From Sphingomonas jejuensis (GTDB lineage: Bacteria > Pseudomonadota > Alphaproteobacteria > Sphingomonadales > Sphingomonadaceae): DNA of 64,000 nt. The notes under the pieces were generated by a model. That model saw nothing but the letters and a program-made list of their open reading frames with translations, was not told where the DNA came from and did not search any database. A program made the position numbers and the translations under genes. Location of the stretch: the NCBI RefSeq assembly GCF_011927695.1, contig NZ_JAATJE010000001.1, positions 806,001-870,000 on the forward strand, given 5' to 3'. This document shows positions 1-64,000 of the stretch, one piece after another; position 1 is the stretch's first letter, and the number at the start of each line of letters is the position of its first letter.

Positions 1-1230
1 GGTGCGGCCGATGGCGAGGCTGTTGAGCTGCAACTCCACCCGTCCGCCGAGCAGCGGATCGTTGATGCGGCGGCGGTAGTCGACGACCGGCAGCGCGATG
101 GGCGTCTGGCCCTGGCTTTCGCCGACGCGCAACGTCTGCACCGCCCAGCCGGCGAGCGAGAAATAGCTGTCGGCATCGATGCGTTCGACATTGATGGTGG
201 AGCGCAGCCGATCGTCACGGGAAATGTCGTAGCGGCGCAGGAAGGTGCGGTCGGTCGCGCGGCGGATCGACCCGGAAATGCTCCAGTTGGGGTCGAGCTG
301 GAACCGGCCGCTCGCGTCCACGAACCCGCGCAGGCGGTCCCGCTCCTGCCCGGTGGGATCGAGCGACAGGCTTTCCCGGCCCGAATAGGTCAGCATGCCG
401 CGCAGCTGATAGGCGCCGTCCTCCGTCAGCGCGCGATACTGCCCTTCCAGCGCGGGCAGGACGGAGGTGTAGATGTGCGGCGTGATCGTCAGATCGCGGT
501 TGGGTGACAGCTTGAAATAATAGGGCTGGGCGACCTCGAAGCCATTCACCCGGCTGATGCGCACGTCTGGGACGAGCAGGCCGGGCCCACCCCCCGACCC
601 AGTCGGTTGCGACAGCACCGGCAGCGGCAGGATCGGCAGGCCGAACAGCGACACGGTCGCGCCCTCGAACCGGATCCGCTCCCGGTTCTCGTCATAAACG
701 ACGCGGCGGGCGGTGACCTTGAAGGACGGTTCGCGCGGGCAGCCGTTCGCATCCACCACGGCGCATGGCGTGTAGGCGGCGCGCGACAGGGTGAACACCG
801 CGCCCTCCCGGTTGCCGCTTTCCGCCGCGAGCCGCGATCCGTTGTCGAGCACCAGCAGGAGGTTGGCGACCGCGCCGTCGCGCAGATCCTCCGCCAACAC
901 AACCGAGTCGCCATAGGCGGTGTCGCCCGCCGGATTGGTGATGGCGACATCGCCCTCCGCCCGCACCTCGCCCGACCGCCGGTTCCAGATCACGCGATCG
1001 GCGCGAAGGCGATTGCCTTCGCGGGCGACACGCACATCGCCGGACGCGGTGATCACATCGGCATTCTGGTCATATTCGACGGTGGCGGCGCTGAACTCGA
1101 TCTGGTCGGCCGGGACCTCCGCGCCGGTTTCGGGCGGCGGCGCGACCGGGCGGGGCGACAGATCCTGCGCCGCGGCGGGAAGGCTGCACAGGCCGACGAT
1201 CGGAAGCGTGGCCCAGCGGATCGCCTCCAT
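1..1230 (-). CDS. lptD: LPS-assembly protein LptD, N-terminal part (cut by window edge)
   Basis: Outer-membrane beta-barrel that, with LptE, inserts lipopolysaccharide into the outer leaflet. The minus strand is open for 410 codons from the ATG at 1230 to base 1, so the C-terminal part of the barrel lies outside the window. The product starts with a short signal peptide (about residues 1-21, ending SLPAAA). An OstA/LptA-like periplasmic domain follows (TVEYDQNADVITASGDVRV, then the VIWNRRSGEVRAEGDV repeat), and then barrel-type sequence such as PYYFKLSPNRDLTITPHIYT. It is divergent from pepA, with 161 bp between the two start codons for both promoters. Family identity is clear. Only the C-terminal end is missing. 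Confidence 0.9.
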   Translation of the reverse strand, partial: MEAIRWATLPIVGLCSLPAAAQDLSPRPVAPPPETGAEVPADQIEFSAATVEYDQNADVITASGDVRVAREGNRLRADRVIWNRRSGEVRAEGDVAITNPAGDTAYGDSVVLAEDLRDGAVANLLLVLDNGSRLAAESGNREGAVFTLSRAAYTPCAVVDANGCPREPSFKVTARRVVYDENRERIRFEGATVSLFGLPILPLPVLSQPTGSGGGPGLLVPDVRISRVNGFEVAQPYYFKLSPNRDLTITPHIYTSVLPALEGQYRALTEDGAYQLRGMLTYSGRESLSLDPTGQERDRLRGFVDASGRFQLDPNWSISGSIRRATDRTFLRRYDISRDDRLRSTINVERIDADSYFSLAGWAVQTLRVGESQGQTPIALPVVDYRRRINDPLLGGRVELQLNSLAIGRT

Positions 1231-1391
1231 CCCCGTCAAACCACTTCCCCACGCACAATGCCGGGGCCGCCCCCGTTCGATCGCTGCCTATTGCAGACGC
1301 CCGCGCGGGCCGCAATGCGCGACCCGGGGTTGGGTCCGCGACCGGCTTCGCCTAGAAGCATCCCTCAAGAGAAGACATCGAAAGGTCGCCC

Positions 1392-2888
1392 ATGCCCGCC
1401 ATCAGACTTCAAGCCGCCCGGCCCGACAGCGTCCACGACATCGCGATCCCGGTGGCGTCCGGCGGCCTGGGCGCCGCGCGGTTCCCCGGACTGGCGGCAC
1501 CGGCGACCGCGCTGGGCAAGGCGGCGGCGGCGGCCGCCCGGTTCGACGGCGAAGCGGGCGGGATTGTCGATTTCGTGGCCGACACCGGCGCGGGCATCGC
1601 GCGCATCCTTCTGGTCGGCACTGGTGCCGGAGCCGATGCGGACTGGGAGAAGGCCGGCAGCGCGATCGTCGCCCGCCTGCTGGTGTCTGGAACGCATGTC
1701 GTCGCCGTTGACGTATCGGGCACGGACGCGACGGCGGCAAACGTCGCGGCGCTTGCGTCCGGCGCCGCCGCGCGCGGGTGGCGTTTCGACCGCTACCGCT
1801 CCCGCCTGCCGCAGAAGCAGAAGCCAACGCTGGACGAGGTGGTGATCGTCGGCGCGCCGGAGGGCAGCGAGGACGCATGGTCGCGCGGCGCCGCCGTGAT
1901 CGAGGGCCTGTCGTTGACGCGCGAGCTGGTGAGCGAGCCGCCCAACATCATCTATCCCGAAAGCTTCGTCGAGCGCTGCCGCGAGCTGGAGGCGCTGGGT
2001 GTCGAGATCGAGGTGCTGGGCGAGGCGCAGATGGCCGAGGCCGGCATGGGCGCGCTGCTTGCCGTGTCCAAGGGGTCGGCGCGGGAAGGCCAGCTGCTGG
2101 TGATGCGCTGGAACGGCACGGGCGACGCCGGGGACCCGCCGCTTGCGCTGGTCGGCAAGGGCGTCACCTTCGACACCGGCGGCATTTCGCTGAAGCCCGG
2201 GCCCGGCATGGAGGACATGAAGTGGGACATGGGCGGCGCCGGCGCCGTCGCGGGTGCGATGAAGGCGATCGCCGGGCGCAAGGCCAAGGCGCATGTCGTC
2301 GGCGTCTGCGGGCTGGTCGAGAACATGCCGGACGGCGAGGCGACGCGGCCGGGCGACGTCGTTACCTCCATGTCCGGTCAGACCATCGAGATCCTGAACA
2401 CCGATGCCGAAGGGCGGCTGGTGCTGTGCGACGCCATCGCCTGGGTGCAGAAGCGGTACCGGCCGAAGACCATCGTCGACTTGGCGACGCTGACGGGCGC
2501 CATGGTGATCTCGCTGGGCAGCGAGCATGGCGGGCTGTTCGCCAATGACGAGAGCCTGGCCGAGGAGCTGCTGGCGGCGTCGCGGACGTCCGGCGACGCG
2601 CTGTGGCGCTTCCCGCTATCGCCCGCTTACGACAAGCTGATCGACTCGCCGATCGCCGACATGAAGAATGTCGGTCCGCGCGGCGCCGGATCGATCACCG
2701 CTGCCCAGTTCATCAAGCGTTTCGTCGACGAAGGCGTCCGCTGGGCCCACCTCGACATCGCCGGCATGGTGTGGGCCGACAAGCCCGGCACCCGTTTCGA
2801 CAAGGGCGCGACGGGCTTTGGCGTGCGGCTGCTCGACCGGTTCGTCGCGGACACGCTGGAGGGCGGCGCGGGCGGGCAGGGGGCCTGA
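1392..2888 (+). CDS. pepA: Leucyl aminopeptidase (M17 family, PepA)
   Basis: Cytoplasmic two-metal aminopeptidase that releases N-terminal residues from peptides; relatives also bind DNA. The 498-aa length is normal for the family. The catalytic C-terminal domain carries the metal/lysine motif GKGVTFDTGGISLKPG (about residues 256-271) and the M17 signature NTDAEGRLVL (about 336-345). The N-terminal third is the usual variable macro-like domain. The ATG at 1392 follows a modest AAAGG Shine-Dalgarno. holC begins 4 nt after the stop, so pepA and holC are probably co-transcribed. lptD is divergent upstream. This arrangement is typical of sphingomonads. Confidence 0.95.
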   Translation: MPAIRLQAARPDSVHDIAIPVASGGLGAARFPGLAAPATALGKAAAAAARFDGEAGGIVDFVADTGAGIARILLVGTGAGADADWEKAGSAIVARLLVSGTHVVAVDVSGTDATAANVAALASGAAARGWRFDRYRSRLPQKQKPTLDEVVIVGAPEGSEDAWSRGAAVIEGLSLTRELVSEPPNIIYPESFVERCRELEALGVEIEVLGEAQMAEAGMGALLAVSKGSAREGQLLVMRWNGTGDAGDPPLALVGKGVTFDTGGISLKPGPGMEDMKWDMGGAGAVAGAMKAIAGRKAKAHVVGVCGLVENMPDGEATRPGDVVTSMSGQTIEILNTDAEGRLVLCDAIAWVQKRYRPKTIVDLATLTGAMVISLGSEHGGLFANDESLAEELLAASRTSGDALWRFPLSPAYDKLIDSPIADMKNVGPRGAGSITAAQFIKRFVDEGVRWAHLDIAGMVWADKPGTRFDKGATGFGVRLLDRFVADTLEGGAGGQGA

Positions 2889-2892
2889 CCCG

Positions 2893-3330
2893 CTGCAGGT
2901 CGACTTCTACCAGCTGAGCGGCAATCCCGACGCCGTCCTCGCCCGCATCGCAGAGCGGGTGACGGACGGCGGCGGTCGCCTGTTGGTGGTCGCCGATGAC
3001 GACGGCGATCGGGCGCGGATCGACGCCGCGCTGTGGCGGGTGCCCGGTCCTGCCTTCCTGGCGCACGGCCAGGCCGGCGAGGGCGATGCGGCGAACCAGC
3101 CCATCCTGCTGTCGGCGGCCGTGGACCCGGCAAACGGCGCGCGCAACATCGTGCTAGCCGACGGCCGCTGGCGGGACGAGGCGCTGGACTTCGAGCGCTG
3201 CTTCCACCTGTTCGACGAGGCTGCGACGCCGGCCGCGCGAGACGCCTGGCGCGCGCTGGCCGCGCGCGACGGGGTGGAACGACGCTTCTGGAAGCAGGAT
3301 GAGGCGGGGCGCTGGACGCAGGCCGCCTGA
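2893..3330 (+). CDS. holC: DNA polymerase III chi subunit (HolC), probable CTG start
   Basis: Chi subunit of the polymerase III clamp-loader, which bridges it to single-strand binding protein. The 145-aa product has the usual HolC opening (QVDFYQLSG), the LLVVADDDGDRARIDAALW segment, FLAHG and the C-terminal FERCFHLFDE...ARDAWRAL region. The family normally starts M-x-V-D-F-Y. Here the codon at the M position is CTG (2893), and there is no ATG, GTG or TTG nearby in frame. The next in-frame ATG upstream (2668) would overlap pepA by 220 nt. A purine-rich GGGGGCC run 8-15 nt upstream could serve as ribosome binding site. I chose CTG by family alignment. A sequencing error is the alternative. Confidence 0.75.
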   Translation: MQVDFYQLSGNPDAVLARIAERVTDGGGRLLVVADDDGDRARIDAALWRVPGPAFLAHGQAGEGDAANQPILLSAAVDPANGARNIVLADGRWRDEALDFERCFHLFDEAATPAARDAWRALAARDGVERRFWKQDEAGRWTQAA

Positions 3331-3414
3331 TCGCGCCGCCTTGCCCTGCCGCGCGCCGCCGACTAGGGACGCGGCCACTTATCCACCATCGTCATAGACA
3401 GGAGCACGACGGCC

Positions 3415-3837
3415 ATGGCCGCCACGCGGACCTTTTCCATCATCAAGCCCGATGCCACGCGCCGCAACCTGACCGGTGCGGTCACCAAGATGCTGGAGGA
3501 GGCCGGCCTGCGCGTCGTCGCGTCCAAGCGCATCAAGATGACCCGCGAGCAGGCCGAGGGGTTCTACGGCGTTCATCGCGAGCGTCCGTTCTTCAACGAC
3601 CTCGTCGAGTTCATGATCTCCGGCCCGGTGGTGGTGCAGGTGCTGGAAGGCGAGAATGCCGTTCAGAAGAACCGCGACATCATGGGCGCGACCAATCCCG
3701 CCAATGCCGAGCCGGGCACGATCCGCAAGGAGCTGGCCGAATCGATCGAGGCGAACTCGGTCCACGGATCGGACAGCGAAGAGAATGCGGCGACCGAGAT
3801 CGCGTTCTTCTTCAAGGACGACGAGATCGTCGGCTGA
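3415..3837 (+). CDS. ndk: Nucleoside diphosphate kinase
   Basis: Transfers the gamma-phosphate from ATP to nucleoside diphosphates through a phosphohistidine and so balances NTP/dNTP pools. At 140 aa it has the full family length. The catalytic histidine is H117 in NSVHGSDS. The nucleotide-binding N-terminus [16 protein letters not shown] and the conserved [10 protein letters not shown] segment are present. A clear Shine-Dalgarno (AGGAG) lies 11 nt before the ATG. The 84-bp gap after holC probably holds its own promoter. The gene is single, complete and ordinary. Confidence 0.97.
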
Positions 3838-3896
3838 CCTTCCCGGTCGGGGCGGGCAGGATCATCTGAATTTTCGGTCGTCGGACTGGCGCCGCT

Positions 3897-4109
3897 GTGA
3901 TCCTTCCCGCCCTCATCTTTTGCGCTCTGATGAGCGTCTGGACGGCGGCGGCGTTTCGCCGTGACAAGCAGAACGCCGTCGCGGGCCGGCGGCGGATCCC
4001 TGAATCGGACCTCCTTCTTCTGGCGGCGCTGGGCGGAATGCCCGGAGCGTTGATCGCCCGCCGGCTTTATCGCCACAAGACGCGCAAACAGCCCTTCACG
4101 CTTGGCTGA
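3897..4109 (+). CDS. DUF1294 family small membrane protein
   Basis: A 70-aa protein with a GTG start. It has one N-terminal hydrophobic helix (about residues 2-19), then RRDKQNAVAGRRRIPESDLL and a second hydrophobic stretch with LAALGGMPGALIARR. The motif with R-I-P-E and the downstream GG-P-GA-x-A, ending in HKT-KQPF, is the hallmark of DUF1294, a bacterial inner-membrane family of unknown function. It starts 59 nt after ndk with no evident terminator between them, so it may be read from the ndk transcript. Function unknown. Confidence 0.8.
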   Translation: MILPALIFCALMSVWTAAAFRRDKQNAVAGRRRIPESDLLLLAALGGMPGALIARRLYRHKTRKQPFTLG

Positions 4110-4180
4110 TGCTGATCGCCGCCCTGCAGGCGGGGCGCTGATCGGGCTCGCGCTGTCGGGATGGGGCGGCTTCTAAGCGG

Positions 4181-4783
4181 CTATGTTGCGGTCGGCCGCC
4201 AAAGCCGGTCGATCTCCGCCTGCGGCGCGCGGCCGGCGGCGCCCTGATAGGCCACGCCGCTGATGCGGATGGCATCGCCGCCGATCAGGCGGTCGCGCCG
4301 CTCGAGACCCAGTTGGTAGAGCCCGGTGGCGCGATGGAGATCGCCGCCTGCCGTGAACACCGCCTCGACGGCGATCGGCAGCCGGATGCGCTTGGCGTCG
4401 GTGGCACCGCGTACGGCCCGGGCGAACGCACCGGCATCCAGGCGGGCATCGGCCAGCGTTTCCACCGGCGAAACGCCGAGGGCGGAGGGGAAGCGCACGG
4501 TCAGCGACTGGATCACGCGTCCCTCGTTGGCCGAGGAAAAGCTGATCGCCTCGCCGTCCTCCTCCACGCGGCCGGACAGCACGATGCTGGCCGCGGCCGC
4601 CTGCTCCGACTGCCGCTCGGCCGCCTTTTCCGCGGCCGCGGTGGAGCGTTCGGAATAGCTGTTCCAGAGCGTGAGGCCGGAGATCACCACCGCGACCACC
4701 GCCAGCACCTCGCCCAGCGTGATCCAGCGGCGGCGGATGGCCGCGGCCTCGGCCGCCTGCTTGGGTGTCTGCGGCTCGCTCAT
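4181..4783 (-). CDS. Hypothetical single-pass membrane protein
   Basis: A 200-aa protein that I do not recognise. Residues 1-20 are cytoplasmic and charged. One transmembrane helix follows (about 22-43, TLGEVLAVVAVVISGLTLWN), then an Ala/Glu-rich, probably coiled-coil segment (about 44-67, SERSTAAAEKAAERQSEQAA) and a mixed beta-type domain to the end. The topology suggests a cytoplasmic N-terminus and a periplasmic domain. Its ATG overlaps the stop of the MmcQ gene by 4 nt (ATGA), so it is translationally coupled as the last gene of the purM-purN-MmcQ operon. No catalytic motif is visible. Confidence 0.7.
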   Translation of the reverse strand: MSEPQTPKQAAEAAAIRRRWITLGEVLAVVAVVISGLTLWNSYSERSTAAAEKAAERQSEQAAAASIVLSGRVEEDGEAISFSSANEGRVIQSLTVRFPSALGVSPVETLADARLDAGAFARAVRGATDAKRIRLPIAVEAVFTAGGDLHRATGLYQLGLERRDRLIGGDAIRISGVAYQGAAGRAPQAEIDRLWRPTAT

Positions 4784-5154
4784 CGACCGCTCGCCTCCAG
4801 CAGACCCCGCGGCGCCGCCAGTTCCCAGCTGATCGCCACGCGGTCATCCACCTGCGGCCAGTCGACATCGCCGGCCAGCGAAAGCGCGACCCAGCCGGCC
4901 GGGCCGAGATAGGCGGGGCGGCTGTAGCGATCGGGGTCGGCCTCGATCAGCGCGGCCTGCTCGTCCGTGCCGCTCGTCCGCACGCAGACAACTGTGCGGC
5001 CGTCACCATGATGGTCGTGGCGGAACTGCGCGAACTGCCGGTCGGCGACGAAGAAGGTCGGCTGGCCGTGCGACGGGCGCTCCTCAGCCTCCGGCAGCGC
5101 CAGCGCGGCCTCTCGCAACCGTGTCAGCGCCGTTTCGGGATCGTCACTCAGCAT
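4780..5154 (-). CDS. MmcQ/YjbR family protein
   Basis: A 124-aa member of the MmcQ/YjbR family, small proteins with a CyaY-like fold often described as DNA-binding but without a defined role. The family pattern is seen in ALPEAEERPSHGQPTFFVADRQFAQF, the central VCVRTSGTDEQAALIEADPDRY and the end segment GWVALSLAGDVDWPQVDDRV. It overlaps the end of purN by 11 nt and the next gene by 4 nt, so it sits inside the pur operon, but I see nothing tying it to purine synthesis. A second, divergent paralogue lies at 44686-45030. Confidence 0.8.
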   Translation of the reverse strand: MLSDDPETALTRLREAALALPEAEERPSHGQPTFFVADRQFAQFRHDHHGDGRTVVCVRTSGTDEQAALIEADPDRYSRPAYLGPAGWVALSLAGDVDWPQVDDRVAISWELAAPRGLLEASGR

Positions 5155-5722
5155 CGGTCATCGCCTTGGCCAGCGCCTTCGGGTACAGCCGGTTCTCCAC
5201 CGTGAGCACGCGCGCGGCAAGCGTTTCGGGGGTGTCGCCGGGCAGGATCGGCACGCGCGCCTGCGCGATCACCGGACCGTCATCGAGCAGCTCCGTGACA
5301 TGGTGCACGGATGCGCCCGCCTCCCGGTCTCCCGCGGCGAGCGCGCGGGCATGCGTGTCCAGGCCCTTGTGCCGGGGCAGCAGCGACGGATGGATGTTGA
5401 CCAGGCGGCCGGCCCAGTCCGCCACGAACGCCGGCGACAACAGCCGCATATAGCCGGCAAGCGCCACCCATTCAGCTCCATGCGCGCGCAGCGCCTGCGT
5501 CAGCCGCACATCGAACGCCTCGCGCGCGGTGCCCTTGTGGGAGAAGGCGACGGTCGGCACGCCCGCCGCGGCGGCGCGCGCCAGCCCGGCGGCGTCCGGG
5601 TTGTTGGATGCCACCAGCACCACCTGCCACGGGCAGTCCGGCGCGGCGGCGGCATCGATCAGCGCGGCCATGTTGCTGCCGCGCCCGGAGATGAGGATGC
5701 CGAGCCTTTTGCGATCAGCCAT
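5144..5722 (-). CDS. purN: Phosphoribosylglycinamide formyltransferase (PurN)
   Basis: Third step of purine synthesis: transfers a formyl group from 10-formyl-tetrahydrofolate to GAR. The product is 192 aa when started at the ATG at 5722 ([18 protein letters not shown]). Longer starts upstream only add residues that overlap purM. Family motifs are the P-loop-like [16 protein letters not shown], the catalytic stretch [20 protein letters not shown] with the conserved N and H, and [16 protein letters not shown] with the conserved D. It overlaps the end of purM by 8 nt, so the two are translationally coupled, a common purM-purN arrangement. Confidence 0.95.
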
Positions 5723-6803
5723 GATGGGTGGCGGACCACGGCGCCCGGCCGGACCAGGCTTCGGCCGATCCGGCAACGGTGCAGCCGCGCATGCCCTCTG
5801 CGACGTGGCCGATGCGGAACACCGTCTCGCCCGCGGCTTGGAGCGCGGCGGTCACCTCGTCCACCCGGTCCGGCGCGACTGCCGCCACCATGCCGATGCC
5901 GCAGTTGAAGGTGCGCGCCATCTCGCCGGGCTCGATATTCCCCTGCGCCTGCAGGAAGGCCATCAGCCGCGGCTGCGGCCAGGCATCGGCGTCGACATGC
6001 GCGTGAAGCCCGGCAGGCAGCACGCGCGGAATGTTCTCCAGAAGGCCGCCGCCGGTGATGTGGGCGAGCGCCGACACCGCCCGGCTCCGCACCAGCGGCA
6101 GCAATGCGCGGACATAGATGCGCGTCGGTGCCATGAGCGCATCGAGCAGGATCATGTCCTGGTCGAACAGCGCCGGCCGGTCGAGCTTCCAGCCGCGGTC
6201 GGCGGCGAGCCGCCGGACCAGCGAGAAACCGTTGGAATGGACGCCGGAGGATTGCAGGCCCAGCAGCAGGTCGCCCGCCTTCACGCGATCACCGGTCAGC
6301 GCATCCGCCCGCTCCACCGCGCCCACGCAGAAACCGGCGAGATCATAGTCGCCGTCCGCATACATGCCCGGCATCTCGGCCGTCTCGCCGCCGATCAAGG
6401 CGCATCCGGCGATGCGGCATCCTTCCGCGATCGACGCCACCACGCGTTCCGCCACGGCGGGGTCGAGCCTGGCCGTGGCGTAATAATCAAGAAAGAACAG
6501 CGGCTCGGCACCCTGGACGACGAGGTCGTTCGCGCACATCGCCACCAGGTCGATGCCGACGCCGTCGTGCGCGCCATGCTCGATCGCCAGCTTCAGCTTG
6601 GTGCCGACCCCGTCGTTGGCCGCGACCAGGAGCGGGTCGCTGTACCCCGCCGCCTTCAGGTCGAAGAAGCCGCCGAAGCCGCCGAGCTCCGCATCCGCAC
6701 CCGGCCGGCGCGTGGCGCGGGCGAGCGGCGCGATCGCCTTCACCAGCGCGTTACCGGCATCGATCGACACGCCGGCGCCGGCATAGGTGTAGCTGTTGGT
6801 CAT
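5715..6803 (-). CDS. purM: Phosphoribosylformylglycinamidine cyclo-ligase (AIR synthetase, PurM)
   Basis: Closes the imidazole ring of 5-aminoimidazole ribotide with ATP (fifth step of purine synthesis). At 362 aa it has normal length. The N-terminal [20 protein letters not shown], the glycine-rich [10 protein letters not shown] and [23 protein letters not shown] are PurM signatures. The C-terminal [15 protein letters not shown] and FNCGIGM complete the ATP-binding cleft. It is the first gene of purM-purN-MmcQ-hypothetical on the minus strand. The promoter must lie in the 112 bp shared with the divergent DUF2066 gene. No PurR-type site or riboswitch is evident. Confidence 0.96.
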
Positions 6804-6915
6804 GCCCGCCGCCTAGCCAATCAGCCCGCGACGCTCAACCGCCGGCCGCCAATCGACGCCTTCACGTCAAAGCGTGCTTGGCTTCAACGGCTCGACCCGC
6901 CAGAAGGCAGGCGTG

Positions 6916-8160
6916 ATGGGGCTGAGGCGCATAGGCTTTGGCGTGGCGGGGGCTGCGCTGGCACTGGGAATGGCGGTGACGCTGCGCGCCCAGATCGAGG
7001 GTGGCGAGCGCGGCGTGCCGCCCATCGACAGCTCGTCGAGCTTCGAGGTGTCGGGCATCAAGGTCGACGTGACCGGCCCAACAGCGGAGGCGGCGCGCGT
7101 CGGCGGCTGGCGCGAGGCGCAGCGGCGCGGCTGGCGATCGCTGTGGCGCCGGACGCATGGCAGCGACGCAGCGCCAAACCTGTCCGATTCGACATTGGAC
7201 AGCATCGTCTCCGGCATCGTGGTGGAGCAGGAGGGCACCGGACCGAGGCGCTACGTCGCGACGTTGGGTGTGCTGTTCGATCGCGCCCGCACGGGGCAGA
7301 TCCTGGGCGTCACTGGGCGCACCCGGCGGTCCGCCCCGCTGCTTGTCATTCCCATCCAGGTCTCCGGCGGCGCGATGACCGCATTGGAACTGCGCAATCC
7401 CTGGCAGGAGGCGTGGGCGCGTTTCCGCACCGGCAACAGCCCGGTCGATTATGTCCGGCCGGTCGGGACGGGGCCGGACCCGCTGCTGCTGAACCAGGGG
7501 CAGACGGAGCGTCGGGGGCGCGTGCTCTGGCGCCAGCTGCTCGACCAATATGGTGCCGCCGACGTGATCGTGCCGCAGGTGTCGCTCAGCCGACTGTGGC
7601 CGGGCGGGCCGGTGGTCGGGCGCTTTTCCGCCTATCACGGGCCGGATCGGCGGCTGCTCGGCAGCTTCTCGCTGCGCGGGGAAAGCTCTGCCGCGATCGC
7701 CGAGATGCTGGACGAGGGCGTTCGGCGGCTGGATGAGATCTACGTCGCCGCACTCACCCGCGGCGCGCTGACGCCCGATCCGTCGCTGGTGATCGAGGAG
7801 CCCATTCCCGAGGAGCTGCCGGAGGAACTGCTGGCCGAAGACGGTGTCGATCCGTTCGCCGGGGACCAGGCCGTTGTCGGCGTGACGCAGCTGTCCGTCC
7901 AGTTCGATTCGCCCGATGCCGGCGCGGTGAACGCGGCGGAGGCGGCGCTGCGGGCGATCCCCGGCGTCCGCTCCGCCGTCACGGGCAGCCTCGCGATCGG
8001 CGGCGTGTCGGTGATGCGTGTTGCTTATGAGGGGGAGGCGGCCGCGCTCGCCACCGCGCTGGAAAGCCGTGGCTGGAGCGTCAGCCAGGGTGGCGGATCG
8101 ATCCGGATCAGCCGCCGCGCGCCCGCCGCCCAGCCCGCGGGCACGCCGCCCGCGCAATGA
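6916..8160 (+). CDS. DUF2066 domain exported protein
   Basis: A 414-aa exported protein of unknown function. I start it at the ATG at 6916 because it gives a good signal peptide (RRIGFGVAGAALALGMAV, cleavage near LRAQ) behind a GAAGGCAGG ribosome site. An ATG at 6874 would add 14 residues of non-signal sequence. The region FEVSGIKVDVTGPTAEAAR...REAQRRGWRSLWRR matches the start of DUF2066. The C-terminal about 80 residues look like a small ferredoxin-like fold (QLSVQFDSPDAGAVNAAEAA...). The stop overlaps the hdaA start by 4 nt, so it leads the hdaA-ppk-ppx operon. Its biochemical role is unknown. Confidence 0.75.
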   Translation: MGLRRIGFGVAGAALALGMAVTLRAQIEGGERGVPPIDSSSSFEVSGIKVDVTGPTAEAARVGGWREAQRRGWRSLWRRTHGSDAAPNLSDSTLDSIVSGIVVEQEGTGPRRYVATLGVLFDRARTGQILGVTGRTRRSAPLLVIPIQVSGGAMTALELRNPWQEAWARFRTGNSPVDYVRPVGTGPDPLLLNQGQTERRGRVLWRQLLDQYGAADVIVPQVSLSRLWPGGPVVGRFSAYHGPDRRLLGSFSLRGESSAAIAEMLDEGVRRLDEIYVAALTRGALTPDPSLVIEEPIPEELPEELLAEDGVDPFAGDQAVVGVTQLSVQFDSPDAGAVNAAEAALRAIPGVRSAVTGSLAIGGVSVMRVAYEGEAAALATALESRGWSVSQGGGSIRISRRAPAAQPAGTPPAQ

Positions 8161-8783
8161 GCCAGCTGGCGTTCCCGCTCGCCTTTCCCGAAGGGCGGCG
8201 GGAAGAGTCGTTTCTCCTCGCCGACAGCAACCGCGCGGCCGCCGCCCATCTCGACCGCTGGGGCACCTGGCCGGTGCCGGTCACGATCCTGACCGGCCCG
8301 CGCAAATCCGGCCGCAGCCTGCTTGCCCGGGTGGCGATGCGGCCGGTCGGCGGGCGGATCGTCGATGCGGCCGACACGATCGACGAGACGCAGCTGTTCC
8401 ACCACTGGAACGCCGCCAACGACGATCGCCGGCCGCTCGTCCTGATCGCCGATGCGCCGCCGCCTGCCTGGATCGTGCGCCTGCCGGATCTCCGGTCGCG
8501 GCTGGCGGCGACGCCGCATGTCCGCATCGACGATCCGGACGCGGCGCTGGTGCCGCAGCTGATCGCGCATCTGTTCGAACGGCGGAACCTTCATGCGCCG
8601 GACGCGCTCGTCGACTGGCTGGCGCGACGGGTTGAACGAACCCACCTTGCGATCATCGGTGCGGTTGACGCACTGGACGAAGCAGCGCTGGCCCGGCGCG
8701 CCCGATTGACGGTGCAACTGGCCCGCACGGCCCTTGGCCGGTTGATCGACGAGACGGACATAAGGAGCGGCGACGCCGCATGA
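8157..8783 (+). CDS. hdaA: DnaA regulatory inactivator homologue (HdaA/Hda)
   Basis: A 208-aa DnaA-related AAA+ protein. In alphaproteobacteria HdaA joins the DNA-loaded sliding clamp and promotes DnaA-ATP hydrolysis after initiation. The N-terminus MSQLAFPLAFPEG resembles the clamp-binding Q-L-x-L/F-x-F motif of Hda. The Walker A position reads GPRKSGRS (residues 47-54), with arginine where lysine is expected, and Walker B is weak (LVLIADAPP), so ATP handling may be unusual. The C-terminal lid helices (ALVDWLARRVERTHLAIIGA) match the DnaA/Hda pattern. It overlaps DUF2066 and ppk by 4 nt each, so the operon is tightly coupled. Confidence 0.85.
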   Translation: MSQLAFPLAFPEGRREESFLLADSNRAAAAHLDRWGTWPVPVTILTGPRKSGRSLLARVAMRPVGGRIVDAADTIDETQLFHHWNAANDDRRPLVLIADAPPPAWIVRLPDLRSRLAATPHVRIDDPDAALVPQLIAHLFERRNLHAPDALVDWLARRVERTHLAIIGAVDALDEAALARRARLTVQLARTALGRLIDETDIRSGDAA

Positions 8784-10927
8784 TGGCGACACAGGCGATG
8801 ACCGACCCGGCGATGGACCTTCACCCGGATCGCTATTTCAATCGCGAGCTGTCTTGGCTCGCGTTCAACCGGCGCGTGCTGGAAGAAGCGCTCAACCCCG
8901 CCCATCCCGCGCTGGAGCGGATGCGCTTCCTGTCGATCTCGGGCAGCAACCTGGACGAGTTCTTCATGGTGCGCGTGGCGGGCCTGAAGGGCCAGCAGCT
9001 GCAAAGCGTGGAGGAGCGGTCGCCCGACGGGCTGACCGTCACGCAGCAGCTCGCCGCCATCTCGGAGGAAGCGGACCGGCTGTTCGCGGCGCAGCGCGCG
9101 GCCTTCAAGCAGATCGCGGCGGAGCTCGACCAGGCCGGCATCCGCGTGCTGGGTGCCGACGACATCTCCGACGACGACGCGCCCGCGCTGGAGCAGTATT
9201 TTCGCGAACAGCTGTTCCCGATCCTGACGCCACAGGCGCTGGACCCCGCGCATCCCTTTCCCTTCATCCCCAACAAGGGGCTGGCGATCATCCTGGATCT
9301 CTGCCGCCTGTCGGATGGGGAGCCGATCCGCGAGCTGGTGATGGTGCCGGCGTCCATCCCGCGCTTCGTGCGGCTGGGCACCGTCGACGACGCCCGCTTC
9401 GTTGCGGTGGAAACGCTCCTGAAGCGCTTCACCCCCATGCTGTTCCCCGGATATCAGGTGAATGGGTCTGGCACCTTCCGCGTCATCCGCGACAGCGACA
9501 TCGAGCTGGAGGAAGAGGCCGAGGACCTGGTCGACTTCTTTCGCACCGCCATCAAGCGCCGCCGCCGCGGACGCGTGATCCGGCTGGAGATCGAGGCGGG
9601 CATCCCCGCCGAGCTGGAGGAGCTGGTGCGCGACACGCTCGGCAGCGACGACATGCTGTCGGGCGAGGATGGTGGCTTTGTGGGCATCGCCGACCTCGCC
9701 CAAATCGTCGAGGAAGACCGCCCCGACCTGAAGTTCGTGCCGTTTTCCCCGCGCTTTCCCGAACGCATCCGCGAGCATGGCGGCGATTGTTTCGCCGCGA
9801 TCAGCGCCAAGGACATCGTCGTCCACCATCCGTACGAGGCGTTCGACGTGGTGCTGTCGTTCCTGCGGCAGGCGGCGACCGACCCGGACGTGGTCGCGAT
9901 CAAGCAGACGCTCTACCGCGCGGGCAAGCAGTCGGCAGTGATCCGCGCGCTGATCGACGCGGCGGAGGCCGGCAAGTCGGTGACCGCCGTCGTGGAGCTG
10001 AAAGCGCGGTTCGACGAGGAGCAGAACCTGCTGTGGGCAGCCCAGCTTGAACGGGCGGGCGTGCAGGTGATCTACGGCTTCACCCAGTGGAAGACGCACG
10101 CCAAGGTGTCGATGGTGGTGCGGCGCGAGGCCGGTGGCTACCGCACCTACTGCCATTTCGGGACCGGCAACTACCATCCGGTGACCGCGCGGGTTTACAC
10201 GGATATCAGCTTCTTCACCGCCGACCCGCGCGCCGGACGCGATGCCGCGCAGCTGTTCAACTATGTCACCGGCTATGTGGAGCCGAGCGGGCTCGAACTG
10301 ATCAGCATGTCGCCCCATGGCATGAGGACGCGGTTGTGCGAGCTGATCGACATTGAGATCGGCCATGCGCGCGCCGGCAAGGCGGGCAACATCTGGGCGA
10401 AGCTCAACTCGCTCACCGACACGCTGATCATCGACAAGCTTTACGAAGCGAGCATGGCGGGCGTGGCGATCGACCTGATCGTGCGGGGCATCTGCTGCCT
10501 GAAGCCCGGCGTGCCCGGCCTGTCGGAGACGATCCGCGTGAAGTCGGTGGTGGGGCGCTTCCTGGAACACAGCCGCATCTTCGCGTTCGGCGACGGAAAG
10601 CCGTTGCCGCACGACGGGGCGAAGGTGTTCATCTCCTCGGCCGACTGGATGGGGCGCAACTTCGATCGGCGGGTCGAATATATGATGCCGGTGCTCAATC
10701 CGACGGTTCACGACCAGCTGCTGGACCAGGTGATGGTCGCCAACCTGATCGACAACGAGCAGAGCTGGGAGCTGATGCCGGACGGCCAGTATCTGCGCGC
10801 CGATCCCGGCACGCGGCCGTTCAACCTCCACCGTTATTTCATGACCAATCCGTCGCTGTCGGGACGCGGGCAGGCGCTGCGCGACAGCGACGCGGTGCCG
10901 ACGCTTCGCCTCGTCCAGCGTGACTGA
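8780..10927 (+). CDS. ppk1: Polyphosphate kinase 1
   Basis: Reversibly polymerises the ATP gamma-phosphate into inorganic polyphosphate. At 715 aa it has the full PPK1 architecture: the N-domain (RYFNRELSWLAFNRRVLEEA), the head domain (SGSNLDEFFMVRVAGL) and two phospholipase-D-like C-domains. The phospho-accepting histidine is in THAKVSMVVRREAGG (about residue 440), followed by YCHFGTGNYH. The second PLD-like half contains SSADWMGRNFDRRVE. The start ATG overlaps the hdaA stop, and the stop overlaps ppx by 8 nt, so kinase and exopolyphosphatase are made together. No Pho-box repeat is seen directly before this operon. Confidence 0.97.
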   Translation: MMATQAMTDPAMDLHPDRYFNRELSWLAFNRRVLEEALNPAHPALERMRFLSISGSNLDEFFMVRVAGLKGQQLQSVEERSPDGLTVTQQLAAISEEADRLFAAQRAAFKQIAAELDQAGIRVLGADDISDDDAPALEQYFREQLFPILTPQALDPAHPFPFIPNKGLAIILDLCRLSDGEPIRELVMVPASIPRFVRLGTVDDARFVAVETLLKRFTPMLFPGYQVNGSGTFRVIRDSDIELEEEAEDLVDFFRTAIKRRRRGRVIRLEIEAGIPAELEELVRDTLGSDDMLSGEDGGFVGIADLAQIVEEDRPDLKFVPFSPRFPERIREHGGDCFAAISAKDIVVHHPYEAFDVVLSFLRQAATDPDVVAIKQTLYRAGKQSAVIRALIDAAEAGKSVTAVVELKARFDEEQNLLWAAQLERAGVQVIYGFTQWKTHAKVSMVVRREAGGYRTYCHFGTGNYHPVTARVYTDISFFTADPRAGRDAAQLFNYVTGYVEPSGLELISMSPHGMRTRLCELIDIEIGHARAGKAGNIWAKLNSLTDTLIIDKLYEASMAGVAIDLIVRGICCLKPGVPGLSETIRVKSVVGRFLEHSRIFAFGDGKPLPHDGAKVFISSADWMGRNFDRRVEYMMPVLNPTVHDQLLDQVMVANLIDNEQSWELMPDGQYLRADPGTRPFNLHRYFMTNPSLSGRGQALRDSDAVPTLRLVQRD

Positions 10928-12392
10928 CCCGCGGGCGGGGAGCGGCCGCCGACGCACCGCCATTGTCGACATCGGCTCCAACAGCGTCCGCCTCGTCGTC
11001 TATGACGGGCCGGCGCGGCGGCCGGCGATCCTGTTCAACGAGAAGATCATGGCCGGGCTTGGCCGCGGGCTGGAGGAAAGCGGGCGGATCGACCCCGCCG
11101 CCCTGGACCTTGCCACCGCATCGCTGGCGCGGTTCGCCCGCCTGTGCCGCGTGCTGGAGCCGGACGACATGATCGCGGTCGCCACCGCTGCCGTCCGCGA
11201 TGCCGCAAACGGCTCCGTGCTGGTTGAGCGGGCGGCAGCGCTGGGCATCGACGTCACCATCCTGTCGGGCGACCGCGAGGCGGAGCTGGCCGCGCTGGGG
11301 GTGCTGTCCGGCGTGCCGGGCGCGAGCGGGGTGGTCGGCGACCTCGGCGGCGGGAGCCTGGAACTGGTGCAGGTCGGCGACGGCACGGTCGGCGACCGGC
11401 TGTCGCTGCCGCTCGGCGTGCTCCGCACCGCCGGCATGCGAGGCCGCATCGACGCGGCGCTCGCTCAAGGGCTGGAGGCCGCAGGCTGGACGGAGGATTG
11501 CAACGGCGGCGCCTTCTACTTGGTGGGCGGATCGTGGCGCGCGCTGGCGCGGCTCGACATGCACCTGTCGGGCTACGCACTCCCCATCATCCATGATTAC
11601 CGGATGGATCCGGCCGCGCTGGGCGAACTGGCCGCGCGCATCGATGCTGCGGACAAGGCGGAGCTGAAGAAGGTGCCGGACCTGTCGTCGGCGCGCATCG
11701 CGACCCTGGGACAGGCAGTTGAGCTTCTGGAAGCGGTGGTGAGGCGGCTGCGTCCGGCCGAACTGGTCGTGTCCGCGCTCGGCGTGCGGGACGGGCTGCT
11801 GTTCGAGCGGCTGGATGCCGATGGGCGTGCGTCCGACCCGCTGATCGTCGCCGCGCGCGACGAGGCGGCATCGACTGGACGGTTTCCGGAACATGGCGAC
11901 CTCTTGGACCGCTGGATCGCGCCCTTGTTCCGCAACGACGGTCCGGGCGACCGCCGCCTGCGCCATGCCGCCTGCCTCCTCGCCGACACCGGTTGGCGCG
12001 CGAACCCGGAATTCCGGGCGGAGCGGGCGCGTGAGGTGGCCCTGCACGGCAACTGGGTCGGCATCGATGCACGGGGCCGCGCGATGATGGCGCAGGCATT
12101 GAGCGTCGCGCTTGGCGATGCGACGGTTCCGGTCGATCCGCTGCCGCTGCTCGCCGATGCGCCGAGCCTGGAGCTTGCGTCCGGATGGGGCCACGCCATC
12201 CGCTTTGCCCAGCGTTTGAGCGCGGGCGTCGCGTCGCCGCTGACCGATACCCGGCTGGAGGTCGCGGACGGTGCCCTCCGCCTCGTGCTGAAGCCGGGTG
12301 ACGAGGACTGGTACTCCGACCCGGTGGAGCGCCGCCACCGCAAGGCGGCGACCAGCCTTGGCCTTCAGCCGGAGCTGGTCAGCCGCACCTGA
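10920..12392 (+). CDS. ppx: Exopolyphosphatase / guanosine pentaphosphatase (Ppx/GppA)
   Basis: Hydrolyses terminal phosphates of polyphosphate and/or pppGpp, opposing the adjacent polyphosphate kinase. The 490-aa product has a GTG start at 10920, overlapping ppk by 8 nt. The ASKHA-fold phosphate loops are visible: IVDIGSNSVRLVVYDG near the N-terminus and VGDLGGGSLELVQVGDG around residues 139-155. VATAAVRDAANG and LSGDREAELAALG are further family motifs. The C-terminal about 180 residues form the helical HD-like domain. The 3' end overlaps the convergent I78 lipoprotein gene by 14 nt. Confidence 0.93.
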   Translation: MTDPRAGSGRRRTAIVDIGSNSVRLVVYDGPARRPAILFNEKIMAGLGRGLEESGRIDPAALDLATASLARFARLCRVLEPDDMIAVATAAVRDAANGSVLVERAAALGIDVTILSGDREAELAALGVLSGVPGASGVVGDLGGGSLELVQVGDGTVGDRLSLPLGVLRTAGMRGRIDAALAQGLEAAGWTEDCNGGAFYLVGGSWRALARLDMHLSGYALPIIHDYRMDPAALGELAARIDAADKAELKKVPDLSSARIATLGQAVELLEAVVRRLRPAELVVSALGVRDGLLFERLDADGRASDPLIVAARDEAASTGRFPEHGDLLDRWIAPLFRNDGPGDRRLRHAACLLADTGWRANPEFRAERAREVALHGNWVGIDARGRAMMAQALSVALGDATVPVDPLPLLADAPSLELASGWGHAIRFAQRLSAGVASPLTDTRLEVADGALRLVLKPGDEDWYSDPVERRHRKAATSLGLQPELVSRT

Positions 12393-12696
12393 CGCCCTCG
12401 ACGCGGCCGGCGTCGTCCAGCGTCACATTCGCGCGGTCGGTGCGATAGTCCATGGTCACGGCCGTGCCGCGCTGAATCCAGCGAAGCGTGCGCGCGCCGG
12501 TGCGCCTCAGCACCTCCGCACCCAATGCCGCATCGGCCGGGCGCCCGACCAGGTCTGCGGTGGCGGCCGCATTGCAGCGTCCCTCGCCTGCGATCACCGG
12601 TCCGGGCTCGGCCCCCTCCGCCCCATCGGGCGTCGCGGCCGTGGTGGTGCAGCCGGCGATGGCGATCAGCGGCAAAGCGGCCAGCAGCTTGGTCAT
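12379..12696 (-). CDS. I78 family peptidase-inhibitor lipoprotein
   Basis: A 105-aa lipoprotein. The signal sequence MTKLLAALPLIAIAGC ends in a lipobox (IAGC) with the acylated cysteine at residue 16. The mature domain has the I78 pattern: LVGRPADAALGAEVLRR, then RTLRWIQRGTAVTMDYR, R-x-N-V and the terminal cysteine in VRCG. I78 proteins inhibit serine proteases and fold like small potato-type inhibitors; the target here is unknown. The ATG overlaps the rnd stop by 4 nt, so it is co-translated with rnd. The 3' end overlaps ppx on the other strand. Confidence 0.85.
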   Translation of the reverse strand: MTKLLAALPLIAIAGCTTTAATPDGAEGAEPGPVIAGEGRCNAAATADLVGRPADAALGAEVLRRTGARTLRWIQRGTAVTMDYRTDRANVTLDDAGRVEGVRCG

Positions 12697-13871
12697 GCCC
12701 GTTCCTCCTCCGTGCGCGTCATGCGCAGCTTTCCATTGCGCACGGCGAATGCCATGCGACCTTCCACCAGCGCCAGCGCGTCGCGCCCGAACTGCTCCCC
12801 GCGCCAGCCGTCCAGGATCGACAGGCCTTCGCGCTGGCCGCAGGCGAGCTGCTCCAGCTCGTCCGTGCGCGCGAGCAGGCGCGGCGCCACTGCGATCTCC
12901 TTCGCGCGGATCTTCAGGAGGAGCTTCAGCAGATCGGCGACCAGCGCCCCGTCCTTGCCGACGCCGGGGCGGCGCTCCTCGCGCCCCGGCATCTCGTCGG
13001 CGGGGAGCGGCACGGCGGCGGCCAGCGCCTTCATCAGCCGCCCGCCGATGTCGTTGCCCGACCAGGCCTGCGACAGGCCGCGCACCCGGCCGAGATCGGC
13101 CTGGGCGGCCGGCGGGCTGCCGGCCAGGTCGACCAGCGTTTCGTCCTTGACGATGCGCCCGCGCGGCAGGTTCTTCGCCTGCGCCTCGCGCTCGCGCCAG
13201 GCCGCCAGCACCTTCAGCCGGCCAAGCGCGTCCGCCTTGCGGCTGGGCAGCTTCAGCCGCAGCCAGGCGTCGTCGGGCTGGTTCTCGTAATTGGCGGGAT
13301 CGGCGAGCCGATCCATCTCCTCGTCAAGCCAGGCGCCGCGGCCGAGCTTCTTCAGCTTGTCCAGGATGCGCGGGAAGATCTTCACCAGGTGGGTGACGTC
13401 GCCGATCGCATAGTCGATCTGCCGCTTGTCGAGCGGGCGGCGCGCCCAGTCCGTGAAGCGCGCGCCCTTGTCGAGCGTGATGCCGAGCCAGGTGTCGACA
13501 AGGTTCGAATAGCCGATCTGGTCGCCTTGCCCGATCGCCATGGCCGCCACCTGCGTGTCAAACAGCGGATGAGGGGTCTTGCCGGTCAGGTTGTGGACGA
13601 TCTCAATGTCCTGCCCACCGGCGTGGAAGACCTTCAGTACCTCCTCATTGTCGACCATCAGGTCCAAAAGGGGCTTCAGGTCGATGCCGGGCGCCATCGG
13701 GTCGATCGCCGCGGCCTCATGCTCGTCGGCGATCTGGATCAGGCACAGTTCCGGCCAGTAGCTGTTCTCGCGCATGAATTCGGTGTCGACCGCGACATAG
13801 GGCGACTTGGCGAGGCGGGAACACAGGGCGGCGAGATCGGCACTGCTGTCGATCAACGGGTGAATACGCAT
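12693..13871 (-). CDS. rnd: Ribonuclease D
   Basis: 3'-5' exoribonuclease that trims tRNA precursors. The product is 392 aa from the ATG at 13871 (MRIHPLIDSS). An upstream ATG at 13925 adds 18 unlikely residues. The three DEDDy exonuclease motifs are intact: VAVDTEFMRENSYWPELCLI (D, E), KVFHAGGQDIEIV (D) and DYAIGDVTHL (Y, D). An HRDC domain follows from about residue 195 (RLKVLAAWREREAQAKNLPR), then a C-terminal second HRDC-like part. It is divergent from aspS with 117 bp between starts and leads a two-gene unit with the I78 lipoprotein. Confidence 0.95.
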   Translation of the reverse strand: MRIHPLIDSSADLAALCSRLAKSPYVAVDTEFMRENSYWPELCLIQIADEHEAAAIDPMAPGIDLKPLLDLMVDNEEVLKVFHAGGQDIEIVHNLTGKTPHPLFDTQVAAMAIGQGDQIGYSNLVDTWLGITLDKGARFTDWARRPLDKRQIDYAIGDVTHLVKIFPRILDKLKKLGRGAWLDEEMDRLADPANYENQPDDAWLRLKLPSRKADALGRLKVLAAWREREAQAKNLPRGRIVKDETLVDLAGSPPAAQADLGRVRGLSQAWSGNDIGGRLMKALAAAVPLPADEMPGREERRPGVGKDGALVADLLKLLLKIRAKEIAVAPRLLARTDELEQLACGQREGLSILDGWRGEQFGRDALALVEGRMAFAVRNGKLRMTRTEEERA

Positions 13872-13988
13872 CGCCCCTGAATAGCAAGGCAGCGGCTGGA
13901 GGGAAGGGGCGTCGCTGCTTGACAAGCCGACGGCGGGCCTGCCTTACGCCGGGGCTTTCTCCATCATCCGAACGGGTTTTCTCCACCG

Positions 13989-15818
13989 ATGCACGCCTAC
14001 CGCTCCCACACCTGCGCCCAGCTGCGTGCCGGCGACGTCGGCTCCACCGTGCGCCTGTCCGGCTGGATCCATCGCAAGCGCGACCATGGTCAGCTGCTGT
14101 TCGTGGACCTGCGCGACCATTATGGCCTGACGCAGGTGGTGGTCGACAGCGACAGCCCGGCCTTTGCCGCGCTGGACGGCGCGCGGGTTGAATCCGTCGT
14201 GACGGTGACCGGGCGCGTGGTGGCGCGCGTGGCGGAAACGGTGAACGCCGGGCTCGCCACCGGCGAGATCGAGGTGCGCGCCGACGAGGTGGCGGTGCAG
14301 TCCGCCGCCGCCGAGCTGCCGATGCCGGTCGCGGGCGACGCCGAATATCCGGAGGAGATCCGGCTGCGGCACCGTTACCTCGATCTTCGCCGCGACAAGC
14401 TGCACGCCAACATCATGCTGCGGTCGAGCGTCATCGCGTCGATCCGCAAGCGCATGATCGACCAGGGTTTCACCGAGTTCCAGACGCCGATCCTGACCGC
14501 GTCCTCGCCGGAAGGCGCGCGCGATTACCTGGTGCCCAGCCGCGTCCATCCGGGCAAGTTCTACGCGCTGCCGCAGGCGCCGCAGATGTTCAAGCAGTTG
14601 CTGATGGTCGCCGGCTTCGACCGTTACTTCCAGATTGCGCCCTGTTTCCGCGACGAGGATGCGCGCGCCGATCGCAGCCCGGGCGAGTTCTACCAGCTCG
14701 ACTTCGAGATGAGCTTCGTCACGCAGGACGATGTGTTCGCCGCGATCGAGCCGGTGCTGCACGGCGTGTTCGAGGAGTTCGCCGACTGGCAGGGCAAGGG
14801 GCGTCAGGTCTCCGCGCTGCCGTTCCGGCGGATCCCCTATGCCGAGTCGATGCTGAAATACGGCAGCGACAAGCCCGACCTGCGCAACCCGATCGAGATC
14901 GCCGACGTGTCCGACCATTTCGCGGGATCGGGCTTCGGCCTGTTCGCGCGGATCGTGGAAGGCGGCGGCGTGGTGCGCGCGATCCCGGCCCCCGCCACGG
15001 GCGACAGGAGCCGCAAGTTCTTCGACGACATGAACGACTGGGCGCGCAGCGAAGGTCATGCGGGCCTTGGCTACATGACCATGAAGGGCGGCGAGGCGGG
15101 CGGCCCGATCGCCAAGAACCATGGGCCGGAAGCGACGGCGAAGCTGATCGCGGCGCTCGGCCTCGGCCCGGACGACGGCGTGTTCTTCGCGGCCGGCAAG
15201 GCGGCGCAGGCGGCCAAGCTGGCCGGTGCCGCGCGGACCCGCGTGGGAGAGCAGCTGGGCCTGATCGACGCCAACCGGTTCGAGTTCTGCTGGATCGTCG
15301 ACTTCCCGATGTTCGAATATGACGAAGACGCCAAGAAGGTGGACTTCTCGCATAATCCCTTCTCCATGCCGCAGGGCGAGCTGGAGGCGCTGGAGACCAA
15401 GGATCCGCTCGACATCCTCGCCTACCAGTATGACATCGTCTGCAACGGCGTTGAGCTGTCGTCGGGCGCGATCCGGAACCACCGGCCGGACATTATGTAC
15501 AAGGCGTTCGAGATCGCGGGCTATACACAGGCGCAGGTCGACAGCGACTTTGCCGGCATGATCAACGCCTTTAAGTTCGGCGCGCCGCCGCACGGCGGAT
15601 CGGCGCCGGGCATCGACCGCATCGTGATGCTGCTGGCCGACGAGCCGAACATCCGCGAGGTGATCGTCTTCCCGATGACGCAGAAGGCGGAGGACCTGAT
15701 GATGCAGGCCCCTGCGCCCGTGACGCCGAAGCAGCTGCGCGAGCTCGGCATCCGCATCGTCGAGCAGCCGGGAACCAAGCCGCAGCCCGCAGCCGCGGCG
15801 CTGGTCAAGCCGGAGTAG
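13989..15818 (+). CDS. aspS: Aspartyl-tRNA synthetase (probably Asp/Asn type)
   Basis: Charges tRNA-Asp. In alphaproteobacteria that use the GatCAB route the enzyme also misacylates tRNA-Asn; discrimination cannot be judged here. The 609-aa product has bacterial architecture: an OB-fold anticodon domain ([20 protein letters not shown]), class II motif 2 ([27 protein letters not shown]), the bacterial GAD insert (about residues 300-400) and motif 3 near the C-terminus ([20 protein letters not shown]). The ATG at 13989 starts directly at the conserved [13 protein letters not shown]. An HNH-type gene begins 1 nt after its stop. Confidence 0.97.
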
Positions 15819-15819
15819 C

Positions 15820-16155
15820 TTGGTCGGCCGGCGGCAGACGCGGTGGCGGGGCGACGACCCCGCGCCGCCGCCGCCGGCACCCCCGACATGCGCGCTGTGC
15901 CAGCGCCCGCTCGGCCGTCGGGTCGAGCTTCACCACCTGATCCCGAAATCGGAGGGCGGGCGCGACACCGTGCCGGTTCATCCGATCTGTCACCGCGCCA
16001 TCCATGCGGCGATGGCGAACCAGCTGTTGGCGCGCGAGACGCGGGACGTGGCCGCGCTTCGCGCCCGGCCGGAGTTGCAGGACTTTCTCCGCTGGATCGC
16101 CGACAAGCCGTCGGACTTCCACGCGCCGACGCGGCGTCGCCGCGACCGGGCATGA
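15820..16155 (+). CDS. HNH endonuclease-like small protein
   Basis: A 111-aa protein with a TTG start at 15820, 1 nt after the aspS stop, so it is translated by coupling. It has a CALC cysteine pair, then VELHHLIPKSEGGRDTV and PICHRAIHA, which together give the H-N/K-H zinc-nuclease core (HH...CHxxIH). The N-terminal about 20 residues are Arg/Pro-rich and the C-terminus is basic. It stands alone, with no partner suggesting restriction or homing. It is more likely a genomic HNH-domain protein common after aspS in sphingomonads. Substrate unknown. The start codon is the weakest part of the call. Confidence 0.7.
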   Translation: MVGRRQTRWRGDDPAPPPPAPPTCALCQRPLGRRVELHHLIPKSEGGRDTVPVHPICHRAIHAAMANQLLARETRDVAALRARPELQDFLRWIADKPSDFHAPTRRRRDRA

Positions 16156-16183
16156 AAAAGGGCGACGCCGTGGCGCCGCCCTC
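16156..16183 (-). terminator. Rho-independent terminator of the PEPxxWA-CTERM gene
   Basis: Read on the minus strand, a GC-rich stem GGGCGGCGC pairs with GCGTCGCCC (one G-T pair) around a short CACG loop and is followed by TTTTT. It sits 25 nt after the stop of the minus-strand gene and just beyond the HNH stop, so it may also shield that convergent gene. Confidence 0.8.
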
Positions 16184-16207
16184 CTTCAACCTGCAGGTGG
16201 CGGTCGC

Positions 16208-16876
16208 TTAGGCGAACGCGACCTGGCCCGACGCACGGCGGCGGCGCATGCCGGCACCGACCATGCCGAAGCCCGCGATCATCATCGCCCAGGTCGCCGG
16301 CTCCGGCACCGCGGCGCGGAAGTTGTCGATCTCGAAGCTGTTCTGGCCGCTGGCGAACGTCACGCTGGAGAAGCCCTGAACGCCGGCGAACATGAAGCGG
16401 CCGTTGGTGCGCGACGACACCTGGTCGCCGTTGGCCGGACCCTGGATGCCCGACAGGGCGAGAAGCTGGCCGCCGGTGAAGGTCTGCGACGCAGCGCCGT
16501 TGAAGGTGATCGTCAGGTCATTGTACGAGTCGATCGAGCCGATATCGATCATGAAGCTGTTGATGTTCAGCGCCGGATTGATCGCCAGCGTGGCCGTCCC
16601 ACCGCCGAGAACCGACAGATACTGGTTGGCGGTCGAGCCCGACGGGTTGCCCGGAGCCGGCATCGCACCGAACTGATCGGTCACGTTGCGGAACAGGAAG
16701 CCCGTGCCGGTGACCTGGCTCTGTTCCTGCGAGGTGTTGAAGTCGTTGCGGAAGATGATGTTCTGACCGCCATTGGCGTTCGAATAGGCATCGCCGACGC
16801 GGGTGATGGTGACGGCGGCGTTGGCGGAGGTGGCGGACGCCAGCAGCGTGGCGGCGAGAGCGATGGTGCGGATCAT
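16208..16876 (-). CDS. PEPxxWA-CTERM exported protein (copy 1)
   Basis: A 222-aa exported protein from the ATG at 16876, which gives a clean signal peptide (IRTIALAATLLASATSANA). The mature part is rich in Asn, Ser, Thr and Gly with beta-sandwich character and has no enzyme motif. The tail has PEPATWAMMIAGFGMVGAG followed by MRRRR: a PEP box, a transmembrane helix and a basic end. This signal is processed by exosortase-type enzymes, so the protein is probably a cell-surface or exopolysaccharide-associated factor. No exosortase gene is in the window. A sigma-54-type promoter lies 44 nt upstream and a strong terminator follows. Confidence 0.85.
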   Translation of the reverse strand: MIRTIALAATLLASATSANAAVTITRVGDAYSNANGGQNIIFRNDFNTSQEQSQVTGTGFLFRNVTDQFGAMPAPGNPSGSTANQYLSVLGGGTATLAINPALNINSFMIDIGSIDSYNDLTITFNGAASQTFTGGQLLALSGIQGPANGDQVSSRTNGRFMFAGVQGFSSVTFASGQNSFEIDNFRAAVPEPATWAMMIAGFGMVGAGMRRRRASGQVAFA

Positions 16877-16919
16877 GGCGGTAACCTTTTTCGAGCGAGT
16901 TGTTAACGGGCCAATCTCC

Positions 16920-16934
16920 GCAACAAGCGTGCCA
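16920..16934 (-). promoter_or_regulatory. Sigma-54 (RpoN) -24/-12 promoter candidate
   Basis: On the minus strand this reads TGGCACG-CTTG-TTGC, an exact match to the core sigma-54 consensus TGGCACG-N4-TTGC. The start site is predicted about 12 nt downstream (near 16908), leaving a leader of about 32 nt with an AAAAAGG ribosome site before the ATG at 16876. It is the only such motif I found before the three PEPxxWA-CTERM genes. Enhancer sites for an activator were not recognised. Confidence 0.6.
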
Positions 16935-17024
16935 GAACGTAAAAACAACAACTTAGCTGGTTAAGCTGCCGGTAGCTGTAATTTCAGCCGACGGAATGTC
17001 GCCCAGATCAATGAACGAGCACGG

Positions 17025-17351
17025 TTAATCCTTGCCCCGCCACGCCAGTGAGCGGGCGTTGAGCGCCGAAAGGTCGGCGGTGCCGGCCAGCACCTGCTCG
17101 GCCAGGTCGACGGCGGCGCGCAGCCGGTCGGCCGACACGGTCAGATAGGCCGGACGGGCGGAATGGGCGTCTGTCCAGCGTCCGCCGAAGGCATGATCCA
17201 GGAAGACGCGCTGAAAGCAGTGATCCAGCCGGATCGGCCAGCGCCGCCCCGTCGCGACATCCGGCAGCAACCGGCGGGTCAGCTCCATCCACCGCGCTTC
17301 AAGCGCTTGGCGGTTTAACGAATCGAGCGGAGGTCCCATAGTCTCGGTCAT
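17025..17351 (-). CDS. Conserved hypothetical protein divergent from dnaE
   Basis: A 108-aa cytoplasmic protein. Distinctive stretches are LEARWMELTRRLLP, RLDHCFQRVFLDHAFGGRW and ALNARSLAWRGK. I have an impression that homologues are labelled GCN5-related acetyltransferase in databases, but I see no acetyl-CoA binding motif and do not rely on that. The ATG at 17351 overlaps the dnaE ATG on the opposite strand by two bases. An internal ATG (17339, giving MGPPLDSLNRQ) would remove the overlap and is a likely true start. Function unknown. Confidence 0.65.
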   Translation of the reverse strand: MTETMGPPLDSLNRQALEARWMELTRRLLPDVATGRRWPIRLDHCFQRVFLDHAFGGRWTDAHSARPAYLTVSADRLRAAVDLAEQVLAGTADLSALNARSLAWRGKD

Positions 17352-20300
17352 GTCCCCAACGCCCTTTGTTCCGCTCCGTGTCCTGTCCGCCTACACCATG
17401 CTCGAAGGGGCGATCGACCCGAAGCTGATCGCCGCGCAGGCCCGCAAGCTCGGCTTTCCTGCCGTCGCCATCTGCGACCGCAACGGGCTTTATGGCGCCA
17501 TGGCGTTTTCGGAGGCCTGCATGAAGGCGGGCGTGCAGCCGATCATCGGCGCGCTGCTCGCGGTCCGGCGTCCCGACCTGCCCGACATGCCGGGCGGTGC
17601 GATCGACTGGCTTGCGCTCTACGCCAAGGACGAGCGCGGTTATGAGAATCTCTGCGCGCTGGTCTCGATGGCGCATCTCGATCGCCCGGTCGAGGAGGAC
17701 GCCCATGTGGAGCTCGACCAGCTGGAGGGTCGCACCGACGGGCTGCTCGCGCTGACGGCGGGGCGGGAGGGGGCGCTTGCCCGCTTGTTCGAGGATCACC
17801 GCGAACAGGCGGCCTATGCCTATGCCGATCGGCTCGCCGCGCTGTTCCCGGACCGGCTTTACGTGGAGCTGTCGCGCTGCGGCAACGCGGTGGAGGAAGG
17901 CGCGGAGGCCGACCTGATCGCGCTGGCCTATGCGCGCGGCTGGCCGGTGGTCGCGACCAACCCGTGCAGCTTTGCGGAAGCCGATTTCCATCCCGCGCAC
18001 GATGCCATGCTGTGCATCGCCGGCTCCGCCTATGTCGACAGCACCGACCGGGTGCGAAGCGCGCCCGACGCCTGGATGAAGCCGGCCGCCGAGATGCGGC
18101 GCCTGTTCGAGGACTTGCCGGAGGCCATCGCAAACACCGCCGTCGTGGCGCAGCGCTGTGCCGTGGCCGCCCCGGCGCGCAAGCCGATCCTGCCGAGCCT
18201 GGCGGGCGACCGAGAGGCCGAGGCGATCAAGCTGCGCGAGGACGCGCGTGCCGGGCTGGAGGAGCGGCTGAAAAAGGCCGGCATTGCCGACGACGCGTCG
18301 CGCGCGCTCTATTTCGATCGCCTCGACTTCGAAGTCGACGTGATCGTGAAGATGGGCTTTCCCGGCTATTTCCTGATCGTCGCCGACTTCATCAAATGGG
18401 CGAAGGGCGAAAGCATCCCCGTCGGCCCGGGGCGCGGATCGGGCGCCGGATCGGTGGTCGCCTGGGCGCTCACCATCACCGACCTGGACCCGATCAAGCT
18501 CGGCCTGCTCTTCGAACGCTTCCTCAATCCGGAACGCGTGTCGATGCCCGACTTCGACATCGATTTCTGCGAAACCCGGCGCGAGGAGGTGATCCGCTAC
18601 GTCCAGCAGAAATATGGCCGCGACCATGTCGCGCAGATCATCACCTTCGGGCGCTTGAAGGCGCGCGCGGTGCTGAAGGACACCGGCCGCGTGCTCCAGA
18701 TGAGCTACGGCCAGGTCGACCGGCTTGCAAAGCTGGTCCCCAACCACCCGACCGACCCATGGACGCTGGAGCGCGCGCTGAACGGCGTGTCCGAGCTCGC
18801 CACCGAATATAAGCGCGATGCCGAGGTGAAGCGCTTGTTCGACCTGGCCATGAAGCTGGAAGGTCTTCCACGCCACAGCTCCACCCATGCCGCAGGCGTG
18901 GTGATCGGCGACAGGCCCTTGAGCCAGCTGGTGCCGCTCTACCGCGATCCGCGCTCCGACATGCCGGTCACGCAGTTCGACATGAAATATGTCGAGGGCG
19001 CCGGGCTGGTGAAGTTCGACTTCCTTGGCTTGAAGACGCTGTCCGTGCTGCGGAAGGCGACCGACCTGCTGGCCAAGCGCGGCGTGCACATCGACCTGGA
19101 TGCGCTCGAATGGGACGATCCAGCGGTCTATGCGCTTCTTCAGCGCGGCGAGACGGTGGGCGTGTTCCAACTGGAATCCGAAGGCATGCGCCGCACGCTG
19201 TCGGCGGTGCGGCCGACCAACTTTGGCGACATCATCGCGCTCGTGTCGCTCTATCGGCCGGGTCCGATGGACAACATCCCGATGTTCGGTGACCGAAAGA
19301 ACGGCCGCGCCGCCATCGCCTATCCGCACCCGCTGCTCGAAGGGATCCTGTCGGAAACCTACGGCATCTTCGTCTATCAGGAACAGGTGATGCAGGCCGC
19401 GCAGGTCCTCGCCGGCTATTCGCTGGGCGAGGCGGATCTGCTGCGCCGCGCGATGGGCAAGAAGATCAAGGCCGAGATGGATGCGCAGCGCCAGCGCTTC
19501 GTCGACGGGTGCGCGCGCAACGACATCGGGGCGGAAAAGGCGAACGAACTGTTCGACCTGATCGACAAGTTCGCGGGTTACGGCTTCAACAAGAGCCACG
19601 CGGCGGCCTATGCGCTGCTCGCCTATCAGACCGCCTGGCTGAAGGCGCATCACGCGCCCGAGTTCTTCGCCGCGTCGATGTGCTTCGACATGGCGCTGAC
19701 CGACAAGCTGGCCGTTTTCGTCGAGGACATGCGCCGCATGGGCGTGCCTGTGCTCGGCCCATGCGTGAACGGGAGCGTCGCCGAATTCGATGTGGAGGAG
19801 GGGGCGGTCCGCTTCGGCCTGGCCGCGCTGAAGGGCGTCGGCGAGCGGGCGATGGAGCTGCTGGTGCAGGAACGGTCGGCCGCGGGCGCCTTTGCCTCGC
19901 TGGACGACTTCGCCGGCCGTGTCGACCCGAAGCTCCTGAACCGACGCCAGCTGGAAAGCCTGGCCGCCGCCGGTGCGTTCGACGCGCTGGTGGACGGCGG
20001 GCGGAGCCGCCGCGCCGCCGTGTTCGCCGCGGCCGAAACGCTGCTGGCCGTCGCCGTGCAGGCGCATGGCAGCCGGACGAGCGGGCAGGGCGGCCTGTTC
20101 GGTGCCGGCGACGCCAGCGTCTCCGCGATCCGGCTGGCCGCCGACGCCCATTGGTCGATCGCCGACGCGATGGCGCAGGAAAAGGACGCATTCGGCTTTT
20201 ACTTTTCCGCCCATCCGGTCGACAGCTATCGCCATGTCGCGGGCGCGCATGGCGCAAGGCCGTACGCCACCATCTGCCGCGATCCCGCGCCGGCCGACGG

Positions 20301-20835
20301 AGGCCGTGTCGGCGCGACCATGGCGTTGCTGGTGGAGGACGCGCGCTGGCGCACGTCCGCGCGTGGCAAGCGCTACATGATGGCAACGGTGTCGGATGCG
20401 TCCGGACAGTTTGTCGCCACCTGCTTCGACGACGAGGTCGCCGCGACGATCGAGGAGGCGGCGCGCGCCGGCGGCTGCGCGCTGGCGACGGTCGAGCTGG
20501 ACCGCCGCCCGGGCGAGGAGACGCCGCGCGTCACCATCAAGGCGCTTCGCCCGCTTGAGGGGCTGACCGCGAACGCCCGATTGGTGATGGAGGTGACGGT
20601 CGCCGATCCCGCCGCCGTTGCAGGGCTGCGCAGCCTGGTCGGGTCGCCGGGCGCGGGGCGGGGCGAGCTCCTGCTGCGCGCGCGACTGCCCGACGGGGGC
20701 GAGGCGCTGCTGCGGCTGGGTCGCGGGCTGCTGCTCGATGCGGAACTCGCCGCCCGGGCCGAGCGCATGCCGGGGGTAACCGCGGTCGCGCTGCGGGCGG
20801 CCGGCCCGCCGCAGCTGGCGGTGGTCGGGGGCTGA
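17350..20835 (+). CDS. dnaE: DNA polymerase III alpha subunit
   Basis: Replicative polymerase subunit. The 1161-aa product has full DnaE1 architecture: a PHP domain (FVPLRVLSAYTMLEGAIDP; the usual TDHGN histidine site reads CDRNG, so it is probably not a metal-active PHP), a palm domain with catalytic aspartates in MPDFDIDFCETRREEV (about residues 398-413), fingers with the FDFLGLKTL and ALVSLYRPGPM motifs, tandem HhH (YGFNKSHAAAYALLAYQTAWLKA) and a C-terminal OB fold. The ATG at 17350 is needed to include the conserved FVPLRV opening. It is not the mutagenic ImuABC-type DnaE2, since no imuA or imuB is adjacent. Confidence 0.96.
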   Translation: MSPTPFVPLRVLSAYTMLEGAIDPKLIAAQARKLGFPAVAICDRNGLYGAMAFSEACMKAGVQPIIGALLAVRRPDLPDMPGGAIDWLALYAKDERGYENLCALVSMAHLDRPVEEDAHVELDQLEGRTDGLLALTAGREGALARLFEDHREQAAYAYADRLAALFPDRLYVELSRCGNAVEEGAEADLIALAYARGWPVVATNPCSFAEADFHPAHDAMLCIAGSAYVDSTDRVRSAPDAWMKPAAEMRRLFEDLPEAIANTAVVAQRCAVAAPARKPILPSLAGDREAEAIKLREDARAGLEERLKKAGIADDASRALYFDRLDFEVDVIVKMGFPGYFLIVADFIKWAKGESIPVGPGRGSGAGSVVAWALTITDLDPIKLGLLFERFLNPERVSMPDFDIDFCETRREEVIRYVQQKYGRDHVAQIITFGRLKARAVLKDTGRVLQMSYGQVDRLAKLVPNHPTDPWTLERALNGVSELATEYKRDAEVKRLFDLAMKLEGLPRHSSTHAAGVVIGDRPLSQLVPLYRDPRSDMPVTQFDMKYVEGAGLVKFDFLGLKTLSVLRKATDLLAKRGVHIDLDALEWDDPAVYALLQRGETVGVFQLESEGMRRTLSAVRPTNFGDIIALVSLYRPGPMDNIPMFGDRKNGRAAIAYPHPLLEGILSETYGIFVYQEQVMQAAQVLAGYSLGEADLLRRAMGKKIKAEMDAQRQRFVDGCARNDIGAEKANELFDLIDKFAGYGFNKSHAAAYALLAYQTAWLKAHHAPEFFAASMCFDMALTDKLAVFVEDMRRMGVPVLGPCVNGSVAEFDVEEGAVRFGLAALKGVGERAMELLVQERSAAGAFASLDDFAGRVDPKLLNRRQLESLAAAGAFDALVDGGRSRRAAVFAAAETLLAVAVQAHGSRTSGQGGLFGAGDASVSAIRLAADAHWSIADAMAQEKDAFGFYFSAHPVDSYRHVAGAHGARPYATICRDPAPADGGRVGATMALLVEDARWRTSARGKRYMMATVSDASGQFVATCFDDEVAATIEEAARAGGCALATVELDRRPGEETPRVTIKALRPLEGLTANARLVMEVTVADPAAVAGLRSLVGSPGAGRGELLLRARLPDGGEALLRLGRGLLLDAELAARAERMPGVTAVALRAAGPPQLAVVGG

Positions 20836-20862
20836 CGGCGGCCGCATCACGGCCGGGCCCGA

Positions 20863-21948
20863 TCAGAACAGTCGGAGCTGATCGCCCGCCGGCGGGCGGA
20901 ACAGGTCGCAGCGAAGCTGGATGCGGCGGTTGTCGATCCCGGCCTTGACGCACGCGATGCGGAACCGCGCGCGGATCAGGTCCGCCCATGGCCCTTGCCC
21001 CTGCATGCGCGTAAAGAAGTTGGGATCGTTGTCGCGCCCGCCGCGGATCGACCGAACCGTGGCCATCACCTTGCCCGCGCGTTCCGGATGATGCGCCGCC
21101 AGCCAGTCGCGAAACAGCGGGGCGACCTCGTGCGGCAGACGCACGGGCATGAAGAACACACCGCGCGCCCCCGCCGCGCCGGCGCGCGCCACGATCGCCT
21201 CGATCTCATGATCGGTGACGTGCGGGATGACGGGCGCGATCGACACAAAGGTCGGTACCCCCGCCGCGACCAGCGCCTCCACCGCCGCCAGCCGCTTTTC
21301 GGGGTGCGACGCGCGCGGCTCCAGCGTGCGGGCGATGGCGGGGTCGAGCGAGGTGACCGACATCATCACGGCGGCAAGCCCGTCCGCCGCCATACCGGCG
21401 ATCAGATCCAGATCGTCAAGCACGCGCGCAGACTTGGTGGTGATGGTGATCGGGTGCCGGCACTCGCGCAGCACCTCCAGGCATGCGCGGGTGATGCGCC
21501 AGTCACGCTCGATCGGCTGATAGGGATCGGTGTTGGTGCCGAAGGCCAGCGGCCGGCACTCATAGCCGCGCTTGCCAAGCTCCGCCCGGAGGAGCGCCGG
21601 CGCATCGGGCTTTGCAAACAGCCGGCTTTCGAAATCCTGTCCGGGCGACAGGTCGTGATAGGCATGGGTCGGTCGCGCAAAGCAGTAGACGCAGCCATGC
21701 TCGCACCCGCGATAGGGATTCACCGAGCGGTCGAACGGAACGTCGGGGGACTGGTTGCGGCTGATGATGGTTTTCGGCGATTCCACCGTGACGGTGGTGC
21801 GCAGCGGTGGCGCCCGCCCATCGATCAGGTCGCGCTCATCCAGCCAGTCGCCGTCCGCGTCGCGTGCGGCGAGGCCGAAGCGCGACGGCGTGCGGTTGGT
21901 CGGCGCGCCGCGCCCGGCACGCAGCTCATGCTCTCGGCCCGAGTCCAT
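20863..21948 (-). CDS. PA0069/Rv2578c-family radical SAM protein
   Basis: A 361-aa radical SAM enzyme of the family related to spore photoproduct lyase. The cluster-binding motif CEHGCVYC (about residues 80-87) sits in NPYRGCEHGCVYCFARPTHA. Downstream blocks LAFGTNTDPYQPIERD and ITTKSARVLDDLDLI are family signatures. The reaction is unknown. I start it at the ATG at 21948; a TTG at 21954 is possible. A perfect GTTC-N7-GTTC LexA-type box lies 24 bp upstream, so it is probably damage-inducible. It is divergent from sodB and tail-to-tail with dnaE. Confidence 0.88.
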   Translation of the reverse strand: MDSGREHELRAGRGAPTNRTPSRFGLAARDADGDWLDERDLIDGRAPPLRTTVTVESPKTIISRNQSPDVPFDRSVNPYRGCEHGCVYCFARPTHAYHDLSPGQDFESRLFAKPDAPALLRAELGKRGYECRPLAFGTNTDPYQPIERDWRITRACLEVLRECRHPITITTKSARVLDDLDLIAGMAADGLAAVMMSVTSLDPAIARTLEPRASHPEKRLAAVEALVAAGVPTFVSIAPVIPHVTDHEIEAIVARAGAAGARGVFFMPVRLPHEVAPLFRDWLAAHHPERAGKVMATVRSIRGGRDNDPNFFTRMQGQGPWADLIRARFRIACVKAGIDNRRIQLRCDLFRPPAGDQLRLF

Positions 21949-21971
21949 GCCCAAGGATAGCGCGATCGACG

Positions 21972-21986
21972 GAACATATAAAGAAC
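21972..21986 (-). promoter_or_regulatory. LexA (SOS) box
   Basis: In the direction of the radical SAM gene this reads GTTC-TTTATAT-GTTC, the direct-repeat GTTC-N7-GTTC operator used by alphaproteobacterial LexA. It lies 24 bp before the start codon, where LexA would block the promoter. The divergent sodB start is 78 bp away, so a direct effect on sodB is less likely. Confidence 0.7.
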
Positions 21987-22063
21987 GTCGTTCCCGACTT
22001 GCGTCCCACCCCGCTGACGTGCGTTAGGGCTTCATCCGTCATCAACCCTCGAGGAGATGCCTC

Positions 22064-22675
22064 ATGGCGTTCGAACTGCCCCCGCTTCCTTATGACTACG
22101 ACGCGCTGGAGCCGACCATCGACAAGGAAACGATGACGTTCCACCACGACAAGCATCACAAGGCCTATACCGACAAGCTCAACGAGGCGGTCGAGAAGGA
22201 CCAGAGCCTTCAGGGCAAGTCGATCGAGGAGATCCTCGGCAACATCTCCTCCGCCCCGGCGGCGGTCCGCAACAATGGTGGCGGCTTCTGGAACCACGAC
22301 TTCTTCTGGAACACCATGAAGAAGGGCGGCGGCCGGCCGTCGGGCGCACTGAAGGACGCGATCGACCGCGACTTCGGCTCGCTGGACAAGCTGAAGGAGG
22401 AATTCAACACGAAGGGCGCGGGGCAGTTCGGCTCCGGCTGGGCCTGGCTGATCGCCGATGCCGACGGCAGGCTGAAGGTCACCTCCACACCCAACCAGGA
22501 CAATCCGCTGATGGACGTGGTGGCCGATCGCGGCACGCCGCTGCTCGGCAACGACGTGTGGGAGCATGCCTATTATCTCACCTACCGCAACGATCGCGGC
22601 GCCTATCTGAAGGCGTGGTGGGACGTGGTCGACTGGGACAAGGTCGGCGAGCGCTACGCCGCGGTCGCGGGCTGA
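22064..22675 (+). CDS. sodB: Superoxide dismutase (Fe/Mn type)
   Basis: Cytoplasmic enzyme that dismutates superoxide. The 203-aa product has all four metal ligands: H in TMTFHHDKHHKAY, H in GGGFWNHDFFWN, and D and H in DVWEHAYYLTYRNDR. GSGWAWLIA and NQDNPLMD are family motifs. The glutamine in NQD and the GGG before FWNH are more like Mn or cambialistic enzymes than strict Fe enzymes, so metal use cannot be fixed by reading. A good ribosome site (GAGGAG) precedes the ATG. It stands alone between divergent and convergent neighbours. Confidence 0.96.
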   Translation: MAFELPPLPYDYDALEPTIDKETMTFHHDKHHKAYTDKLNEAVEKDQSLQGKSIEEILGNISSAPAAVRNNGGGFWNHDFFWNTMKKGGGRPSGALKDAIDRDFGSLDKLKEEFNTKGAGQFGSGWAWLIADADGRLKVTSTPNQDNPLMDVVADRGTPLLGNDVWEHAYYLTYRNDRGAYLKAWWDVVDWDKVGERYAAVAG

Positions 22676-22712
22676 CGGGCGCGCGACGCTCCCACGTTGG
22701 GGGCGCCGCGGC

Positions 22713-23033
22713 CTAGAAGGGGATTCTCAGCCGCACCATCGCGCGCTGGCTGGTCTCCCCGCGGGAGAGCGTCGCCTGTTCGGCATCGACCGACAGGCGC
22801 GCCCCGCCCACGCCGATCTCGGCGCGCGGCAACAGCGCTTCCTGGCTGTAGCGCCCGTCATCGAGCGGCGGCGCGGCCCGGCGGGCGCAGACGAGGATCT
22901 CGTTCGGTTGAAGCGTCGCCCGGGTGCAATCGGCCGCCGCCGGACGCGCCACGTCCTTGAGGTCAAAGCTGGCGAGGTCGGGCGGCGGGTTCGCCAGCGA
23001 CATTTGCATCAGCAATGCGATGGCGGCGCTCAT
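22713..23033 (-). CDS. Hypothetical small protein with possible signal peptide
   Basis: A 106-aa protein started at the ATG at 23033 (MSAAIALLMQMSLANPPP), which gives a short hydrophobic N-terminus that may be a signal peptide cleaved near LANP. A longer reading from 23081 adds arginine-rich residues and is less likely. The body has two cysteines (ADCTRATL, ILVCARR) and ends in RAMVRLRIPF, a beta-strand-like terminus with a final aromatic residue. I do not recognise the family. It is tail-to-tail with sodB and follows the DUF983 gene by 57 nt on the same strand. Confidence 0.6.
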   Translation of the reverse strand: MSAAIALLMQMSLANPPPDLASFDLKDVARPAAADCTRATLQPNEILVCARRAAPPLDDGRYSQEALLPRAEIGVGGARLSVDAEQATLSRGETSQRAMVRLRIPF

Positions 23034-23090
23034 GACGGTTCCTTTCCGCCACCGATGTCTATCGGGATTGCGGCGGCACAAAGGCCGCCC

Positions 23091-23501
23091 TCAATCTCGA
23101 ACGATCCGGCCTTCCCGCGCGCGGTAGAAGAACTGGCTCGCGACCAGCCAGCCCTTGAGCGGGCGCAGCGGCAGGACCGTGCTCAGAGCCAGCACGGGGA
23201 CGCTCACCAGCAGGTGCACCCACCAGGGCGGATCGGCGATCACCTGCAGCATCAGGATGAAGACGACGCCCGGCACGCACGCGAACAGCTGCACGAACAC
23301 CGCCGGCCCGTCCGCCGGATCGGCATAGCTGTAGTCGAGCCCGCACACGCCGCACCGGTCGGCCAACGTCAGGAACCCCTTGAACAGCCGGCCCTGACCG
23401 CAGCGTGGGCACCTCCCGAGAACGCCCGTCCTGACGGGATCGAGGGGTGGCCAGCGCCGTCCGTTCTCGTCGACCAGCGGATCTGGTGCGGGGGCGCTCA
23501 T
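23091..23501 (-). CDS. DUF983 family membrane protein
   Basis: A 136-aa protein from the ATG at 23501. The N-terminal zinc-ribbon-like CPRCGQGRLF...CGVCGLDY, with two CxxC pairs, is the DUF983 signature. It is followed by two transmembrane segments (about residues 58-78, QLFACVPGVVFILMLQVIAD, and 83-104) and a basic tail (FFYRAREGRIV). The start overlaps the yciB stop by 4 nt (ATGA), so the pair is coupled. The family is widespread in alphaproteobacteria and has been linked loosely to membrane biogenesis and cytochrome oxidase genes. No oxidase gene is nearby here. Confidence 0.85.
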   Translation of the reverse strand: MSAPAPDPLVDENGRRWPPLDPVRTGVLGRCPRCGQGRLFKGFLTLADRCGVCGLDYSYADPADGPAVFVQLFACVPGVVFILMLQVIADPPWWVHLLVSVPVLALSTVLPLRPLKGWLVASQFFYRAREGRIVRD

Positions 23502-24130
23502 CCCTCGGCCGGCGGCTTTGCGATCGGATCGGTCGGGTCGGCGAGGCCGTTCTTCAGCAGCATCGGGATATTGGCGAGCACGAACACCAGCGTCAGCGGG
23601 ATCGCGCCCCACAGCTTGAAGCCCACCCAGAAATCGAAGTTGGTGGAGCGCCAGACGATCTCGTTCAGGATGGCCATCGCCAGGAAGAACAGCGTCCAGT
23701 TGCGGGTGAGCTTGCGCCAGCCGAGGTCCGTCAGTCCGGGGTAGGTGGTGTCCAGCAGCATCTTCAGCATGGGCCGGCCGGTCATCAGCCCGATGCCCAG
23801 CGTGCCGGCGAACAGCAGGTACACGAAGGTCGGCTTCATCTGGATGAAGCGCTCGTCACGAAACAGGAAGGTGAGCGCGCCGAAGGCCAGCACCAGCGCA
23901 CCCGTGATCCACAGCATCGGCGGCACGCGCCGTTCGACCCACCAGCTGACCGCGATGGCCGCCATCTGCGCCAGCATGAAGGCGGCGGTGGCCGTCAGCA
24001 CGCGCTGAATATGAAGCGCGCCCGGCGCCAGCTGGTTGGTGGCAAAGAAGATCACCAGCGGACCATAATCCACCGCCAGCCTGAGGCCGGTGGACATGGG
24101 CGCGCGGGGCGAGGGATCGGCAGTGGTCAT
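23498..24130 (-). CDS. yciB: YciB / IspZ inner-membrane septation-type protein
   Basis: A 210-aa multi-pass inner-membrane protein. The family signatures are LAVDYGPLVIFFATN near the start, VYLLFAGTLGIGLMTGRPML, GWRKLTRNWTLFFLAMAILNE and the closing FKLWGAIPLTLVFVLANIPML. About five transmembrane helices are visible. YciB affects cell-envelope integrity and septation, and the name intracellular septation protein A is used in annotation. It sits 190 bp downstream of ftsY on the same strand. In those 190 bp (24131-24320) I see no gene and no clear terminator, so co-transcription with ftsY is possible. Confidence 0.9.
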   Translation of the reverse strand: MTTADPSPRAPMSTGLRLAVDYGPLVIFFATNQLAPGALHIQRVLTATAAFMLAQMAAIAVSWWVERRVPPMLWITGALVLAFGALTFLFRDERFIQMKPTFVYLLFAGTLGIGLMTGRPMLKMLLDTTYPGLTDLGWRKLTRNWTLFFLAMAILNEIVWRSTNFDFWVGFKLWGAIPLTLVFVLANIPMLLKNGLADPTDPIAKPPAEG

Positions 24131-24320
24131 GGGGCGGGGTCCTGCCCGTCCGTAACGGGGAAGTCGAGGGAAGCGTTCGCCTCGTCAACGCTCTCCCGAT
24201 GCCGCGGTTGCCGCCAGGATCGCTCAATGCATCTCTAGCGGAACGCGCCCGGCCAACTTTCATGCTGTCGGAATTTCTCAGCGAAGGTGCAGGCAAACCA
24301 GTCCTGAAAAGCCTGCCGCT

Positions 24321-25253
24321 TCAGGCGGCCGGCTTTGCGCCCGCGATCGCCTCGGCGAGTTCGGCGGGATCGAACGGCTTCAGGTCGTCCATTCCTTCGC
24401 CGACGCCGATCGCATGGATCGGCAGGCCAAACTTTTCGGCCGCGGCGACCAGCACGCCGCCGCGCGCGGTGCCGTCGAGCTTTGTCATAACCAGGCCGGT
24501 CACACCGGCCACTTCCTTGAACACCTCGATCTGGTTGAGCGCGTTCTGCCCGGTGGTGGCATCCAGAACGAGCACCACGTCGTGGGGCGCCTGCGGGTTG
24601 AGGCGGCCGAGCACGCGGCGGATCTTGGCAAGCTCGTCCATCAGCTCGCGCTTGTTCTGGAGGCGGCCGGCCGTGTCGACGATCAGCACGTCGATGCCGG
24701 TGGCGGTCGCCTGCTTCACCGCATCCCACACGATGCCGGCGGCATCCCCGCCTTCCGGCCCGGCCATGATGGGCACGCCGATCCGCTCCGCCCAGACCTT
24801 CAGCTGCCCGATGGCGGCGGCGCGGAAGGTGTCGCCGGCCGCCAGCATCACGCCGTAATCCTGTTCCAGGAACAGGCGGGCGAGCTTGGCGATCGTGGTG
24901 GTCTTGCCCGATCCGTTGACGCCGATCACCAGGATCACCTGTGGACGTGGAAAGGCGTCGATCTCCAGCGGGGCGGCGACCGGCCCCAGCACCTTCACGA
25001 TCTCGTCCGACACCACCTGCCGCACGCCGGCCTCATCGAGGCCGCGCTCGAACCGCTGGTCCTCGAGCCGGTCGCGCACGCGCGCGGCGGTGGCGGGGCC
25101 AAGGTCGGAGACGATCAGCGCTTCCTCGATCTCGTCCAGCGTCTGCCGGTCGAGCGTGCTGCGCGTGAACAGCCCGGTGAGGTTGTCGGTCAGCCGTTCG
25201 GACGTGCGGCGAAAGCCGCCGAACAGCCGGTCCTGCCAGCGATTGTCGGTCAT
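24321..25253 (-). CDS. ftsY: Signal recognition particle receptor FtsY
   Basis: SRP-receptor GTPase that docks ribosome-SRP complexes at the inner membrane. The 310-aa product consists almost only of the NG domain. The long acidic A domain of enterobacterial FtsY is absent, as is usual in alphaproteobacteria. GTPase motifs are GVNGSGKTTTIAKLA (G1), DTAGRLQNK (G3) and TKLDGTARGG (G4). The N domain begins with FGGFRRTSERL. The ATG at 25253 overlaps the mtaB stop by 4 nt, so dapF-mtaB-ftsY form one coupled unit. The partner Ffh is encoded 4.5 kb away. Confidence 0.96.
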   Translation of the reverse strand: MTDNRWQDRLFGGFRRTSERLTDNLTGLFTRSTLDRQTLDEIEEALIVSDLGPATAARVRDRLEDQRFERGLDEAGVRQVVSDEIVKVLGPVAAPLEIDAFPRPQVILVIGVNGSGKTTTIAKLARLFLEQDYGVMLAAGDTFRAAAIGQLKVWAERIGVPIMAGPEGGDAAGIVWDAVKQATATGIDVLIVDTAGRLQNKRELMDELAKIRRVLGRLNPQAPHDVVLVLDATTGQNALNQIEVFKEVAGVTGLVMTKLDGTARGGVLVAAAEKFGLPIHAIGVGEGMDDLKPFDPAELAEAIAGAKPAA

Positions 25254-26473
25254 TCGGCCTCCACGATCAGGGTGTCGCCGTCCCGCCGACGCGGCACGAC
25301 GGTGAGAATGGTGCCGGCCGGCTGCGGCGACAGCAGGCGAAAGGCGGCAAAGCCCTCTCCATGGCCGGTCAGGCCGCTGCGCTCAACCAGCATCGACTGG
25401 CGCGTGCCCACCAGCCGGTCGAGCATGGCGGCCCGCACGTTGGCGGACGCCGCCCGCAGCGCCGCCGCGCGCGCCTTCGCCACGCCGGGCGCGACCTGCG
25501 GCATCCGCGCGGCCGGGGTGCCCGGGCGCGGCGAGTAGGGGAAGACATGGGCAAAGGCGATCCCGGCTTCGGCGATCAAGGAGAGGCTGTTTGCCGCCAT
25601 CGCGTCGTTCTCCGTCGGGAAGCCGGCGATCAGGTCCGCGCCGACCGTCAGCGCCGAGCGCGTCGCGCGCAGCCGGTCGACCAGCCGGATCATGTCCGCG
25701 CGGCGGTGCCGCCGCTTCATCCGCTTCAGGATCATGTCATCGCCGGCCTGCGCCGACAGGTGAAGATGCGGCATCACGCGCGCCTCGCCCGCAAGCAGCG
25801 CGAACAGCCGGTCGTCGATCTCGGCCGGATCGATCGACGACAGGCGCAATCGCGACAGCCCGGGCACGCCCGCCAGGATCGCCTCGATCAGGTCGCCCAG
25901 CCGCAGCCCGTCATCCTGATAGCTGGTGAGGTCGACGCCGGTCAGCACGATCTCGCCGTGTCCCGCGTCCACCAGCCGCGCGACCATGTCGACGATCGCG
26001 CCGGCGGGCAGCGACCGGCTGTCCCCGCGCGCGAACGGGATGATGCAGAAGGTGCAGCGATGGTCGCACCCGGTCTGCACCTCCACAAAGGCGCGTGATT
26101 GTTCGGAAAAGGCAGCGGTCAGATGAGGCGCGGTCCGCATCACGTCGATCACGCCCGACACCCGCACGCGCGGCGCGCCCGGCGCGTAGCTTTGCGGATC
26201 GAGCTTCCCGACATTGCCGACAACAGCATCCACCTCCGGCATCGCGGCGAAGCGATCCGGTTCCAGCTGCGCCGCACAGCCAGTCAGCACCAGCCGGTCG
26301 TCCGGCCGCTCGCGGCGGAGCCGGCGCACGGTCCTGCCGGTTTGCCGCACCGCTTCTGCCGTCACCGCGCAGCCATTGACCACGACAAGGTCGGACCTGT
26401 CCGGCAGCATCGCGCGGATCGCCTCGCTCTCCGCGATGTTGAGCCGGCACCCCAGCGTGGCGACGGTTGTCAC
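25250..26473 (-). CDS. mtaB: tRNA (N6-threonylcarbamoyladenosine(37)-C2)-methylthiotransferase MtaB
   Basis: Radical SAM enzyme that converts t6A37 of tRNA to ms2t6A. The 407-aa product uses a GTG start at 26473, where the conserved TVATLGCRLNIAESEA begins. The open frame continues upstream only as dapF antisense-frame sequence. The N-terminal cluster cysteines are in LGCRLN, VVNGCAVT and LTGCAAQ. The radical SAM motif is CDHRCTFC. Further MTTase signatures are SLPAGAIVDMVARLV and LHLSAQAGDD. A TRAM-like C-terminal segment is present. GTGA overlaps the dapF stop, so it is coupled on both sides. Confidence 0.94.
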   Translation of the reverse strand: MTTVATLGCRLNIAESEAIRAMLPDRSDLVVVNGCAVTAEAVRQTGRTVRRLRRERPDDRLVLTGCAAQLEPDRFAAMPEVDAVVGNVGKLDPQSYAPGAPRVRVSGVIDVMRTAPHLTAAFSEQSRAFVEVQTGCDHRCTFCIIPFARGDSRSLPAGAIVDMVARLVDAGHGEIVLTGVDLTSYQDDGLRLGDLIEAILAGVPGLSRLRLSSIDPAEIDDRLFALLAGEARVMPHLHLSAQAGDDMILKRMKRRHRRADMIRLVDRLRATRSALTVGADLIAGFPTENDAMAANSLSLIAEAGIAFAHVFPYSPRPGTPAARMPQVAPGVAKARAAALRAASANVRAAMLDRLVGTRQSMLVERSGLTGHGEGFAAFRLLSPQPAGTILTVVPRRRDGDTLIVEAE

Positions 26474-27276
26474 GCGAAGGCGCCCAGGTCTGCCTCGCCG
26501 GTGAAGACATGGGTCGCCGGCCCGCGCATCCGGATGCTGGTTCCCGGCGTCCAGTCGATCTCCAGGTCGCCGCCGGGAAGCGTGACCGTGACCGGCCCGT
26601 TGACCAGGCGGCGGCGCACGGCCGCCACGGCCGCCGCGCACGCACCGGTGCCGCAGGCGCGGGTCAGCCCCGCACCACGCTCCCACACGTCCAGCCGGAT
26701 GGCGGACGAACCGGTGACGCGGGCGACGCCGACGTTGATCCGCTCCGGGAAAAGGGCGTCATGTTCGATGAGCGGGCCGAGCGTCGCCAGGTCGACCTCG
26801 GCGTCCTCGGCCACGAAGAACACGATGTGCGGGTTCCCGACGCTGAGCGCGGTGCCGTGCCCCAGATCGCCCCAGCCGACGGGAACGTCCAGCGTGTCCA
26901 GCGGGTAGGCGAGGGGCACCGCTTCCCAGTGGAAGCGCGGCAGGCCCATGTCGATCTCGATCAGGTCGCCGGCCACGCGCGCGGTGATCCGCCCGCCCGG
27001 CGTGTCGATGGCCGCGCCATCGCCCAGCAGCATGGCCACGCACCGGCTCGCATTGCCGCAGGCTCCCGCCTCGCTGCCGTCCGGGTTCCAGATCCGCATC
27101 GCGGCGTCGGCGCCGTCCGCTGCTTCGATCAGGATCAGCTGGTCGCACCCGATTCCCTGCCGCCGGTCGCAGATGCCCCGCGCGACACCCGCGTCGATGA
27201 CGACCGGCGCCGATCGCGCATCGATCACCACGAAGTCGTTGCCGAGCCCGTGCATCTTGTGGAATGCGAAGCGCAT
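26470..27276 (-). CDS. dapF: Diaminopimelate epimerase
   Basis: Interconverts LL- and meso-diaminopimelate for lysine and peptidoglycan. The 268-aa product starts at the ATG at 27276 (MRFAFHKMHGLGNDFVVID), which is the exact family N-terminus. Both catalytic cysteines are present: C in GACGNASRCV and C in RACGTGACAA. It is the first gene of dapF-mtaB-ftsY. Its ATG overlaps the ATG of the divergent DUF924 gene by two bases (CATG at 27274-27277), so its promoter must lie within that gene unless the neighbour starts later. Confidence 0.96.
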   Translation of the reverse strand: MRFAFHKMHGLGNDFVVIDARSAPVVIDAGVARGICDRRQGIGCDQLILIEAADGADAAMRIWNPDGSEAGACGNASRCVAMLLGDGAAIDTPGGRITARVAGDLIEIDMGLPRFHWEAVPLAYPLDTLDVPVGWGDLGHGTALSVGNPHIVFFVAEDAEVDLATLGPLIEHDALFPERINVGVARVTGSSAIRLDVWERGAGLTRACGTGACAAAVAAVRRRLVNGPVTVTLPGGDLEIDWTPGTSIRMRGPATHVFTGEADLGAFA

Positions 27277-27850
27277 GGCGGACGATCTAGGAAGCGGCGG
27301 CGTGCAAGTCCATGCGGAGGCCGAACGCGTGATCCGCTTCTGGCTGGACGAGGTGCCGGCGGACAAGCGCTTCGCCAAGGATGACGCGCTCGACACGCAG
27401 ATCCGCGACCGGTTCGCCGCGCTGCGCGAGGCGGTGCTGAAGGATCCGGAGCCATGGCGCGCGGACGGCCGCACGACGCTCGCGGCGATCATTCTGCTGG
27501 ATCAGTTCTCCCGCAACCTGTTCCGCGGCGATGCCCGCGCCTTTGCCGCCGATCCGATCGCGATCGGCCTGACGCGGCTGGCGCTGGAACGTGGCTGGGA
27601 CGCGGCGATGAGCGGGGAGGAGCGCCAGTTCCTCTACATGCCGTTCATGCACTCCGAGGACGAGGCCGATCAGCGCCGCGGCGTGCGGCTGTTCGAGCAG
27701 GTCGACAATCCCCAGGCGCTCGACTTCGCCCGGCGTCACCTGGAGCAGATCGAACGGTTCGGCCGCTTTCCCCAGCGCAACGATGCGCTCGGTCGAGACA
27801 CGACGCCCGAGGAAGCCGCGTTCATGGCGCAGCCGGGCGCGACCTTCTAA
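27275..27850 (+). CDS. DUF924 family protein
   Basis: A 191-aa all-helical protein of the DUF924 family (unknown function, TPR-like fold). Signatures are VIRFWLDEVPADKRFAKDDALD, AAIILLDQFSRNLFRGDARAFA, LYMPFMHSEDEADQ and the C-terminal HLEQIERFGRFPQRNDALGR. The ATG at 27275 overlaps the dapF start on the other strand; a GTG at 27302 (VQVHAEAERVIRFW) would still keep the conserved core and leave 25 bp between genes. The stop codon overlaps that of the convergent GGDEF-EAL gene (CTAA at 27847-27850). Confidence 0.88.
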   Translation: MADDLGSGGVQVHAEAERVIRFWLDEVPADKRFAKDDALDTQIRDRFAALREAVLKDPEPWRADGRTTLAAIILLDQFSRNLFRGDARAFAADPIAIGLTRLALERGWDAAMSGEERQFLYMPFMHSEDEADQRRGVRLFEQVDNPQALDFARRHLEQIERFGRFPQRNDALGRDTTPEEAAFMAQPGATF

Positions 27851-29484
27851 CCCGCGCGGCGGCGGGTCGCCTCCGGCTCCTCGTCCGGCTCGGGCGCGCG
27901 GGCGGCGGGCAGCAGATTCTGGTCGGCGAGCAATGCCCGGACCTGCTCCACGCCCATCGGCTTGCCGAAGCGCCAGCCCTGGCCCTTCAGCGCGCCCATG
28001 TCCTTCATGCGCTCCTCGATGACATGGTCCTCGATCCCCTCCGCGGTGATCGGCAGGCCCAGGCTGTCGCCAAGACGCGTGATGGCGTTGACGATGGCGG
28101 CGCTTTCCTGGTTCTCGTTGATCGACGACACGAAGCTGCGGTCGATCTTGATCCGGTCGAACGGCAGCGCGCGCAGGTGAGCGAGGCTGGAATAGCCGGT
28201 GCCGAAGTCGTCCAGCGCGATGCGGATTCCCTGGTTCTTCAGCGACCCGACGATCGACTGGGCAAGGCCCAGATTTTCAAACAGGGCGCTTTCGGTGATC
28301 TCCACCTCCAGCCGGTTGGGCGGGAAGCCTGTCTCGACCAGGAGCTTCACGATCTTCTGCGCCAGCCAGGGATCCTTCAGCTGCGACGGTGAGATGTTGA
28401 CCGACAGGGTCAGCTCGGGCGCCCAGTTGCGAGCCTCGGCAAAGGCCTGCCGCATGATCGACAGCGACAGGTCGCCGATCATGCCGGCTTCCTCGGCGAT
28501 CGGGATGAACATGTCGGGCGACACCAGCCCCAGTTCCGGATGGTTCCAGCGCGCGAGCATCTCGAAGCCATGGATACGGCCGGTCGCCAGATCCACCTGC
28601 TGTTCGTAGAAGGGGACGAACTGGCCGGCGGGGATGCCTTCGCGGATGCCGGTCTCGATCGCGTTGCGGGTCTGCAGCTCGCGCTCCATCGACGGATCGA
28701 ACCAGCTGAAGCGGTTGCGCCCGCGCTGCTTGGACACATACATCGCGATGTCGGCGCGGCGCATCAGCGCATCCACCGTGTCGCTGCGTGCTTCCATCCG
28801 CGCGATGCCGAGCGATGCGGTCAGGTGCAGCTGCACGCCGCCGGCGTCGCAGGGCTCCGACAGGTTGGTGACGATGGCGTCGGCGACCTTGTCGACCAGT
28901 TCCGATTGGCCATCGAACGCGACCATGCAGGCGAACTCGTCGCCGCCCAGGCGGCCGCACACGGTTCCGGCGGGCACCGACGCCTTGATCACGTTGGCGG
29001 CGATCACCAGCGCGGCATCGCCGATCGCATGGCCGTTCAGGTCGTTGACCGTCTTGAAGTTGTCGAGGTCGAGCATCAACAGCGCCACGCCCTGGCCGCG
29101 CTGCGCCGCGCGCGCCACGAACTGCTCGCCATGGTCGGCGAGCGAGCGGCGATTGAGGAAGCCGGTCAACGGGTCGATGGAGGCAAGCTCGTTCGCGCGT
29201 GCCTCCGCGGCCGCGCGCTCGCCCACCTCGCGCTGGAGGTCGGCATAGCGGCGCCAGCCGAACAGGACGAGCGCGATGTTGAGGATCAGCGCCGTGGTCA
29301 GCAGCCGGTCCGCGCCCGCGCCGCCGCCCAGGAGCGACTCCACGGATTTGGCGACCACGGGCGCGCCGGTGCCGGCGAACATGATGATCGCGGCGATGGT
29401 GATGCCGCCGGTGACGAGGTCCACCCGCGCATTGCGGAAGGGCGAGCGCTTGGCCGGCGCGGTTTCAACCTCAACGTTCAACAT
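27847..29484 (-). CDS. Membrane-anchored GGDEF-EAL cyclic-di-GMP enzyme
   Basis: A 545-aa bifunctional c-di-GMP turnover protein. Two N-terminal transmembrane helices (about residues 23-45 and 61-77) flank a short loop, so there is no large periplasmic sensor domain. The diguanylate cyclase domain has an intact GGDEF (180-184) and ASIDPLTGFLNRRSL. I see no RxxD inhibitory site just before GGDEF. The phosphodiesterase domain has GFEMLARW (EML in place of EAL), SVNISPSQL, LEVEITES, LDDFGTGYSSLAHL, IKIDRSFV and TAEGIED, so the metal-binding residues look complete. Both activities are plausible. The ATG at 29484 was chosen because upstream residues are not membrane-like or conserved. Confidence 0.93.
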   Translation of the reverse strand: MLNVEVETAPAKRSPFRNARVDLVTGGITIAAIIMFAGTGAPVVAKSVESLLGGGAGADRLLTTALILNIALVLFGWRRYADLQREVGERAAAEARANELASIDPLTGFLNRRSLADHGEQFVARAAQRGQGVALLMLDLDNFKTVNDLNGHAIGDAALVIAANVIKASVPAGTVCGRLGGDEFACMVAFDGQSELVDKVADAIVTNLSEPCDAGGVQLHLTASLGIARMEARSDTVDALMRRADIAMYVSKQRGRNRFSWFDPSMERELQTRNAIETGIREGIPAGQFVPFYEQQVDLATGRIHGFEMLARWNHPELGLVSPDMFIPIAEEAGMIGDLSLSIMRQAFAEARNWAPELTLSVNISPSQLKDPWLAQKIVKLLVETGFPPNRLEVEITESALFENLGLAQSIVGSLKNQGIRIALDDFGTGYSSLAHLRALPFDRIKIDRSFVSSINENQESAAIVNAITRLGDSLGLPITAEGIEDHVIEERMKDMGALKGQGWRFGKPMGVEQVRALLADQNLLPAARAPEPDEEPEATRRRAG

Positions 29485-29666
29485 CGCGCCAACCGCCCGC
29501 CTGCCTGATACTGGATGGGGCGGGTGTCGCATGGCGTGCGTATACAAGGCGTTAAAGGGCGGCGGTGTCGCCCCTGCTTGCGACGGACGGCGGATGCCGC
29601 TATGGGCTCCGGCGTCGTCCCCATGGGAAGATGCAGTCGACGTCGGGTCCGGGATGGACCTGGCGA

Positions 29667-29701
29667 CGCCGGTCGGCGAGGTTTCGCCCACCGGCGTTTT
29701 T
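29667..29701 (+). terminator. Strong hairpin plus T-run upstream of ffh (attenuator or end of a small RNA)
   Basis: On the plus strand an outer stem CGCCGGT/ACCGGCG and an inner stem GGCGA/TCGCC form a near-perfect hairpin followed at once by TTTTT (29697-29701). It lies 47 nt before the ffh start with no upstream gene on this strand, so it could end a short RNA or attenuate the ffh leader. A possible -35/-10 pair (TTGCGA-17-TATGGG) occurs at about 29579-29607. Confidence 0.55.
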
Positions 29702-29747
29702 GGCGTCGGCCGCATTGTTCCCGGGACAATGGAACGAAGGTGCGGGC

Positions 29748-31238
29748 ATGTTCGAAAGCTTGAGCGAACGACTGGGCGGCGTGTTCGACCGCCTGCGCGG
29801 CCGCGGCGCGCTTTCGGAGGCGGACGTGCGCGCGGCCATGCGGGAGGTGCGGATCGCGCTTCTCGAAGCCGATGTCGCGCTGCCAGTTGTGCGCGATTTC
29901 GTCGACAAGGTGGCCGAGCGTGCGGTGGGTGCGGAGGTGCTCCGCTCGATCACGCCGGGGCAGCAGGTCGTCAAGATCGTCCACGACGCGCTCGTGGAGA
30001 TGCTCGGCGCGGACCAGTCGCAGCTTGAGCTGGGCGTTACGCCGCCGGCGGTGGTGATGATGGTCGGCCTGCAGGGCAGCGGCAAGACCACCAGCACCGC
30101 CAAGATCGCGCGCCGCCTGGCGGAGCGTGAGCGCAAGAAGGTGCTGATGGCGTCCCTGGACGTCCAGCGCCCGGCCGCGCAGCAGCAGCTGGCCGTGCTC
30201 GGCGAGCAGGTGAAGGTCGCGACCCTGCCGATCGTTCCCGGCCAGCAGCCGGTGGAGATCGCGCGCCGCGCCATGCAGGCGGCAAAGCTCCAGGGCTTCG
30301 ACGTGCTGATGCTCGACACCGCCGGTCGTCTCCACGTCGATCAGGCGCTGATGGACGAGATGAAGGCGGTGGCGGACACCGCCACGCCGGACGAGATCCT
30401 GCTGGTGGTCGACAGCCTGACCGGCCAGGACGCGGTCAACGTCGCCAAGAACTTCAGCGATCAGGTGCCGCTGACCGGCGTGGTGCTGACCCGCATGGAC
30501 GGCGACGCGCGCGGCGGTGCGGCGCTGTCGATGCGCGCGGTGACCGGCCGACCGATCAAATTCGCCGGCGTGGGCGAGAAGCTCGACCAGCTCGAAGCCT
30601 TCCATCCGGAACGCGTCGCCGGCCGCATCCTCGGCATGGGCGACGTCGTCAGCCTGGTCGAGCGCGCGGCCGAGACGATCAAGCAGGACGAGGCGGAAAA
30701 GCTCGCCGCCAAGATGGCGAAGGGCCAGTTCGACCTGAACGACCTGCGCGCCCAGCTTGAGCAGATGCGCCGCATGGGCGGGCTCGGCGCGCTGGCCGGC
30801 ATGATCCCGGGCCTCAAGAAGGCGCAGGCCGCGGCCGCAGGTGCCACCGACGACAAGATGCTGATCCGCATGGACGCGATCATCTCGTCGATGACGGCCA
30901 AGGAGCGCGCCAAGCCCGAGATCGTCAACGCCAAGCGCAAGATCCGCGTCGCCAAGGGCAGCGGCACTACGGTGCAGGAGGTCAACAAGCTCCTGAAGAT
31001 GCACCAGGAGATGGCCGGCGCCATGAAGAAGCTGAAGAAGATGGGCGGGCTGAAAGGCCTGGCCGCGATGTTCGGCAAGGGCGGCGGCGGCATGGGTGGC
31101 CTTGGCGGCCTGCTCGGCGGCGGCGGTGGTGGCGCGGGCGGCATGGGCGGGGCGGGCGGTCTCGGCGGCCTGCCCGGGTTGCCCGGCGCCGGTGCCGGCG
31201 GCCTCCCGCCCGGCTTCGACAAGTTCCTGAAGAAATAA
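29748..31238 (+). CDS. ffh: Signal recognition particle protein Ffh
   Basis: SRP54 GTPase that binds signal sequences and SRP RNA and docks with FtsY. The 496-aa product starts at the ATG at 29748 ([18 protein letters not shown]) behind GAACGAAGG. NG-domain motifs are [30 protein letters not shown] and [14 protein letters not shown]. The methionine-rich M domain follows ([19 protein letters not shown]...MDAIISSMT). The last about 60 residues are an extreme Gly/Met/Leu low-complexity tail. rpsP begins 32 nt later, so ffh heads the rpsP-rimM group. No recognisable SRP RNA gene lies next to it. Confidence 0.96.
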
Positions 31239-31270
31239 GCTCAACGATCAACTGCAAGGATAAGCGAACA

Positions 31271-31666
31271 ATGGCACTTTCCATCCGGCTGTCGCGTGGC
31301 GGCTCCAAGAAGCGTCCCTATTACCGCATCGTGGTGGCGGACTCGCGCTCCCCGCGCGACGGCCGCTTCATCGAGCGGCTGGGCAGCTACAACCCGCTGC
31401 TCGGCAAGGAAGACGAGAAGCGCGTGGTGCTCGATGCCGAGCGTGCGAAGCACTGGCTGTCGAACGGCGCGCAGCCGACCGACCGCGTCGCCCGCTTCCT
31501 GGATGCGGCCGGCGTGAAGGAGCGTGCCCAGCGCAACAACCCGAAGAAGGCCGAGCCGGGCGAGAAGGCCAAGGAGCGCGCCGAGGAGCGTGCCGCCAAG
31601 GCCGCCGAGGCAGCCGAGGCAGCCAACGCCCCGGCCGAGACGCCGGCCGAGACGGCTGACGCCTGA
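31271..31666 (+). CDS. rpsP: 30S ribosomal protein S16
   Basis: Small-subunit assembly protein. The conserved core occupies residues 1-80 ([48 protein letters not shown]). A low-complexity Ala/Glu/Lys/Pro tail of about 45 residues brings the total to 131 aa, longer than the 80-90 aa enterobacterial form but usual in sphingomonads. A ribosome site (AAGGA) precedes the ATG. It stands between ffh and a small acidic ORF/rimM. Confidence 0.96.
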
Positions 31667-31731
31667 CACCCGTCGGGCACCTGCTGACGGCCGGCGCGTT
31701 GGACAACGCGTCACCGTCACAGGAGCCGAAC

Positions 31732-31887
31732 ATGAGCGACCAGAAGAAGCCCGCACCAGGCAGCCCGGACGATGAGCGCAAGCAGCGAGCCGCCGACCAA
31801 GACTATACCGGCGGGCAGTCGGCGACCAAGCCGGCCGAAGGCGGCGACGAAGCCCCCGAAGGCGACGACGGTTCGCCCGTCGGCTGA
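31732..31887 (+). CDS. Small acidic protein overlapping the rimM 5' region
   Basis: A 51-aa ORF with an excellent ribosome site (AGGAG, 7 nt spacing) and an ATG at 31732. The product is hydrophilic, acidic and disordered-looking (MSDQKKPAPGSPDDERKQRA..., then GGDEAPEGDDGSPVG). It occupies the usual rpsP-rimM junction and overlaps the only ATG-started form of rimM by 116 nt in another frame. It may be a real small protein, or a leader whose translation brings ribosomes to rimM. I do not recognise a family. Confidence 0.5.
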   Translation: MSDQKKPAPGSPDDERKQRAADQDYTGGQSATKPAEGGDEAPEGDDGSPVG

Positions 31888-32377
31888 GGTCCCGCCGTCC
31901 GCGCGCGCCATCGTGCTCGCGGCGGTCGCGGGTGCCCATGGGGTTTCGGGCGAGATCAAGGTGAAGCTGTTCACCGACGATCTCGCCCGCTTCGCTGCCG
32001 TCGACATCGGCGGCACGCCGCATCGGCTGACCGGCGTCCGCCCCGGCGGCAAGACCGCCGTTGTGCGGGTGGCGGGCGTCTCCACCCGCGATGCGGCGGA
32101 GGCACTGCGCGGCTTGACGCTGACCGTGGACCGGGCGGCGCTGCCGCCGCTGGAGCCCGGCGAATATTATCATGCCGACCTGATCGGCCTGCCTGCCGCC
32201 ACCGACGGCGGTGAGCCGCTGGGCCATGTCGTCGCCGTCGACAATTTCGGGGCAGGCGACGTCATCGAGATCGAGCGGCCCACGGGCAAGCGCTTCATGG
32301 TGCCGATGATGCCCGACGCCGTCCCCGAATGGTCGGCGGAACGGCTGGTCGTCGCCGCCCCCTTCGCGGCGGACTAG
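31772..32377 (+). CDS. rimM: 16S rRNA processing protein RimM
   Basis: Assembly factor for the 30S head that binds S19. The conserved part begins at VLAAVAGAHGVSGEIKVKLF. The PRC-barrel domain follows, with PGEYYHADLIGL and the closing GKRFMVPMMPDAVP. The start is uncertain. The ATG at 31772 gives 201 aa with a 45-residue Pro/Lys/Ser-rich extension overlapping the small acidic ORF. A GTG at 31913 falls one or two residues into the first conserved strand. I list the ATG form, but the true start may lie near 31890-31913. The stop overlaps that of the convergent MFS gene (CTAG at 32374-32377). Confidence 0.85.
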   Translation: MSASSEPPTKTIPAGSRRPSRPKAATKPPKATTVRPSAEVPPSARAIVLAAVAGAHGVSGEIKVKLFTDDLARFAAVDIGGTPHRLTGVRPGGKTAVVRVAGVSTRDAAEALRGLTLTVDRAALPPLEPGEYYHADLIGLPAATDGGEPLGHVVAVDNFGAGDVIEIERPTGKRFMVPMMPDAVPEWSAERLVVAAPFAAD

Positions 32378-33726
32378 GCGGTCAGCCGCGCATCGGCCCG
32401 GTCGAGGTCCACCAAGGAGCTATTCTTGGTCTCCCGCATCACCAGCGCCGACCCCAGGCTCACCGCACCTGCCGCAAGGATATAGACCGCGATCGGCGTC
32501 CAGCTGTCATAGCCGCGCAGCAGCGCCGTGCCGACCAGCGGCGCCCAGCTGCCTGCCACGATCGCCGTCACCTGGTAGCCGAGCGAGACACCCGAATAGC
32601 GCATCCGTGTCGGGAACATCTCGGTCATGATCGCGGGCTGCGCCGCGTACATCAGCGCGTGGACGCTCAACCCCAGGACGATCGCGGCCAGGATCGCGCC
32701 CGTTGCGCCGGTATCGAACAGCGGAAAGGCGACAAAAGGCCAGATCATCGCGCCGGCCGCCCCCATCAAGTACACCGGCCGCCGACCGATCCGGTCCGCC
32801 CAGCCGCCCGCGAGTGGGATCGCCAGCACCTGTACGATGTTGGCGACGAACAGCAGCGACAGGATCCGCGTCGTGTCGATGTCGCGGTGGTCCAGGTAGG
32901 TGATCGAGAAGGTGACGACCATGTAGTAGAGGATGTTCTCGCCGAACCGCAGGCCCATTGCCGTGAACACGCCGCGCGGGTATCGCCGGAACACCTCCAC
33001 CAGGCCATAGCCTTCGTCCGCACGGTGCTCGGCCGCCGCGCGCGCCGCCTTGAAGATGGGTGAATCGCTCACCTGTGTGCGGATGTAGTAGCCGATGCCG
33101 ACGATCACGACCGACAGCCAGAACCCGACTCGCCAGCCCCAGGCCAGGAAGTCCGCTTCGCTCAGCGTCGCCGACAGCACCAGCAGCACGACGGTCGCCA
33201 GGAGGTTGCCGATCGGCACGCCCGCCTGCGGAAAGCTTCCCCAGAAGCCGCGGCTGCGGTTGGGGCTGTGTTCCGTCACCAGCAGCACGGCGCCGCCCCA
33301 TTCGCCGCCGAGCGCGAAGCCCTGGAGGAAGCGCAGCAGCACCAGCAGCGCGGGCGCCCAGTACCCGATGGTGGCGAAGGTCGGCAAACATCCCATCAGG
33401 AAGGTCGACAGCCCGATCAGCACCAGGCTGAACTGGAGCAGCGACTTGCGGCCGACCTTGTCGCCGATATGGCCGAAGATGATGCCGCCCAGCGGGCGCG
33501 CAATGAAGCCGACGGCATAGGTCGCAAAGGCCGCGATGATGCCGTCCAGCTCGTTTCCGGTGGCGGGGAAGAACAGCCGGCCGAAGACCAGCGTGGCCGC
33601 CGTGCCGTACAGGAAGAACTCGTACCATTCGACCACGGTGCCGGCCATCGATGCGCCGACGACGCGCCGTAGGTAGCTGGTGTCGCCGCCCTGTTCCTGC
33701 TCCTCCGCGCGCCGCGCCTCGTTCAT
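32374..33726 (-). CDS. MFS transporter, metabolite:H+ symporter type
   Basis: A 450-aa protein with 12 transmembrane helices, of the ProP/ShiA/KgtP-like MHS branch of the major facilitator superfamily. Signatures are VVGASMAGTVVEWYEFFLYG in helix 1, the loop 2-3 motif GHIGDKVGRKSLL, RFLQGFALGGEWGGAVLLV and the second-half motif GWADRIGRRPVYLMG. The branch usually imports dicarboxylates, amino acids, betaine or aromatic acids with protons. The substrate cannot be told here. I start it at the ATG at 33726. It lies inverted between rimM and trmD and precedes no catabolic gene cluster. Confidence 0.88.
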   Translation of the reverse strand: MNEARRAEEQEQGGDTSYLRRVVGASMAGTVVEWYEFFLYGTAATLVFGRLFFPATGNELDGIIAAFATYAVGFIARPLGGIIFGHIGDKVGRKSLLQFSLVLIGLSTFLMGCLPTFATIGYWAPALLVLLRFLQGFALGGEWGGAVLLVTEHSPNRSRGFWGSFPQAGVPIGNLLATVVLLVLSATLSEADFLAWGWRVGFWLSVVIVGIGYYIRTQVSDSPIFKAARAAAEHRADEGYGLVEVFRRYPRGVFTAMGLRFGENILYYMVVTFSITYLDHRDIDTTRILSLLFVANIVQVLAIPLAGGWADRIGRRPVYLMGAAGAMIWPFVAFPLFDTGATGAILAAIVLGLSVHALMYAAQPAIMTEMFPTRMRYSGVSLGYQVTAIVAGSWAPLVGTALLRGYDSWTPIAVYILAAGAVSLGSALVMRETKNSSLVDLDRADARLTA

Positions 33727-33786
33727 GCCGCTCCCCTCCGTGCCGATCCTCCGGCTATGGGGCCCGCGGGCCACCAAGGGAAGCAT

Positions 33787-34692
33787 TCAGCGGCGAAGTG
33801 GGCGTTCCTCCGAAAGCCGGTTGCGGATGGTGGTCGCCGCCACCGCCGCCTGACCCATGGCGCTGGCGATCTGGTCGAGGCCGTAGACGACGTCACCGGC
33901 GGCGAACAGGTTGGGGACGCTGGTTTCCTGATGGTCGCTCACTTCCATGCAGCCGTCCTCGCTGGCGACCGCACCCGCCGCGATCGCGAGCGTCGACCGG
34001 ATGGTCGAGCCAAGTGCGGGATAGATGCTGTCGAACGCAAGTGACATGTCGCCGGTCGGCGCCACGATGCGATCACCGTCGATGACCAGCGGCGCGCCTC
34101 GCCCGTCGGCAACGGCGATGCCGGCGGCGGCAAGGGCCGCGCGCTCGTTGTCGCTCAGGCGGTGTCCATCGGCCGGCGGCAGCAGGGTCAGGTCGGCGGT
34201 GAAGCCGCGCAGGAACATCGCTTCCTTCACCCCGCGTTCGCCCGTCCCGAACACGCCGACGCGCTTGTCCGTCACCTCGAAGCCATCGCACACCGGGCAA
34301 TAGCGCAGCAGGTGGCGGGCCAGCGCCTCGTCATGCCGGCCGTCGGCCACATCGGGCTGGTGGTTGACCACACCCGTCGCCAGCAGCACGGCGCGCGCCG
34401 CAACGGTCATTCCCGCAACTCCGGCGCTGAATCCCTCGTCACCGACCGACAGCGACGTCACCTCGGCATCCTCCACCTGGACGCCATAACGCGTGGCATG
34501 GTCGCGCATCCGCTGCCGCAGCTCGCGGCCGGCGATCCCATCGGCATAGCCAGCGACATTGTTGGTCCGCGGGATCCAGTCGATGCGGGCGTCGCCGCTG
34601 TCGAACAGCCGGACCTTCAGATGGAACCGGGCGAGGTAGAGCGCAGCGGTCAAGCCGGCCGGGCCGCCCCCGATGACGATGCAGTCTTCCAC
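33787..34692 (-). CDS. Thioredoxin-reductase-like FAD-dependent oxidoreductase
   Basis: A 301-aa flavoprotein with a GTG start (EDCIVIGGGPAGLTAALYLAR, the FAD dinucleotide fold). A redox pair CPVC (residues 132-135) stands where thioredoxin reductase has CATC. The second nucleotide fold reads GVFGTGERG, weaker than the usual GGGDSA. The C-terminal FAD motif VPNLFAAGDVVYGLDQIA is intact. It belongs to the TrxB-like group that includes ferredoxin/flavodoxin-type and dithiol oxidases. Electron donor and partner are unknown. It lies upstream of the MFS gene on the same strand with a 60-nt gap, so the two may be co-transcribed. Confidence 0.82.
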   Translation of the reverse strand: MEDCIVIGGGPAGLTAALYLARFHLKVRLFDSGDARIDWIPRTNNVAGYADGIAGRELRQRMRDHATRYGVQVEDAEVTSLSVGDEGFSAGVAGMTVAARAVLLATGVVNHQPDVADGRHDEALARHLLRYCPVCDGFEVTDKRVGVFGTGERGVKEAMFLRGFTADLTLLPPADGHRLSDNERAALAAAGIAVADGRGAPLVIDGDRIVAPTGDMSLAFDSIYPALGSTIRSTLAIAAGAVASEDGCMEVSDHQETSVPNLFAAGDVVYGLDQIASAMGQAAVAATTIRNRLSEERPLRR

Positions 34693-34765
34693 CGTTTCGC
34701 TTCCCCTTCTGCTTCACTGGCGCTGTGGAACCGGTGCCGGTAACGAGCAACCCGGGAGAAGGCTC

Positions 34766-35068
34766 ATGCTCATGTTAGCCTGGTTGATCAGTGTTATCGT
34801 GGTGGCGGCCGCCACCTGGGGCGTGACCGGGCCGCTGCTGCGCTGGCAGGTCGGATCGCGGATCGGGGCCAGCACGACGGTGCCGGCCCTGCTGACATGG
34901 CTGGTTCTGATCATCACCTATGTCGACTGGAACGCGACCGCGCCCGATGCGCGCGGCTGGCAGCTGGTGATTGTCCTGTTCAGCTTCATCATCAGCCTCG
35001 TCGCCACGCTCCCGGCGCTGTGCGTCGCCTGGATGATCGAGGGTCGCTGGGGACATGCCGCGCCATGA
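34766..35068 (+). CDS. Small three-helix membrane protein coupled to trmD
   Basis: A 100-aa hydrophobic protein from the ATG at 34766 behind a GGGAGAAGG ribosome site. Three transmembrane segments are visible (about residues 2-22, 33-50 and 66-92). No polar motif suggests a function and I do not recognise a family. The stop overlaps the trmD ATG by 4 nt, so it is translated with trmD-rplS and probably carries their promoter upstream (34693-34765). Confidence 0.65.
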
Positions 35069-35790
35069 GCTTCGCTGCGACCGTGCTCACGCTCTACCCC
35101 GACATGTTTCCCGGCCCCTTGGGGCACAGCATCGCCGGACGCGCGCTCGCCGAGGGGCGCTGGTCGATGGACACGGTGCAGATCCGTGATCATGCCACGG
35201 ATCGTCACCGCACCGTGGATGACACGCCGGCCGGGGGCGGGGCGGGCATGGTGCTGCGCGTCGACGTGCTGGCCCGCGCGCTGGACGCTGTGCCGGCGGA
35301 CGGCCGCCCGCGACTGGCGCTCAGCCCGCGGGGGGCGCCCTTGTCGCAGGCGCGGGTGCGGTCGCTGGCGGCTGGGCCGGGGGTCGTCCTCGTCTGCGGT
35401 CGTTTCGAGGGGTTCGACGAGCGTCTGTTCGACGGGCGGAATGTGGAGCCGGTCTCGATCGGCGACTATGTGCTGTCGGGTGGGGAGATGGGGGCGCTGG
35501 TTCTCCTGGACGCTTGCATCCGCCTGCTCCCCGGCGTAATGGGCGCGGCTTCCAGCGGGGATGACGAGAGCTTCGAAAACGGGCTGCTCGAACACCCGCA
35601 TTATACCCGACCCGTTGACTGGGAAGGGCGCTTGATCCCCGAAGTGCTGCGATCGGGGGATCATGCGCGGATCGCGGCCTGGCGCAAGTCGATGGCCGAG
35701 ACCGATACACGGCTAAGGCGGCCGGACCTTTGGGAGCGCCACGTCGGCGCTCGGGTCGGGTCGCCCTCTGGCGCGCGGCATGATGATTGA
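35065..35790 (+). CDS. trmD: tRNA (guanine37-N1)-methyltransferase
   Basis: SPOUT-family enzyme that methylates G37 next to the anticodon and prevents frameshifting. The 241-aa product starts at the ATG at 35065. Knot motifs are intact: [31 protein letters not shown] and [20 protein letters not shown] (reading [15 protein letters not shown]). The C-terminal HPHYTRP and [10 protein letters not shown] are family signatures. It is coupled to the small membrane protein upstream and followed 9 nt later by rplS. Confidence 0.96.
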
Positions 35791-35799
35791 GGCGACGAC

Positions 35800-36174
35800 A
35801 TGAACCTGATCCAGCAGCTCGAAGCCGAGGCGATCGAGCAGTTCAACAGCACCAAGCAGATCCCCGAGTTCCGCCCCGGCGACACGCTGCGCGTCGGCGT
35901 GAAGGTGGTCGAGGGCGAGCGCACCCGCGTCCAGGCCTATGAGGGCGTGTGCATCGCCCGCGCCAACAAGGGCATGGGGTCGAGCTTCACGGTCCGCAAG
36001 ATCAGCTTCGGCGAGGGTGTGGAGCGCGTGTTCCCGCTTTACTCGCCGAACATCGATTCGATCGAGGTGGTTCGCCGCGGTGCCGTGCGTCGTGCCAAGC
36101 TCTATTATCTGCGTGGCCGCACCGGCAAGTCGGCCCGCATCGCGGAGCGTCGGGACCCGCGCACGGAGGGCTGA
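35800..36174 (+). CDS. rplS: 50S ribosomal protein L19
   Basis: Large-subunit protein at the 30S-50S interface. The 124-aa product starts [20 protein letters not shown] and has the conserved [48 protein letters not shown] and [17 protein letters not shown] blocks. It is the last gene of the trmD-rplS unit. A strong bidirectional terminator follows 24 nt after the stop. Confidence 0.97.
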
Positions 36175-36197
36175 TCGCCTTCTTGGAATGCTCTTTG

Positions 36198-36234
36198 AAA
36201 AAGGGGCGCGGTCCGGCCGGATCGCGCCCCTTTT
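36198..36234. terminator. Bidirectional Rho-independent terminator after rplS
   Basis: AAAAAGGGGCGCG pairs with CGCGCCCCTTTT around a 12-nt GC-rich loop, giving a T-run on both strands. It ends trmD-rplS on the plus strand and, read the other way, the small zinc-ribbon-like gene that stops at 36253. Confidence 0.9.
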
Positions 36235-36252
36235 CATGTCCGGAGCCGTGGA

Positions 36253-36420
36253 TCAGCTTTTGCGACCCGGTCCATTTCGGGAGCAGGTGTCGCAGATGAT
36301 CACCAGCCGCGCCTGATAGCCGTCTGGCTGCGGCGCATGATCGCCGCAGCGGTAGCAATATTCGTTCGATATGGTCGCGGTCGGCCGTCTCGCGGCAATG
36401 CCCCGGTGCCTGGTCGCCAA
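36253..36420 (-). CDS. Small CxxC zinc-ribbon-like protein, TTG start
   Basis: A 55-aa protein that is easy to miss. On the minus strand AAGGAGAGGA is followed 7 nt later by TTG at 36420. The product starts ATRHRGIAARRPT and holds two CxxC pairs, CYRC and CDTC, 18 residues apart, typical of a zinc ribbon. It ends SRNGPGRKS and has no ATG start in frame nearby. The strong ribosome site, the paired CxxC and the shared bidirectional terminator 19 nt downstream support a real gene. Function unknown; a regulator or ribosome-associated zinc protein is possible. Confidence 0.6.
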   Translation of the reverse strand: MATRHRGIAARRPTATISNEYCYRCGDHAPQPDGYQARLVIICDTCSRNGPGRKS

Positions 36421-36633
36421 AGCAAGTCCTCTCCTTGTTTTGCACCCGACAAGCCGCCGCGCTGGCAAATGTTCCCGAACGCGCAGGTGCATCCTGTCCC
36501 GTTCTGGTACGGCCGACGGCGGAGCCTTTGGCGTTCTGAACAGGTGGCTCGCGCTCGGCCGCGCCTTTCGGGAGACGCTGCCGGATCGTTTGAAGGAAAC
36601 CGTTCGTTGACCGGCGCTTGACCGGGAGGGACG

Positions 36634-37401
36634 ATGCCGAAGGACGGGGCCACGGGGCCGAGCAGGATCTGGCTGGTTCGCCACGGCGAGAGCGCCGGCA
36701 ACGTCGCCCGCGACCGCGCGCACGAGAGCGGGCTCGACCGCATCGATCTGGCCGCACGCGACGTCGACATCCCCTTGTCGCCGCTCGGCGAGGATCAGGC
36801 CGCCGCACTCGGCGCCCATGTGGCGCGGGCGAATGCGGAGGACCGGCCGGAGGTCATCCTCGTCTCCCCCTATCGCCGTGCCCTCCAGACCGCCGGCCGC
36901 ATCACGGGCGCGTTGGATGGCGGGAGCGACCTCCCGCTCCGCATCGACGAACGACTGCGGGAGAAGGAGTTCGGCATCCTCGACGGGCTGACCACGCGCG
37001 GCGTCACTGCCGTCTACCCTGAACAGGCGGAGTTCCGGCGGCTGCTCGGCAAATTCTACCACCGGCCGCCGGGCGGGGAGAGCTGGTGCGACGTGATCTT
37101 CCGCCTGCGCTCGCTCCTGGACACGGTCGCCATCCGTCACGCCGACCAGCGCGTCATGATCGTCGCGCATCAGGTCGTGGTCCTGTGCATGCGCTACATC
37201 ATCGAGGAGCTGACGGAAGACGAGATCCTCGCGATCGATGCCGAGGGCGACGTCGCCAACTGCTCGGTCACTGAATACCGCCGTGATCCGGCCGGCGGCG
37301 GGCTCCGGCTGGTCCGCTACAACGCCACCGACCACCTGGAGCGCGCGGCCGATGCGGAGGTCACGGCGGAGCCCGACCGCGCCGGGGGGATCCGCGGATG
37401 A
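36634..37401 (+). CDS. Histidine phosphatase family protein
   Basis: A 255-aa member of the phosphoglycerate-mutase-like branch 1 histidine phosphatases. The catalytic histidine motif LVRHGESAGN lies at about residues 14-23, the second arginine motif in LVSPYRRALQTA, the acid/base EKEFGILDG at about 110, and the second histidine in MIVAHQVVVLCMRYI. The substrate is not evident; the family ranges from sugar phosphates to nucleotides. The stop overlaps the NAD(P)HX dehydratase ATG by 4 nt, so the two are co-translated, which may point to a role near nucleotide-cofactor metabolism. Confidence 0.88.
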   Translation: MPKDGATGPSRIWLVRHGESAGNVARDRAHESGLDRIDLAARDVDIPLSPLGEDQAAALGAHVARANAEDRPEVILVSPYRRALQTAGRITGALDGGSDLPLRIDERLREKEFGILDGLTTRGVTAVYPEQAEFRRLLGKFYHRPPGGESWCDVIFRLRSLLDTVAIRHADQRVMIVAHQVVVLCMRYIIEELTEDEILAIDAEGDVANCSVTEYRRDPAGGGLRLVRYNATDHLERAADAEVTAEPDRAGGIRG

Positions 37402-38279
37402 GCCGGGACGCGACCGCCATCGACAGCGGCTGGATTGCTGCCAATCCCGCGCCCGTCCACAAGGTCGGCACCACCAAGAACAGTCGCGGCCGTGTGCTCG
37501 CGGTTGGTGGATCGCGGATGGTGCCGGGCGCCCTGCGGCTGACGGGTGAGGCGGCGTTGCGCGTCGGCGCGGGCAAGCTGCAGATGGCGACCGTCCGCTC
37601 GGTCGCGCTGATGCTCGGCCTGCTGGTTCCGGAAGGCGGTTCGATCGGCCTGCCCGAGGATGATGGCGGCGAACTTGCCGATCCGGGCGATGCACTCGTG
37701 TCGGCGCTCAACAGCTGCGACGCCGTGGTGGTGGGCCCGGGCATCGGTGATCCAGCCGCCGCTGCCCGGGCAACCGAAGCGGTCCTCCGGTGCGCCGAAT
37801 CCGAAGCCCTGCTGGTCGTCGATGCGCTTTCGATCGCGGCGCTGCGGGACCGTGCGGAGGCGCTCAAACCCTTCGCCGGCCGGTTGCTGATCACCCCGCA
37901 TCATGGCGAGATGGCGGCGCTGACCGGCGCGGAGGTGGACGCCATTGCCGCCGATCCGGCCAGCCATGCGCGGACGGTGGCGCGAACCTACGGCGCCGTG
38001 GTCGTCCTGAAGGGCAGCGACACCATGGTGGCGGCGCCCGACGGCGCGCTGCTCCACTATGGCGGCGGCGGCACGGGGCTGGCGACGGGCGGGTCGGGCG
38101 ACGTGCTGGCGGGCGCGATCGCCGGGCTGCTGTCGCGCGGCGCCAGCCCGCTGATCGCGGCCGGCTGGGGCGTGTGGCTGCATGGGCAGAGCGGCCGCCG
38201 CGTCGCGACCACCTGCGGCCCGATCGGCTTCCTGGCGCGCGAAGTTCCGGCCGAGTTTCCGAAGCTGCTGCCGCAATAA
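37398..38279 (+). CDS. nnrD: ADP/ATP-dependent NAD(P)H-hydrate dehydratase (NnrD domain only)
   Basis: Repairs hydrated NADH/NADPH by ATP- or ADP-dependent dehydration. The 293-aa product is a ribokinase-fold YjeF C-terminal domain with TKNSRGRVLAVGGSRMVPGA near the start, VVGPGIGDPAA, LLITPHHGEMAALTG and the nucleotide signature GLATGGSGDVLAGAIAGLL. The N-terminal epimerase domain (NnrE), often fused, is absent, so an epimerase gene would have to be elsewhere. It is translationally coupled to the histidine phosphatase. Confidence 0.93.
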   Translation: MSRDATAIDSGWIAANPAPVHKVGTTKNSRGRVLAVGGSRMVPGALRLTGEAALRVGAGKLQMATVRSVALMLGLLVPEGGSIGLPEDDGGELADPGDALVSALNSCDAVVVGPGIGDPAAAARATEAVLRCAESEALLVVDALSIAALRDRAEALKPFAGRLLITPHHGEMAALTGAEVDAIAADPASHARTVARTYGAVVVLKGSDTMVAAPDGALLHYGGGGTGLATGGSGDVLAGAIAGLLSRGASPLIAAGWGVWLHGQSGRRVATTCGPIGFLAREVPAEFPKLLPQ

Positions 38280-38357
38280 TATCGATTATATGTATCATGG
38301 ATCAGTTTTTGCGCCGCCGGCACCAATCATTGGTGGCGATGGCCTCCATGCTCGCCG

Positions 38358-39665
38358 ATGCAGGGCGGCATGAGGCCCAGAACCGCGGACCCCGCCAACG
38401 TCGCCGTCGCCATCCCGGTGAAGAACGAGGAAGCGGCGATCGGCGCCTGTCTCGCCGCCCTCGACCAGGCGGCATCGCGCCATCCCGGCCGTACCACCAT
38501 CGTCGCGGTCGCCAACGACTGCGACGATCGCACGGTGGAGATCCTGTCGGCCGCGCGGCCCGCCCATGCGCGCCTGATCTGGACGGCCGTGTCGCTGCTG
38601 CCGGGCCACCGCCATGCCGGCTGGGCGCGGCGACTTGCCTTTGACGCCGCGGCCGCGGTTCTCAGCCATGAGGACGACCTGCTGCTGTCCACCGATGCCG
38701 ACACGGAGGTGGACGGGGCATGGATCGTCCGCAACGCCGCCCATCTCGGTCGCGGCATCGATGCGGTCGCCGGTCGCGCGCTGACCCGGCGGGCGGAGCG
38801 CAAGGCGCTGGGCGGGCAGGCGTTCGACCGGCTCAACATGCTCGGCCGCTATTACGGCCTCGCCGACTACCTCCGCACGGCAGGCGACGCGCACGAGACG
38901 GAGGGCTGGCCACGCCATTTCTACGAAGGTGGCGCCAGCATCGCGCTCCGCCTCGGCATGTACCGCGCGATCGGCGGCGCGCCGACGCCGCCGGTGGCGG
39001 AGGACCGCGCGCTGTTCGACCGCATACGGGCGCATGGCGGCAACGTAGTGCATCCGATCGACGTGCGCGTGTTCACGTCCTGCCGGCTGGATGGTCGCGC
39101 GCCCGGCGGCATGGCCGATACCTTCCGGACTTGGATCGCGCAGGGTGAGGACGATCCGCTGCACGAGACATACCGGATGGCGGCGGCACTGGCGCCGCAC
39201 TGGGCGCTGCCGGGCGACCGGCTGTCGTTCCGCACCCTTCCAGCCGCGGTGAAGGAGGCGCAGGCGCTGCTGAAGGCCACACGCCGCGGCGCGTCAGCTC
39301 CGGCGCCAGAGGTCGAGCCGGTACGCTTCCCGCCGGTCATGGTGAAGCGGCCCGACACGCTCGCCCAAACTCTCGCGGAGCAGCTCGACCGCGTCATCCC
39401 CGCTCAGCGGGTAGTCGGTCAGCCCGGTCCAGTGGACCAGCAGGATGTCGCCGCCGGGCCGAACGGCATCGGCCACATAGTCCGCCATCCGCCGGACATC
39501 GTCCGCATCCCAGTAATAGACGACCTCGGACAGGAGCATGAGGTCGAAGCGGCCGGCGGGCTGGTCGGCCGGGAGCTGGCGGCGCTCGAACCGGACCTGC
39601 TCGAGACCGGCGCAGCGCGCGCGCGCCGCCGCCAGCGCGGTCTCCGAGACGTCCACGGCCAATAG
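38358..39665 (+). CDS. Family 2 glycosyltransferase with antisense-derived C-terminal extension
   Basis: A GT-A fold family 2 glycosyltransferase. Motifs are VAVAIPVKNEEAAIGACLAA (N-terminus), VAVANDCDDRTVEIL, LLLSTDADTEVDGAW (DxD-like TDADTE) and PPVAEDRALFDR. The normal domain ends near residue 310. From about residue 313 to the stop (435) the frame runs antisense through the convergent methyltransferase gene (372 nt), giving non-conserved residues. It probably forms a functional set with the methyltransferase, PIG-L deacetylase and acyl-CoA dehydrogenase on the opposite strand. The starts at 38358 and 38370 (ATG) are equally possible. Acceptor and donor sugars are unknown. Confidence 0.8.
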   Translation: MQGGMRPRTADPANVAVAIPVKNEEAAIGACLAALDQAASRHPGRTTIVAVANDCDDRTVEILSAARPAHARLIWTAVSLLPGHRHAGWARRLAFDAAAAVLSHEDDLLLSTDADTEVDGAWIVRNAAHLGRGIDAVAGRALTRRAERKALGGQAFDRLNMLGRYYGLADYLRTAGDAHETEGWPRHFYEGGASIALRLGMYRAIGGAPTPPVAEDRALFDRIRAHGGNVVHPIDVRVFTSCRLDGRAPGGMADTFRTWIAQGEDDPLHETYRMAAALAPHWALPGDRLSFRTLPAAVKEAQALLKATRRGASAPAPEVEPVRFPPVMVKRPDTLAQTLAEQLDRVIPAQRVVGQPGPVDQQDVAAGPNGIGHIVRHPPDIVRIPVIDDLGQEHEVEAAGGLVGRELAALEPDLLETGAARARRRQRGLRDVHGQ

Positions 39666-39875
39666 GTCGCGACACAGCGGCGCCAGCCGCCGGGTCAGCA
39701 CGCCGTTGGCGCATCCGACCTCGAGCGCGGCGGCATAGTCCGTGCGAGGCAGGGCGGCGATCGTGTGATCGTACTTGGCGGCCTCGTAGTCGCTCGTTTC
39801 GAAGTCCCAGGGGTCGCCCTTCTCCCTGAACAGCGCCTCGAAATAGTCAGGGTCGATCGATCGTTCGCGGCGCAT
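39294..39875 (-). CDS. NodS-like SAM-dependent methyltransferase
   Basis: A 193-aa class I methyltransferase. Motif I is ALEVGCANGVLTRRLAP (about residues 49-65), motif II LLAVDVSETALAAAR, and motif IV DLMLLSEVVYYW. The N-terminal YFEALFREKGDPWDFETSDY is typical of the NodS group, whose founder N-methylates deacetylated chitooligosaccharides in Nod-factor synthesis. It overlaps the PIG-L deacetylase by 29 nt, so it is co-translated with it, and overlaps the convergent glycosyltransferase by 372 nt. The real acceptor is unknown; a deacetylated amino sugar is a reasonable inference. Confidence 0.87.
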   Translation of the reverse strand: MRRERSIDPDYFEALFREKGDPWDFETSDYEAAKYDHTIAALPRTDYAAALEVGCANGVLTRRLAPLCRDLLAVDVSETALAAARARCAGLEQVRFERRQLPADQPAGRFDLMLLSEVVYYWDADDVRRMADYVADAVRPGGDILLVHWTGLTDYPLSGDDAVELLRESLGERVGPLHHDRREAYRLDLWRRS

Positions 39876-40608
39876 GGCGAGGCTCCAGAAGCAGGGTGAC
39901 GGGCTGGTCGACGAGCCGACGCATCGACCGCGGCAGGCAGAACGCCTCGCCTCCCAGGATGCGCCCGCCCAGTTGCGATCGATGGAGGTTCAGCGCGCGC
40001 CGTTGGCGAGCGCGTGTCGCATGCGTGTCGATCCGGCGGACACGGGCCGGGCCGACCGCAGCCGCCAGGTCGTCCTGCGTCCATCCCCAGACGAGGTAAT
40101 GGAACAGGTGGGTCTCGGCGGCGCGGGACACCTCGGCGGCCAGCGTCGCCGCGCCTTCATGGTCGCAATGCGGCTCACCCGGCCAGGTCACCGCGATCCG
40201 CCCGATCCGGTGGCGGCGGCAGACCGCGACCAGGCGCCGGACGGTGCGCTTGAACGCGGCTGTGTCCGTTGCGTGCGGTGCCGCATCGCCCCAGCCAAGC
40301 TGGAGGGCAGCGACCGACGCGCCAAGCGCGCGAAGTGCCTGGCGGGCCTCCGCACGACGCAGGGCCGCGATCCGGCGCCGCGTCCATCCGGGCGCACCGA
40401 CATGCGATCCGCTGCCGTCGGTCAGGAAGGCGACGATGGGCGGCGCGCCGTCCTTGCACAGCCGCGCGATCAGGCCGCCGGCACCCAGCGTTTCGTCGTC
40501 GGGATGCGGCACGATGATCAGCCATCGTCGCTGTCGCCGATCTCCGGGGGGAAGCGGCGTCGACCGGGCGAGCAGCCTGCGCCGCGCGGTCCAGCCCGGC
40601 GCTACCAC
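39847..40608 (-). CDS. PIG-L family deacetylase
   Basis: A 253-aa zinc-dependent N-deacetylase (LmbE/PIG-L fold), of the type acting on N-acetylglucosamine conjugates. The zinc motif PHPDDETLGAGGL is near residues 26-38 and the second ligand is in EPHCDHEGAATLA. The GTG at 40608 (7 nt inside the end of the acyl-CoA dehydrogenase gene) is the preferred start, with TTG at 40611 possible. The 3' end overlaps the methyltransferase start by 29 nt. Together with that gene it suggests deacetylation followed by methylation of an amino sugar. Confidence 0.88.
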   Translation of the reverse strand: MVAPGWTARRRLLARSTPLPPGDRRQRRWLIIVPHPDDETLGAGGLIARLCKDGAPPIVAFLTDGSGSHVGAPGWTRRRIAALRRAEARQALRALGASVAALQLGWGDAAPHATDTAAFKRTVRRLVAVCRRHRIGRIAVTWPGEPHCDHEGAATLAAEVSRAAETHLFHYLVWGWTQDDLAAAVGPARVRRIDTHATRARQRRALNLHRSQLGGRILGGEAFCLPRSMRRLVDQPVTLLLEPRHAPRTIDRP

Positions 40609-41714
40609 CAACCGCGCTCGCCCCAATGATCGTGATCGATCCAGGCGGCGGCTGCGCGGTCCCGCGCCTGGTCCGGAACCGGCTGGCGCAGGTAGAGGCC
40701 GAGGTCGCGGGTGATGCGGTCGATCCGGCTGTCCTCGAAAAAGGACGCTGTGCCGACCGCGCGCGCAGCGCCCTCCATCGTGGCGAGCGCGGCGTCCTCC
40801 ACGATCCCGCGCGTCATCAGGACAAGCGGGATGGCATCGGCGGTGCGTGCCTCCGCGGCCTTCGCGGCGCGGCGGACCCACTGGGCGGCGGACCTCGTGG
40901 CGGCCACGCTGTGCCCGAAGCGGAGGCGCTGCACCGGGTCGTCTCGCTTGCCCGTCTGCACAAGGTGGTCGCGCCAGTGCCGCAGCAGCGCCTGCGCCGC
41001 GCCCTGCTGCACGCAGGCAAAGCGCCATGCTCCGGCCGTGAACATCGGCTCGCGCTCGTAATCGCCGGGCCCACCGATCAGTGCATCGGGCGCCAGCGCG
41101 ACGTCCTCGAAGTCGAACCGTCCGCTGACCGTCCCCTTCATGCCGCGCACGCGCCAGCCTCGATTGTCGGCGCGGTCCGGCGTCGCGCCGATGTCCACCA
41201 GCACCAACTGCTTGATGCCGTCGTCCCGGCGCGCGGTGATCAGCGCCCGGTCGATATGCCCGCCGCCCGTCGCGAACGACTTGGCACCGGCCAGCCGCAG
41301 GCCGCTTCTTTCGTGTGTCACCAGCCGGACGCCGTCGGCATGGTCGGTGTTCCACACGCCAAAGCACCGACCGGCGGCAAGATGGCGATGCAGCGCCGCG
41401 CGCTGTGCATCGTCGCCATAGGTGTGGACGAGCTGCACCGCATTCACATGCCCTTCGAACACGCGGCCAAGGCTCAGGTCCGCGCCGCCGATCGCTGTCA
41501 GTGCGTCAGCCAGTGCGTCGACCGCTGCCTCGTCGGTCAGCACGACGAACTGGTCGAGCCCGCCGATTGCCGCCAGGCTGGCAAGCGGGCCGGCGGGAAA
41601 GGCCTCCGGCGGGTTGCTGCGGTCCCATTCGTGGATCAGCCGATCCAGCGCCTCCTGGAAGCCTCCGTCGTCTCGGTGGCGCGGCGCGGGATCACGCAGG
41701 TCGGGATCGGTCAT
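40602..41714 (-). CDS. Acyl-CoA dehydrogenase-like protein
   Basis: A 370-aa protein (from the ATG at 41714; an ATG at 41750 is possible) with acyl-CoA dehydrogenase fold features: an all-helical start, a middle beta region with CFGVWNTD and GLRLAGAKSFATGGGHIDRALI, WRVRGMKGTVSGRFDFEDVAL, and a helical C-terminal domain (FACVQQGAAQALLRHW). The first gene of the operon, it overlaps the PIG-L gene by 7 nt. I cannot identify the catalytic base with confidence, so dehydrogenase or monooxygenase-like activity stays open. In this cassette it may act on an acyl chain or an amine. Confidence 0.8.
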   Translation of the reverse strand: MTDPDLRDPAPRHRDDGGFQEALDRLIHEWDRSNPPEAFPAGPLASLAAIGGLDQFVVLTDEAAVDALADALTAIGGADLSLGRVFEGHVNAVQLVHTYGDDAQRAALHRHLAAGRCFGVWNTDHADGVRLVTHERSGLRLAGAKSFATGGGHIDRALITARRDDGIKQLVLVDIGATPDRADNRGWRVRGMKGTVSGRFDFEDVALAPDALIGGPGDYEREPMFTAGAWRFACVQQGAAQALLRHWRDHLVQTGKRDDPVQRLRFGHSVAATRSAAQWVRRAAKAAEARTADAIPLVLMTRGIVEDAALATMEGAARAVGTASFFEDSRIDRITRDLGLYLRQPVPDQARDRAAAAWIDHDHWGERGWW

Positions 41715-41911
41715 CAAGGATTCCGGGATCGGTTGCAGGGCGGCTGCCATCCCGTCAGGTGCGGCAAGCCCGTCAACGCATCAACCGGAAAGTCGCGCCG
41801 CGTTCTCGCGTAGTTGCCTCGCGCACGGCATGTTGTAACGGAACTCACCCATGCACGCTCGAAGGGCCACTCGTTGAAGATCGCGCCGCCGGGGCCCCGC
41901 CAGGAGCGCAC

Positions 41912-42625
41912 ATGGTGACCGGATGGGCCGTCCCCGTCCTGTTCGGCATCGCCGCCAGCCTGGCCACGTTGCTGGGCGGCGTGCTTGCGCTCAGCCTGTC
42001 TGCGCGGATGACGGCGCTGCTGGCCGTGGCGGCAGGGATCGTGCTGGGCGTCGCCTTCCTCGACCTGCTGCCCGAAGCGCTGGAGCATGGCAGAGGGCTC
42101 TATGACGCGCGGACCATCCTCGCCTTCGCGGCGGGAGGTATGGCGGCCTATCTGCTGCTCGCGCGCGTGCTCGCGGGGCTGGAGCGCTTCGGATCGCTCC
42201 GGGCGCACCTCGCCCCGGCAAGCCTGACGCTCCACAGCCTGATGGACGGGCTGGCGATGGGCCTCGCCTTTCAGATCGCCCCCGGCATCGGCTGGATGGT
42301 GGCGGTGGGCGTGCTGACCCACGACATCGCCGACGGGCTCAACACGGTCAGCCTGGCGCTGGAGGCGACCCGCCGGCGCACCGCGCTCCGCTGGCTGGCG
42401 CTGAACGGGGCGGCACCGCTGACGGGGGTGCTGATCGGGCTCGCGGTGTCCTTGCCCGATGCGGCGCTCGCCCCTGCGATGGCGCTGTTCGCCGGCATGT
42501 TCGTCTATATCGGCGCCGTGGAACTCGTTCCGCGCTGTCTTGCGCGCGACGAGCGGCTGCGGACGCCGGTGCAGGTGCTGTGCGGCATGGGGCTGATGCT
42601 CGCCGTGACGATGCTGGGCGACTAG
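41912..42625 (+). CDS. ZIP family divalent metal transporter
   Basis: A 237-aa inner-membrane protein with about eight helices. Metal-site motifs are in helix 4 (TLHSLMDGLAMGLAF) and helix 5 (VLTHDIADGLNTVSLALE). It resembles ZupT/GufA-like zinc and iron uptake proteins. The ATG at 41912 follows CAGGAG. It is divergent from the acyl-CoA dehydrogenase gene (197 bp between starts). The cupin gene starts 54 nt later on the same strand. TGTTGTAAC at 41831 is at most a weak Zur half-site and I do not rely on it. Confidence 0.88.
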   Translation: MVTGWAVPVLFGIAASLATLLGGVLALSLSARMTALLAVAAGIVLGVAFLDLLPEALEHGRGLYDARTILAFAAGGMAAYLLLARVLAGLERFGSLRAHLAPASLTLHSLMDGLAMGLAFQIAPGIGWMVAVGVLTHDIADGLNTVSLALEATRRRTALRWLALNGAAPLTGVLIGLAVSLPDAALAPAMALFAGMFVYIGAVELVPRCLARDERLRTPVQVLCGMGLMLAVTMLGD

Positions 42626-42679
42626 GCGGCCGCCCTCCGCCCCGCTGGCAAAGCCGTGCCTGCTCGGCTACCCGGTGCC

Positions 42680-43705
42680 ATGGCCGACGCCGCGCCCAGG
42701 ATGATGCCGGAATGGCGCGGAACGACGCGCGCCGCCTTCGATGCGGAGGTCGTGGCGGCGGGTCGACCCGCCGTTCTGCGCGGCATCGTGTCCGACTGGC
42801 CGGCGGTCGCAGCGGCGCGCCGGTCGCCGCAGGCGCTTGCCGACTATCTGCTTCGCTTCGACCGCGGCGATCCCGTGGTCGCGGCGGTCGGCCCGCCCGA
42901 CATCGCCGGTCGCTTCTTCTACAACGACAGCCTCGACGGCTTCAATTTTCGTCGGCAGCCCGCGCGGCTGAAGGACGTGCTCGGCTTCCTTGTTGCGCGG
43001 GACGGGCAGGAAGGTGCGCCGGCGCTTGCCGTGCAGTCGGTGCCGGCGCGCGCCCACCTCGCCGGCTTTGCCGAGGACAACCCGATGCCGCTCCTGCCGC
43101 CATCGGCGGAGCCGCGGCTGTGGATCGGCAATCGCGTGACCGTCGCGGCCCATTATGATCCCAGCGAGAACATCGCCTGCGTGGTGGCGGGCACGCGCCG
43201 CTTCACGCTGTTTCCGCCCGACCAGATCGGCAACCTCTACATGGGCCCGATGGAGCGGACGCCGGCCGGCACCACGATCAGCCTGGTCGATTTCGATGCA
43301 CCCGACCTCCAGCGCTTCCCGCGTTTTGCAGAGGCAATGGAGCATGCGCTTGTCGCCGACCTCGAACCCGGCGATGCCATCTACATCCCCTACATGTGGT
43401 GGCACCACGTGCGCTCGCTCCAAAGCGTCAACATGCTGGTCAACTATTGGTGGACCCCGCCGGCACCGGCCGGCGCCCATCCGCTCGATGCGCTGCTCCA
43501 CGCCATGCTCGCCATCCGCGCGCTGCCGGAGCGTCACCGCCAGGCGTGGCGTGCGCACTTCGACCATTATGTGTTCGGCGCGGGTCCGGCGGCGGGCGAC
43601 CATCTGCCGGACGCCGTTCGCGGCGTGCTCGGCCCGCTCGACGCGCAGAAGGCAGAGCAGCTGGCGCAGCTGATCATGAAGGGGCTCCGCGGCCAGCAGG
43701 ACTGA
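42680..43705 (+). CDS. Cupin-like (cupin_8/JmjC) domain protein
   Basis: A 341-aa protein of the cupin_8 family, related to JmjC and factor-inhibiting-HIF 2-oxoglutarate/Fe(II) oxygenases. VTVAAHYDPSENIACVVAGT supplies the H-x-D/E pair, GDAIYIPYMWWHHVRSL the distal histidine, and FYNDSLDGFNF a family block. A GTG at 42656 would lengthen it by 8 residues; I prefer the ATG at 42680. Homologues include hydroxylases of proteins and uncharacterised bacterial enzymes, and the target is unknown. It may share a transcript with the ZIP transporter, which would fit an Fe enzyme next to a metal importer. Confidence 0.82.
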   Translation: MADAAPRMMPEWRGTTRAAFDAEVVAAGRPAVLRGIVSDWPAVAAARRSPQALADYLLRFDRGDPVVAAVGPPDIAGRFFYNDSLDGFNFRRQPARLKDVLGFLVARDGQEGAPALAVQSVPARAHLAGFAEDNPMPLLPPSAEPRLWIGNRVTVAAHYDPSENIACVVAGTRRFTLFPPDQIGNLYMGPMERTPAGTTISLVDFDAPDLQRFPRFAEAMEHALVADLEPGDAIYIPYMWWHHVRSLQSVNMLVNYWWTPPAPAGAHPLDALLHAMLAIRALPERHRQAWRAHFDHYVFGAGPAAGDHLPDAVRGVLGPLDAQKAEQLAQLIMKGLRGQQD

Positions 43706-43720
43706 GGCCCGAGATGTGCG

Positions 43721-43796
43721 TGGTGCCGAGTGTCGGACTCGAACCGACGACCTACCGCTTACAAGGCGGTTGCTCTACCAGCTGAGCTAACCCGGC
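43721..43796 (-). tRNA. tRNA-Thr (UGU anticodon)
   Basis: A 76-nt cloverleaf on the minus strand. The acceptor GCCGGGT pairs with ACTCGGC (one G-T). The D-arm has GCTCAGCTGGTAGAGC, the anticodon arm is ACCGC-CTTGTAA-GCGGT with anticodon TGT (threonine, reading ACA), and the T-arm has GGTTCGAGTCC. The 3' CCA is encoded. No integrase or repeat flanks it, so it is not marked as an integration site. Confidence 0.95.
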
Positions 43797-43814
43797 GCGT
43801 GGCCGTGACTATGC

Positions 43815-44816
43815 CTAGGGAACGCCGAAGGTCCAGCCCTCCGTTGCCGCAATCGCGGGTGTCAGCGCGGCCGGATGCCACAGCCGGTCATCGGCATGGA
43901 CGCGACGCAACCATGCGGCGGTGATCAGCGCGTCCGTCCAGTGATCGTCGTAGCGGGTGAGCGGCGCGTGCGGCGCGCTGCCGAGAGCGGCAAGCGCGCG
44001 GTCGAGCGTGGCGGGATCGCGCACCTTGCTGCGTCCGCGCGGAAGTCCGGCGGCCAAGGCGGCGATGCTCGTGTAGATCTCGACCAGCGTCAGGCCGCTG
44101 GGTGCCAGCGCGTCGAACGGCCAGATCGTCACCCGCCCGTCCAGCCGGCACAAGGCTCGCATGCCGGTGAGGCTGGACTTGCCGACCTGCGCTGCGCCGA
44201 CCAGGTTGAAGTTCGACACGGGATTGGCCAGCCGCTGCCGCCGGCTTTCCTCCTCCGTCAGCCGGAAGCGTCCGGCGCCCGGAGGGAACAGGTCGCCGGC
44301 GCGTCTGCCCGGACGGCGGAAGTGGCGGCTGGCATCCGCATGGTCGACGAGCCCGTCCGCGCCGAGGTGGGGATCGTCCCGGCACAGGCGATCGACCATC
44401 TGCCAGAGCGAGCGGGCGTCCGCCGGGGAGGCGGGCCAGCAGGGGAAAAATGCGCCGCGATCGGCAAAGGCGAGCGACATGCCCAGGTCGAGGCCGACGA
44501 GGAGATCGTCGCCGGGCAGCTGCGCCACGATCCAGTCGAGCACGTCCGTCCGCGACCATCGTCCGCGCGGCGGCTCCACCAGCAGCGGCGGCGCGTCGCC
44601 GACCTCGCAAAGCGCGACGGCGATGCCGGCCAAGCGGTCGCCGCGCGCGCCGGACCAGTCGATCGCGGCGAAGCGGCGGAACCGATCAGGGTCGATCGCC
44701 GGCCGCCTTTCGCTCCGCGACCGTGGCCCGGTCCCACCACGCCCGGCGGAGCAGCAGCGCCACGCGATCGTCCCGATCGGGCCCGTAGCGGACGAGCACC
44801 GCCGGCCAGCCGACAT
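43815..44816 (-). CDS. DUF429 family protein, start uncertain
   Basis: The conserved region begins at RRFAAIDWSGARGDRLAG (near 44680) and includes LLVGLDLGMSLAFADRGAF, LWQMVDRLCRDDP and the closing TRYDDHWTDALITAAWLRR, a DUF429 pattern with an RNase-H-like fold (acidic residues D in AIDWSG and DLG). No ATG, GTG or TTG exists near that point in frame. The only canonical start is the ATG at 44816, which overlaps the MmcQ gene by 131 nt and adds unconserved Ser/Arg-rich residues, so the true start may be later and non-canonical. The gene ends 18 nt from the tRNA-Thr. Function unknown. Confidence 0.75.
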   Translation of the reverse strand: MSAGRRCSSATGPIGTIAWRCCSAGRGGTGPRSRSERRPAIDPDRFRRFAAIDWSGARGDRLAGIAVALCEVGDAPPLLVEPPRGRWSRTDVLDWIVAQLPGDDLLVGLDLGMSLAFADRGAFFPCWPASPADARSLWQMVDRLCRDDPHLGADGLVDHADASRHFRRPGRRAGDLFPPGAGRFRLTEEESRRQRLANPVSNFNLVGAAQVGKSSLTGMRALCRLDGRVTIWPFDALAPSGLTLVEIYTSIAALAAGLPRGRSKVRDPATLDRALAALGSAPHAPLTRYDDHWTDALITAAWLRRVHADDRLWHPAALTPAIAATEGWTFGVP

Positions 44817-45030
44817 AATGATCGGTCTGCCAGAAGCGCTCGGGATCGGTGTCCAGGAGGATCTGCTTCTCCTCCGCGTCCACGTGCAGGACGAAGCTGC
44901 CCTGGTCGGGCGCGGTGGTTCCTGCGATCACGCGTCCACGCTTCTTCAGTGCCGGCCGGCCATAGCTGGTGCCGTGTTCGACGCCCGGCAGCGCCAGCCC
45001 GGCAGCCACGACGGCGTCCCAGTCCTTCAT
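44686..45030 (-). CDS. MmcQ/YjbR family protein (second copy)
   Basis: A 114-aa protein of the MmcQ/YjbR family starting MKDWDAVVAAGLALPGVEHG, with the family blocks SYGRPALKKRGRVIAG, VLHVDAEEKQILLDTDPERF and HYVGWPAVLVRYG. It is only distantly similar to the copy at 4780-5154. The start overlaps the serine hydrolase stop by 4 nt and the end overlaps the DUF429 gene, so hydrolase-MmcQ-DUF429 look like one coupled unit. Role unknown. Confidence 0.8.
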   Translation of the reverse strand: MKDWDAVVAAGLALPGVEHGTSYGRPALKKRGRVIAGTTAPDQGSFVLHVDAEEKQILLDTDPERFWQTDHYVGWPAVLVRYGPDRDDRVALLLRRAWWDRATVAERKAAGDRP

Positions 45031-46370
45031 TCCAGCGCCTGCAGGACGTCTGCGGTCAGGCGCGCGATGTCGAACCCGGCGCCGGACGGATCCTCGCCCC
45101 GGCGCACGACCACCAGCCGGGCCGAGGGCACCACCATGATGAACTGACCGCGATTGCCCTGCGCGGCATAACTGCCGGCCGGCAACCCCTGTGCCGGGCC
45201 AAACAGCCACAGGGTGGCGCCGTAGCCCGGTCCATCGGCCGGCTGGGGCCCGGCGGGCGCGGTCATCCACCGCATCCAGCCTTCCGGAAGCAGCCGGCGG
45301 CCATCGACCACGCCGTCGTCGAGCCAGAACTGACCGAGCCGGGCGAGATCACGCGCCGTTGCCCACACCTGGCTCGACAGCACATAATTGCCGCGCCAGT
45401 CCTTCTCCGCGAACGTGCCGTTGAGGCCGAGCGGATCCAGCAGGAGCGTGCGGGCGAAATCGTCATCGCCCGCGCGGCTGCGCAGCCCGCGGATCGCCAG
45501 CAGGATATCGTTGTTGGCGTAGCGAAAGCGCGTGCCCGCCGGCACCTCGATCGGCCAGGCGACCGTTTCTTCCGTGACGGCGGTGCCGCCGAAGTAGATC
45601 GCGTCCGTGCGGCTTCCGCCGGTGTCGCTGTGCAGCCCGCTCGCCATCCGGAAAAGCTGCTCGGTCGTGATCGCCGCGCGCGGGTCGCCGGGCGCCTGCC
45701 ATTCGGGCACGGGGGCCGGGGCAGCCGGGTCGATCAGCCCGCGCGCCACCGCCGTGCCAGCCACCGTGCCGGCGATGCTCTTGGCGACCGACCAGGTGCG
45801 GGTCGGCGTGGCCGGACCATAGCCGTCGGCATAGCGTTCCGCGATCATCCGGCCATCGCGCATGACCAGCAGCGCGACCGTGTTGGTCCGATCGCCAAAG
45901 CCGGCGGCAAAGGCGCGATCGAAGAGGCCGCGCAGCGCGCCGCGTGCTTCTGGCACGACGGGCGGGCGCCCGGCGGGGCGCGTGCGCGCGGCGGCGGTGG
46001 ACGGCGGCCGAAGCGCCGGATCGGTGCCGATCGGGAGGTTGGTACAGCCGTCGGCACCTTGCGCGATCGCGACGCGAGGCGGCAGACGGTCGTCGAAGGG
46101 CACGGTCACCCGGTCCGCGCCGACGGTGGCGGTCAGCGTCGGAAGCAGCGCATCATATTCGGGATAGGTGCCGACCAGCTCGTTGCGCTCGACACTCTCC
46201 ACGGTGCGCTCGGCACCATTCGCGCGGGCGTTGAAGATGGCCGAGCAGAGCATCGCGGCCTTGTAGCCGGCAGCGATCGCGCGGTCGTACGGCGTGGGGA
46301 CCGGCTGCAGCTGCGCCGCGACGGGGGCGGCGAGCAGCGCGGCGGCGGCAGCCACGAGCGTGATTCGCAA
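45027..46370 (-). CDS. Class C beta-lactamase-type serine hydrolase (exported)
   Basis: A 447-aa protein. I chose TTG at 46370 because it gives a good signal peptide (RITLVAAAAALLAAPVAAQ); the ATG at 46484 would put 38 non-signal residues in front. The catalytic SVAK (194-197) and YAN (about 284-286) of the penicillin-binding/beta-lactamase fold are present. The KTG-like third motif is probably QGNRG near the end. The long extra N-terminal region (about 150 residues) is unlike AmpC, so I infer an esterase or D-aminopeptidase rather than a resistance enzyme. A perfect 10-bp inverted repeat lies just upstream. Confidence 0.85.
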   Translation of the reverse strand: MRITLVAAAAALLAAPVAAQLQPVPTPYDRAIAAGYKAAMLCSAIFNARANGAERTVESVERNELVGTYPEYDALLPTLTATVGADRVTVPFDDRLPPRVAIAQGADGCTNLPIGTDPALRPPSTAAARTRPAGRPPVVPEARGALRGLFDRAFAAGFGDRTNTVALLVMRDGRMIAERYADGYGPATPTRTWSVAKSIAGTVAGTAVARGLIDPAAPAPVPEWQAPGDPRAAITTEQLFRMASGLHSDTGGSRTDAIYFGGTAVTEETVAWPIEVPAGTRFRYANNDILLAIRGLRSRAGDDDFARTLLLDPLGLNGTFAEKDWRGNYVLSSQVWATARDLARLGQFWLDDGVVDGRRLLPEGWMRWMTAPAGPQPADGPGYGATLWLFGPAQGLPAGSYAAQGNRGQFIMVVPSARLVVVRRGEDPSGAGFDIARLTADVLQALE

Positions 46371-46384
46371 AGATCGCGCGCGTG

Positions 46385-46422
46385 GAAGTTGACGAAATTG
46401 ACGACACGTCGGCGTCAACTTC
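46385..46422. repeat. Perfect inverted repeat before the serine hydrolase
   Basis: GAAGTTGACG (46385-46394) and CGTCAACTTC (46413-46422) are perfect inverted copies with an 18-bp spacer, 15 bp before the proposed hydrolase start. There is no T-run, so it looks more like an operator or a 5'-leader hairpin than a terminator. Confidence 0.5.
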
Positions 46423-46534
46423 GACCCCACCGACGCCTCCGGATGGCGTCGGAGGAGGCTGCGCGCGGTCGTGGCACTGCTCATCGCGCCAGTGGAGCAG
46501 AGCTTTTCCTACAATGGAAGCGGCTTGCGCGTGC

Positions 46535-47857
46535 CTAACCAGCGGGCCGCTGCGTGCGCCGCTCGTCCCACCATGCCATTCTTTCCGCCACGCGCTGTTC
46601 GAACCCGCGGTGGGTCGGTTCGTAGAAGACCGCCGGCGTCATCTCCTCCGGCCAGTAATCCTGACCCGAGAAGGCATCCGGCGTGTCATGGTCGTAGGCA
46701 TAGTCGCCGCCATAGCCGAGCTGCTTCATCAGCTTCGTTGGCTTGTTGAGGATGGTCTTGGGCGGCATCAGCGATCCCGTCTCGCGCGCCGCCTTGAACG
46801 ACGCCTTCTGCGCCTTGTAGGCCGCGTTGGATTTGGGGGCGGTGGCGAGGTAGAGGCAGGCCTGCACGATCGCGAGTTCGCCCTCCGGCGAGCCGAGGAA
46901 GTCATAGGCGTCCTTGGCGGCCAGGCACTGCACCAGCGCCTGCGGGTCGGCCAGGCCGACATCCTCGCTGGCGAAGCGCACGAGCCGGCGCAGCACGTAG
47001 AGCGGCTCCTCACCCGCGGTCAGCATCCGCGCCAGATAATAGAGCGCGGCCTGCGGGTCGGATCCGCGCAGGCTTTTGTGGAGCGCGGAGATGAGGTTGT
47101 AGTGCCCGTCGCGATCCTTGTCGTAGACCGCCACGCGCCGCTGCAGGAATGCGGACAAGCCGGCCGGGTCGAGCGGCGCATCGACCGCGACCGAGAACAG
47201 CGTTTCCGCCTGGTTGAGCAGGAAGCGGCCATCGCCATCGGCGCTGGCGACGAGCGCGGCGCGGGCATCGGGCAGGAGGGGCAGGGGGCGACCCTCGATC
47301 GTTTCTGCACGATCGAGCAGCTTGCCCAGCGCATCGGCATCCAGCCGGTGGAGGATCAGCACCTGTGCGCGGCTGAGAAGCGCGGCGTTGATCTCGAACG
47401 ACGGGTTTTCGGTGGTGGCGCCGACCAGCGTGACGGTGCCGTCCTCCACGAAGGGCAGGAAACCGTCCTGCTGCGCGCGGTTGAAGCGGTGGATCTCGTC
47501 CACGAACAGGAGCGTCCGTCGACCCGCCCGCGCCTCCGCCCGCGCGCCGGCGAACAGCTTCTTCAGGTCCGCCACGCCGGAGAAGACGGCGGAGATCGCC
47601 TCGAACCGCAGCCCGACGGCGTCGGCGAGCAGGCGCGCGATGCTGGTCTTGCCGGTGCCGGGCGGGCCCCACAGGATCAGCGACGATAGCTTCCCCGCCG
47701 CCACCATCCGGCCGATCGCGCCGTCCGGGCCGGTCAGATGCTCCTGCCCGATGACATCGGCGAGGCTGGCGGGGCGAAGGCGATCGGCAAGCGGCGCGTG
47801 GACATCGGCAGCCGGGGCAGATTGCGGAAGATCCTGATCGGCGAAGAGGTCGGCCAT
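46535..47857 (-). CDS. rarA: Replication-associated recombination protein A (RarA/MgsA)
   Basis: AAA+ ATPase related to clamp-loader subunits that acts at stalled forks. The 440-aa product starts at the ATG at 47857 (MADLFADQDLP), whose QDLP-type N-terminus may bind the sliding clamp or SSB. Walker A is GPPGTGKT (64-71), Walker B LLFVDEIHRF, and sensor 1 LVGATTENPSFE. The C-terminal domain has RFASEDVGLADPQAL and the tetramerisation region. It is divergent from padR with 131 bp between them. No LexA box was seen. Confidence 0.96.
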   Translation of the reverse strand: MADLFADQDLPQSAPAADVHAPLADRLRPASLADVIGQEHLTGPDGAIGRMVAAGKLSSLILWGPPGTGKTSIARLLADAVGLRFEAISAVFSGVADLKKLFAGARAEARAGRRTLLFVDEIHRFNRAQQDGFLPFVEDGTVTLVGATTENPSFEINAALLSRAQVLILHRLDADALGKLLDRAETIEGRPLPLLPDARAALVASADGDGRFLLNQAETLFSVAVDAPLDPAGLSAFLQRRVAVYDKDRDGHYNLISALHKSLRGSDPQAALYYLARMLTAGEEPLYVLRRLVRFASEDVGLADPQALVQCLAAKDAYDFLGSPEGELAIVQACLYLATAPKSNAAYKAQKASFKAARETGSLMPPKTILNKPTKLMKQLGYGGDYAYDHDTPDAFSGQDYWPEEMTPAVFYEPTHRGFEQRVAERMAWWDERRTQRPAG

Positions 47858-47921
47858 CTGCGTCCATGTAGGCGTTCCCACACGCAGTCGAAAGATAAAG
47901 CTCCGGACCAGCGCGTCGTCG

Positions 47922-47962
47922 AAGATATATCTTGAAACAGCGCCCCTAACGATATATCTTCG
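47922..47962 (+). promoter_or_regulatory. Twin GATATATCTT operator-like repeats before padR
   Basis: AAGATATATCTT at 47922-47933 is a perfect palindrome, and GATATATCTT recurs at 47951-47960 (CGATATATCTTCG), 27 bp apart start to start. This AT-rich pair stands out in GC-rich DNA and lies 27 bp before the PadR start, so it is most likely an autoregulatory PadR operator overlapping the promoter. Confidence 0.6.
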
Positions 47963-47988
47963 GTGCATCCTGGCTGAAGGAGTGTGGC

Positions 47989-48570
47989 ATGTTCGGGTTT
48001 CATCATGGATCGCATGGGCGCGGGTGCGGGCCGCGCGGCGGGCGCTTTCAGGGCGGGCCGTTCCAGTTCGAATGGAGCGTCGACGGTGCGGGCCGCGGGA
48101 TGCGTGGTGGACGCCGCCGGATGTTCGACGGGTCCGAGCTTCGCCTCGTCCTTATCGCGCTGATCGGGCAGCAGCCGCGCTATGGCTATGACCTCATCCG
48201 GGAGATCGAGGCGCTGACCGGCGGCGGCTATGCGCCGAGCCCCGGCGTGATCTACCCGACGCTGACTCTCCTGTCCGACATGTACCTGATCGCGGAGGCG
48301 GAGTCTGAAGGCAGCAAGAAGCTGTTCGCGCTGACGCCGGACGGCGAGGCCTATCTCGCCAAGCGGAGAGAGGAAGCCGATGCGCTGCTCGCGCGGCTGC
48401 GGGACATGGGGGCGGAACGGACGCGCGGCGACCGGGCGCCCGTGCGCCGCGCCGTGGGCAACCTGAAGGCGGTGTTGCAGCATCGCCTGGCGGACGAGGA
48501 TGATGCGGAGGTTTCGCACCGGATCGCCGCGATGATCGACGAGCTCGCGCAGAAGATCGAGCGGCTGTGA
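47989..48570 (+). CDS. PadR family transcriptional regulator
   Basis: A 193-aa repressor-type protein. An unusual N-terminal extension (about 45 residues, MFGFHHGSHGRGCGPRGGRF..., rich in Gly, Arg and His) precedes the winged helix. The PadR domain is LRLVLIALIGQQPRYGYDLI, then GGGYAPSPGVIYPTLTLL and a helical dimerisation arm (EAYLAKRREEADALLARL). The ribosome site is GAAGGAG. The stop overlaps the DUF2218 ATG by 1 nt, so that protein is the probable co-regulated partner. Twin GATATATCTT repeats upstream suggest autoregulation. Confidence 0.9.
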   Translation: MFGFHHGSHGRGCGPRGGRFQGGPFQFEWSVDGAGRGMRGGRRRMFDGSELRLVLIALIGQQPRYGYDLIREIEALTGGGYAPSPGVIYPTLTLLSDMYLIAEAESEGSKKLFALTPDGEAYLAKRREEADALLARLRDMGAERTRGDRAPVRRAVGNLKAVLQHRLADEDDAEVSHRIAAMIDELAQKIERL

Positions 48571-48857
48571 TGCGCAGCGTTGCCAGCGTGCCCACGGCGC
48601 ACGCCTCCCGCTATCTCCAGCAACTGTGCAAGCATTGGAGCCACAAGATGGACGTGGCGTTCGATGCCGAGGAGGGCCGCATCGACTTTCCGAACGGCAC
48701 CCGGATGCTGCTGACGGCGGCGGACGACGCGCTGACGGTGACCCTGGAGGTGCCCGACGGCGAGGACGCCGGCCGGATGCAGCAGGTGGTGGCCGATCAC
48801 CTCGACCGCTTTGCCTTTCGCGAGGCGCCGCTGCCGTTCGAGTGGCGGCCCGGCTGA
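48570..48857 (+). CDS. DUF2218 domain protein
   Basis: A 95-aa protein (ATG at 48570, or GTG at 48567) with the DUF2218 signature VPTAHASRYLQQLCKHWSHK followed by a beta-rich half with NGTRMLLTAADDALTV and a C-terminal RFAFREAPLPFEW. DUF2218 proteins often follow PadR-type regulators, and the small alpha/beta fold may bind a ligand or metal (C and H are conserved in QLCKHWSH). Its translation is coupled to padR. Function unknown. Confidence 0.85.
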   Translation: MRSVASVPTAHASRYLQQLCKHWSHKMDVAFDAEEGRIDFPNGTRMLLTAADDALTVTLEVPDGEDAGRMQQVVADHLDRFAFREAPLPFEWRPG

Positions 48858-48861
48858 GCGA

Positions 48862-50007
48862 TCAGCGGGGCGCGGCGAGCTCCAGATAGGCGTCGAGCAC
48901 GGCCTGGTTCGCCGTGTCCCACCGGTAGCGCTGCGCCTTCTGGTGGCCGGCCGCCCCCATCGCGCGGCGGAGTGCGGGATCCGCGACGATGTGCGCGATC
49001 GCGTCGGCATAGCCGTCGATGTCGGCGGGATCGACGAGGAAGCCCGTGACGCCGTCCTCCACCAGATCGACGGCGCCGGTCGCGCGGGCGGCGACGACCG
49101 GGACGCCGGACGCCATCGCCTCCGTCGTGACGTTGCCGAAAGTCTCCGAGATCGACGGGTTGAAGAACACGTCCATCGCGGCGACGGCACGGCCGAGATC
49201 GTTGCCGCTCTGGTGGCCCGCGAAGATCGTGTCGGGCGCGCGTTCGGCGAACCATCCCTGCGCGGGGCCCTTGCCGATGGCGAGCACCTTCAGCGGCACG
49301 GCGCGGGCGCGGAGCTGGTCCAAGACCTCGGCGAACACGTCCAGGCCCTTTTCCTTCACTAGCCGGCCGAGAAAGCCGACCGCGACGTCATCGTCCGCAA
49401 TGCCCATCGCGCGGCGCCATTCCAGGCTGCGGCGATCCGGCCGGAAGCGGTCATGGTCGATGCCGCGCGACCAGATCGACACGGGCGCGGTGACACCCCA
49501 GTCGCGCACCAGATCGACCATGCTGGGGCTGGGCACCATCACGCGGTCGAACTTGTTGTAGAAGCGCGTCATCAGGCTGGCGATCAGCGGCTCGATGAAG
49601 TCGGCGCCGTAATAGCGGAAATAGGTCTCGAACCGCGTGTGGAACGAGGCAAGCGCGGGGACGCCGTTCTTCTTCGCCCAGCGGACGGCCGCGTGGCCCA
49701 GGAACTCCGGCGCGGAGACATGGACGACGGTGGGCGCGAACGCCTCCAGATCCGCCTTCACCTGCGGGGTGAGGCCAAGCGCCACGCGATACTCCCCGCG
49801 GCCTCCGATCATCGGCACCGACGGCACCGAGACAAGATCGCCGGTCGGCGGAAATGCCGGCATGTCGACGGTGGGCGAATAAACGCGCAGCGTGACGCCG
49901 CGGTCGAGCAGGTGACGCGCGAGCAGGTTGAGCGACTGGTTCGCCCCGTCGCGCACATAGTTGTAGTTGCCGCTGAACAGCGCAATGCGAAGGTCTGAGG
50001 CGTCCAT
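48862..50007 (-). CDS. Family 4 glycosyltransferase (alpha-mannosyltransferase-like)
   Basis: A 381-aa GT-B glycosyltransferase. The N-terminal domain opens with LRIALFSGNYNYVRDGANQS (donor/acceptor glycine loop), then VVHVSAPEFLGHAAV and ALASFHTRFETYFRYYG. The C-terminal nucleotide-sugar site is FNPSISETFGNVTTEAMASG followed by PVVAARATGAVDLVEDG. This resembles GDP-mannose-dependent glycosyltransferases that build glycolipids (MgtA/PimB type). The terminator at 50045-50081 lies upstream, so this gene needs its own promoter in 50008-50044 or relies on read-through. Confidence 0.87.
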   Translation of the reverse strand: MDASDLRIALFSGNYNYVRDGANQSLNLLARHLLDRGVTLRVYSPTVDMPAFPPTGDLVSVPSVPMIGGRGEYRVALGLTPQVKADLEAFAPTVVHVSAPEFLGHAAVRWAKKNGVPALASFHTRFETYFRYYGADFIEPLIASLMTRFYNKFDRVMVPSPSMVDLVRDWGVTAPVSIWSRGIDHDRFRPDRRSLEWRRAMGIADDDVAVGFLGRLVKEKGLDVFAEVLDQLRARAVPLKVLAIGKGPAQGWFAERAPDTIFAGHQSGNDLGRAVAAMDVFFNPSISETFGNVTTEAMASGVPVVAARATGAVDLVEDGVTGFLVDPADIDGYADAIAHIVADPALRRAMGAAGHQKAQRYRWDTANQAVLDAYLELAAPR

Positions 50008-50044
50008 CCGGGCGGCGGGTAGCGGCGAAACGCGGCGGCATAAA

Positions 50045-50081
50045 GGCCCGCATCCTCATCCCCCTGTCGAGGATGCGGGCC
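50045..50081 (-). terminator. Rho-independent terminator of the second PEPxxWA-CTERM gene
   Basis: GGCCCGCATCCTC and GAGGATGCGGGCC form a perfect 13-bp stem with an 11-nt loop. On the minus strand it is followed by TTTATG. It lies 8 nt after the PEPxxWA-CTERM stop. Confidence 0.8.
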
Positions 50082-50088
50082 TCCCGGC

Positions 50089-51054
50089 TCAGGCCGTGAC
50101 CACCGCCTGCTGGCCGCGCCGACGCATCGCGCCGCCGATCAGGCCGAAGCCGCCGATCATCATGGCCCAGGTGGCCGGCTCCGGCACCGCGCCGGTGGGC
50201 GGCGGCAGCACGACCTGACCGGGCGCGCCGGTGCCGAAGATGGTGCTGGTGGCAAAGCTGCCCGTGCCGCGGCCGGAAAGCTGCAGCGAGTTGCGCAGCG
50301 CCAGTTCCACGTCATAGCCGCGGTTGGCATCGATGAAGCCGTCGCCGTCGGCATCGTTGCGGATCGTGTTCGACAGGCCGCCGGCACCCTGCGCGCGCGT
50401 GCGCAGGTCGCTATATTCGCCGATCTCGAACCCGGCGGCGGTGCCACCGGTGTTGAAGATGCCGACAAAGGTTGCGCTGTCGCTGGCGCCCGTGGCGGTG
50501 TCGGTTTCGAACAGGATCTCGTTGCCGCCGCTCGTCAGGCGTCCGCCGCCGTCGATCAGCTCGCTGTCGAAGCGCAGGTCGCCGTCAAGATAGCGGAACA
50601 GGTCGAGCGACAGGTCAGCGTCGCCGAGGTTGGTGAAGCTGTAGGTCTGCGTCAGCAGCGATCCGGTCTGGTTGCCGGCGGTGTCGACGAGGTTGCTGAC
50701 CGTCTGGACGAGCTGCACCGACAGGAGGTCGCCCAGCGTGAACACGCTGGTGCGCGACAGGTCTGTGCCGGTAAACGACTGGAGCTGCCCGCTGGCGGTG
50801 GACACGCGCGCGCCGCCGTTGATGCCGACGAACAGACCCGATGCATAGATGGTGGATGCGGCCGCCTGGTCGCCGGTCGGATTGTAGAGGCCGGTCGATC
50901 CGCTCGATTGCGCGTTGAGCGCGCCGAGCGTGCCGAAGCCGTTGGTGTCGATGATCACCTGGCCGTCGTCGGCGCCGGTGGTGAGCGTCTCGGCACTGGC
51001 GGTGCCGGTCAGCAGCGCGGCGGTGGCGACCGCCGCGAAACGGTAAAAGCGCAT
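50089..51054 (-). CDS. PEPxxWA-CTERM exported protein (copy 2)
   Basis: A 321-aa exported protein from the ATG at 51054. Signal peptide MRFYRFAAVATAALLTGTASA. The long beta-rich, Gly/Ser/Thr/Asp-rich body contains NDADGDGFIDANRG, a calcium-binding-like DxDxDG loop. The tail is PEPATWAMMIGGFGLIGG followed by AMRRRG. It lacks any enzyme motif I know. No sigma-54 motif was found in the 189 bp up to the rpoC terminator. It probably ends up as a secreted or surface matrix protein after exosortase processing. Confidence 0.85.
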   Translation of the reverse strand: MRFYRFAAVATAALLTGTASAETLTTGADDGQVIIDTNGFGTLGALNAQSSGSTGLYNPTGDQAAASTIYASGLFVGINGGARVSTASGQLQSFTGTDLSRTSVFTLGDLLSVQLVQTVSNLVDTAGNQTGSLLTQTYSFTNLGDADLSLDLFRYLDGDLRFDSELIDGGGRLTSGGNEILFETDTATGASDSATFVGIFNTGGTAAGFEIGEYSDLRTRAQGAGGLSNTIRNDADGDGFIDANRGYDVELALRNSLQLSGRGTGSFATSTIFGTGAPGQVVLPPPTGAVPEPATWAMMIGGFGLIGGAMRRRGQQAVVTA

Positions 51055-51242
51055 GATCTGTCCCCTGTAAGCATGGCCACCCGGCGGCAGCCAGGTGGTG
51101 AACAGCCCGTTAGGGATGTGAAACGGGAGGATCAGCCATGCCTCGACCGGGCGCGGCAGGCGCCGACAGTCGGGCAGACGGCAGCCGTCGGGGACAAAGG
51201 TCGTTGGTCGGAGCGCACCGCGCCCGCGCCTCCGAAAAGGAA

Positions 51243-51275
51243 GAGGCCGCGATCGCCTGGGACGATCGCGGCCTC
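51243..51275 (-). terminator. Hairpin terminator after rpoC
   Basis: GAGGCCGCGATCG and CGATCGCGGCCTC form a perfect 13-bp stem with a 7-nt loop, 29 nt after the rpoC stop. The following minus-strand sequence TTCCTTTTCG is only moderately T-rich. Confidence 0.75.
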
Positions 51276-51303
51276 CATTCAGCCTCACAACGACGGTGCG
51301 GGC

Positions 51304-55581
<4,278 letters not shown>

Positions 55582-55653
55582 GGTTCTACCTCATTTCCCT
55601 TCCGCAGCGCGGGGTCGGGGCAGGGTGGAAAATCGTGCAAGCGGATCGGGGCG

Positions 55654-55685
55654 TCCCGCTCCCTCCACGACGGGAAGGAGCGGGA
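55654..55685 (-). repeat. Hairpin between rpoB and rpoC
   Basis: TCCCGCTCC and GGAGCGGGA are perfect inverted copies in the 111-nt rpoB-rpoC spacer, starting 7 nt after the rpoB stop. There is no T-run, so this is probably a messenger-stabilising or processing hairpin rather than a terminator. Confidence 0.5.
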
Positions 55686-55692
55686 GCTCCGC

Positions 55693-59862
<4,170 letters not shown>

Positions 59863-60029
59863 GCTGATATGTGCCTCTCGCCTCAAGTCCGGGCGCGAGC
59901 GAGCGCGACAAAAGCCGATCCCCGGCAGGGAACCGCTTTCGCCGCTGATCGCTGAACCAACTGACCGCCCAATGCGTATGATGCGCTGCGCGACGGCACA
60001 TCCTGTTCCGGGTGGTGTGGTGAAGTGCG

Positions 60030-60058
60030 GATGTAGGAAGTGCCGCGCCGCTTGTCAA
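60030..60058 (-). promoter_or_regulatory. Near-consensus housekeeping promoter for rpoBC
   Basis: On the minus strand TTGACA (60058-60053), 17 bp, then TACATC (60035-60030): a perfect -35 and a good -10 with ideal spacing. It predicts a leader of about 160 nt before rpoB. The -35 box overlaps the stop codon of the upstream hydrolase. Confidence 0.75.
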
Positions 60059-61077
60059 ACCGCGCGCGCCGCATCCTTGACGTGGGTTTCGAGGAAAGCG
60101 TCGATCTCCGCCATAACGGCGAGGCGGACCGGATCCGCCTCCCGCAACAATTCGTGCCCGCGCCCCGGCAGCAGCAGAAGACGGGCATTGCGGAGCCGCC
60201 CGGCGAGCCTCTCCACGGCGGACACGTCGACGATCGCATCGCCGCTGGACACCACCATCAACACGGGCGTTTCGATCGGCCGCGCTGCCAGCGACCGGTC
60301 GAGCTGGCCGATCGACCGGGCCGCCGCGCGCAGCCACGCCCAGGAGGGCGCGCCGGAGGCAATTTCCGGATGCTCGCGCTTCCACCAGAGCTTGTCCTGC
60401 TGCCGGTCCGGACAGGCGGTGAGGCGGCCGCCGACATTGCCGGGATCGCTGCGCCAGATCGCCCGCTCGCCCAGCCCGCCGCGCACGGCCGCGCCCGCGA
60501 TCCGGCCGAGCATGGCGGACGACAGCCCGGCGGCACGGATCCCCACCATCGGCGAGGCGAGCGCGGCGGCGGCGATGGCCGGGCGCCGCTCGGTCATCAG
60601 GCGGAGGGCGAGATGCGCGCCCATCGAGTGGGCGACGATGACATGCGGCCTCGCGCGCCGCCGCTGCCAGGCGGCGAACAGGTGATCGAGATCGTCGAGG
60701 AGCGGATCGAAGCTCGGCACATGACACACCAGCGGATCGCGGGCGAGCCGCCCCGAGCCGCCCTGGCCGCGCCAGTCGAACCCGCCGACGTTCCACCCGG
60801 CCGATCGCCAGTGGTGCAGCGCCTCCAGGTGCTTTTCGACGAAGTCTCCGCGCCCGCCCAGGAAGAACAGGCTGCCGCGCCCGCCGCCGCCGTCCGCCGG
60901 CCAGTCGAAGCCGCGGATCGGCCAGCCGTCGCCGGCCGCCCAGCGCTCAAAGACGAGGCCGGGCGGGTGGCGGCGGCGATCGGCAAGCGGCGGGATCGTC
61001 AGGCGGCGATCCCGGCCGGGCGACGCCGGCGCACGCTGCCGCCGACCAGGCCGAAACCCGCGATCATCATCGCCCAA
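60055..61077 (-). CDS. Alpha/beta hydrolase (lysophospholipase-like), start uncertain
   Basis: A serine hydrolase of the monoacylglycerol lipase / lysophospholipase group: FDWRGQGGSGRLARDP (oxyanion region), the nucleophile elbow AHSMGAHLAL, and the catalytic D in VVSSGDAIVDVSAVE and H in LPGRGHELLREADP. The conserved part begins near FERWAAGDGWPI. The only ATG (61077) overlaps the PEPxxWA-CTERM gene by 79 nt and adds 25 unlikely residues. A CTG at 61002, overlapping the upstream TGA (CCTGA), would give 315 aa and be coupled. It is probably in one operon with the Pho-box gene upstream. Confidence 0.8.
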   Translation of the reverse strand: MGDDDRGFRPGRRQRAPASPGRDRRLTIPPLADRRRHPPGLVFERWAAGDGWPIRGFDWPADGGGGRGSLFFLGGRGDFVEKHLEALHHWRSAGWNVGGFDWRGQGGSGRLARDPLVCHVPSFDPLLDDLDHLFAAWQRRRARPHVIVAHSMGAHLALRLMTERRPAIAAAALASPMVGIRAAGLSSAMLGRIAGAAVRGGLGERAIWRSDPGNVGGRLTACPDRQQDKLWWKREHPEIASGAPSWAWLRAAARSIGQLDRSLAARPIETPVLMVVSSGDAIVDVSAVERLAGRLRNARLLLLPGRGHELLREADPVRLAVMAEIDAFLETHVKDAARAV

Positions 61078-62024
61078 GTCGCGGGCTCAGGCACCGCCGC
61101 CACGCTGCGGCCGAGCACCACGAAGCCGGCAGTGCGGTTGGCGGTGGCGGCCACGCTGCCGCGATCGGACACGAGGTAGATGTTGCCCTGCCGGTCAACC
61201 GTCACGCCCTCGAACACGCCCGCTTCGCCCAGCGTGGCAAGATCGAAGCTGCTGACCAGCGCGCCCGTGCGCGTGACCTCGAACAGGCGGTTGCCGTCAC
61301 CGCTGAGGATCAGGAGGTTGTTGAACGCGTCCGTGCCCGACAGGCTGGTCGCCTGCGACAGCGGCACGATGTCCGCCAGCGTGGTGCCCGCCGCCAGGAA
61401 GCTGGGGACGAACGGCTGCGTCGTGGTGCCGGTGACGATGCCGCCGGTGGTCGAGGCGGTGAAGTTCACCTGGCTGAAATAGACCGCCGGCGCGCCCGCG
61501 GAGCCGCCGCCCTGCCGCACGCCGAAATAGCCGCCGGTCAGCGGGTCGATGTTGACGCCCTCAAGGCCGTTGTTGCCGACATTTGCGCCGCCGTCGATTA
61601 GGTAGCGCTGCGCCAGCGGCTTATCGGTGTAGAGCGTGGAGGGCAGGCCGCCCCGCGTGCCGTTGTCGGCCTGGACGCCGATCCTGACGATCTCCTGCGT
61701 CCGCTCCTCGGCCAGCACATACTGGCCGTTGCCGATGTAGCTGATCCCTTCCACGTCGCGGTATCCGTTGGTCACCACGTCGCGGTTGCGGATGACGTCG
61801 CTGGTCAGCCGCTCGCCCGTCAGCGAGTATTCGGCGATGTCGTCGCCCTCGTCGTCGACCAGCACCAGCGTGCCGCGATCATAGTTGTAGGTGATGCCCG
61901 ACGCCTCGTCGAAGGCGATCGTCTGGTTGCGCGTCGCCGCATAGGTGGTGAGGTCGAGCGCGGCGGCCCCCGGAGCAGCGATGGCGGACGACAGCAGTGC
62001 GGCGGTGACGAAACGCGTGAGCAT
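60999..62024 (-). CDS. SdiA-regulated-type beta-propeller with PEPxxWA-CTERM tail (copy 3)
   Basis: A 341-aa exported protein from the ATG at 62024 (signal peptide MLTRFVTAALLSSAIAAPGA). The body has FDEASGITYNYDRGTLVLVD, YRDVEGISYIGNGQYVLAEE and VFEGVTVDRQGNIYLVSDRG, the repeats of the SdiA-regulated / phytase-like beta-propeller family. The tail is PEPATWAMMIAGFGLVGG and SVRRRR. Unlike the other two PEPxxWA proteins it has a recognisable domain. Four 11-bp repeats of Pho-box type lie 66 bp upstream, so phosphate starvation may induce it, in line with a phosphoesterase-like role (inference). Confidence 0.82.
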   Translation of the reverse strand: MLTRFVTAALLSSAIAAPGAAALDLTTYAATRNQTIAFDEASGITYNYDRGTLVLVDDEGDDIAEYSLTGERLTSDVIRNRDVVTNGYRDVEGISYIGNGQYVLAEERTQEIVRIGVQADNGTRGGLPSTLYTDKPLAQRYLIDGGANVGNNGLEGVNIDPLTGGYFGVRQGGGSAGAPAVYFSQVNFTASTTGGIVTGTTTQPFVPSFLAAGTTLADIVPLSQATSLSGTDAFNNLLILSGDGNRLFEVTRTGALVSSFDLATLGEAGVFEGVTVDRQGNIYLVSDRGSVAATANRTAGFVVLGRSVAAVPEPATWAMMIAGFGLVGGSVRRRRPAGIAA

Positions 62025-62089
62025 GACCGATCCCCTTGGTGACCGCGCGGTTAACCATTTGCGCGAGATCAGGCCGCTATGGGCCGTCG

Positions 62090-62129
62090 GTGACGGAGCG
62101 GTGACAGGGCAGTGACGGTTTGATGACGC
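62090..62129 (-). promoter_or_regulatory. Pho-box-like array of four 11-bp direct repeats
   Basis: In the direction of the minus-strand gene: GCGTCAT, CCGTCAC, CTGTCAC, CCGTCAC, starting at exact 11-bp steps (plus-strand positions 62123, 62112, 62101, 62090). This matches the PhoB pattern of CTGTCAT 7-mers with 4-bp spacers. CATAGC, 8 bp beyond the last repeat, is a fitting -10. Confidence 0.65.
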
Positions 62130-62226
62130 CTGTCGCACGGTGCCGGACGCGCGACCGACGCAGCCGGTGGAGCAACCGCCCAGCTACATCGTTGTTAAGG
62201 CTTGAACCCCCTTTTCAGGAGCAGCC

Positions 62227-63486
62227 ATGCGCGCCGCCTTTGTCCTCCTTGCCGCCACCGTCGCCGGGTCCGCCATGGCCCAACCGCTGGTGCAACGGGG
62301 GACGCCCGCCATGGCGGAGCCCTATGCGACCGAGTCCGTCGTCAACCACCCGGTCGTGATCGGCTGGCCGGAGGGCCGCACGCCGACCGCGCCGCGCGGC
62401 TGGGAAGTGGTCGCGTTCGCCAGCGGGCTTGAGAACCCGCGCCAGGTGCTGGAATTGCCCAATGGCGACGTGCTGGCGGCGGAGGCGCGGCAGAAGCCGA
62501 AGCTGGACGAGGAGCCGGAGGCCGCGCGCGGCTTTGCCCGCTCGAACGTCACGGGCTGGTCGCCCAACCGCATCATCCTGCTGCGCGACACCGATCGCGA
62601 CGGTGTCGCGGACGAGCGGCACGTGCTGGTCGAAAACCTCAACCAGCCCTTCGGCATGGCGTTCGCCGATGGCCGGCTCTACGTCGCGAACACCGATGCC
62701 GTCGTCAGCTATCCGTTCCAGCCCGGACAGACCCGCATCACCGCGCCGTCGCGCAAGCTGATCGACCTGCCCGCGGGCGGCTACAACAATCACTGGACCC
62801 GCAACCTCGAGCTGAGCCCGGACGGGCGCACGCTGTTCGTGTCGGTGGGATCGGCCAGCAATGTCGGCGAGAACGGCATGGAGGAAGAGGAGCGCCGCGC
62901 GGCGATCCTGGCGGTGGACCTGCGGACGGGCAGGGAGCGGCTTTACGCGACCGGGCTCCGCAATCCGGTCGGCATGGACATCGCGGCCGACGGCACCTTG
63001 TGGACGGCGGTGAACGAACGGGACGAGTTCGGCGACGACATTTCGCCGGATTATCTCGTCGGCGTCCGCGAAGGCGGCTTCTACGGCTGGCCCTACAGCT
63101 ACTGGGGCCGGCAGGATCCGCGTCATGCCAACACCCGCCGCGACCTGCTCGCGACGACGCTGAAGCCGGATGTCGCCGTTGGGCCCCATGCCGCCGCGCT
63201 GGGCTTTGCCCTGTCGCCGGAGGAAAGCGGGCGCCAGTACGGCTATGTGGCCCGCCACGGATCGTGGAACCGCGCCGCCTTCTCGGGCTATGACGTGCTT
63301 GTCCTGCCCTATGAGAATGGCCGGCCGGCCGCCGACCCGCAGCCGTTCCTGACCGGCTTCATCGCCGATGAGCGGGCCAAGCAGGTCTATGGCCGTCCGG
63401 TCAGCGTCCGGTCGCGCGCCGATGGGTCGCTGTTCGTGGTCGACGACAACGGCAACACCATCTGGCTGGCCCGCCGCGCGCGCTAG
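62227..63486 (+). CDS. Sorbosone-dehydrogenase-like PQQ beta-propeller protein
   Basis: A 419-aa exported protein with signal peptide MRAAFVLLAATVAGSAMA behind CAGGAGCAGCC. Its six-bladed propeller resembles soluble glucose dehydrogenase and L-sorbosone dehydrogenase: VVAFASGLENPRQVLELPNG, NQPFGMAFADGRLYVANTDA, AGGYNNHWTRNLELSPDG, YATGLRNPVGMDIAADG, GGFYGWPYSYWG and ARHGSWNRAAFSGYDV. PQQ use is assumed from the family. It is divergent from the Pho-box gene; its stop overlaps the convergent hydrolase stop (CTAG at 63483-63486). Confidence 0.87.
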   Translation: MRAAFVLLAATVAGSAMAQPLVQRGTPAMAEPYATESVVNHPVVIGWPEGRTPTAPRGWEVVAFASGLENPRQVLELPNGDVLAAEARQKPKLDEEPEAARGFARSNVTGWSPNRIILLRDTDRDGVADERHVLVENLNQPFGMAFADGRLYVANTDAVVSYPFQPGQTRITAPSRKLIDLPAGGYNNHWTRNLELSPDGRTLFVSVGSASNVGENGMEEEERRAAILAVDLRTGRERLYATGLRNPVGMDIAADGTLWTAVNERDEFGDDISPDYLVGVREGGFYGWPYSYWGRQDPRHANTRRDLLATTLKPDVAVGPHAAALGFALSPEESGRQYGYVARHGSWNRAAFSGYDVLVLPYENGRPAADPQPFLTGFIADERAKQVYGRPVSVRSRADGSLFVVDDNGNTIWLARRAR

Positions 63487-64000
63487 CGGAACGGCAGGAA
63501 GCGGACGCCGGCGGGCAGCGGGGCGGCATTCTCGGGCGCCCCGCCGCCCAGCCGGTCGAGGATGGTGAGGATCTGCTCGCCATCCGGGGCATGGCCGCCG
63601 CGCGGCAGGAGATAGGTTCCACCGCGCAGGCCCGCCGCCACGGCTGCTTCGTGCAGCAGGCGCGCCTCCGTCACGGGGATGACGTCGTCGTCGGTGGCAT
63701 GGATGAGGGTCAGGGTGGCGCCAAGCCCCGGCACCGCCGCCAGATTGTCATAACGGTCGCGCAGGAGCGGACGGGCAAAGCCGGGCGCCATGGCGCGCAG
63801 CCGGCTGAAGGTGCCGATCGTCACCAGCTGGTCCACCGGCTGCCGGCGGGCGAGGCCGAACGCCACGCCGCCGCCCAGGCTGTGCCCGACAACGATCAGC
63901 GGTCCTGAACCCGCGCGGCGACGCGCTTCGGCAAAGAAGGCGTCGGCGTCGGCCGCGAGACCGGCTTCGTTCGGCCGTCCGGGGTTGCCGAAATAGCTTC
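63483..64000 (-). CDS. Alpha/beta hydrolase, C-terminal part (cut by window edge)
   Basis: The minus strand is open from 64000 to 63483 and encodes at least 172 residues without a start, so the N-terminus lies outside. The sequence SYFGNPGRPNEAGLAADADA is typical of alpha/beta hydrolases of the YGGNxGxPSE type. The nucleophile elbow is GHSLGGGVAFGLA, the acid is likely D in IHATDDDVIPVTEARLL, and the histidine is in LPRGGHAPDGE. Substrate unknown. It is convergent with the sorbosone dehydrogenase-like gene. Confidence 0.85.
   Translation of the reverse strand, partial: SYFGNPGRPNEAGLAADADAFFAEARRRAGSGPLIVVGHSLGGGVAFGLARRQPVDQLVTIGTFSRLRAMAPGFARPLLRDRYDNLAAVPGLGATLTLIHATDDDVIPVTEARLLHEAAVAAGLRGGTYLLPRGGHAPDGEQILTILDRLGGGAPENAAPLPAGVRFLPFR

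Follow-up and report, generated by a model that had tools for sequence, protein, structure and literature searches.

A conserved four-gene cassette of Sphingomonas jejuensis with a possible role in making an N-methylated, oxidised amino-sugar conjugate

The described systems closest to the locus reported here are Nod-factor synthesis (NodC, NodB, and NodS), mycothiol and bacillithiol synthesis, trifunctional proteins of Gloeothece and Sulfitobacter, and oxygenases with the acyl-CoA dehydrogenase (ACAD) fold. NodC is membrane-bound and processive and carries a QxxRW motif. In mycothiol and bacillithiol synthesis, GlcNAc transfer is followed by PIG-L de-N-acetylation. The Gloeothece and Sulfitobacter proteins (loci L186 and L190) have a NodS domain, related to that of the methyltransferase described below, fused to a family 2 glycosyltransferase (GT2) and a Polysacc_deac_1 domain (NodB-type, CE4). 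N-methylation by NodS is reported to come after de-N-acetylation in Nod factors (PMC5080398), and the ACAD-fold enzymes KijD3 and DnmZ are reported to N-oxygenate sugars (PMC5481743). A PIG-L gene of the Pseudomonas syringae LPS core sits amid other LPS-core genes, and the main text of that paper does not mention acyl-CoA (PMC8005017). Also relevant is the dtpC-katE desiccation operon of Acinetobacter; the main text describing it has no mention of glycosyl, deacetylase, or acyl-CoA (PMC13232832). No paper on the four-gene cassette was found in the open-access PMC literature searched.

The window, the whole stretch of DNA analysed, comprises 64,000 nucleotides of the S. jejuensis genome (contig NZ_JAATJE010000001.1, positions 806,001 to 870,000). 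At 38358-41750 it encodes four adjacent enzymes, located where the initial annotation had put them and backed by family matches. A gene for a soluble GT2 with a GT-A fold (38358..39665, plus strand) converges on three minus-strand genes. These encode a NodS-related SAM methyltransferase (MT; 39294..39875), a PIG-L (LmbE) zinc-type de-N-acetylase with a GTG start (39847..40608), and an ACAD-fold, monooxygenase-like flavoprotein (40602..41750), for which the second ATG at 41714, chosen initially, is an alternative start. Overlaps of 7 and 29 bp between adjacent members of the minus-strand group fit the translational coupling proposed for them. The layout needs one correction: comparison of reading frames shows that the 435-aa GT2 frame runs antisense through the MT gene for 372 bp (39294..39665, both strands). 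The folded core of the GT2 spans approximately residues 1-311, the confident part of its AlphaFold model ends near residue 311, and the tail beyond the core is antisense to the MT gene. Overlaps of 58-435 bp between the reading frames occur in 15/19 convergent loci.

The four genes are a conserved cassette. A gene-neighbourhood survey, a check set beforehand, linked the four families well beyond close relatives, with all four genes within 6 kb at 80 of 91 non-redundant loci; the other 11 are incomplete. Seven gene orders occur among the loci. Relatives were identified in Alpha-, Beta-, and Gammaproteobacteria (including an A. baumannii record), Deinococcus, a Nostoc, and a Kitasatospora, and some copies are on plasmids. 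Deinococcus radiodurans has the cassette without a recognised GT2 nearby. Within the order, 27 of 28 matches (20 loci read at 18 kb, the window, and 6 short loci) have all four genes. The lone exception, L029, is 28% identical and probably an ordinary ACAD. No PIG-L gene lies within 5 kb of any of the 11 other PF00441 ACADs of the host genome. The pairwise distance matrices of the four families correlate (rho 0.70-0.80, n=80; permutation maximum 0.24). Shared ancestry contributes to this correlated divergence. Some of the genes are fused: PIG-L with MT at L051, in line with the fusions of PIG-L and class I methyltransferases noted initially, MT with ACAD at L050, and a glycosidase-like domain with ACAD at two Deinococcus loci. 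Viral contigs yielded no relative of the ACAD-like protein; in phage records, ACAD and MT occur in only two entries, which bear the name Acinetobacter phage and measure 232 and 305 kb.

The GT2 matches PF00535 at 27.5 bits in a Pfam profile search (cut-off 23.3). Its AlphaFold model (mean pLDDT 88) has a GT-A fold with WrtF as the best match (Z 21.9), and the DxD (D113, D115) and ED (E215, D216) motifs are invariant in 53 aligned members. A NodC-like polymerase finds no support. No 19-residue stretch with mean hydropathy >1.8, and thus no hydrophobic segment, is present in any of 84 relatives (84/84), and only 4/84 have QxxRW. The cassette resembles the Nod-factor pathway in its GT2, its de-N-acetylation, and its NodS-related MT, but differs in that the glycosyltransferase is soluble and mostly lacks QxxRW, that the deacetylase is a PIG-L protein rather than a CE4 enzyme such as NodB, that the MT misses the NodS cut-off, and that an ACAD-fold flavoprotein is added.

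In the Pfam search, the deacetylase gene product matches only PF02585 PIG-L (81.3 bits, cut-off 28.2), not CE4. The PHPDDE and HCDH motifs noted at the outset are present, the metal motifs are intact, and H49, D51, D52, H161, D163, and H164 (numbered along the aligned stretch) are invariant in 84/84 members. The best PDB relatives are diacetylchitobiose deacetylases, and the protein is plausibly a de-N-acetylase of N-acetylhexosamine. For the MT, NodS is the best characterised relative: the MT scores 67.1 bits against PF05401 NodS (cut-off 24) but only 72.4 bits against NCBIfam NodS (NF041650), far under the curated cut-off of 300. PDB matches include 4isc (6e-27) and NodS 3ofj (2e-13). Alignment shows DPW and EVxYY to be common to the MT and solved NodS 3ofj, and in an alignment of 25 members D21, P22, E31, P102, and Y120 never vary. 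Since class I methyltransferases are numerous and NodS is but one of them, O- or S-methylation is possible. The Gloeothece and Sulfitobacter proteins share the logic of GT2, NodS-type MT, and deacetylase, and their MT domain is related; in contrast, each is a single fused protein with a CE4-type deacetylase, and no ACAD-like partner was found in the stretch read at these loci.

We tentatively favour a reading in which the four genes form a dedicated cassette that makes an N-methylated, flavin-oxidised amino-sugar conjugate. The GT2 would add one N-acetylated hexosamine (GlcNAc is assumed) to an acceptor, PIG-L would strip the acetyl group from the transferred hexosamine, and the NodS-like MT would methylate the freed amine. 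The ACAD-fold flavoprotein, in which the ACAD base is missing, may then oxidise the amino-sugar product instead of an acyl-CoA, through oxygenation at N or C. The product would probably help many hosts to survive drying or oxidative stress. The data show the four families, the intact PIG-L and GT motifs, the clustering, the fusions, the missing ACAD base, and the local excess of stress genes; which sugar is transferred and to what acceptor, how the steps are ordered, how the product is oxidised, and what it does for the cell are our inferences. The Nod-factor-like chemistry proposed initially thus stands in part. Its logic of sugar transfer, de-N-acetylation, and N-methylation is plausible, but the cassette is not a Nod pathway, given the absence of NodC features and CE4 and an MT score far under the NodS cut-off. 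Deacetylation and methylation of the proposed conjugate are plausible, but its possible acylation is unsupported, as the catalytic glutamate of ACADs is missing (see below).

Neighbouring genes bear on another, rather unlikely explanation: that the cassette decorates one residue of a cell-surface or secreted oligosaccharide and is linked to stress only indirectly. GT4 and GT28-like genes lie alongside 34/91 loci, which also accords with the favoured reading, a second GT2 is present at 37/91, and two Deinococcus loci also encode UDP-galactopyranose mutase and a further glycosyltransferase. However, the GT4/GT28 pair is missing at 57/91 loci. A Pfam tally of the 150 nearest neighbour genes (184 families, 56 loci without the pair) against 148 control genes revealed no dominant family (DUF892 4, DUF421 3, catalase 2, and GT20 2 of 150). 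Flippase, polymerase, and ABC exporter are absent from its 25 commonest families, and MFS transporters account for 4/150 neighbour genes versus 2/148 control genes.

The flavoprotein raises an alternative that we consider less probable still, an acylated amino-sugar lipid for which the ACAD-like enzyme would desaturate or prepare an acyl chain placed on the exposed amine. Most relatives of this protein are publicly named acyl-CoA dehydrogenase. The score against PF00441 was 20.3 bits in one run and 22.9 in another (cut-off 22.4), and the AlphaFold model (mean pLDDT 88) has the ACAD fold. A fold search gave Z 36.1 for DszC and 35.3 for human SCAD; DszC-type monooxygenases hold ranks 1-9 by Z, within 1 of true ACADs (Z ~35), which is effectively a tie. 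The sequence profile, on the other hand, is closest to monooxygenases: the top five PDB matches are DszC (three), TdsC, and MsuC, the best at 1.6e-21. The KijD3 entry 4kcf matches at 2.3e-9, ranked below many ACADs; 3m9v is also KijD3. The column of the catalytic glutamate, fixed by two true ACADs of the host genome (the two of nine comparison proteins in the right frame with the YEG motif), holds P, A, S, or H in 23/23 members and glutamate in 0/23, although that alignment does not fix the helix-G alternative base position. A fatty-acyl role of the protein is thus unsupported. Moreover, acyltransferase is absent from the 25 commonest families of the 150 neighbour genes. By profile, this putative monooxygenase-like flavoprotein is nearest to the DszC type, while the fold ties with ACADs. 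It shares the ACAD fold with the DszC/TdsC/MsuC group, its nearest solved relatives, and with KijD3/DnmZ, but is set apart by R-[LV]-x-E-[GSA]-H and DLxxYxRQ, two motifs of its own.

A low-molecular-weight redox cofactor of the mycothiol or bacillithiol kind, formed by glycosyl transfer and PIG-L deacetylation followed by methylation and oxidation, seems improbable. The cassette likewise pairs a glycosyltransferase with PIG-L, the best NCBIfam scores of the PIG-L protein are to BshB2 and BshB1 (51.6 and 50.1 bits), and some neighbours are catalases; but these scores are far under the cut-offs (195.25 and 182.5 bits), and there is no thiol ligase among the four constant genes, which instead include a putative N-methyltransferase and a flavoprotein. 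Least probable is passive co-inheritance of unrelated enzymes joined only by a mobile island: it would suit the patchy occurrence (26/296 genomes of the order, 6/337 of the class), the plasmid copies, and the two cassette copies of the host genome, but is already disfavoured because gene content is conserved under rearrangement, the seven orders retaining the same four families, and also by the fusions and by the correlated divergence, itself in part from shared ancestry.

The stress role in the favoured reading, a dedicated amino-sugar cassette, draws on the surroundings of the relatives. We identified stress families (catalase, DUF892/DUF2383, DUF421, trehalose, Ku/LigD) near 20/40 cassette windows versus 0/40 control windows, with the families chosen post hoc from these loci. 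They also occur at 5/8 loci of a divergent subgroup outside the window's class (L176-L183). In a fresh set of ten plasmid loci a listed family is present at 1/10 (catalase, L254), or at 3/10 once the count is widened to general stress protein, or to Mn-catalase together with universal stress protein. The enrichment is new here, and a desiccation or stress island is a candidate setting for the cassette. None of the tested stress genes lies within 10 kb of the cassette in the window itself; the stress-gene context of the relatives is invisible there and was absent from the initial annotation. EcfG-type promoters precede 4/74 cassette units versus 2/210 control units; they are not general, and the link was rejected as too weak to serve as evidence. 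An A. johnsonii plasmid joins the cassette with catalase, a DtpC-like protein, and OtsA/OtsB in one island, recalling the dtpC-katE operon. In A. baumannii, however, cassette and operon are ~1 Mb apart (one record).

A more specific version of the product is doubtful: an N-methyl, N-oxygenated amino sugar of the hydroxylamine or nitrone type, acting as a radical scavenger, might be a new, widely shared protectant that the cassette makes within islands for desiccation and oxidative stress, in hosts ranging from Deinococcus to Acinetobacter, and that works alongside catalase, DtpC, and trehalose. More broadly, a family labelled acyl-CoA dehydrogenase lacks the defining catalytic residue. That the same genes are kept, in shuffled order, across so wide a range of hosts implies a real, useful product. 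If this product is a stress protectant, it would be a metabolite to add to trehalose, catalase, and DtpC in accounts of desiccation tolerance.

The window encodes a family 2 glycosyltransferase (GT2; 38358-39665, plus strand) that is convergent with a minus-strand operon for an acyl-CoA dehydrogenase (ACAD)-like flavoprotein (40602-41750), a PIG-L deacetylase (39847-40608), and a NodS-like methyltransferase (MT; 39294-39875), with overlaps of 7 bp (ACAD/PIG-L) and 29 bp (PIG-L/MT). This four-enzyme cassette is real and conserved, and no prior description of it was found in the open-access literature searched (PMC). The neighboring genes, for a NAD(P)H-hydrate dehydratase-like protein (37398-38279), a ZIP transporter (41912-42625), and a cupin_8 protein (42680-43705), have no evident link to it. 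The 2.96-Mb host genome (G000) carries a second, diverged cassette (ACAD identity 34%) on contig C3 (locus L032, 1915-5178), ordered GT2-ACAD-PIG-L-MT and adjoining genes for catalase (PF00199) and zinc alcohol dehydrogenase.

ACAD-like relatives were detected in 26 of 296 Sphingomonadales genomes, 6 of 337 from the Alphaproteobacteria, and 22 of 398 from the Pseudomonadota (profile A1); the order and class draws partly comprise the same genomes, and the counts may be too low because few candidates per genome were scored in this first look. Scanning genome contigs with one degenerate motif yielded 497 stretches encoding an ACAD-like relative, and among the best 80, which were retained, the closest named relatives of the window protein are from Sphingomonas. 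Profiles of the four families, built from 25 loci and run over the fetched loci, placed all four within 6 kb in 20/20 loci of the order, 73 of 80 named loci, and 15 of 20 additional ones. Of the seven named loci that are incomplete, two (L074 and L125) are short contigs. The linkage proposed in the initial annotation is borne out by 80 of 91 non-redundant loci (<80% ACAD identity) that are complete within 6 kb; 86 of the 91 are the window itself or were reached via the ACAD-like protein, and five are plasmid records reached via the methyltransferase. The commonest order among the 80 is GT2-ACAD-PIG-L-MT (50 loci), followed by the window's own arrangement, ACAD-PIG-L-MT with the GT2 convergent to it (16), and ACAD-PIG-L-MT-GT2 (10); four more orders occur once each. 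The four proteins have correlated distance matrices (rho 0.70-0.80, versus a maximum of 0.24 in 200 permutations), part of which reflects shared species ancestry. As a control, none of the 11 other PF00441 ACADs of the host genome has a PIG-L gene within 5 kb.

The range widens to Deinococcus, Nostoc, Kitasatospora, Acinetobacter, Cupriavidus, Pandoraea, Bradyrhizobium, Sulfitobacter, Paracoccus, and Komagataeibacter with records of a plasmid collection, some of which are the size of a chromosome. In ten fresh plasmid loci, hand-chosen among the 40 matches listed, ACAD, PIG-L, and MT genes are always consecutive, and a glycosyltransferase gene precedes or follows them in nine. There are exceptions: two Methylobacterium loci (L132 and L161, the latter on a 67-kb plasmid) have the ACAD-like gene without the other three, Deinococcus radiodurans (L159) has a helicase gene between MT and PIG-L and no recognized GT2 nearby, a Roseomonas locus (L251) lacks an annotated glycosyltransferase, and the cassette content of a Paraburkholderia locus (L191) is MT and glycosyltransferase only. 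Fusions occur as MT-ACAD (556 aa, L050) and as PIG-L-MT (419 aa, L051), the type mentioned in the initial annotation. In Deinococcus (L159 and L160) the ACAD-like protein has an extra N-terminal domain (~400 aa) that resembles a family-1 glycosylhydrolase encoded by the adjoining gene in L160; Pfam at 0.001 found no domain in this part. GT4 and GT28-C-like genes accompany the cassette in 34 of the 91 loci, and a second GT2 in 37.

The antisense overlap of GT2 and MT is unusually long and recurrent. The window GT2 frame runs 372 bp into the MT gene (39294-39665), and confidence in the predicted GT2 structure drops beyond residue 311. Frames overlap tail to tail by 58-435 bp in 15 of 19 convergent loci (including L033, L034, L056, L057, and L160); in annotated loci from Deinococcus, Komagataeibacter, and Jiella the overlap is 34-95 bp.

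PIG-L residues H49, D51, D52, H161, D163, and H164 (aligned-stretch numbering) are invariant in 84/84 members, and the best solved relatives are diacetylchitobiose deacetylases. Among solved structures, only 4isc and NodS (3ofj) match the MT below 1e-10. The GT2 has a predicted GT-A fold, and its DxD and ED motifs are invariant in 53 aligned members. The natural reading is that glycosyl transfer would be followed by PIG-L and then the NodS-like MT, as in Nod factors, for which PMC5080398 places N-methylation after de-N-acetylation. The Nod-factor-like chemistry suggested initially is plausible as logic (GT2, deacetylase, NodS-like MT), but the cassette is not a Nod pathway, and its GT2 has no hydrophobic segment in any of 84 members. 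Proteins named trifunctional in a cyanobacterium and a Sulfitobacter (L186, 5955-9431; L190, 6393-9473) combine PF00535, NodS, and Polysacc_deac_1 (CE4) in one chain; they resemble the cassette in Nod-type logic but differ in the deacetylase.

Least certain is the step of the flavoprotein, whose acyl-CoA label, from which a possible acyl role had been proposed, is doubtful. The column of the catalytic Glu, set by two true ACADs, holds P, A, S, or H in 23 members. In a single-sequence PDB search DszC ranked highest, followed by a short-chain ACAD entry (7p98). The profile's top five were three DszC, TdsC, and MsuC, followed by two "acyl-CoA dehydrogenase type 2 domain protein" entries, one carrying the title flavin-containing monooxygenase, and then ACADs. 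The modeled fold ties between DszC (Z 36.1), MsuC (35.3), and human SCAD (35.3). KijD3 (4kcf and 3m9v) matched the profile at ~2e-9, under many ACADs. KijD3 and DnmZ are described in PMC5481743 as ACAD-fold glycoside N-oxygenases, and AlnG in PMC7347517 as an ACAD-annotated candidate for N-hydroxylation.

Gene context was counted within 10 kb of the ACAD gene, with bit thresholds fixed beforehand, in 40 cassette windows from 39 genomes and 40 control windows from 33 of those genomes. At least one of the context families (KatE-type catalase, DUF892 or DUF2383, DUF421, polyketide cyclase-like SRPBCC, LigD, Ku, OtsA, OtsB, GlgX-like, DtpC-like, and CsbD) occurs in 20/40 cassette windows versus 0/40 controls, a contrast inflated because the families were taken from these same loci, and the counts include close relatives with common islands. 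DUF892/DUF2383 (11 windows), catalase (8), SRPBCC (6), and DUF421 (5) were each absent from controls; zinc alcohol dehydrogenase, tallied separately, was found in 11 versus 1. At least one context family lies near 44 of the 91 non-redundant loci, and none within 10 kb of the window copy. EcfG-type promoters are not general among cassettes. Among the ten fresh plasmid loci, one (L254) has a catalase gene, together with treZ; L250 encodes a Mn-catalase along with a universal stress protein, and L253 a general stress protein. Separately, PepSY-associated TM proteins and HSP70-family proteins each account for 3 of 150 cassette neighbors and are absent among the 25 families listed for 148 control genes.

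An Acinetobacter johnsonii plasmid carries, in this order, genes for catalase, DUF421, an iron-containing redox enzyme (PF14518), ACAD-PIG-L-MT-GT, MFS, and then otsA and otsB. The redox enzyme is putatively DtpC because it shares 54% identity with an A. baumannii protein whose gene lies immediately upstream of a catalase gene, the same arrangement as the dtpC-katE reported in PMC13232832. Eleven Acinetobacter plasmids carry matches to the redox gene at 96.6% or more and were therefore counted as one island. A. baumannii (L247) also has an entire cassette, ~1 Mb away from its own dtpC-like gene. Some members of the cassette family, but not necessarily the window copy, are likely to have a role in stress.
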